Shown piece by piece: positions 1-32,130 of a stretch of DNA of 32,130 nucleotides. A program made the position numbers and the translations under genes. The DNA is from Actinomycetes bacterium (GTDB lineage: Bacteria; Actinomycetota; Thermoleophilia; Gaiellales; F1-60-MAGs149). The notes below the pieces were generated by a model, which had not been told where the DNA came from, did not search any database, and was given only the letters and a program-made list of their open reading frames with translations. The stretch is taken from assembly GCA_025360225.1 (NCBI GenBank), contig JANYCN010000022.1, forward strand, positions 1 through 32,130, given 5' to 3'. How positions within the stretch are numbered: position 1 is the stretch's first letter; the number at the start of each line of letters is the position of its first letter.

Positions 1-94
1 AGGCACAACGTGTAGCGCGGCCCGCCGATTCGGGCACTGGAGCCAAACTTCGGTCCCGCGCAACAGGTTGTGCCTGGCACCAACGTGTAGCGCG
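1..94. repeat. dispersed repeat fragment at window edge
   Basis: GGCAC-AACGTGTAGCGCG at 2-19 recurs as GGCACCAACGTGTAGCGCG at 76-94, differing by one inserted C. AGGCACAAC (1-9) is also the reverse complement of GTTGTGCCT (67-75), and GTGCCTGGCAC (70-80) is itself a palindrome. This direct-plus-inverted pattern looks like a REP-type intergenic repeat cut by the window edge. No coding potential is apparent. Whether it occurs elsewhere in the genome cannot be seen here. Confidence 0.5.
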
Positions 95-211
95 CCGAGC
101 ACGCCCGCAGCACCGACGTGTGCGGCGCGGGGAACGGCCGAGCGGGGCCGGGAACAACGAGCGCGCGAGCGTCGTTCTGTGCTGTACTCCAGTATGGAAA
201 GGAAACCAGAT

Positions 212-2536
<2,325 letters not shown>

Positions 2537-2542
2537 GCCCCG

Positions 2543-2866
2543 TTGGACGAGTGCCATCGCTACCCGCAGGTCTGCGGTCGCTACCACGCGGCAGCAGACC
2601 TGCTGGGCAAACGGTGGTCCGTCAGCGTCGTCGCGATCCTCGTCGAGCACCGAACCGTCCGCTTCAACCAGCTGCGCGACGCCGTGCCGGGAATCACTCC
2701 GAGGGTTCTCTCCGAGCGACTGCGCGAGATGGAGAGCACCGGCCTCGTCGAGCGCCACGTGGTCGCTTCGATGCCGGTCCTCATCGAGTACCGCATCACC
2801 GACAAGGGCGCCGCCCTCATCGACGTCGTCGCGGCGCTCCAGCGCTGGGCGAACACGTACTACTGA
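2543..2866 (+). CDS. HxlR-family winged-helix transcriptional regulator
   Basis: Small (107 aa) DNA-binding protein. The family signature is clear: a Cys just before the first helix (residue 11), then LLGKRWSVSVVAIL, the recognition part FNQLRDAVPGITPRVLSERLREMESTGLVER, and the wing/tail YRITDKGAALIDVV. HxlR regulators often sense thiol stress, aldehydes or quinones, and the N-terminal cysteines (4 and 11) would suit that, but the signal is not deducible. It starts with TTG 6 nt after the lon stop, so it is probably co-transcribed with lon or translated by re-initiation. No target gene is adjacent; the next region is a decayed island. Confidence 0.85.
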   Translation: MDECHRYPQVCGRYHAAADLLGKRWSVSVVAILVEHRTVRFNQLRDAVPGITPRVLSERLREMESTGLVERHVVASMPVLIEYRITDKGAALIDVVAALQRWANTYY

Positions 2867-3168
2867 CGACGGGTAGTGCCTCGACGAGGAGTCGCCGATG
2901 CTGCGGTCAACCGCGATCTGACACCGAGAACCAGGAAGGCAAGACGCTTGGCATCGAGACGCCATGATGCGAACGAAATCAAAGGTTCGTACCACGCTCG
3001 CGATCGACGACGCGACGACGAGGTACTGCGCGCCGTGAAGTTGCGCGCAGCGCGAAGACACGAAGACGCCGCTCCTGCCCCATAACCGGCTACGCGCAAC
3101 CGACCCGAGCCGTCACCAATGACGGCTTCCGCCGGTCGAGCATCAACCACCGTGTGGTTCGCGGCCGG
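2867..3168. other. gap with no recognisable gene
   Basis: About 300 bases between the HxlR gene and the end of the minus-strand island. Short open frames exist on both strands but have no family resemblance, no good ribosome site and no supporting context. No strong terminator hairpin followed by a T-run is visible. Confidence 0.4.
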
Positions 3169-3723
3169 TCAGCCCCGGATCGCCACCTCGCCGTCCGGAG
3201 CCGGGCCAAGACGACAACCCCGCTGGTAGGCCTGCACTGGAGTCGTGAATCCCGGAGCGAAGGGAGAACGATCGCCGATAGACACCCAGTCTGTCGAGAC
3301 GTCGCCGGGACAAAGCCACGTGACCACAGACCACACGTTGGCCGCATCCAGGCGCCGCAGATCGACTACGTACCATGAGAACGATTGACCTGAAACGGAG
3401 AAGGGCGATGCCAGCCGAAGTCTATCGGCCACGCGATACCACCACTCGACAGCGGCCGCGTCGGGAACGTCAGCTCCGACCCTAAGCTCAATGCTGCAGA
3501 CCACGTCGGTCTTTCGCACTGCCGGGGACACCTCGTCCGGGACCCTCCAACCGCATCCAGACGAGACGTTGGAGCTCTGGCTCGGGAAGGGCGCCGTCAC
3601 GGAGAGAACGATCGCCCGCGGCGCCGGGGTAGGGTCGGCGCAGGACGCTCCGAATACCGCCACCGCCACCGTTGCGAACGCGTAGGTGAGAAGCGATTTG
3701 CGCGACGCTAGTCGTACCACCAA
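3169..3723 (-). CDS. predicted secreted or lipoprotein, possible cassette partner
   Basis: About 184 aa. The N-terminus is a signal sequence: basic MVVRLASRK, hydrophobic core LLTYAFATVAVAVFG, then GASC, an imperfect lipobox. The mature part carries several Cys (SSGCGW, DVVCSI, TWLCPG, QRGCRL) and aromatic-rich stretches, consistent with an exported disulfide protein. The start is TTG 3723 or GTG 3720, with AGAAGG a few bases upstream. The start region overlaps the end of the preceding RHS-tail frame (stop at 3708) by up to 16 nt, so the two are translationally coupled. From position it could be an envelope-anchored immunity protein for that tail; that is inference. I recognise no named family. 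Confidence 0.55.
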   Translation of the reverse strand: MVVRLASRKSLLTYAFATVAVAVFGASCADPTPAPRAIVLSVTAPFPSQSSNVSSGCGWRVPDEVSPAVRKTDVVCSIELRVGADVPDAAAVEWWYRVADRLRLASPFSVSGQSFSWYVVDLRRLDAANVWSVVTWLCPGDVSTDWVSIGDRSPFAPGFTTPVQAYQRGCRLGPAPDGEVAIRG

Positions 3724-4149
3724 GATGGCACCTTCTTTCGATGTCCATTGTAGTGCGATCGACCGACAGCTCGAACGGCATTGAAATAGCTATTTGCAAT
3801 GATGTAGCACGAGGGTGGGAATCCCCAAATCGCGTCGGGCGACATAGTGCAATGGTCGGGACCGCCGCCGCCGTTTCGCATGCAACTGAACCCTGACCGA
3901 CGCGCACCCGCCGAGCAGCTTACAAGCTCCTTTTGCCCGGCAAAGTCGGTGCAGTTGCCGGGGTCGGCGGTGTAGCCGATCACCCGACCCATCGTATCAT
4001 ACGCCTGCGTGATCGTCGAGGACACGACGCCGGGGATGTACACGTCCGCGACCGTCACGACCCCACCGGCCTCAGGCCCGACGCCGCGTCGTAGTGACGC
4101 ACCGTGTCCGCGACCACGCCACCCACCGTCGTCCCGGTCGCGGCGGCTC
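3708..4149 (-). pseudogene. RHS YD-repeat fragment fused to RHS tail and a short C-terminal extension
   Basis: Reading leftward from 4149, one frame gives GGVVADTVRHYDAASGL. The next frame continues with VVTVADVYIPGVVSSTI and QAYDTMGRVIGYT, a canonical YD repeat, so a frameshift lies near 4060-4080. The YD repeat then runs straight into ADPGNCTDFAG, the motif that closes RHS cores (DPxNxxDxxG), without the core in between. A GCCGAC microhomology could explain that join. After the tail comes a ~75-aa Cys-rich extension (QKELVSCSAGARRSG through HRKKVPSWWYD), which I do not recognise. The piece is a decayed, recombined RHS tip module followed by the lipoprotein gene. Confidence 0.6.
3936..3968 (-). 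repeat. RHS tail junction copy 3
   Basis: 33-nt segment encoding ADPGNCTDFAG on the minus strand. It matches the segment at 4823-4855 closely at DNA level and the one at 5483-5515 more weakly. These repeats mark where successive C-terminal modules were joined. Confidence 0.6.
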
Positions 4150-4151
4150 AA

Positions 4152-4439
4152 TCACATCGCAAATGCATCGTCCTCATCTCTGGCCACACGATCCTGCCCA
4201 CACTCCCTGGCGATTACGTGCTGGCGCTCCGAACCTGCGCAGCGCCACACAACAAACGCCACGACTTGACCGAACGCCAGCGCCGCGACGACCCCACCAA
4301 CAGCGAATCTCGAGTACAGGCTCCGGCCGTCGAGAACCGTGAGCAAAACCGTCACCAGAACCAGGCGGAAACCGAGCCAAGCGCCGCACACACCGACCCG
4401 ACGGGCTCGCCAATCGAAGATGGACACGGGCGTCTTCAT
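4152..4439 (-). CDS. small membrane protein, candidate immunity partner 2
   Basis: About 95 aa from ATG 4439 (an in-frame ATG at 4454 would add five residues). It has two hydrophobic helices: WLGFRLVLVTVLLTVL (about 20-36) and VGGVVAALAFGQVVAFVVW (about 47-65). A short charged tail follows. Start and upstream stop are nearly fused: TGA of the preceding RHS-tail frame (4443-4441), one base, then ATG. This spacing implies coupled translation, the arrangement expected for a toxin and its immunity gene. No named family is recognisable, so the role is inferred from position only. Confidence 0.5.
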   Translation of the reverse strand: MKTPVSIFDWRARRVGVCGAWLGFRLVLVTVLLTVLDGRSLYSRFAVGGVVAALAFGQVVAFVVWRCAGSERQHVIARECGQDRVARDEDDAFAM

Positions 4440-4440
4440 C

Positions 4441-4867
4441 TCAGTGGCGTTCACCTTCGTACATCAGCGCCTCCGTCGCGACAACCCAGACACACCCGAC
4501 TAACGGGCTCAAGCGCTTCAGTAGAAGCTTGCCAGACGCCTGCTTCTCAGCATTACGCTTTTCAGCGATCCAGAGTTCGTTCAACCCCTTCGTCCCCTCG
4601 GTCATTGCCGCCTTCCTAATTTCGGCTGGGATCCCGAGCGGTCCGCCCATGAAACACCCGAAAGCCATCGAGCCGAGAAGCGAGGGCTTAGACACTTCCT
4701 TCAGGTACGCTCGATACCGCTTCGACTGTTTGTTAACACACGCTTCCCGATCAGAAGCACGGTGATACGTTGCCCAACACATGTTGTGAAAGGTGACATC
4801 TGGTTGGATGGAGATTACCGTGCCCGGAAAAGTCGGTGCAGTTAACGGGGTCAGCGCCACAAAAGTC
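4441..4867 (-). pseudogene. RHS tail junction plus C-terminal module 2, frameshifted
   Basis: Just after the stop of the upstream small gene, one minus-strand frame reads DDFCGADPVNCTDFSG, the RHS closing motif. One base later the frame must shift to continue as GTVISIQPDVTFHNMCW. The run TTTTCCGGGCACGG has one G too many for an uninterrupted reading. The ~125-aa module contains a Cys-containing basic segment (ACVNKQSKRYRAYLKE), a hydrophobic Gly-rich stretch (LLGSMAFGCFMGGPLGIP, about mid-module) and a second hydrophobic segment near the end (LSPLVGCVWVVATEAL). It has no start codon of its own near the junction, as expected for an orphan tip. Function unknown; membrane-active effector is a guess. 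Confidence 0.55.
4823..4855 (-). repeat. RHS tail junction copy 2
   Basis: 33-nt segment encoding ADPVNCTDFSG on the minus strand, close in sequence to the copy at 3936-3968. Confidence 0.6.
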
Positions 4868-4868
4868 G

Positions 4869-5087
4869 TCATGGGTGCTGGTCGTCGCTGGAACCGTCGT
4901 CCTCCCGCTTTGCGTCGCTGCGGTCGCCAAACATCAGCACCACGACTGGAAGGGTGGCGACCATGGCCCCGCCGAACACCCATCCCTGCTCGTACGACGT
5001 AAGCCGCTCGCCGAACACGACGTGCACGGCTGTGGGAACCGCCGCGCCAACAACAGCCGCCGCGAAAACGCCTCGAAGGATTCGCAC
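4869..5087 (-). CDS. small membrane protein, candidate immunity partner 1
   Basis: 72 aa, GTG start at 5087 sharing one base with the TAG stop of the upstream RHS tail frame (TAGTG), so translation is almost certainly coupled. It has a hydrophobic N-terminal helix (LRGVFAAAVVGAAVPTAVHVVF) and a second helix (WVFGGAMVATLPVVVLMF), then a charged tail rich in Asp/Arg ending DDQHP. Two helices and a charged tail suit an immunity protein against a membrane-active tip, but no family is recognised. Immediately downstream comes the second RHS tail junction. Confidence 0.5.
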   Translation of the reverse strand: MRILRGVFAAAVVGAAVPTAVHVVFGERLTSYEQGWVFGGAMVATLPVVVLMFGDRSDAKREDDGSSDDQHP

Positions 5088-5892
5088 TAGAAGATTACCC
5101 CATGAATACAGCCGCCAACACAGCCATCTACCGCGCCCGCGATGGCGCCGCCCAAGGCCCCGATCGGTACGGTGACCTCCGCAAACCGGCCACCCATGAC
5201 CCCGAGGGCAGCGTCACCGGCAGCGCTTGCTGGCGTGCCAATTACGACGCCAGGCGCCCCTTCCTTGAGACACTGTCGGAGAGTTACCGGTAGACCGCCG
5301 CCGCGTCCGACTCGTCGAACCGTGACGACGAGCCTGTTCAGGCCGCGCTCGAGTTGCCAGCAGACCTTGCGATCCCACACGTATCCAGCGCCGCGACCCA
5401 TCGCCCCGGTGGGGTGGGCGTGTTTCGTGACACGGACACGTCGGTACTGGTCGCCGCCTCCGCCTCCGGACACCAACGTCCGTCCATTCAGGTCAGTGCA
5501 GATCAAGGGGTCGGCACTGCGGTTATCGTACGCGGATGCGGAGCCGCCAACAAGGGGTCAACCTGCAGGAGGGGTCCGCTCTGCGCGTTGTACAACCGTT
5601 GGCCCATCAGGGTGATGCCGGTCGCCTGGTCTGACGGTCGGGTCTTTGCGCCGAGCCAGCCATAGCGTGGCCTGGTGGTGCCCGGCACTGGGATGCCGAA
5701 CACCGACGCATCGACCACGCTCGTGACGGCGCTCGTCGCAGCGGGAGTGGTCGCGACAACGTCGCCTTGGAGGTTCGTGAGCTGCACCACCGCCCCGGTC
5801 GCCGACTCGACCGCGACCAACGACCCGTCAACACCAGCGAGCGGCCGCGTCAAGGTCGACGCAGACCCGCTTGAAGCGAGAAGCAGCGTCAT
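5087..5892 (-). pseudogene. C-terminal end of an RHS/YD-repeat protein with C-terminal module 1, frameshifted
   Basis: From about 5892 down, the frame encodes a recognisable RHS core end: LAGVDGSLVAVESATG, VVQLTNLQGDVVATT, FGIP, RYGWLGAKTRPSD, GITLMGQRLYNAQSGPLLQVDPL. At about 5548-5556 the frame breaks. The expected continuation VGGSASAYDNRSADPLICTDLNG is in another frame, consistent with loss of one base. After the tail comes a ~130-aa module with basic aromatic residues, then a Gly-rich hydrophobic end (GAPGVVIGTPASAAGDAALG, IGALGGAIAGAVDGCVGGCI) resembling glycine-zipper pore formers. All N-terminal RHS repeats are missing; the truncation lies next to the inverted-repeat element at 6063. 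RHS proteins deliver C-terminal toxins; the activity here is inferred. Confidence 0.7.
5483..5515 (-). repeat. RHS tail junction copy 1
   Basis: 33-nt segment encoding ADPLICTDLNG on the minus strand. It is the most diverged of the three junction copies but is in the normal place, directly after an RHS core. Confidence 0.6.
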
Positions 5893-6062
5893 GCGCGGAG
5901 GATACACAGCCACCTCCACCCTGTCAAACGGCCAATCACAGAACCCCACCCACCACCACCAGCCGAACCTCACCAACCGACAAACACCCCTGCACTCACC
6001 GCGATTCCCGTTTTCAGAAACCGCGACTGCGGCGCTCTGCCATTGCTCGCGGCAACGCTCGC

Positions 6063-6380
6063 CTAGTGGTCTGATTGTCAAATGGCATGGTCATTGGGTG
6101 TCTGGAGCGAGCGGGAGCGTTGCGCGTCGCGCAGGGCTTGCTGATCGCGGGCGTGCTGGATAGCACGCCCGCTCGCACGCGTGTCAAGGCGAAGGCCTTG
6201 ACACGCTAAGTGCACGCGGCGCGCGACGTTCCCGCGAAGCCCACGATCCGGCACGCAGAGCGGGCCGGGACGCGGTCGCCGGAGCTGAGCGGCGCAGCCA
6301 CCCGACGGGTGGCAGAGCCGACAAGCGCAGGACGATCCAGGCAGTCGGATGACCACGCTATCTGACAATCAGACCACTAG
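6063..6380. mobile_element. TIR element copy A (MITE-like, ~318 bp)
   Basis: Bounded by CTAG at both ends. The left end CTAGTGGTCTGATTGTCA, extending to TGGTCAT, is repeated inverted at the right end (about 31 bp with a few mismatches). The interior has no conserved open frame but three hairpins: 6147-6172 (10-bp stem, TGGATA loop), 6181-6204 (perfect 10-bp stem GTGTCAAGGC, GAAG loop) and 6297-6313 (7-bp stem, GAC loop). A near-identical full copy lies at 28031-28347, with partial copies at 26936 and 31990. It encodes no transposase, so it would be mobilised in trans, if at all. Its right end supplies the TAG stop of pntB. Confidence 0.8.
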
Positions 6381-7783
6381 ACCGCCTGAACCTCTTGCAC
6401 GAGCCGGCTCACGCTGCCCTTCGCGTCCCCGAACAGCATCATCGTCCGCGGGTCATAGAACAGGGCGTTGTCGATCCCCGCGAAGCCCGTGGCCATCGAC
6501 CGCTTGAGCACCACGACGTGCTCGGCTCGGTCGACCTCAAGGATCGGCATGCCGTAGAGCGGCGAGCTCGGATCGTCGCGGGCCGCTGGGTTGACGACGT
6601 CGTTGGCGCCGATGATCACGACGACGTCGGTCTGGGAGAACTCGGGGTTGATCTGCTCCATCTCCCACAGCTGGTCGTACGGCACGTCGGCCTCCGCAAG
6701 CAGCACGTTCATGTGCCCAGGCATCCTCCCCGCGACCGGATGGATCGCGTACTTGACGTCGATCTTCCGTCGCTCGAGCAGCGTCGCAAGCTCGCGGACG
6801 CCGTGCTGCGCCTGGGCTACGGCAAGCCCGTAGCCGGGGACGAAGACGACACGTTGGGCGTAGGCCAGCAGCACCGCGACGTCCATCGCCGACGCCTCGC
6901 GGACAGGACGGTCGCCGGCGCCGCCTCCCCGATCAGCCGACGGCGAGAGAGCCGTTGCGCCACCACCGAACGCGCCGAACAGGACGTTCGCGATCGAGCG
7001 GTTCATCGCCTTCGACATCATCTGCGTGAGCAGCGTGCCGGATGCGCCGACGAGCGTTCCGGCGATGATCAGCGCGTCATTTCCGAGGACGAAGCCCGTT
7101 GCCGCCGCAGACAGCCCGGTGAAGGAGTTAAGCAGAGAGATCACGACCGGCATGTCCGCGCCGCCGATCGGCAGGACGGCGGCAACCCCAAGAAGAAGGG
7201 CAATCACAGCCATTGGCAGGAATCGCCGTTCATCGAGACCAAGCGAGGCGCCGACCGCGAGCGCGAGGACCGCAACGACCGCGACGGCGTTCAGCGCCTT
7301 CTGCGCCGGCCACGTGATCGGTCGACCGGGGAGGATCTCCTGTAGCTTGCCGAACGCAACAAGCGACCCGGAAAAGGAGATGGCGCCAACCACGGCCGAG
7401 AACATGACCGACACCGCCGTGCGCGCGTCGAGCCGGCCGCTGTGGAGCGCGTCCGCGGCGTGGTACTCGGACGCCGCGATCAGGGCCGCGGCGCCACCAC
7501 CGACGCCGTTGAACAGTGCGACCATCTGCGGCATCGCCGTCATCCGCACCCGCTGGGCCGAGACGGCACCGATCACCGCACCGACGCCAACGCCAGCTGC
7601 GATCCACCCAAACGACAGCACGCGTGCATCGGCGAGCGTGGCGACGATCGCCACGAGCATGCCGACCGCCGCGAGAAGGTTCCCCCGCCGCGCCGTACGC
7701 GGCGCGGCGAGGAACCTCAGCCCGAGGATGAACAGCACGGACGCGACGAGGTACGCCAGTTGGATCCCGTCAGAACGCGTCAC
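6377..7783 (-). CDS. pntB: NAD(P) transhydrogenase subunit beta
   Basis: Membrane subunit of the proton-translocating transhydrogenase (NADH + NADP+ + proton influx to NAD+ + NADPH). About 468 aa from GTG 7783, chosen because GGGAGG precedes it by about 7 nt and the protein then starts directly with the first helix. The N-terminal two thirds hold multiple helices (LAYLVASVLFILGLRF and others, with FNGVGGGAAALIA). The C-terminal NADP(H)-binding domain III shows VPGYGLAVAQAQ, YAIHPVAGRMPGHMNVLLAEA, IGANDVVNPAA and YGMPIL. It follows pntA2 after 4 nt. The stop codon TAG lies inside the end of the TIR element, so the last residues may have changed on insertion. Confidence 0.95.
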   Translation of the reverse strand: MTRSDGIQLAYLVASVLFILGLRFLAAPRTARRGNLLAAVGMLVAIVATLADARVLSFGWIAAGVGVGAVIGAVSAQRVRMTAMPQMVALFNGVGGGAAALIAASEYHAADALHSGRLDARTAVSVMFSAVVGAISFSGSLVAFGKLQEILPGRPITWPAQKALNAVAVVAVLALAVGASLGLDERRFLPMAVIALLLGVAAVLPIGGADMPVVISLLNSFTGLSAAATGFVLGNDALIIAGTLVGASGTLLTQMMSKAMNRSIANVLFGAFGGGATALSPSADRGGGAGDRPVREASAMDVAVLLAYAQRVVFVPGYGLAVAQAQHGVRELATLLERRKIDVKYAIHPVAGRMPGHMNVLLAEADVPYDQLWEMEQINPEFSQTDVVVIIGANDVVNPAARDDPSSPLYGMPILEVDRAEHVVVLKRSMATGFAGIDNALFYDPRTMMLFGDAKGSVSRLVQEVQAV

Positions 7784-7787
7784 GCGG

Positions 7788-8084
7788 TCACCTCCCACCC
7801 GGCTTGCGTCGGAACATCTGCAGCATCCGATCGGTGACCAGGAAACCGCCGACAACGTTGATCGTGCCAAACACGACGGCGATCACGCCGAACGCGGTCT
7901 CGATCGCGCCGCCCGCAGCGTGGCCGACGACGATGATCGCACCGAGGATGACGACGCCGTGGATGGCGTTGGTGCCGCTCATCAGCGGTGTGTGGAGCAT
8001 CGTCGGCACCTTCGAGATGACCTCGAAGCCCACGAAGGCCGCGAGCGCGAGGACGGTGATCTGCGCAACGAGCGATGTCGTCAT
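7788..8084 (-). CDS. pntA2: NAD(P) transhydrogenase subunit alpha, membrane part
   Basis: 98 aa, equal to the C-terminal transmembrane part of E. coli PntA when the alpha subunit is split in two. It has three hydrophobic helices with typical motifs LAAFVGFEVISKVPTMLHTPLMSGTNAIHG and VVFGTINVVGGFLVTDRML; the TPLMSGTNAIHG stretch is a family hallmark. The ATG start overlaps the pntA1 stop by 4 nt (ATGA), so it is coupled. With PntA1 and PntB it forms the membrane complex. Confidence 0.95.
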   Translation of the reverse strand: MTTSLVAQITVLALAAFVGFEVISKVPTMLHTPLMSGTNAIHGVVILGAIIVVGHAAGGAIETAFGVIAVVFGTINVVGGFLVTDRMLQMFRRKPGGR

Positions 8085-9226
8085 CTGGCTGCCTCCGGCG
8101 AGAGCAGCGTCGCCACGCGCGCGTGGACGACCACACCACCCGAGCAGACGAGCGACTCACGGAGGATCGCGTCGTCGGGGTCGAGCACGAGCTCGCCGTC
8201 CCGCGAAAGGAGCTTCAACAGCGACTCCACGTTCTTCGCATACAGCTGGCTAGCGTGCTGGGCCATCGACGAGGGAAGGTTCAGCGTGCCGATGATCGAC
8301 ACCCCGTGGTGGTCGACGACCTGCCCCGGTGTCGTCAGCTCGCAGTTGCCGCCCGCCTCGGCGGCGAGGTCGACGATCACCGAGCCGGCGCGCATCAGTG
8401 CCACGGCTTCAGCCGTCACCAGCACAGGAGCAGGGCGCCCCGGAATCAACGCGGTCGTGACGACCACGTCGGACTCCGCAACGGCCCGCGTCACGAGCTC
8501 CTGCTCGCGGCGGTGCGCCTCCTCGCTCAGCTCCTTGGCGTAGCCGCCCGCGGTCTCGGTGTCCCCGTCCGGAAGGTCGATCTCGAGGAACCGGGCGCCG
8601 AGCGACTCGACCTGCTCGCGTACCGCAGGGCGCACGTCGAACGCGGAGACGATGGCGCCGAGCCGACGCGCGGTGGCGATCGCTTGCAGCCCGGCAACGC
8701 CGGCGCCAAGCACGAGGACCCGTGCAGGCTTGACGGTGCCGGCAGCGGTCATGAGCAGCGGGAAGAACCGCCCGAGGGTCGCTGCTCCATACAGCACTGC
8801 CCGGTAGCCGGCGACGGTTGCCTGAGAGGAGAGGGCGTCCATCGACTGCGCCCGGGTGATGCGAGGAATCAGCTCGATCGCGATCGCCGTCGCGCCGGTC
8901 GCCGCGATCTCGGCGATCGAGGCGGGATCACCGAGCGGGTTGAGGAAGGCGATGACGACATGACCGTCGGAGAGCCGCGTGAGCTCGGCCGCCGTCGGCG
9001 CGGCAACCTTGACGACCACCGCCGGGTGGGCGTACAGCTCGTCCACCGTCGCAACGATGTTCGCGCCGGCGTCGCCGTACTCGGCGTCGGCGTGCCGCGC
9101 ACCCGCGCCTGCGCCCGCCTGCACGACGACCTCATGGCCAGCCGCGACGAGCGCGCGCACGACGTCGGGCACCAGTGCCACCCGTCGCTCGTGCTCTCTT
9201 ACCTCGCGAGGAACAACAACACGCAC
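8081..9226 (-). CDS. pntA1: NAD(P) transhydrogenase subunit alpha, NAD-binding part
   Basis: Soluble NAD(H)-binding domain I of the split transhydrogenase, 381 aa. Start GTG 9226 is preferred: GGGAGG lies about 8 nt upstream and the protein starts with the usual VRVVVPREVREHERRVAL, as in alanine dehydrogenase/PntA N-domains. Later motifs: RITRAQSMDALSSQATVAGYRAVL, the Rossmann loop VLVLGAGVAGLQAIATARRLGA, FDVRPAVREQVESLGA, TTALIPGRPAP and VIVDLAAEAGGNCE. It is first gene of the pntA1-A2-B operon and divergent from the sbcD-like gene, with about 100 bp between. Confidence 0.95.
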   Translation of the reverse strand: MRVVVPREVREHERRVALVPDVVRALVAAGHEVVVQAGAGAGARHADAEYGDAGANIVATVDELYAHPAVVVKVAAPTAAELTRLSDGHVVIAFLNPLGDPASIAEIAATGATAIAIELIPRITRAQSMDALSSQATVAGYRAVLYGAATLGRFFPLLMTAAGTVKPARVLVLGAGVAGLQAIATARRLGAIVSAFDVRPAVREQVESLGARFLEIDLPDGDTETAGGYAKELSEEAHRREQELVTRAVAESDVVVTTALIPGRPAPVLVTAEAVALMRAGSVIVDLAAEAGGNCELTTPGQVVDHHGVSIIGTLNLPSSMAQHASQLYAKNVESLLKLLSRDGELVLDPDDAILRESLVCSGGVVVHARVATLLSPEAAR

Positions 9227-9256
9227 GCAGGCGCCTCCCGGGCCGTCGCTGAGGCG

Positions 9257-9262
9257 AGTGTA
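9257..9262 (-). promoter_or_regulatory. candidate -10 box of the pnt operon
   Basis: TACACT on the minus strand, about 30 nt before the pntA1 GTG, giving a leader of roughly 25 nt that contains the GGGAGG ribosome site. No convincing -35 hexamer is visible at 17-18 nt. Confidence 0.4.
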
Positions 9263-9329
9263 CCGGAAGGGGTACCGGACGGCACCGGACGCGTGCCGGG
9301 GACCCCGCCAGGTAGCCTGATCAGTCCCG

Positions 9330-10571
9330 ATGAGGCACGCCCTTCGCATCATCCACGCGGCTGACTGTCACCTCGACGCGCCCTGCCGGTCACTGTCGCC
9401 CGGCACCCGCGCCGCGGTTGATGCCTCTGCGCGCGCCGCCTTCGAGGATCTCGTAACGCTCGCGATCGACCGGCGTGCCGACGCGCTCGTGATCGCCGGT
9501 GACCTCTTCGATGGCGATACGGTGCGCGTCGCCACGGCAATGTGGCTCGCGGACGCGCTCGAACGAGCCACGACCGCCGGGGTCACCGTGATCGTCACGA
9601 CTGGCAACCACGACCCCTCGTCCGGGTGCGCCGCGCTCCATCGCGTGCGCTGGCCGACCGAGAGCTTCCATCTCGTTGGCGGCGCCACACCGGTGACGAT
9701 CGAGGTCGCCGGAGCGACGATCGTCGCGGCTGGTCACGAGGCCGCACGCGAGGCGCGAAACCTCGTTGCTTCGTTCCCTCCAGCACGACCGGAGGTCACG
9801 ACGATCGGCGTGGTGCACGCCCACGTCGCGAGCGCTCGCTCAAGCCACGATCGATACGCGCCATGCGATGCAGCCGATCTCGCGGCCGTCGGCTACTCCT
9901 ACTGGGCGCTCGGGCACGTCCATCGAGCGCAGCCGATCGCCGGCGACCGGCCAGCCTCCTACAGCGGAGCGCTGCAGGGGCGCGACTTCGGTGAGACCGG
10001 AGCGAAGGGCGCGCTCGTGATCACGATCGACGACGTCGGCCTCGTCGATACGGTCCACGTCACGCTCGCCCGGGTACGGTGGGAGGAGATCGACCTTCGG
10101 GACGCGCTCGGCGACGTGCGCACCATCCACGACCTCGTGTCGCTCGTCGAACCGGCGTTCGACACGCTGCGGTCCGCGCCGGACGCGCGCCCTGACCAGG
10201 AGTGGGTCCTTCGTGTGCGGCTCGCAGGCGCCTGTGCGATCCAGGCAGAGCTCTCCTCTCCCGACGCCCTGTCCGAGCTCGCGGCGGTCCTCTGCGAGCG
10301 ACTCGGAGCGCTCGACGTCGTCGTCGTCGACGACGGGATCGCCAGCACCGTGAACCTCGCCTCGTACCGAGGCCAAGATCACGTCCTCGGTCTCGCGCTG
10401 GAACTGCTCGACGTGGCAGGGCTTGACGACGCTGCGCTCGACGAGCTTGTGCCGCTGACGCTTGCCGGCGCGCCAGCCGACCCGATCGAACGACGCGCGT
10501 ACGTCCGGGGCCTCCTGCGAGGGCTCGACGGCGCCGTGGCGACCGCGCTGCTAGCGGACGGCGCACGGTGA
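9330..10571 (+). CDS. SbcD/YhaO-like metallophosphoesterase (DNA repair nuclease subunit)
   Basis: 413 aa calcineurin-like phosphoesterase. Metal-binding motifs in order: DCH (12-14), GDLFD (57-61), GNHD (92-95), then HAH and GHVHRAQP. It matches the SbcD/Mre11/YhaO group, which forms a Mn-dependent nuclease with an SMC-like ATPase. The next gene is that ATPase, starting in a 4-nt overlap (GTGA). A TAGCCT box at 9313-9318 lies 11 nt before ATG 9330, and there is no clear ribosome site, so the mRNA leader may be only a few bases. The C-terminal third is family-variable. Length fits YhaO better than E. coli SbcD. Confidence 0.87.
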   Translation: MRHALRIIHAADCHLDAPCRSLSPGTRAAVDASARAAFEDLVTLAIDRRADALVIAGDLFDGDTVRVATAMWLADALERATTAGVTVIVTTGNHDPSSGCAALHRVRWPTESFHLVGGATPVTIEVAGATIVAAGHEAAREARNLVASFPPARPEVTTIGVVHAHVASARSSHDRYAPCDAADLAAVGYSYWALGHVHRAQPIAGDRPASYSGALQGRDFGETGAKGALVITIDDVGLVDTVHVTLARVRWEEIDLRDALGDVRTIHDLVSLVEPAFDTLRSAPDARPDQEWVLRVRLAGACAIQAELSSPDALSELAAVLCERLGALDVVVVDDGIASTVNLASYRGQDHVLGLALELLDVAGLDDAALDELVPLTLAGAPADPIERRAYVRGLLRGLDGAVATALLADGAR

Positions 10572-13144
10572 GACTCTCCGGCTGGTCGATCGAGGGGTTC
10601 GGCGGTATCCGCGACTGGCACGTCGACGGGCTCGAGAACCACGACGTGATCGTCGTCCTCGGCCCGAACGAGTCGGGGAAGTCGACCCTCCGCGCGTTCA
10701 TCGCCACGGCGTTGTACGGCTTCAGCCCCGCGACACGCGAGGCGAACATGCACACGCCCGCCGACGACGGCGCGTTCGGCGGCTCGCTCTCGCTCGCTGC
10801 ATCGCTCGGCGAGCGTCTCACCGTCACCCGCTCACTGAAGGCCACGCCGCGCGCGCGCGTCGATCGTCCGACCGGGCACGAGGACCTCGCAAATCGCCCG
10901 CTACCCGAGACGGGCGCGATCGGGCGATCGGTGTACGCCGACCTGCACGCCATCACGATCGACGACCTGCTCGCCCTTGGTGATGCGACGTGGCGGACGG
11001 TTGAGGAGCGGCTCCTCACCGGCTCGAGCCTCGTGTTCCTGCGCTCCGCCGTTGAAGCGCGCGCAGCGCTCGAACAGCGCGCGACCGCGATCTGGCGCCC
11101 TGACCGCCGAGGGATGACGACGGTGCGCGCGCTCGATGAGAGGGTGCGCGAGCTGCAGCTCGCCGAGCGCGAGGCCAGGGCCGCAACCCGCCGCCTCGCC
11201 GCGATCGACGACGAGCTCGCCGTGACCGCACGCCGCGACGAGACGCTCCGATCAACGAGCGCCGCGACGGCCTCGCGGCGCGCCGTGCACGATCGCCTCG
11301 GGCCGGCATCGGCAGCGATCGTCGCCGTCGACCGGGCCCGGGCTGCGGCCGACGAGCTGTTGCTCCACGACACCCTGCCTGCCGATCCGGGCGGGTCTCT
11401 CGTGCGCGCTCGCGAGGACCGTGCACGCGCCGAGCAGGTGCTCGCTGCCACGGTCGCCGACCACCGGCGCCTCTCTGTGACCGCCACGACCAAGCTCGAC
11501 ACGGTCGTGCTCGAGCGTGCGACGGAGATCGAGGAGGTCACGGCCGCGCTCACCCTTGAGGACGAGCTGGCACGCCGCGTGACGCAGGCCCGCGCCGACG
11601 TCGCCGCGGCGCTCCGGGAGCGGGCGCGTGCCGCAACGATCGTGCTTGGGCGCGACGCTGACGAGCGTGACGTCGAGTCCTTCGAACGGATCTCCCCCGC
11701 CGCGCTGCGGGCCGCGATCGCCGCCCGGACGGCGACCCCTTCTGCGTCGTCCACGCGTGGACTCGCGCGGCTCGTCGCCGTGCTCGCTCTCGTGTTCGGT
11801 CTCATCGCCGTGCTCGACGTCGCCGGTCGTGTGATGCCGGGCGCCGCGGCCGCAGCCCTCGTGGCCGTCGCGCTCCTGCTCGCCGGTGATCGTGGGACGC
11901 GCGCGAACCTCAGCGTCGAGGCGTCGGTGGAGGCGGCCCTAGGCGGGCTCGCCGTCGCTCCGGAACGCCGCGCTGCGCTTGACTCGGGCATCGTCGCCGA
12001 GGTCGACGCTCTCGTGTCAGCTCACGCCGCGATCGCCGTCACCGAGGAGCGTCTTGCTACCGAGACGATGCTCGCCGAGGAGCGGCAGCGCCGACGAGCC
12101 AGGCTTCTCGACGCTATCGGTGAGCCCTCGATCGCGGCAGCGAGCCGTCGGCTCGAGGAGGCGCGGAGCCTGGCCACCGCGGTCGCGGGCGCGCGACAGA
12201 ACCTCGTGGTGGCGACCGCTCGTTGCGACGAGGCACGCGTCGAGCACGACCGTCTGGTGGCGGACGAGCGCGCGATCGTCGGGAAGCTGGCGACCGTCGA
12301 CGCCGACCTGGAGCGTGCGCTGGAGCGGATCCGTGACGCGCGCGACCTGCGTGCCGCGGCGGCCGAGCGGGAACGGGCGGCGATCGCCGAGCACGGTGAT
12401 CTTGGCCCCGTTCGGGCGGCGATGGAGGCTGGCGAGCTCGACCTGCCCTCAGCCGAGGAGCTCTCGAGCCTGGCGTCCGCGGAGCAGCACCAGATGCTCG
12501 CTCTCGGCGACCTCCGTCAGGCGCGCGGCTCACTCGAGACCGAGCGACGGGCGCTGATGGCCGCCGCCGGCCCGATCGATCCGAGCGGCGAGATCGCCGC
12601 CCTCCACGAGCAGCGGTCCACGCTGACGCGCGAGCGTGATCGGATCGCGGTCGCAGCAGCAACGATCGGCCTCGCCGAGCGGCGGTTTCGCGAGCAGCAC
12701 GGGCCGCCGTTCCTCTCCGCGGCCGGGCGCTACCTCGCACGCGTCACTGACGGTCGTTACACCGCCGTGCACCTCGCGGCAGACTCCGGACAGGGCGGCG
12801 TGCCACGACTCGAGCTCGTACGCGAGGACGGCGAACGCTGCCGGCTCGAGCCACCGCTCTCTCGCGGGACGCTTGAGCAGGTGTACCTCGCGCTGCGGCT
12901 GGCGCTGCTCGACGAGCTCGATGGAACGGCATTGCTCCCGCTCTACCTCGATGAGGCGCTCGTGAACTGGGACGATCGTCGCACGGACGGGCTGATCTCC
13001 CTGCTAGGGTCGCTTGGCCAACGGCAGGTGATCGTCGGAACCTGTCACCCCGAGCTCGCCGAGCGGCTCGAGGCGATCGGCGCCATCGTCGTCGAGACGC
13101 CGGCGAGATCGGCGCCGCGCAACCCCAGGATAGGCTCCGTCTGA
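10568..13144 (+). CDS. YhaN/SbcC-like AAA ATPase with coiled coils and two membrane segments
   Basis: 858 aa ATPase partner of the upstream nuclease. Walker A GPNESGKST at 32-40; ABC-type signature SRGTLEQVYLALRLALL and Walker B LPLYLDEALVNWDD near the C-terminus. The middle is Arg/Glu/Ala-rich coiled coil. Unlike SbcC/Rad50, no CxxC zinc hook is visible. Instead two hydrophobic segments around 398-441 (LARLVAVLALVFGLIAVLDV and AAAAALVAVALLLAG) sit in the middle, as in YhaN-type proteins, suggesting membrane anchoring at the hinge. GTG start overlaps the previous stop. The pair probably acts on DNA ends. Confidence 0.88.
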   Translation: MRLSGWSIEGFGGIRDWHVDGLENHDVIVVLGPNESGKSTLRAFIATALYGFSPATREANMHTPADDGAFGGSLSLAASLGERLTVTRSLKATPRARVDRPTGHEDLANRPLPETGAIGRSVYADLHAITIDDLLALGDATWRTVEERLLTGSSLVFLRSAVEARAALEQRATAIWRPDRRGMTTVRALDERVRELQLAEREARAATRRLAAIDDELAVTARRDETLRSTSAATASRRAVHDRLGPASAAIVAVDRARAAADELLLHDTLPADPGGSLVRAREDRARAEQVLAATVADHRRLSVTATTKLDTVVLERATEIEEVTAALTLEDELARRVTQARADVAAALRERARAATIVLGRDADERDVESFERISPAALRAAIAARTATPSASSTRGLARLVAVLALVFGLIAVLDVAGRVMPGAAAAALVAVALLLAGDRGTRANLSVEASVEAALGGLAVAPERRAALDSGIVAEVDALVSAHAAIAVTEERLATETMLAEERQRRRARLLDAIGEPSIAAASRRLEEARSLATAVAGARQNLVVATARCDEARVEHDRLVADERAIVGKLATVDADLERALERIRDARDLRAAAAERERAAIAEHGDLGPVRAAMEAGELDLPSAEELSSLASAEQHQMLALGDLRQARGSLETERRALMAAAGPIDPSGEIAALHEQRSTLTRERDRIAVAAATIGLAERRFREQHGPPFLSAAGRYLARVTDGRYTAVHLAADSGQGGVPRLELVREDGERCRLEPPLSRGTLEQVYLALRLALLDELDGTALLPLYLDEALVNWDDRRTDGLISLLGSLGQRQVIVGTCHPELAERLEAIGAIVVETPARSAPRNPRIGSV

Positions 13145-13261
13145 CCGCAGTCCCGTGCGGGAGAAGCCTCGTGCGCGGCGCCGACTCTCGACGTGAGACC
13201 AGCGTACCGCGGCGCGTGTTCAGACCTCGTTACGGCCGGACGCGGCCACGTGAAGCGCGCG

Positions 13262-13483
13262 TTAGAGCTTCTGGAAGCCGAGCAGGATCGAGTTCAGCAC
13301 GAAGAGGATCGCGAGCGCCACGGTCAACCGGGTCAGGTTGCGCTGCATCACCTGCGTGCCACCGGATGCCGCGCCAACCCCGAACGCGCCGGAAAGCCCC
13401 GCGTCCTTGCCGTCATGCATGAGGACGAGCACGATCAGGAAGAAGGCGAGCAGGATCTGCAGTGCGACGAGGACGTAGACCAC
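13262..13483 (-). CDS. secG: preprotein translocase subunit SecG
   Basis: 73 aa, two transmembrane helices (VYVLVALQILLAFFLIVLVL at the start and VALAILFVLNSILLGF at the end). They are separated by the typical SecG loop MHDGKDAGLSGAFGVGAASGG. SecG joins SecYE in the inner-membrane protein channel. The start is GTG 13483, 4 nt after the selD stop. In many bacteria secG follows glycolytic genes such as tpiA; here it is the last gene of a selD-containing run. Confidence 0.93.
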   Translation of the reverse strand: MVYVLVALQILLAFFLIVLVLMHDGKDAGLSGAFGVGAASGGTQVMQRNLTRLTVALAILFVLNSILLGFQKL

Positions 13484-13487
13484 GCGC

Positions 13488-14501
13488 TCAGTCTACCAGG
13501 ATGCGTCCGGGAGTGCCCTCGGCCAGCTCCCCGACGACGACACCGAGGGCCGCCACGTCCAGGCCGGGTGCGATCGCCGCAAGCAGCCCTCCCGAGGTCT
13601 GCGCGTCGCAGGCGATCGTCGCGAGAATGACGTCGTGGCCAGACCTGAAGGCGGAGTAGACGGCCGCGGCCTCGCGGTTTCGTCGCGACCCGCCCGGGAC
13701 AAAGCCGAGCGCGGCGAGATCCCGCACGCCGCCGAGCAGCGGGATCGCCGCCAGGTCGAGGCGAGCCGAGCAACCGGAAGCGAGCGCGAGCTCGTGCAGG
13801 TGCCCGACGAGCCCGAACCCGGTGACGTCAGTCACGGCGTGCACTCCATCGCCGAGCGCGTGCAGACGATCGGCGCTCTCACGATTGAGCGTGGTCATTG
13901 CGGCCACCGCGCCCGCCAGGACGTCGTCGGCGACGCTGCCGGAACGCAGCGCGTTGGCGACGATCCCGGTACCGAGCGGCTTGGAGAGAACGAGTCGATC
14001 ACCCGGCTGGCCGCCGCTGTTTCGCCAGATGCGCGCCGGATGCACCGTTCCCGTTACCGCGAGCCCGTACTTCGGCTCAGCATCGACGATCGTGTGCCCG
14101 CCCACGATCGCGATCCCCGCCCCGCTCGCCGCTGCCGCGCCACCGGCGAACACCTCCCGCACGATGTCGGGGTCGAGGTCGCGAGGGAAACCGGCGATCG
14201 CAAGCGCCACCAACGGCGTCGCGCCCATCGCGTAGACGTCAGAGATCGCGTTGGTCGCGGCGATCTGACCGAACGTGAACGGGTCGTCGACGATCGGCGT
14301 GAAGAAGTCGACGGTCTGGACGATCGCGAGGTCGTCCGTGACGAGCACGACGGCGGCGTCCTCGTTCCCAACTGGCCCGGCGAGCACTCGAGGATCGCTC
14401 ACCGTCGGGAGCGAGCGAAGCAGGTCGGCGAGGTCTGTCGCGGCAACCTTGCAGGCACAACCGCCGCCACCCGCGAGCGCGGTGAGGCGGGGCCCGGTCA
14501 C
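13488..14501 (-). CDS. selD: selenide, water dikinase (selenophosphate synthetase)
   Basis: 337 aa. Makes selenophosphate from selenide and ATP. The N-terminal catalytic loop is GGGGCACK: Cys15 and Lys18 align by position with E. coli Cys17 and Lys20, so this is the Cys form, not the Sec form. Further motifs: VQTVDFFTPIVDDPFTFGQIAA, ISDVYAMGATP, GGHTIVDAEPKYGL, LSKPLGTGI, VTDVTGFGLVGHLHE and DAQTSGGLL. GTG start overlaps the upstream membrane-protein stop by 4 nt (GTGA). No selA, selB, selC or mnmH gene is in the window, so the selenium end product is unknown. Confidence 0.95.
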   Translation of the reverse strand: MTGPRLTALAGGGGCACKVAATDLADLLRSLPTVSDPRVLAGPVGNEDAAVVLVTDDLAIVQTVDFFTPIVDDPFTFGQIAATNAISDVYAMGATPLVALAIAGFPRDLDPDIVREVFAGGAAAASGAGIAIVGGHTIVDAEPKYGLAVTGTVHPARIWRNSGGQPGDRLVLSKPLGTGIVANALRSGSVADDVLAGAVAAMTTLNRESADRLHALGDGVHAVTDVTGFGLVGHLHELALASGCSARLDLAAIPLLGGVRDLAALGFVPGGSRRNREAAAVYSAFRSGHDVILATIACDAQTSGGLLAAIAPGLDVAALGVVVGELAEGTPGRILVD

Positions 14502-15043
14502 CGCTTCCCGGCAGCCCGGCGGGTCACCAGCAGCATCGCCACGCCCGGCCAGGCGAACCCGACGGCGACGAGCATCCCGGCCACCGGCCCATACGCGACG
14601 CCGGTGACGATCCCGCCCGCGAGGGCCGGCGGGAACACCGAACCGATTCCGAGGCGGTAGGTCGTCGTCGCTTGCAACGCAGCGAGCGGCGTGAGCGCGC
14701 CGATGTGAACGACGTACCAGAGCACCGGTCCGAGCAGGCCAAAACCAGCGAAGCGCAGGCTAGCCCGCGGGTTGTGCTCGACGGCGCGCCGGTCGATGAG
14801 AAAGGCGCCGGAGAGCGCGCCGATCGTCAGCGCCACCGCGATCAACGGGTTCCTGTGGTAGTAGGAGAAGTCGCTGGGGATGCCCGACAGCGCAAGCGCG
14901 CCGCACACCGCGACGATCGAAACCCCGGCGATCTGGACCGGCGTGGGCTGTGTCGGCAGCCTGCCAGCAGCCGGCGGTGTCGGTACGGCCCGGACGGGCG
15001 TCGGCGGGCGCGTGCCAGGACGGGAGTGCTTTCGCTTGGCCAC
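14498..15043 (-). CDS. polytopic membrane protein of unknown function
   Basis: 181 aa from GTG 15043, 4 nt after the glycosyltransferase stop. A basic Pro-rich cytosolic N-terminus (AKRKHSRPGTRPPTPVR) precedes about four or five hydrophobic helices: VQIAGVSIVAVCGALAL, LIAVALTIGALSGAFLI, FGLLGPVLWYVVHIGAL, and VFPPALAGGIVTGVAYGP plus VAGMLVAVGFAWPGVAMLLV. It sits between a glycosyltransferase and selD with tight coupling. I recognise no named family; the start choice is supported by the short gap. Confidence 0.6.
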   Translation of the reverse strand: MAKRKHSRPGTRPPTPVRAVPTPPAAGRLPTQPTPVQIAGVSIVAVCGALALSGIPSDFSYYHRNPLIAVALTIGALSGAFLIDRRAVEHNPRASLRFAGFGLLGPVLWYVVHIGALTPLAALQATTTYRLGIGSVFPPALAGGIVTGVAYGPVAGMLVAVGFAWPGVAMLLVTRRAAGKR

Positions 15044-15047
15044 GCGG

Positions 15048-16088
15048 CTACGGTAGCGGACGCGCGGTGTGCTCGGCGATGCAGCGCTCGAGCAGCGCAA
15101 GCGTGCGGCGCGCCATCACCTCGACGCTCTGCTGTTGTACGGCGGCAAGGGCGTCCGGCTGGTCTCGTTCGAGCCCGAGCGCAACGTCGAGCGCCATCGC
15201 GACGGCCGTCGCATCGCTCGGATCGACGAGCACGGTCGCGCCCGGCGCCAGGTCGGCGGCCACCGGCAGGCCGCGCGACACGACGACCGGTGTGCCGCAG
15301 GCTGCCGCTTCGAGGGCGCCGAGCCCGTATCCCTCGCGGAGCGAGACGAAGGCCGCACCGTCCGCGGCGCGCAGGTACCGCGCGACCGCCTCGGGCGTCA
15401 GTCGCCCGAGGAGACGACAGCCACCCGGCCCAGGGCCAGCGTCGGCGCCGCCGACGACCCAGAGCGTCGCACCGGGCCGCCTCGCGCGGAGGATCGCGAC
15501 CGCATCGGCGAGGACGGCGAGGTTCTTCGCTCCAACCTGGACGATCAGCGGTCCGCCGGTCGGCGCGTTGACCGCGTGCCGACAGACGTCGCGGTCGCCC
15601 GGACGGAACACGTGTACATCAACGCCCATGTTGACCAATTCCACGTTGTTCAGCGCTTTCACCACCGAGAACAAGCGATCACGCAGGTCGCCCGAGACGG
15701 CCACCAACGCCCACGCGTCGGCAAGGACCCTCTCAGTGAGCCGCGCCAGGAGCTTGGAACGCTCGGCATTCGTCACGTCCTGCCCGTGACACGTCACGAC
15801 GTACGGGACACCCACGGCTCGAGCAGCCTGACGGGCGGCCTCGCCTGCCGGGAAGAGGAAGTGGCCAAGCACGACGTCAGGGGCCGCCACCCGCGCCGCG
15901 CGTCGAGCCCGACGGATCAGGCGTACCCACTTGAGCGGCGCGCGAACGCCCCCGGCGGCGGGCGGGATCGTCACGACGTCGACGGTCGCGCCGAGCGCGC
16001 GGAGCGCACGCACCTGCCGTTCCACGAAGACTCCGAGCTGCGGCGCCGCCGGTGCCGGCCACATCTGCGTGACGACGAGGATACGCAC
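15048..16088 (-). CDS. family 4 glycosyltransferase
   Basis: 346 aa GT-B fold retaining glycosyltransferase. N-domain: RILVVTQMWPAPAAPQLGVFVERQV, then HFLFPAGEAARQAA and VVTCHGQDV. The C-domain carries the EX7E motif EGYGLGALE followed by AAACGTPVVVS. The acceptor is unknown. One oddity: the stretch between domains that usually reads as a strand, 'G-R-L-x-x-x-K-G' and a helix is shortened here to VQVGAKNLAVLADAVAIL, so the nucleotide-contacting loop may be reduced by several residues. Start GTG 16088 lies 7 nt after a TACGCT box, so the mRNA is probably leaderless. Confidence 0.85.
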   Translation of the reverse strand: MRILVVTQMWPAPAAPQLGVFVERQVRALRALGATVDVVTIPPAAGGVRAPLKWVRLIRRARRAARVAAPDVVLGHFLFPAGEAARQAARAVGVPYVVTCHGQDVTNAERSKLLARLTERVLADAWALVAVSGDLRDRLFSVVKALNNVELVNMGVDVHVFRPGDRDVCRHAVNAPTGGPLIVQVGAKNLAVLADAVAILRARRPGATLWVVGGADAGPGPGGCRLLGRLTPEAVARYLRAADGAAFVSLREGYGLGALEAAACGTPVVVSRGLPVAADLAPGATVLVDPSDATAVAMALDVALGLERDQPDALAAVQQQSVEVMARRTLALLERCIAEHTARPLP

Positions 16089-16095
16089 GCCCGGC

Positions 16096-16101
16096 AGCGT
16101 A
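16096..16101 (-). promoter_or_regulatory. -10 box of the glycosyltransferase operon
   Basis: TACGCT on the minus strand, 7 nt before GTG 16088, the spacing of a leaderless transcript. No clear -35 hexamer. It faces away from the structured element at 16122-16373. Confidence 0.45.
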
Positions 16102-16121
16102 GACTGGCCCCAGCGCCGACG

Positions 16122-16373
16122 AGGAGCCCGTCAAGAAGGTCGGCGCTGGCCGTGGATGGGATCGAGCGGGCGGCGGCCGACCTGCAGCGCTTGCCGGGGC
16201 ACGTGCAAGGGACGGCCGCCGCCCGCGAAGACCGCACGTTCGGCTCTCTTGAGCCGTGCGTGCGGGAGCCACAGCGATCGGGTGGGTGGTACCGACGTAG
16301 CGGTACCACCCACCCGAGGGCAGAGGTCTCTCCCAGCCGACGCGACAGCACCGACCTTCCTTGACGGGCTCCT
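16122..16373. repeat. structured inverted-repeat element between glycosyltransferase and tRNA
   Basis: AGGAGCCCGTCAAG-AAGGTCGG at 16122-16143 is repeated inverted at 16351-16373 with one extra base. Inside are a perfect 16-bp hairpin at 16279-16316 (stem CGGGTGGGTGGTACCG, loop ACGTAG) and a second imperfect hairpin centred on GGCTC-TCTT-GAGCC near 16240-16260. There is no supported coding frame. Terminal repeats, length of about 250 bp and internal hairpins are MITE-like, but no second copy is in the window. Its right end contributes the TTGACG of the tRNA promoter. Confidence 0.6.
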
Positions 16374-16390
16374 AGCGTGGCGCGTAAACT
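16361..16390 (+). promoter_or_regulatory. promoter of tRNA-Thr
   Basis: TTGACG (16361-16366), 18-nt spacer, TAAACT (16385-16390). The best sigma-70-type promoter in the window; transcription should start about 5 nt before the tRNA. The -35 box is part of the right terminal repeat of the element at 16122-16373. Confidence 0.7.
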
Positions 16391-16401
16391 GGGGGCGATC
16401 G

Positions 16402-16474
16402 GCCGGGTTAGCTCAGCTGGTAGAGCGCCGCTCTTGTAAAGCGGAGGTCGTCGGTTCGAACCCGACACTCGGCT
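16402..16474 (+). tRNA. tRNA-Thr (anticodon UGU)
   Basis: A 73-nt cloverleaf. The acceptor GCCGGGT pairs with ACTCGGC (one G-T wobble). The D-arm is GCTC/GAGC, the anticodon stem CCGCT/AGCGG with loop CTTGTAA (anticodon TGT, reads ACA/ACG), and the T-arm GTCGG-TTCGAAC-CCGAC. Discriminator base T; the genomic sequence continues CCTG, so the CCA end is not encoded and must be added. The next gene starts 3 nt downstream. Confidence 0.95.
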
Positions 16475-16477
16475 CCT

Positions 16478-17104
16478 GTGAGTCCGGACACGACCAACGT
16501 GATCGTCCGCGAGTCGGCCCGCGCGCGGCGGATCACCCTGCGCGCGCTGCCGAGCGGGATCGAGGTGGTCGTGCCTCGCGGCACGCCGCGACACCACGTC
16601 GATCGAGCGGTGACCGACGCGGGGCCCTGGATCGCCCGGGTGCAGACGAGACGCGACCGCGCACCGACGCTGGGCCTCGGACGACCCGGCGTCCTGTGGC
16701 GGCACGGCAACCCGGAGCTAAACGCGGCGCCGACGACCCGAGCGGTCATCGAGCAGTATCGCTCGATTACCAGGTCTTTTCTCGATTTCTCGGTGCCGTC
16801 CACGGCAGCCGGGATGGGCGTCGCGCCGCGCTCCTGGACCGTTCGGTCGGCGACGACCCGTTGGGGATCGTGCACCCACGCGCGCCAAACCCTAAGCTTC
16901 AATTGGAGGTTGAGTCTTGTTCCGATTGACATTGCACAGCACGTCGTCATCCACGAGCTCGCGCACCTCCGCCACCCGAACCACGGGCCGTCGTTCTGGC
17001 GACTCGTTGGCGAGACGGACGCGCGAACGCGCGAGCGCCGCGCCTGGCTACGAGCCCACGGTGCAGAGGTGATGGGCTACGACCCGGCGGTCGCGATTCG
17101 CTGA
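16478..17104 (+). CDS. YgjP-like metallopeptidase domain protein (DUF45/WLM type)
   Basis: 208 aa. C-terminal half has the family pattern: TTRWGSCTHARQTLSFNWRL, then the zinc motif HELAHLRHPNHGPSFW (HExxH with the downstream His), as in YgjP-type M48-related proteins. The N-terminal part (RITLRALPSGIEVVVPRGT) is the usual beta-rich lead-in. Substrate unknown; some relatives sit with restriction-modification genes. GTG 16478 begins 3 nt after the tRNA, with no ribosome site other than tRNA bases, so it is probably read from the tRNA promoter. The 3' end overlaps the convergent MarR gene by 28 nt. Confidence 0.8.
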   Translation: MSPDTTNVIVRESARARRITLRALPSGIEVVVPRGTPRHHVDRAVTDAGPWIARVQTRRDRAPTLGLGRPGVLWRHGNPELNAAPTTRAVIEQYRSITRSFLDFSVPSTAAGMGVAPRSWTVRSATTRWGSCTHARQTLSFNWRLSLVPIDIAQHVVIHELAHLRHPNHGPSFWRLVGETDARTRERRAWLRAHGAEVMGYDPAVAIR

Positions 17105-17508
17105 AGCACGTCGAGGAGCGCCGCCTGCTCCCCTGGGTCAATCGCGCTTGCCAGCAGGCGATTCTGCCGCCGGCGGATCAGATCCCGGGCCTCGGCGACG
17201 ACACGACACCCATCGGCGGTGGGCTCGAGCGTCGCCCGACGGCCGTCGGTAGGCACGTCGAGACGCGCCAAAAAGCCGAGGGCCTCAAGCGTGATGATCC
17301 ACGCGGTGACCGTTGGGCGCGCGACGTCGAGCGCCGCTGCTGCAGCCGCCGGAGCAGCTCCCGGCCGGTCGTAGACATGATCAAGAAGCCGGAACACGCC
17401 CGGTGTCAGGCCGTGCTCGGCGAGCGCCGCGCGCTCCGCTGCTGAGAGCGCGCGCTGGGCTGCCGCCAGGAGACCGGAGAGCGCCCGGATATCATGTGGT
17501 TCAGCCAC
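17077..17508 (-). CDS. MarR-family transcriptional regulator
   Basis: 143 aa winged-helix dimer. Motifs: LTPGVFRLLDHVYDRPGAAPAAAAAALDVARPTVTAWIITLEALGFLARLDVPTDGRRATLEPTADG, i.e. helix-turn-helix plus the DxRR wing (here DGRR). GTG 17508 lies 6 nt after TAGACT (17520-17515), so the transcript should be leaderless and start within the inverted repeat noted below. That points to autoregulation. No adjacent transporter or enzyme target is visible; the upstream gene encodes the sigma factor. Confidence 0.85.
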   Translation of the reverse strand: MAEPHDIRALSGLLAAAQRALSAAERAALAEHGLTPGVFRLLDHVYDRPGAAPAAAAAALDVARPTVTAWIITLEALGFLARLDVPTDGRRATLEPTADGCRVVAEARDLIRRRQNRLLASAIDPGEQAALLDVLQRIATAGS

Positions 17509-17550
17509 CTAATGAGTCTAGCGAACCATCACGCGTGCTACCTCATTAGG
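17508..17550 (-). promoter_or_regulatory. MarR promoter and probable operator
   Basis: Perfect inverted halves CCTAATGAG (17508-17516) and CTCATTAGG (17542-17550), 25 nt apart. One half overlaps the MarR start codon and the bases after the -10 box TAGACT; the other contains the stop codon of the sigma-factor gene. Centre-to-centre distance is 34 nt, about three helical turns. Confidence 0.6.
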
Positions 17551-18202
17551 CGCGTGAAGCAAGGTGCACACCGACCTTTCGCTTGACACGCTGCAGAGCG
17601 TTGTCAACCGCTTTCGCATCGCAGCCGAGGAGCTCGCCGATCACCTCGTACGACTCGCCCTCCATGAAGTGCGCGAGCACCTGCGACTCGAGCTTTGAAA
17701 GGCTCGCGCCGAGGACGGCGACGAGGGCTTCGAGCCCCTCGGTGGAGATCACCCTGTTCGCCGGATCATGGACGCTCGATGCCGCCAGGGTGTCGCCGAT
17801 CGTGCAGTCGCCCGAGTCCGGATCCTGACCAGCTGGCGCGTAGGAGAACGAGATGTAGCCGTTCAGCGGCCCGTGCTTGTACCGCGTGGCGCCCTTGATC
17901 GCGGTGATGATCTGGCGTGTGATGCAGAGCTCAGCGAAGGAGCGGAAGCTCGTCTCCTTATCGACGCGGTAGTCGCGGATCGCCTTGTAGAGCCCGATCA
18001 GGCCCTCCTGCTGGAGGTCCTCGCCATCGCCGCCGGCGATGAAGTAGCTCGAGGCCTTCAGTCGCACGAACCCCTGGTAGCGCCGGATCAACGCGTCACG
18101 CGAGCGGATGTCGCCGTTCCTAGCACGCAGGACAAGCGCGAGGTCGTCGTACTCTCGCTGCTGGCGACGCTGGGGGGCGACGTTCGCGTGCGCTGCGTTC
18201 AC
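17546..18202 (-). CDS. SigH/Spo0H-like RNA polymerase sigma factor
   Basis: 218 aa. Region 2 is highly characteristic: YQGFVRLKASSYFIAGGDGEDLQQEGLIGLYKAIRDYR with SFRSFAELCITRQIITAIKGATRYKHGPLNGYIS, the hallmark of the B. subtilis sigma-H type. Region 4 has a helix-turn-helix (YEVIGELLGCDAKAVDNALQRVKRK). The function in actinobacteria is less clear; stress or stationary-phase control is likely. Start GTG 18202 has AGGAGA about 11 nt upstream. The long, AT-richer leader (18203-18366) contains a palindrome and a LexA-like box. It lies downstream of rlmB on the same strand. Confidence 0.9.
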   Translation of the reverse strand: MNAAHANVAPQRRQQREYDDLALVLRARNGDIRSRDALIRRYQGFVRLKASSYFIAGGDGEDLQQEGLIGLYKAIRDYRVDKETSFRSFAELCITRQIITAIKGATRYKHGPLNGYISFSYAPAGQDPDSGDCTIGDTLAASSVHDPANRVISTEGLEALVAVLGASLSKLESQVLAHFMEGESYEVIGELLGCDAKAVDNALQRVKRKVGVHLASRA

Positions 18203-18228
18203 GGGGACTCTCTTCTCCTAGGGGGCTC

Positions 18229-18241
18229 GTTGAGTCTCAAC
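18229..18241. promoter_or_regulatory. palindrome in the sigma-factor leader
   Basis: GTTGAGTCTCAAC is a perfect 6+1+6 palindrome 27 nt before the GTG of the sigma gene. It could be a repressor site or a small mRNA hairpin; the regulator is unknown. Confidence 0.4.
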
Positions 18242-18315
18242 CTTATGTACAGGCTAAGAATCGATGAAGCGGATCGTGCCAGATCCCATAGGAACTTGCA
18301 AGTCCTTCATTTTGA

Positions 18316-18331
18316 TCGAACAGGTGTTCGT
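18316..18331. promoter_or_regulatory. LexA (SOS) box-like palindrome upstream of the sigma factor
   Basis: TCGAACAGGTGTTCGT matches the actinobacterial SOS box TCGAAC-N4-GTTCGA at 15 of 16 informative positions or better. On the minus strand a TAGATA box (18336-18331) touches its edge, so a bound repressor would block the promoter of the sigma gene, whose start is about 115 nt further on. Confidence 0.5.
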
Positions 18332-18366
18332 ATCTACACCAGCGAACTCTCAACTCGAAGGTGAGT

Positions 18367-19074
18367 CTATCCCCGAACCTGTTGACGCTGCCGCTGCGCC
18401 TCGAAGAGAACGATCGCGGCAGCAACGGAGGCGTTCAACGAGCTGATCCGACCCTGCATGGGGATGTGGATCGACCCGTCGCACACGCTCCGCACGCGTG
18501 GACGAACGCCACGCCCCTCTGAGCCGATGACGATCACCGCTCCGTCGTAGAGGTCGGCCTGGGTGTGGGTCTGCTCACCATCCGCCGCTGTCGCGTAGCT
18601 CCACAGCCCGGGCCGGCGGGACGCAACGAGCCAGTCGGACAGGTTCGGCACGATCGCGACCGCAAGGTGCTCGACCGCACCAGCCGACGCCTTGCAGACG
18701 GCGCCCGTCACGGACGCCGAGCGATGTCGTGGCAGCACGACCCCGTCGGCCCCTGCGCACTCAGCAACGCGAACGATCGCGCCGAGGTTCTGCGGGTCGG
18801 TGATCTCGTCAAGCGCGACGATCAGCGCTCGGTCGCGGGCCGCGAGCGCGTCAGCGTCGGCGTAGCGGAACGGCGCGACGCGCGCGACGACGCCCTGATG
18901 CTCGTTCGTCTCCGCGATCTGATCGAGGAGACGTGGCTCGACGACCTTCACCGAGATGCCCTCGAGCCAGTCGAGTTGCGCCGCCCGACCGGCGACGAGC
19001 ACCTCGCTCACCTCGCGCGGGCCCCGCAGCGCCTCGCGCACCGGGTTGCGGCCGTAGACCACCTCGCGACTCAC
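18367..19074 (-). CDS. rlmB: SpoU-family RNA 2'-O-methyltransferase (RlmB/TrmH type)
   Basis: 235 aa. N-terminal substrate domain (VVYGRNPVREALRG, ISVKVVEPRLLDQIAETNEHQGVVARV) followed by the knotted SpoU methylase: motif 1 ITDPQNLGAIVRVAECAGADGVVL, motif 2 IVIGSEGRGVR, motif 3 IPMQGRISSLNASVAAAI. The N-terminal domain and the NEHQG motif favour RlmB (23S rRNA G2251 methylation) over tRNA-specific TrmH. GTG 19074 overlaps the cysS stop by 4 nt; cysS-rlmB adjacency is a common pairing in Gram-positives. Confidence 0.92.
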   Translation of the reverse strand: MSREVVYGRNPVREALRGPREVSEVLVAGRAAQLDWLEGISVKVVEPRLLDQIAETNEHQGVVARVAPFRYADADALAARDRALIVALDEITDPQNLGAIVRVAECAGADGVVLPRHRSASVTGAVCKASAGAVEHLAVAIVPNLSDWLVASRRPGLWSYATAADGEQTHTQADLYDGAVIVIGSEGRGVRPRVRSVCDGSIHIPMQGRISSLNASVAAAIVLFEAQRQRQQVRG

Positions 19075-20462
19075 GCGGACACGAGCTCCGGACCATCCGG
19101 CGTGTCGCGAACGACGAAGCCGGCAGCGGCGATCGCGTCGCGTGCGGCGTCCGCCGCAGCCCAGTCCCGGCCGGCCCGCGCTGCCTGCCGCGCGTCGAGC
19201 AACGCGACGACCGAGGCGGGTGCCGACACCTCGACGGCTGCCAGCCCAGCGAGCCCGAGGACGTCGAGCCTCGCGACCAGCAGCTCGCGCACGACGGACG
19301 CCCCGGAGCGGGAGAGCCCGCCGGCAGCGAGCGCGCGGTTCGCCGCCGACACGAGGACGAACAGTGCCCCGATCGCGTGCGGCGTGGACATGTCGTCGTC
19401 CATCGCCGCGTCGAAAGCAGCGCCCGCAGCCGCTCCCGCGACGTCGAGCGCGGCATCGTCGGCACCCGACCCGGCGGCGCGGGAGAGCGAGCGCAGCGCG
19501 TCGCGCACGCGATCACACGCGGCCGCGGCCTGTGCCAGCGTCGTGGGCGAGTACTCCACGCTCGAGCGGTAGTGCGCCTGGGCGAACAGCATCAGGAGCG
19601 TGTGCGAGCCATGCGAATCGATCGCGTCGGCAAGCTTCTCGACGTTGCCGAGCGACTTCGACATCTTGTCACCACCGAAACGCAGCATCCCGTTGTGCAT
19701 CCAGATGCCAACGAACTCGCACCCGCACGCACCCTCGGACTGCGCCCGCTCGTTCTCATGGTGCGGGAAGATCAGATCGAGCCCGCCGCCATGCACGTCG
19801 ACGTGCTCGCCAAGGTGCTTTGACGCCATCGCCGAGCACTCGACGTGCCAGCCCGGTCGCCCGTCTCCCCAGGGAGATGGCCACCACGCGTCCTCCTCCG
19901 GCTTTCGTCCTTTCCAGAGAGCGAAGTCGAGCGGCGACTCCTTCCCGGCGCCGGGCTCGATCCGCCGCGCCTCATCCACGAGCTCGTCCGGGCGTTGACC
20001 CGACAGCCCGCCGTACCCTGGAAAAGCGGCAACACGGAAGTAGACGTCGCCAGAGGCGTGGTACGCGAGACCGCGCGCGATCAGCCGCTCGATCAGGATC
20101 ACGATCTCCGGCAACGTCTCGCTGACGAGCGGCTCGACGTCGGGTCGGCCGAGCCCGAGGCACGACGTGTCCGTGACGTAGGCGGCGGTCATCGCGCGCG
20201 CGAGCTGGGTGCTCGACGTCCCTGCTGCCCGCGCCGCGAGGTAGATCTTGTCGTTGATGTCGGTCACGTTGACAACGACCCGGACGGGAGTGCCCGCGGC
20301 CTCGAGATGGCGCTTCAGGGTCATCGCCGCGACGAACGGGCGCGCGTTGCCAACGTGGATGCGGTCGTACACCGTCGGCCCGCAGCTGTACACGCCGATC
20401 GCCTTCCCGTCCCGGGCGACGAGGTCGTGGTAGTGCTTGCTCAAGCTGTCGTAGAGCCTCAT
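19071..20462 (-). CDS. cysS: cysteinyl-tRNA synthetase
   Basis: 463 aa class I synthetase that charges tRNA-Cys. HIGH-type motif with the first zinc Cys: YSCGPTVYDRIHVGNARP. Later zinc-site and active-site motifs: GWHVECSAMASKHLG, DVHGGGLDLIFPHHENERAQSEG and WMHNGML. KMSKS loop: GDKMSKSLGN. C-terminal helical anticodon-binding region ends normally. ATG 20462 overlaps the gltX stop by 4 nt. There is no mycothiol-ligase (MshC) truncation, so this is a genuine CysRS. Confidence 0.97.
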   Translation of the reverse strand: MRLYDSLSKHYHDLVARDGKAIGVYSCGPTVYDRIHVGNARPFVAAMTLKRHLEAAGTPVRVVVNVTDINDKIYLAARAAGTSSTQLARAMTAAYVTDTSCLGLGRPDVEPLVSETLPEIVILIERLIARGLAYHASGDVYFRVAAFPGYGGLSGQRPDELVDEARRIEPGAGKESPLDFALWKGRKPEEDAWWPSPWGDGRPGWHVECSAMASKHLGEHVDVHGGGLDLIFPHHENERAQSEGACGCEFVGIWMHNGMLRFGGDKMSKSLGNVEKLADAIDSHGSHTLLMLFAQAHYRSSVEYSPTTLAQAAAACDRVRDALRSLSRAAGSGADDAALDVAGAAAGAAFDAAMDDDMSTPHAIGALFVLVSAANRALAAGGLSRSGASVVRELLVARLDVLGLAGLAAVEVSAPASVVALLDARQAARAGRDWAAADAARDAIAAAGFVVRDTPDGPELVSA

Positions 20463-21739
20463 GCCGCCTCTCGCGACAGAGCGTCGGAGCGCTCGATGCC
20501 TGCAACCACGTAGCGGAGCGCGATCCCACGCTCGCGGCCCGTCAACGTGACGCGCAAGCCGTGCAGGACATCGCGGCTTGAGAGCCCCGAGCCACCGAGG
20601 TCGGCCTTCAGCTCAGCGATCAGGGTGTCGGCGTCCTCGGGCGAGAGGAACGGGTCGGGCCACCCCTCGCGTAGCTGTCGAAACCGTGTTATCACTGCCG
20701 AAGCGATCTCGTCGACCGCGCCACGCACGCGCGGCGGGACGAGCACGACCTCGGCCTCGTCAGCCGCCTCGACCAGCGTTCGACAACCGCCGAGACCGCC
20801 CGCAATCGCGCTGATCTGCGCTGGATGAACGGCGATGCCCCGTAGCTCGAGCACCTGGCCGACGCGGCGCGCGAGCTCAAGCGGGTTGAGCCGCTTCAGG
20901 TGCTGTTGCGACAGCCAGTCGAGTCGACCGTAGTCGAACCGGCTCTGGCCGCGACTGATCGATCGCAGCTCGAACGCCTGAGCCAGCCGTCCAAGGAGCG
21001 AGATGCCGTCGGCGAGCGCCGGACAGGCAAGCTCCGCGAGGTAGTTGAGCAGCGCTTCCGGCGGGTATCCCTCGCCGCGCAGCTCGGCAAGCGACGGCGC
21101 GCCCTCTCGTTTCGAGAGCTTCGTCCCCTCCTCGGAGACGAGAAGAGCGGTGTGCGCGTAACGGGGCGCGCGCAGGCCGAGCGCCTCGGCGAGCAGAAGG
21201 TGACGGGCGGTGTTCGTCAGGTGATCCTCGCCGCGGATCACGTGGGTGATCTCCATCAGGGCGTCATCAACGGTCGACGCGAGGTGGTAGGTGGCAGACC
21301 CGTCAGCTCGGGTGATGACGAAGTCGGAGGTCGCTCCCGCCGCCACACGAACGTCGCCGCGTGCTGCGTCCTCGATCACCACGTCACGTATCGGCACGCG
21401 AAAGACGATCGCACCTTCGGAGCGGTACGCGATCCCGGCGGCCACGAGGCGCTCGGCGTGCTGCAGGTAGATGGGCATGCGCTCGCTCTGCCGGTACGGT
21501 CCATACGGACCGCCCTCGTCCGGGCCTTCGTCGAAGCGCAGGCCGAGCCACTCGGCGTCCTGGCGGATCGTTCGCTCGTAGCGGCGGTTCGAACGCTCCG
21601 GATCGGTGTCGTCGACGCGCAGCACGAACTCGCCCCCGGCTCGCCGGGCGAAGAGGAAGTTCGCAACACCGGTCAGCGCGCTGCCGAGGTGCAGCGCGCC
21701 GGTCGGCGACGGAGCGAATCGAACGCGAACACCGGTCAC
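20459..21739 (-). CDS. gltX: glutamyl-tRNA synthetase
   Basis: 426 aa from GTG 21739. Class I signature: VRFAPSPTGALHLGSALTGVANFLFAR; GPYRQSER; YHLASTVDDALMEITHVIRGEDHLTNTARH; KLSKREG as KMSKS loop. C-terminal helical domain is slightly shorter than in E. coli GluRS (about 470 aa) and has no obvious zinc cluster. An upstream GTG (21763) would add 8 residues, but TACAGT sits 6 nt before GTG 21739, so a leaderless start there is more likely. First gene of gltX-cysS-rlmB. Whether it also makes Glu-tRNA-Gln cannot be told from here. Confidence 0.95.
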   Translation of the reverse strand: MTGVRVRFAPSPTGALHLGSALTGVANFLFARRAGGEFVLRVDDTDPERSNRRYERTIRQDAEWLGLRFDEGPDEGGPYGPYRQSERMPIYLQHAERLVAAGIAYRSEGAIVFRVPIRDVVIEDAARGDVRVAAGATSDFVITRADGSATYHLASTVDDALMEITHVIRGEDHLTNTARHLLLAEALGLRAPRYAHTALLVSEEGTKLSKREGAPSLAELRGEGYPPEALLNYLAELACPALADGISLLGRLAQAFELRSISRGQSRFDYGRLDWLSQQHLKRLNPLELARRVGQVLELRGIAVHPAQISAIAGGLGGCRTLVEAADEAEVVLVPPRVRGAVDEIASAVITRFRQLREGWPDPFLSPEDADTLIAELKADLGGSGLSSRDVLHGLRVTLTGRERGIALRYVVAGIERSDALSREAA

Positions 21740-21745
21740 CCCCGC

Positions 21746-21751
21746 ACTGTA
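21746..21751 (-). promoter_or_regulatory. -10 box of the gltX operon
   Basis: TACAGT on the minus strand, 6 nt before GTG 21739. The spacing implies a leaderless gltX transcript. The nearest -35-like hexamer is weak. Confidence 0.45.
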
Positions 21752-21834
21752 CGCGTCGCCCACGTCTCACGTCGGAGCCGCGCGCGCGCCGACAGGAGCC
21801 TCCGCGACGGCCCACCGTCCGCGAACACGACCGG

Positions 21835-21840
21835 TAGAAT
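21835..21840 (+). promoter_or_regulatory. -10 box of the S1-mutY-lemA-htpX operon
   Basis: TAGAAT, followed after 16 nt by GGAGGGGA (21857-21864) and GTG 21871. This would give a short normal leader. No good -35 box is visible in the GC-rich upstream stretch. Confidence 0.5.
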
Positions 21841-21870
21841 CAACCGTCGTCGTGTTGGAGGGGAGTGCTG

Positions 21871-23799
21871 GTGTCGGAACCGCGTTGGGTGAAGGAGTCC
21901 ACCGACGTCGAGGAGCTCGCAGCGGCGATCCTCGATCCAGGGCGCACGCGAGCCCTGATCGGCGTCAGCGCGAGGCAGCATCTGCGCGAGCCGATGATCG
22001 ACCCAGCGACCCTGCAGGAACGCGTCCGCGCGCTGGCGGACGTGTGGGTCATCACGCGCGCCCAGCACGCGTGGGAGCTGACGGCGGCGCTGCCGCCGCG
22101 GCTCGACGTCTACGGCGGTGCGGTGCGCGTGTGGTGGCCGTCATCTGAGGTGTCGTTGGCCGACGTCGATGGGCACCGGGTGTTCACCGTGTTCGATCCG
22201 GTGGAGGCACGCGGCCTCGTCTCGACGATCGCCGGCTATCTCGATCGTCAGCTGTCGCCGCCACCCGAGGTCGGGGCGGACGTGCTCGCCGTCGTCTCGC
22301 GCGTCGTCGAGCAGGGCGCGGAACTGACGCTCGCGAGCGGCTGGGACGCGTTCGTCGGCAAGGGCCACATCGCGCACGGCACGATCCTGCACGCCAACGA
22401 GGCACTGCGCACCGGTCAGCGCGTGCGTGCGCGCATCACCGGCGAGCGGTCGGGCCATCACGCACGGTTCGTAGCGACGCTCCTGCCGTTCGCGCCAGAC
22501 CCGTGGCAGCGGATCGCCGAGGTGTACCGCGTTGGGATGGTCGTCGACGGCATCGTCGAGCAGCTCAAGCACTTCGGCGCCTTCGTTGAGCTGCTTCCCG
22601 GCGCGAGCGGTCTTCTGCCCGTGTCGAAGATTGCCGAGGGCTACGTCCAGCACCCGAGCGACCACCTCGCCGTGCACGATCGCGTGGCCGTGTTGATCGA
22701 GCGCCTCGACCCGGCGGCGCGGCGCGCAGAGCTCGTGATGCGCGGCGTCGGCCCAGACACGCCAGTCGAACCACCCCTCTCGATCTACCCGGATGGCCCA
22801 CCGTGGCTCGAGCCGGAGCCCGACGAACGGCCCGAGATGCCAGCGTCGCCCCCGAACGCCGCGCCGATCCCGGCACCACCGGCGACGCCCGCCGCCGCTC
22901 CCACAGCGCCCGCCGCCTCGCCGCCTGAAGCGGCGCTTCCGCCAGCGGCATCAGCGTTGCCCGTCGGCGAGGCCCGTGAGCTCGCCGACGCGATCGCCGT
23001 CGCAACCGACGCCGCCGAGCGTCTGCGTTGCGCCGCGCCAGCGGTCGAACGCCAGCTGAGCGAGCTGCGCAGCCAGGCGCGTCGCGTCGCGGCCGACCTG
23101 CGGGACGAGGTTGCCGCTCTGGAGATCCGCGTGCTTCGCGTCGCCGAACAGGATGGCGCCGCGGCCGTCGAGGCGAGCCGAGACGAGGTTCGGGCGCTGG
23201 AGCGAAAGGTTGCCGAGCTGACCGAGCGCCTACGCGGCGCCGAGGCGGATCGAGCCGAGCTGGTTGGCGACAACGACGAGCTGAAGTCAAGGGTCAACGC
23301 GCGCGAGCGACAGGCAGACGAGGCGAAGGAGCGCGAGCGCGCAGCCGAAGCCGAGGCGGAGACGCTCCGCGCCCAGCTCGAGATCGTCGACGGCTCCGAC
23401 GCGGCTCGTCGCTTCCTGCGCGAGGTCCGCTTCGCATGGACGACGCGCTACGCCGGCGCCGAACGCGAGACGTACCCGTTCACCGAGCCCGTCCTCGGCG
23501 CGTCCTTCCTGCGGTCGCTGGCGTCGCTGCGCGGCATCGCGCGCACGAAGGTCCTCGAGGTCTGCGCGCACGTCGCCGCTGGACGCGCCGCCGACCTGCC
23601 TGGGCTCGAGCTGCACGCGCTGCGCGAGAGCGAGGGCGGAGACACGCCCCAGCGCGTGCGCGCCGACGGCGCCGCCGCGTGGCGGGTGAGCCTGCAATCA
23701 AACACGCCGGCGGCGCGGCGCCTGCACTTCTGGTTGCGCACGGACGGACGCGTCGAGCTCTCGAAGGTCGGCGTACACGACGACATCACGATCGTGTGA
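21871..23799 (+). CDS. S1-domain, coiled-coil protein with novel N- and C-terminal domains
   Basis: 642 aa from GTG 21871 (GGAGGGGA 6 nt upstream; an in-frame GTG at 21865 is inside that site). Order: an N-terminal domain with VWVITRAQHAWELTAALPPRLDVYGGAVRVWWP (about 55-90) that I cannot name; a degenerate S1-like barrel (VGADVLAVVSRVVEQGAELTL, about 130-205); a clear S1 domain (GMVVDGIVEQLKHFGAFVELLPGASGLLPVSKI, about 218-290); a Pro/Ala linker (about 295-355); a Glu/Arg/Ala coiled coil (about 360-510); and a ~125-aa C-terminal domain ending RRLHFWLRTDGRVELSKVGVHDDI, faintly like RelE/HigB strands. RNA binding is expected from S1. No signal or membrane segment. mutY follows with a 4-nt overlap. 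Confidence 0.75.
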   Translation: MSEPRWVKESTDVEELAAAILDPGRTRALIGVSARQHLREPMIDPATLQERVRALADVWVITRAQHAWELTAALPPRLDVYGGAVRVWWPSSEVSLADVDGHRVFTVFDPVEARGLVSTIAGYLDRQLSPPPEVGADVLAVVSRVVEQGAELTLASGWDAFVGKGHIAHGTILHANEALRTGQRVRARITGERSGHHARFVATLLPFAPDPWQRIAEVYRVGMVVDGIVEQLKHFGAFVELLPGASGLLPVSKIAEGYVQHPSDHLAVHDRVAVLIERLDPAARRAELVMRGVGPDTPVEPPLSIYPDGPPWLEPEPDERPEMPASPPNAAPIPAPPATPAAAPTAPAASPPEAALPPAASALPVGEARELADAIAVATDAAERLRCAAPAVERQLSELRSQARRVAADLRDEVAALEIRVLRVAEQDGAAAVEASRDEVRALERKVAELTERLRGAEADRAELVGDNDELKSRVNARERQADEAKERERAAEAEAETLRAQLEIVDGSDAARRFLREVRFAWTTRYAGAERETYPFTEPVLGASFLRSLASLRGIARTKVLEVCAHVAAGRAADLPGLELHALRESEGGDTPQRVRADGAAAWRVSLQSNTPAARRLHFWLRTDGRVELSKVGVHDDITIV

Positions 23800-24560
23800 G
23801 GATCGACGTGGAGGCAGCCACCCTGGCGTGGTACCGGACGAACGGGCGCATCCTCCCGTGGCGGGTGACGCAGGATCCGTACGCGATCCTCGTCAGCGAG
23901 GTCATGCTGCAGCAAACCCAGGTCGCACGCGTGCTCGCACGTTGGCCGTTGTGGATGACACAGTGGCCAACTGTCGAGTCGCTGGCACGGGCCTCCCTCG
24001 CCGAGGTGATCGTCGCCTGGAGCGGGCTCGGCTACAACCGCCGCGCCGTCGCTCTGCACCGCACGTGCGGCGTCATCGCGGACGTCGGGTTTCCGACGAC
24101 CTACAACGGACTGCTGGCGCTGCCAGGGATCGGGCCGTACACCGCCGCCGCGGTAGCGTGCATCGCCTTCGGCGAGCAGCGCATCCCCGAGGACGTCAAC
24201 GTACGCCGGATCGCCGAGCGCGCGAACGGAGGCGCACCGTTCGTTGCACCAGACGGCCTGGCCGGCGAGCTCACACAGGCCCTCTTCGACCTCGGCGCAA
24301 CGGTCTGCATCGCGCGTCGGCCGCGATGCCACGCATGCCCTCTCGCGGGCGTCTGTCCGACGGCCGGGCAGACCTTCGCTCCCGCGCGTCGGCAGGCGCC
24401 GTTCGCAGGCTCCACCCGCCAACGCCGCGGCGCGCTGTTGCGCCGGCTTGGCGCGGGCGGGCTGGCCGTCGCAGAGGTCGACGAGGTGATAGCGGCGGGA
24501 CTGGTCCGCGACGGGCTCGCGGCGGTCGCGGACGGGCGCATTACACTGCCGGCACGATGA
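23796..24560 (+). CDS. mutY: A/G-specific adenine glycosylase (MutY-type)
   Basis: 254 aa base-excision glycosylase. GTG 23796 overlaps the upstream stop (GTGA). Catalytic Glu35 in ILVSEVMLQQTQV, helix-hairpin-helix LLALPGIGPYTAAAVACIAFG, catalytic Asp133 in EDVNVRRI, and a [4Fe-4S] cluster C171-x6-C178-x2-C181-x5-C187. MQQTQV after Glu is typical of MutY rather than Nth. It is about 100 aa shorter than E. coli MutY: the C-terminal NUDIX-like domain that reads 8-oxoG is absent. About 65 residues follow the cluster, ending in a winged-helix-like stretch (VAEVDEVIAAGLVRDGLAAV). Specificity for A:8-oxoG is therefore probable, not certain. Confidence 0.88.
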   Translation: MRIDVEAATLAWYRTNGRILPWRVTQDPYAILVSEVMLQQTQVARVLARWPLWMTQWPTVESLARASLAEVIVAWSGLGYNRRAVALHRTCGVIADVGFPTTYNGLLALPGIGPYTAAAVACIAFGEQRIPEDVNVRRIAERANGGAPFVAPDGLAGELTQALFDLGATVCIARRPRCHACPLAGVCPTAGQTFAPARRQAPFAGSTRQRRGALLRRLGAGGLAVAEVDEVIAAGLVRDGLAAVADGRITLPAR

Positions 24561-25114
24561 TCAGCTGGATCGCCATTGCAGCCGCGTTGCTGCTCGTGTT
24601 GTACGCAGTCACTGCGTACAACAGGCTCGTGCGGCTCCGTAACGAGTGCGAGCAGGGCGCCTCCTCGATCGACGTGCAGCTCAAACGCCGCGCCGACCTG
24701 ATCCCGAACCTTGTCCAATCAGTGAAGGCGTACGCCGGGCACGAGAGCGCGACCTTCGAGGCCGTCTCGGCGGCTCGGGCCGCGACGCTCGCCGCGGCGA
24801 GCTTGGACGCACGGGCGGCGGCGGATGGACTGATGCAGTCCGCGATCACCGGCCTGATCGGCGTCGCCGAGGCCTACCCCAAGCTGCGCGCGGTAGAGAG
24901 CTTCACGGCGCTCCAGGCCGAGCTCGCCGACACCGAGGACCGCATCGCAGCCGCGCGCCGCTACTACAACACCGTCGTGCGCAATCGCAACACCGCGATC
25001 CAGTCGGTGCCGACGAACGTCGTAGCGCGTCTCGGCGGCTTCGCGCCCGCGGCCTTCTACCGGCTCGAGGACGACGCCGATCGCGAGCCCGTTGCCGTCG
25101 GGCTGAGCACGTGA
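24557..25114 (+). CDS. lemA: LemA family protein
   Basis: 185 aa. One N-terminal transmembrane helix (ISWIAIAAALLLVLYAVTAY) then an all-helical domain with the LemA signature YNRLVRLRNECEQGASSIDVQLKRRADLIPNLV and a RRYYNTVVRNRNTAIQSVP block. LemA proteins are membrane-anchored with most of the protein outside or in the cytosol depending on species; role poorly known, often next to HtpX or TPM-domain genes, as here. ATG overlaps the mutY stop (ATGA). A TACACT box at 24542-24547, 9 nt before the ATG, could give an extra internal promoter. Confidence 0.93.
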   Translation: MISWIAIAAALLLVLYAVTAYNRLVRLRNECEQGASSIDVQLKRRADLIPNLVQSVKAYAGHESATFEAVSAARAATLAAASLDARAAADGLMQSAITGLIGVAEAYPKLRAVESFTALQAELADTEDRIAAARRYYNTVVRNRNTAIQSVPTNVVARLGGFAPAAFYRLEDDADREPVAVGLST

Positions 25115-26019
25115 CGCTGCAGCAGCAGATCCGGTCGAACCGGTTTCGTACCGGCGTCGTGCTGCTCGGGTTCGCGGCGATCAGCCTCCTCCTCGTCGGC
25201 GCCGTCGACCTCGCGTTCAAGCCGACGATCGCCACGTTCGTCGGCGTCGGCGCGCTCGTCTACGGCGTGATCTCATGGTTCTTTGCCGACCGCATGGTCG
25301 CTGCGGCTGCCGGCGCGCGCAAGGTCGCGAAGGCCGACGCGCCGGAGCTCTTCCGCGCCGTCGAGAACGCCGCGATCGGCGCCGGGCTCACGCGCGTGCC
25401 CGACGTCTATCTGATCGACGACCCAGCACCGAACGCGTTCGCAGCAGGTCGAAGCCCGGAGCACGCCTACGTTGCAGCAACGACCGGCCTCGTCCGAATT
25501 CTCGACCGCTCCGAGCTCGAAGCGGTGATGGCGCACGAGATCGCCCACGTCCGCAACCGCGACGTGCGGCTGATGAGCCTCGCCGCCGTGCTCGTCGGTG
25601 TCATCGCGCTCACCTGTGACCTGCTCCTACGGATGACTCTCTGGGGTGGATCGAGCCGCGATCGCGACAGCAACAACCCCCTCACGCTCGTGATCGGCAT
25701 CGCCGCGCTCGTGCTCGCGCCAATCGGCGCCGCGCTGCTGCAGATGTCGCTCTCCCGCCGCCGCGAGTACCTCGCCGACGCCTCCGCGGCCGAGATCACC
25801 GGTGACGGGCGCTCGCTCGCCCTAGCGCTCGCGAAGCTGCGCGACGACAAGCAGCCGCTCCGGACCGTCACGCGAGCGACGGCGCACCTCTACATCGAGT
25901 CACCGCTGCGTGATCACAAGGGCCTGCGTTCGAGCCTCGGCGGCCTGTTCGACACGCATCCACCGCTCGATGAACGCATCCGTCGCCTCGCCGAAGCAGG
26001 AGGGTTTCCCGTCCCATGA
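25111..26019 (+). CDS. htpX: M48-family membrane zinc metalloprotease (HtpX-like)
   Basis: 302 aa membrane protease for quality control of membrane proteins. Two N-terminal helices (TGVVLLGFAAISLLLVGAVDL and ATFVGVGALVYGVISWFF), then the catalytic domain: NAFAAGRSPEHAYVAATTGL, zinc site HEIAH (142-146), two further helices (AAVLVGVIALTCDLLL and LTLVIGIAALVLAPIGAALL), and the third zinc ligand Glu219 in RRREYLADASAAEITG. C-terminal THPPLDERIRRL is typical. GTG overlaps the lemA stop (GTGA). LemA-HtpX pairing is a known conserved neighbourhood. Confidence 0.95.
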   Translation: MTLQQQIRSNRFRTGVVLLGFAAISLLLVGAVDLAFKPTIATFVGVGALVYGVISWFFADRMVAAAAGARKVAKADAPELFRAVENAAIGAGLTRVPDVYLIDDPAPNAFAAGRSPEHAYVAATTGLVRILDRSELEAVMAHEIAHVRNRDVRLMSLAAVLVGVIALTCDLLLRMTLWGGSSRDRDSNNPLTLVIGIAALVLAPIGAALLQMSLSRRREYLADASAAEITGDGRSLALALAKLRDDKQPLRTVTRATAHLYIESPLRDHKGLRSSLGGLFDTHPPLDERIRRLAEAGGFPVP

Positions 26020-26939
26020 CCTACTCGATCGTCGCCCGCGACGCAGTCACCGGCGAGCTCGGGGTGGCAGTGCAATCACACTTCTTCAGCGTCGGCCCGA
26101 TCGTTCCCTGGGTCGAGGCCGGTGTCGGAGCAGTCGCCACGCAGTCCCTCGTCGACCCGAGCTACGGACCGCGCGGGCTCGACGGGATGCGGGCTGGCGG
26201 CTCGGCGAGCGAGGTGCTCGCGGCGCTCGTCGCCGGTGACGAAGCAGCCGCGGTGCGGCAGGTCGCGATGGTCGATGCGGCGGGCGCGGTCGCCGTTCAC
26301 ACCGGCGAGCGCTGCATCGCTGACGCCGGGCACCTCACCGGCATCGGGTTCACGGTGCAGGCGAACATGATGCGGAACCCCGGCATCCCCGAGGCGATGG
26401 CGGCTGCGTTCCGGTCGGCGACCGGCACCCTCGCCGAGCGGCTCGTGGCGGCGCTGGTCGCGGCGGAGGAGGCCGGCGGCGACATCCGTGGACGCCAGTC
26501 AAGCGCGGTCCGTGTCGTCCGAGCCACCCGTGCCGATGACCCGTCGAAGGGGATGGTCGTCGACCTCCGCGTCGAGGACCATCCGGATCCGAACACGGAG
26601 CTCTCGCGCCTCGTGCAGGTGCAGATCGGCTACCAGCAGCTGCAGCGATCAGAGGACCTGCGCCTTGAGGGAGACGAGGACGGCGCGCGGGAAGCTGCAC
26701 GCCTAGCGCTTTCGCTTGTTCCAGACAACGTCGAGATCGGCTTCTGGTGGGGGCTCGAGCTCGTCAAGCTCGGCTCCGACGCCGAGGCGCGCCCGCTTCT
26801 CGACCGCGCCTTCGCGACCGACCCCGGCTGGCGCGAGCTCGTCCGCCGCCTCCCTGCCGCCGGGCTGCTGGACGACGATCCGTCGCTCGTGGCGCGGATC
26901 CTCGGCTCCTCGCAGGTCACCGGCCGCTCGGGCTGCTAG
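26016..26939 (+). CDS. DUF1028 family protein with C-terminal TPR-like extension
   Basis: 307 aa. The N-terminal ~200 aa match the DUF1028 family: TYSIVARDAVTGELGVAVQSHFFSVGPIVPWVEAGVGAVATQS, then GERCIADAGHLTGIGFTVQANMM and GGDIRGRQSSAVRVV. These proteins resemble Ntn-hydrolases, but their substrate is unknown. The last ~90 aa form helical pairs (EARLALSLVPDNVEIGFWWG type) like a short TPR or linker. ATG overlaps the htpX stop (ATGA). The TAG stop is supplied by the CTAG end of the TIR element at 26936, so the original C-terminus may have differed. Confidence 0.88.
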   Translation: MTYSIVARDAVTGELGVAVQSHFFSVGPIVPWVEAGVGAVATQSLVDPSYGPRGLDGMRAGGSASEVLAALVAGDEAAAVRQVAMVDAAGAVAVHTGERCIADAGHLTGIGFTVQANMMRNPGIPEAMAAAFRSATGTLAERLVAALVAAEEAGGDIRGRQSSAVRVVRATRADDPSKGMVVDLRVEDHPDPNTELSRLVQVQIGYQQLQRSEDLRLEGDEDGAREAARLALSLVPDNVEIGFWWGLELVKLGSDAEARPLLDRAFATDPGWRELVRRLPAAGLLDDDPSLVARILGSSQVTGRSGC

Positions 26940-28023
26940 TGGTCTGATTGTCAAGGAGCGTGGTCATTCGCGCGCCTGGATCGTGGGCTTCGCGGGAGCT
27001 GCCGGAGCCGGTAAACCGCTGAACGTCAGCGGCCTCGGCCGCGAGCTCGCTCGCGAGATGCTCGATCGGCTCGAGCGGTCGCAGCGTCACGCGACCGCCG
27101 GCAAGGCTCCAGGTCGCGACCACCTTCCCACCAACGAGCGCGGTCGCACGGAAGACGCCGTTCGTGGTGACGACGCCGGCGTGGTTCCCGACGAACGGCT
27201 CGCGGGACGCCCAGCCGTGCAGGATCGGGTCGAACGGCCCGAGCAGCCGCGGCGCAGGAAGCCGGTCGACACGCGGTGCCGAGGCGAGCGCGACGAGGCC
27301 GCCCGGGCGCTGCTCAAGCCGGCTCGCGATCGCCTCCAGCCCGCGCCGCGCGTCGCCGAGCGTAACCCCCGCCCACCGCGCGAGGTCACCGTCGGTGGCC
27401 GGACCGTGACCGACGAGGTATCGCCCGGCGAGCTCCGCGAGCGCCACCCGCCGCTCCACGGCCCGCTGCGGGCCGAGCCACTGCTCGACGCCGACGAACG
27501 CCTGCTCGCCACGAACGATCGGTCCACGGACGAGCACGCCGCCGATCGTGGCGAGGAAGAGCAGGTGCACCAACGCCTGCCCTGCGACGGGGATGCCGAC
27601 CTGCTGGAGGCGGTCGCGGAGATCGTCACGGAGCTGCGGCCCGTCGTTGCCCACGGCATCGCGGATCACCTCGACGGCGCGCAACGACTGTGCCTCGCTG
27701 ACGCCCTCCTGTCGAAGGCGACGGGCGTTCTGGACCGCCAGCTGCGGCGTCGTCAGGGAGTGGAGCCAGGCGTAGTCGTCGGCACGGACGAGGTGAAGCG
27801 TGCCGCGGTTCAACCAGCTCACCAGCAGGCTCCGGTCGTCCGTCATCGCGGCGTCGACATCGCCCGCCGTCAAACCCGTCGTCCGGGCCCGGACCGCGAG
27901 GCGCGCGCCTCGCGGGTCCTGCGCCTGAATCGCGACCAGCGAGCCGACCACGTCCTCCGCCCGCGGAGACGCCCTGTCAAGCAGGCCCTGCGCGGCGAGC
28001 CGCTCCGCGATCGTCGTCGCCAT
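26917..28023 (-). CDS. winged-helix DNA-binding protein (HTH_42 / AlkZ-like)
   Basis: About 368 aa. Matches the HTH_42 (PF06224) group that includes AlkZ/YcaQ DNA glycosylases: QDPRGARLAVRART, LLVSWLNRGTLHLVRADDYAWLHSL, a winged-helix stretch YLVGHGPATDGDLARWAGV, DPILHGWASREPFVG. AlkZ uses a QxQ or similar motif; the stretch IQAQDPRGAR contains QAQD, compatible with it. ATG 28023 starts 8 nt from the element copy at 28031 and has only a weak GGTG upstream. The end is also altered: after VQRFTG the last ~25 residues (SREAHDPGARMTTLLDNQTTS...) are read from the element copy at 26936, overlapping the convergent DUF1028 end by 23 nt. Confidence 0.8.
   Translation of the reverse strand: MATTIAERLAAQGLLDRASPRAEDVVGSLVAIQAQDPRGARLAVRARTTGLTAGDVDAAMTDDRSLLVSWLNRGTLHLVRADDYAWLHSLTTPQLAVQNARRLRQEGVSEAQSLRAVEVIRDAVGNDGPQLRDDLRDRLQQVGIPVAGQALVHLLFLATIGGVLVRGPIVRGEQAFVGVEQWLGPQRAVERRVALAELAGRYLVGHGPATDGDLARWAGVTLGDARRGLEAIASRLEQRPGGLVALASAPRVDRLPAPRLLGPFDPILHGWASREPFVGNHAGVVTTNGVFRATALVGGKVVATWSLAGGRVTLRPLEPIEHLASELAAEAADVQRFTGSGSSREAHDPGARMTTLLDNQTTSSPSGR
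26936..26996. mobile_element. TIR element copy B (internally deleted)
   Basis: Starts CTAGTGGTCTGATTGTCA like the full copies, then jumps after GGATCGTGGGCTTCGCGGGA to host sequence. Compared with copy A, the end segment and the segment around 6232-6249 have been joined at the short shared sequence CACGATCC, removing about 90 bases, and the rest of the element is missing. It supplies the DUF1028 stop and the last residues of the convergent winged-helix gene. Confidence 0.7.
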
Positions 28024-28030
28024 CACACCA

Positions 28031-28347
28031 CTAGTGGTCTGATTGTCAAATGCATGGTCATTGGGTGTCTGGAGCGAGCGGGAGCGTTGCGCGTCGCGCA
28101 GGGCTTGCCGATCGCGGGCGTGCTGGATAGCACGCCCGCTCGCACGCGTGTCAAGGCGAAGGCCTTGACACGCTAAGTGCAAGCGGCGCGCGACGTTCCC
28201 GCGAAGCCCACGATCCGGCACGCACAGCGGGCCTGAACGTGGTCGCCGCAGCTGGCTGGCAGAGCCACCCGACGGGTGGCAGAGCCGGCAAGCGCAGGAC
28301 GATCCAGGCAGTCGCACGACCACGCCATCGCGCCATCAGACCACGAG
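28031..28347. mobile_element. TIR element copy C (full length)
   Basis: About 317 bp, nearly identical to copy A through the left TIR and the first two hairpins. Divergence is concentrated near 28225-28270 and at the right end (CACGACCACGCCATCGCGCCATCAGACCACGAG, so CTAG has become CGAG). A 1-base deletion after CAAAT relative to copy A breaks any shared frame, so the element is non-coding. Lies directly upstream of the winged-helix gene, where it must have replaced or displaced the native promoter. Confidence 0.8.
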
Positions 28348-28592
28348 CGAGCAGCGCCGCTCGTCTTCCCGGCATCGACGGCGTTCTGGGGCGTCTCCGG
28401 CTTGCAGGATGCGCACCGTGCGTGAGAGCCCGGTTCGCCACCCCGCGATGAGGTGCAGGACCCGGCGCCTCATCCGTCCGCGCCGCCAACCAGACGGCTC
28501 GAGCCCGCACTGCGTGTCGGCTACGCATGCACTATGTCAAGCGGCTTCCGGGAGGCGCGAGCTCCATCAGACGCGACTGCGCTCACCGGCGA

Positions 28593-29165
28593 TCAGGACG
28601 CTTCTCGGCGGGCGATCAGCACAGCCGCCGCAGCTTTTGCGTGGCGCGCGGCGGTCGGGTCACGGCGAGACCCGCCCATCGCGTACGCGCCGTCGACGAG
28701 CAGTGCAAGCTGGGCGGAGAGGGCGGCGTCGTCGACTCCCGTCTCGGTAAGGAGCTGATGAACGAGGCCCTCCCGTGCGTGCAGATGCGCGAGCGCGGCC
28801 TCGCGAACGGGATGGCCCGGGCGGTTGATCTCGAGCGCGGCATTGATGAACGCGCATCCAGCCGTCGTTCTCGTGCGCAGGGCATTCTCGATCACATCGA
28901 ACAGCGCCAAGATCGCCGGCTCGCCGGACTCCTCGGCGCGACGCCTTGCATTGGTCTCCAACACCAGGAGTGCACGTCGGTTCCGGTCACGGAGCGCTTC
29001 AGCCACGAGCCGATCCTTAGAGCCGAAGTGCTGATACAAGGTCCGCTTCGTCACCCCCGCCCGCGCCGCGATCGCATCCACACCCGTGCCCACGATGCCG
29101 TGCTCATAGGTAAGCTCGTTCGTCGCTGCGAGGAGCGCATCGTGCGCGTTCGGCCGATCAGTCAT
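28593..29165 (-). CDS. TetR/AcrR-family transcriptional regulator
   Basis: 190 aa from ATG 29165. N-terminal helix-turn-helix: HDALLAATNELTYEHGIVGTGVDAIAARAGVTKRTLYQHFGSKDRLVAEAL, a textbook TetR DNA-binding domain. The ligand domain holds TAGCAFINAALEINRPGHP and DGAYAMGGSRRDPTAARHAKAAA, typical of regulators of the TetR_C_33-like group; ligand unknown. The promoter box TAGACT is 7 nt before ATG, so the transcript is leaderless, and a perfect palindrome (29180-29193) sits next to it. Divergent from the secreted HExxH gene, which is the best candidate target. Confidence 0.92.
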   Translation of the reverse strand: MTDRPNAHDALLAATNELTYEHGIVGTGVDAIAARAGVTKRTLYQHFGSKDRLVAEALRDRNRRALLVLETNARRRAEESGEPAILALFDVIENALRTRTTAGCAFINAALEINRPGHPVREAALAHLHAREGLVHQLLTETGVDDAALSAQLALLVDGAYAMGGSRRDPTAARHAKAAAAVLIARREAS

Positions 29166-29179
29166 GACTCGGAGTCTAC

Positions 29180-29193
29180 ATACCGATCGGTAT
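29180..29193. promoter_or_regulatory. TetR-type operator, perfect palindrome
   Basis: ATACCGATCGGTAT, 14 bp with perfect dyad symmetry, 15 nt before the tetR ATG and adjacent to its -10 box TAGACT (29178-29173). Sequence type and location suit TetR/AcrR autoregulation. Confidence 0.7.
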
Positions 29194-29297
29194 AGGAGCA
29201 TTCTCCGGCCAGGCTCACCGATGAAGGGCGAGGACCTCTGGAGGAGCAAACGCCCGTGACGTCCACCTTCTCTGAGGTCGCGCTCATCGTGCGAAGT

Positions 29298-29311
29298 ACA
29301 CCGAGCGGTAT
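29298..29311. promoter_or_regulatory. second, imperfect TetR operator-like site
   Basis: ACACCGAGCGGTAT matches the palindrome at 29180-29193 at 12 of 14 positions. It lies 47 nt before the ATG of the secreted HExxH protein, in a place where a repressor could act on that promoter. Confidence 0.45.
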
Positions 29312-29345
29312 GGAGGCCGTCAAACCCCACACACGCAGTCGGTGC

Positions 29346-29351
29346 TACGCT
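29346..29351 (+). promoter_or_regulatory. -10 box of the secreted HExxH gene
   Basis: TACGCT, exactly 6 nt before ATG 29358; leaderless architecture as for gltX, MarR, TetR and the glycosyltransferase. Confidence 0.45.
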
Positions 29352-29357
29352 CGCGCT

Positions 29358-31844
29358 ATGCACAGATCGAGCCGAGTGGTGTTCCTGGGCGCCGCGCTCG
29401 TCGCTTCGGTGTGTCCGTCGGTCGCCGGGGCCGCTCCACGTCCCGTCACGGGTGTCGTCCCACCGGTCCTGGTCGTCTCGCAGCCAGTCCGGCTAACCCT
29501 CGCCGTACCCGGAACACCACGGAAGGTCGCGGCGCTGCGGGTTCGCGTCGTGCTGTCACCGACGACGGTCGCGTCGGCTGGGACGTTGGTCGGCGCCATC
29601 ACGCTCCACAACGTCGCCGCGCACCGTGCGCGGAGAGTCGCGCTCGCGGTAACGGTGCCGGCCAACCCGCCCCGGACGAGCGGCTACCTGATCGCCTGCG
29701 TCCGAGCCGGGAGCGCGAAGGAGCGCTGCGTCGTGCTGCGCCGCGTCGCGGTCAGCCCAGACGCCAGCGCCTCCGCGGGGATCGAAGCCGAACGCGCCGC
29801 GGGGTTGATCTCGACCTCGACGGCGATCCGCCGGCTCGCGGCGAGCATGCACGCCGGCGGTGCTGGCGACGATGCGCTCGAGCGCTTTCGGGCGCTCTGG
29901 CCGCTCGCGAGCGCAGCGGATCGCACGTTCATGATGCCGATGTTCCTTCCACCGGACACCGTCGGCAGCGCCTGGGCGCGGAAGGGGAAGAAGGCCGCCT
30001 CGACCCCCGTCCGCCAGCGCCGAGACGTAGACCCGTGCGCGCGTTTCACCGTGCGTGACGCGGCGGCCTGGGTCGAGATGCCCGCGGCGGGCGGCAAGGT
30101 GTTGTTCCACTTCGACCCTGACGAGCCGGCACAGACCCAGACGACCTTCGTGAGCGCGATGGACACCTACATCTACACGCCCCTGACGACGGCCAACGGC
30201 TTCCACGAACCGCTCGGAGACGGGAACGAGACGTGCGCCCACGGCGGCGACGGACGGCTCGACATCTTCATCAGCTCGAAGATCACCGCCGGTGGCGGCG
30301 GATTTACGAACACGTACCCGCCGACGCTCGACGACCCGTGCTTCGAGGCCCCGCAGCCCGTCTTCATCGCGCTCAACCCGACGTTCGGTGTCGTCGCGCT
30401 CGCGCACGAGTTCTTCCACGCCGTCCAGATGGCGTACGGCTACCGCAAGGCGTGCGCCGGCAAGGTGCCCTGGTTCGATGAGGCGACGGCGGTATGGGGC
30501 GAGTACCTCGCCTACCCCGGCAACCACTTCACGCTCCACGAGCGACCCGACTCGATCCGCCCGCGAGCAGGCTTCCACGTCAGCTACGACTCCTGGGTCT
30601 TCTGGTACGCGATGACCAAGGACCACGGCGGGACGAAGGTCGTCAGCGGCGCGCTCGCCGCGCTCGAGGGCGCCAAGCCGCACACCGAACCCGCCGCCGT
30701 CAAGGCGCTCGACGGCGCACTGAGCGGCGGGCTTCGCAAGGGGCTCGAGGACTTCGCTGCCCACGCCTGGAACCAGGACCCGATCGGCGCGCCGGGGTTC
30801 CCGATCACGACCGACTACGCCGGCTGGAACATCGACTCTCGCCACCCGGCGATCCCGCCGGCGCCGACTGCCTTGAAGCTCGCGGGAGCAACGCTGAAGC
30901 AGGTACCGCTCTCGTGGCCTGGCGGGCTGGCGTTCGGCGACCGCGAGTACACCAACCTGACGGTGCCCGACGCGAACGTCCGCGAGCTCCGCTGGACGAA
31001 CGGCTTCGCGCACGAGCCCGGCCTCGACGTGCAGGCCTACCTCCACACCAGCGCCGGCACCTGGCGCGTCGAGGACTGGTCAGCCAAGAGCACGGTGACG
31101 CTCTGCCGCGACCAGCCCGAGGACGACGTCGACCGGATCATCCTCGCAACGACGAACGCCGACCTCGCCGGCCTCTCCTACTACACCGGCTTCGGACGCC
31201 ACGCTGACACGATGCGGCTGCGCCGTCGCTGCGCGTTCCCGACCGTGTACGCCGGCACCTGGACGCGGACGATTCACAGCCCATCGAGCGGCTGGACGGA
31301 GACGATCACTGGTGATGCGCGATTCATCCGCGAGCCGCTCCTCCCCGACATCGCCGAGCAGTTGATCCCCGTCCCGTACAACCTCGACCACGCGAGCGCA
31401 ACCTGGACGGTCAGCGGACAGAGCCCCGGCGGTGGCAACATCTGCCAGATCAGCTATAGCGGCAACGGCACCGAGACGGTGTTTAACGACGCCGACGCGT
31501 ACATGGCGACCCGGCTGACACTGCAGGACGCCAACCCGTATCTCACCGCACCAACGACGTCCCCGTTCTACTACGCGATCGATGTGCTCGGCAAGCGTCT
31601 CCACCCACCCACCTACGACATCAACGGCATGCCGACCTGCGGCGGCGGAACAACCGAGCCAACGTGGACGGACTACCTCGACATCGGACTCTTTCAGGAC
31701 GCCAACGGCGGCATCACACCGGGCGACCCACTGCTCGAGGCCAGCGCAACGACACGAACGCTCGCCGGCACCCGCACCTACAGCGACCCCTCGATCGGCG
31801 ACAACGTGATCACCGACACCTGGAGCTTCACCGGCTTCGACTAG
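29358..31844 (+). CDS. large secreted protein with gluzincin-type metallopeptidase motif
   Basis: 828 aa. N-terminal signal peptide: basic HRSSR, hydrophobic VVFLGAALVASVCPSVAGA, cut likely after AGA. The zinc motif is HEFFH (350-354), with the third ligand probably Glu375 in WFDEATAVWGEY, 21 residues on, the arrangement of gluzincins. Preceding text (HGGDGRLDIFISSKI, FGVVALAHEFFHAVQ) resembles uncharacterised secreted bacterial proteases. The C-terminal ~300 aa is beta-rich with Trp/Thr, probably binding or structural. No membrane anchor. An in-frame GTG at 29256 with a good GGAGGAG site would add 34 residues; ATG 29358 is preferred because it begins at the signal peptide and follows a -10 box. 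Confidence 0.75.
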   Translation: MHRSSRVVFLGAALVASVCPSVAGAAPRPVTGVVPPVLVVSQPVRLTLAVPGTPRKVAALRVRVVLSPTTVASAGTLVGAITLHNVAAHRARRVALAVTVPANPPRTSGYLIACVRAGSAKERCVVLRRVAVSPDASASAGIEAERAAGLISTSTAIRRLAASMHAGGAGDDALERFRALWPLASAADRTFMMPMFLPPDTVGSAWARKGKKAASTPVRQRRDVDPCARFTVRDAAAWVEMPAAGGKVLFHFDPDEPAQTQTTFVSAMDTYIYTPLTTANGFHEPLGDGNETCAHGGDGRLDIFISSKITAGGGGFTNTYPPTLDDPCFEAPQPVFIALNPTFGVVALAHEFFHAVQMAYGYRKACAGKVPWFDEATAVWGEYLAYPGNHFTLHERPDSIRPRAGFHVSYDSWVFWYAMTKDHGGTKVVSGALAALEGAKPHTEPAAVKALDGALSGGLRKGLEDFAAHAWNQDPIGAPGFPITTDYAGWNIDSRHPAIPPAPTALKLAGATLKQVPLSWPGGLAFGDREYTNLTVPDANVRELRWTNGFAHEPGLDVQAYLHTSAGTWRVEDWSAKSTVTLCRDQPEDDVDRIILATTNADLAGLSYYTGFGRHADTMRLRRRCAFPTVYAGTWTRTIHSPSSGWTETITGDARFIREPLLPDIAEQLIPVPYNLDHASATWTVSGQSPGGGNICQISYSGNGTETVFNDADAYMATRLTLQDANPYLTAPTTSPFYYAIDVLGKRLHPPTYDINGMPTCGGGTTEPTWTDYLDIGLFQDANGGITPGDPLLEASATTRTLAGTRTYSDPSIGDNVITDTWSFTGFD

Positions 31845-31956
31845 ACCGGAGGTGCCGGAATCGCAGGTCGCGGAATGCGCCGAGCGCTGCACGCAGCGAC
31901 GCGATCTCCGCGCGGAGCACGGCGCCCTCGTCGCTGACCTGGTATCGATCGTCCAT
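31828..31956 (-). CDS. possible small or truncated ORF
   Basis: 42 aa from ATG 31956: MDDRYQVSDEGAVLRAEI then ASLRAALGAFRDLRFRHL. It looks like the start of a helical protein rather than random sequence. A GAGGGG lies upstream. It may be the N-terminal remnant of a gene interrupted near the 3' end of the HExxH gene, which it overlaps. Low confidence. Confidence 0.25.
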   Translation of the reverse strand: MDDRYQVSDEGAVLRAEIASLRAALGAFRDLRFRHLRSSRSR

Positions 31957-31989
31957 CACGCCACGCCCCTCATCGGCAGGTGGCGACGG

Positions 31990-32130
31990 CTAGTGGTCTG
32001 ATTGTGAAATGGCGTGGTCATCCGACTGCCTGGATCGTCCTGCGCTTGTCGGCTCTGCCACCCGTCGGGTGGCTGCGCCGCTCAGCTCCGGCGACCGCGT
32101 CCCGGCCCGCTCTGCGTGCCGGATCGTGGG
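31990..32130. mobile_element. TIR element copy D (inverted, cut by window end)
   Basis: Begins CTAGTGGTCTGATTGTGA and continues as the reverse complement of the right part of copy A, including the GCCACCCGTCGGGTGGC hairpin and TCCGGCGACCGCGTCCCGG. Nearly identical to copy A over 141 bases. The remainder is beyond the window. Confidence 0.8.

Follow-up and report, generated by a model that had tools for sequence, protein, structure and literature searches.

A frame-broken stack of probable orphan RHS tips and immunity genes in a high-GC actinobacterial genome

The main and orphan rhs genes of Salmonella LT2 have 522 bp in common at 95% identity, and recombination between them places the orphan tip onto the main gene (PMC3967940). 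In polymorphic toxins more generally, recombination at the 3′ end exchanges cassettes of tip and immunity gene, and the tip types described for them include Tox-PLA2 (PMC3482391). Here we analysed a window of 32,130 nucleotides, which is contig C47 of a 3.24-Mb actinobacterial genome (97% complete, 89 contigs). An island within it resembles the orphan rhs-CT/rhsI of Salmonella LT2 (STM0292; PMC3967940) in combining a short RHS fragment, a closing motif, a tip and a small linked gene with a fragmented reading frame. It differs from the Salmonella orphan in that no main rhs gene stands ahead of it on its contig, and in having three tips, more frame breaks and one disarmed tip. The carrier is also unlike an enterobacterium, being a high-GC organism in which one of the RHS proteins (on contig C88) starts, judged by eye only, with a Sec-signal-like stretch. 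As in polyimmunity loci (PMC3482391), several immunity-type genes follow one another on one strand with small gaps, but at the island tips lie between them, and true polyimmunity loci have none. We consider it probable (about 0.8) that the island is a degenerate stack of orphan RHS tips and immunity genes, the remains of an RHS polymorphic-toxin locus.

Read along the minus strand from 5892 to 3169, the island comprises an RHS core-end stump, closing motif 1, module 1 and partner 1; closing motif 2, module 2 and partner 2; and finally RHS debris, closing motif 3, module 3 and partner 3 (Table 1). A preliminary description of this DNA had reported three 33-nt segments encoding the RHS closing motif. 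These are present on the minus strand and are real rather than chance occurrences: a degenerate pattern that covers them matches the window exactly three times, whereas 100 shuffles gave no match (0.00 expected). As DNA the motifs form a 36-nt direct-repeat family, in which copies 2 and 3 are 89% identical and copy 1 reaches 64%, and the closings of the RHS genes on C88 carry the same pattern as the island motifs, motif 2 included. Each motif had also been described as leading into its own module. This is so for modules 1 and 3, which are in frame with their motifs, but the frame of motif 2 stops at 4754, and the body of module 2 lies in another frame that can be opened from an ATG at 4872. 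Directly behind each of the three tips stands a small gene, at -1, +1 and -16 nt, and hydropathy agrees with the original assignment of these genes as two membrane proteins of two helices each and one lipoprotein. GC3 in the modules and partners is 0.62-0.75 compared with 0.84-0.90 in the neighbouring genes, as would be expected for exchangeable tips. A codon-usage score trained on RHS and household genes from the same genome gives coding support, in one frame each, to the stump, partner 1, module 2, partner 2, the debris and partner 3; the module 3 tip scores weakly, and for module 1 the score is non-discriminating.

Table 1. Positions of the island features and the adjacent repeat element in the window.
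Feature	Position	Strand	Basis
MITE-like 318-bp element with 32-nt terminal inverted repeats, 5′ side of island	6063..6380	.	repeat analysis
RHS core-end stump, ~130 codons, ...RYGWLGAKTRPSDQATGITLMGQRLYNAQSGPLLQVDP	5503..5892	-	aligns to C88 and C76 core ends; codon usage 0.31 per codon (other frames <=0.02)
RHS closing motif 1, ADPLICTDLNG	5515-5483	-	pattern count, direct-repeat family; frame-shifted relative to stump
Module 1, tip with Gly-rich hydrophobic end	5087..5506	-	open frame; codon usage non-discriminating
Partner 1, 72 aa, two predicted membrane helices, GTG start in TAGTG	4869..5087	-	hydropathy, codon usage 0.31, junction
RHS closing motif 2, ADPVNCTDFSG, with ..DFCG before it	4855-4823	-	pattern count, direct-repeat family
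Module 2, ~125-residue tip body	4441..4872	-	codon usage 0.10 (-0.19 or lower in other frames)
Partner 2, 95 aa, two predicted membrane helices	4152..4439	-	hydropathy, codon usage, junction
RHS-repeat debris, two frames (HYDAASGL... / ...AYDTMGRVIGYT)	3969..4147	-	similarity to C14 debris; codon usage 0.81 per codon
RHS closing motif 3, ADPGNCTDFAG	3968-3936	-	pattern count, direct-repeat family
Module 3, prokaryotic phospholipase A2 tip remnant	3708..3968	-	collinear with C88 tip, ~52 residues missing
Partner 3, lipoprotein with lipobox-like FGASC, presumed PLA2-immunity protein	3169..3723	-	homology to C88 lipoprotein

The stump is the leftover of a formerly longer RHS gene and aligns to the core ends of the RHS genes on contigs C88 and C76 of the same genome. 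It is in a different frame from motif 1, the change falling at about 5555. Module 3 is preceded by debris rather than by a core end, and this debris, which resembles RHS debris on contig C14, is joined directly to motif 3. The RHS fragments at the island lack an export signal and most of the core. With the delivery part gone except for the stump, no RHS protein could now carry any of the three tips out of the cell. The frame breaks could in part be consensus errors of a draft assembly, and a stronger version of this argument would hold that all of them are, so that the stack is intact and functional and its in-frame orphan tips are ready for recombination, as in Salmonella. The frame change between the stump and module 1 does lie in a short run of C, a typical site of consensus error, the frames of the modules themselves remain open, and partner 1, module 2, partner 2 and partner 3 look coding. 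Against this, motif 2 is also out of frame, module 3 lies behind debris in two frames, the adjoining Lon-like and transhydrogenase-like frames are unbroken, and no single-base error explains the loss of about 52 residues, catalytic ones among them, from module 3. We therefore regard an intact stack as unlikely. The earlier proposal of displaced orphan RHS tips with immunity genes behind them is upheld in its core idea, in the form of a frame-disrupted stack and not of tips ready for use.

Contig C88 carries an intact RHS frame of 2,236 codons ending ...NADPVNCEDIAG and a phospholipase A2 (PLA2) tip of family PF09056; the RHS frame before the tip ends ...VDPVDGGSASAYDYCNADPVNCEDIAG. With a cut-off of 29.4, the tip scores 33.2 bits against PF09056 when scanned alone and 29.1 bits within the whole protein. 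It also matches PDB 4aup, a group XIII PLA2, with an E value of 2.9e-5 and the His-Asp segment aligned. The gene behind it, whose start lies in a TTGA overlap, encodes a lipoprotein. Module 3 aligns to this tip end to end but for a single gap, with ADPxNC.D.AG...D.CT..PD.I.GF ahead of the gap and C..IA..YF.AVRA.G...Y....R...P.WW behind it; the BLASTP E values are 5e-7 for the first part, motif included, and 5e-6 for a second alignment. With the motif removed, the module 3 tip still aligns to the C88 tip better than all of 2,000 shuffles do. At the gap about 52 residues are gone, including the catalytic CxxHD segment, GDYTDACMQHDLCYGF and what follows, with DACMQHDLCYGF among the deleted residues, and the deletion is in frame. 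Compared with Tox-PLA2/PF09056 (PMC3482391), the C88 tip is above the family cut-off and has the CxxHD segment. Module 3, though collinear with the C88 tip, is missing the catalytic segment and has no Pfam match, PF09056 included. Partner 3, in which a single N-terminal hydrophobic stretch is followed by a Cys and whose TTG start overlaps the end of module 3 by 16 nt, is homologous to the C88 lipoprotein (29% identity over 137 columns, E 8e-9, none of 2,000 shuffles as good). Collinearity, the deletion and the homology of the lipoproteins together identify module 3 as a disarmed PLA2 tip, and partner 3 as a member of its presumed immunity family. Judged by its sequence, then, module 3 is a catalytically dead remnant of a PLA2 tip, related to PF09056 and predicted not to be an active member of it. 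It would formerly have been aimed at the membrane phospholipids of a neighbouring cell and would have lost its catalytic segment, while the gene for its envelope-anchored lipoprotein immunity protein was retained.

One statement of the preliminary description changes in this light. The modules and partners had been called unassignable to any family, which still applies to modules 1 and 2 but not to module 3, now identified through C88 as a PLA2 tip; and the proposed search for an intact RHS protein with the same tip next to the same small gene succeeded for module 3, in its own genome, and returned no relatives of modules 1 and 2. These results link a family of lipoproteins that has no Pfam entry to PLA2 tips, as their probable immunity proteins. 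A weak Pfam match of partner 3 to DUF2759 fell below the cut-off and was rejected. A GTDB-wide pattern scan for the lipoprotein, which reaches only sequences sharing short exact peptides, returned nothing, plasmid searches gave no matches, and structure prediction for partner 3 was uninformative (AlphaFold, pLDDT 39). PF09056 occurs in 18 of 399 genomes of the class, and all copies in the subset with displayed frames are stand-alone, none being fused to RHS; the six-frame search behind this census missed even the C88 tip, so the census is incomplete.

Searches of Pfam, NCBIfam, the PDB, plasmids and about 800 sampled genomes brought up no relatives of module 1, module 2 or their partners. No further copies of either module turned up elsewhere in their own genome, and none of our searches returned a relative fused to an RHS core. 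Without homologues, their roles as toxin and immunity pairs rest on the closing motif and the layout. An alternative view accepts only module 3 and partner 3 as a true toxin/immunity pair and takes the other two modules, with their partners, for frames that are open by chance where GC-rich DNA separates the RHS scraps. Long open frames do arise commonly by chance at such GC content, and the failure to find homologues and the non-discriminating codon usage of module 1 both fit. However, partner 1, module 2 and partner 2 are coding in exactly one frame by codon usage, each module/partner pair has its own RHS closing motif ahead of it, and partners 1 and 2 each contain two hydrophobic helices. 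We judge chance frames to be slightly less probable again than an intact stack. Pore-forming effectors have membrane immunity proteins. By analogy, action on the membrane is probable for the tips of modules 1 and 2, and the two-helix partners would be their membrane immunity proteins, although this is a guess that we infer from the membrane nature of those partners. The suggestion that all three tips act on the membrane or envelope is accordingly backed by homology for module 3 only. We offer the two tip/partner pairs, which have no known family, for testing.

Several candidate relationships were set aside. A relationship between module 1 and the Gly-rich tip on C76 gave an alignment no better than shuffles, and Pfam matches of module 2 to ArdcN and of partner 1 to KdpA and GDT1 were weak and below cut-off. 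Weak class- and phylum-wide matches to module 1 and the lipoprotein, with E values from 4e-6 to 0.1, were put down to composition noise, because the best matches, which were inspected, lay on or beside unrelated genes or in out-of-frame GC-rich translations and had no RHS motif; one weak match, at E 3.5e-4, was outside the inspected set. For module 2, a GTDB-wide pattern scan, limited to sequences that share short exact peptides, found nothing, and the AlphaFold model (pLDDT 45) was uninformative.

Besides the island, RHS loci occur in the same genome on C34 (a frame of 2,213 codons), C88, C76 (a tail) and C14 (debris). In addition to its intact frame, C88 has a second RHS tail of 443 codons. 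A direct repeat of 1,028 bp at 90% identity (locus L012; 12504-13530 and 14504-15530, 2,000 bp apart) ends in both copies at the closing motif, and each copy leads into a different tip, that of the second beginning GVTCHEAQFDQYFARTHHF.... The corresponding homology of tail and main gene in Salmonella is 522 bp at 95% (PMC3967940). We take this arrangement as tip displacement in progress, of the kind seen with the Salmonella orphan rhs. No clear immunity gene was found behind the second C88 tip, and a 12-mer, CTGTCGTAGATG, recurs just behind it. By extension, repeated recombination at the conserved closing motif would have displaced older C-terminal tips of the island together with their immunity genes, and the delivery part of the RHS gene would have been lost except for its short stump. 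The island would then be a later stage than the displacement on C88, with only the motif and a few RHS scraps left. If it is active at all, its most likely present role would be that of a store of immunity genes and motif-flanked tips for recombination into an RHS gene. One genome would thus hold intermediate stages of the process: an intact RHS-PLA2 gene with its immunity-type lipoprotein, a tip displaced downstream of a repeat of about 1 kb, and a stack with broken frames whose PLA2 tip is disarmed. In this way the RHS tip displacement cycle, known from enterobacteria, appears to be at work in a distant high-GC lineage.

The spacing of the genes admits a further possibility, one that is compatible with the degenerate stack and adds present-day selection to it. 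All six junctions from the stump to partner 3 (TTGA, TAGTG, ATGA, TGA-G-ATG, TGA-TTG and the 16-nt overlap) fall within -16 to +1 nt. Module 1 can be opened from a TTG at 5506 that overlaps the stop of the stump (TTGA), and the ATG of module 2 at 4872 overlaps the stop of partner 1 (ATGA). The tips might have been disarmed or disconnected while the chain of stops and starts was kept under selection, with the three immunity genes translated serially as protection against neighbours in which these toxins persist. The in-frame deletion in module 3 would fit such a relay, the displaced second RHS tail on C88 likewise begins directly at the stop of the preceding lipoprotein gene (TAGATG), and orphan immunity genes are a familiar feature of Rhs systems (PMC10539506). 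On the other hand, chance places a start within this narrow range at 14-27% of comparable ORF ends, and three of the six junctions are the usual couplings of tip and immunity gene, at the distances given originally: TAGTG (module 1/partner 1), TGA-G-ATG (module 2/partner 2) and the 16-nt overlap (module 3/partner 3). Tips and immunity genes being coupled anyway, only the three other junctions carry weight, and at 14-27% each all three would occur by chance at roughly 0.3-2%, a figure for junctions chosen post hoc. A selected relay is thus a speculative and rather improbable addition. So too is its boldest form, in which a disarmed RHS tip array makes three envelope immunity proteins, two of them against undescribed families of membrane toxins.

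The loss of the RHS gene ahead of the stump may have involved a mobile element. About 170 bp upstream of the stump's ATG lies a MITE-like element whose terminal inverted repeats are 91% complementary and have CTAG ends. It recurs at 28031-28347 and 31990-32130 of the window, and about 40 places were scored among 308 candidates in the genome. Several copies lie exactly at contig ends, including the end of the window's own contig, and this high-copy element appears to break the assembly. We infer that it may have helped to remove the rest of the RHS gene.

The remaining RHS loci illustrate the variety of tips. On C76 (L013; 2702-5023) an RHS tail is followed by a Gly/Ala-rich hydrophobic tip and then by a small membrane-protein gene, probably another displaced pair of tip and immunity gene. 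On C14 (L083; 2972-4223), frame-broken RHS debris precedes an open frame without family assignment; this is another decayed RHS locus, resembling the debris before module 3. The RHS protein on C34 (L011; 3615-10253) has, by eye, a HINT-type autoprocessing-like stretch before its tip (CSANSFTARTLVTMADGS...VLVHNT), and a very long frame on C72 (L085) contains a similar stretch, CDANSFTATTLVSMADGS. Finally, a further genome from the same family (G003, contig C13, L069; 8192-8806) has an RHS end with a different tip (GGHYHPTRDGVRLKNRRGGNIHIKYPR...), showing that tips vary within the family.
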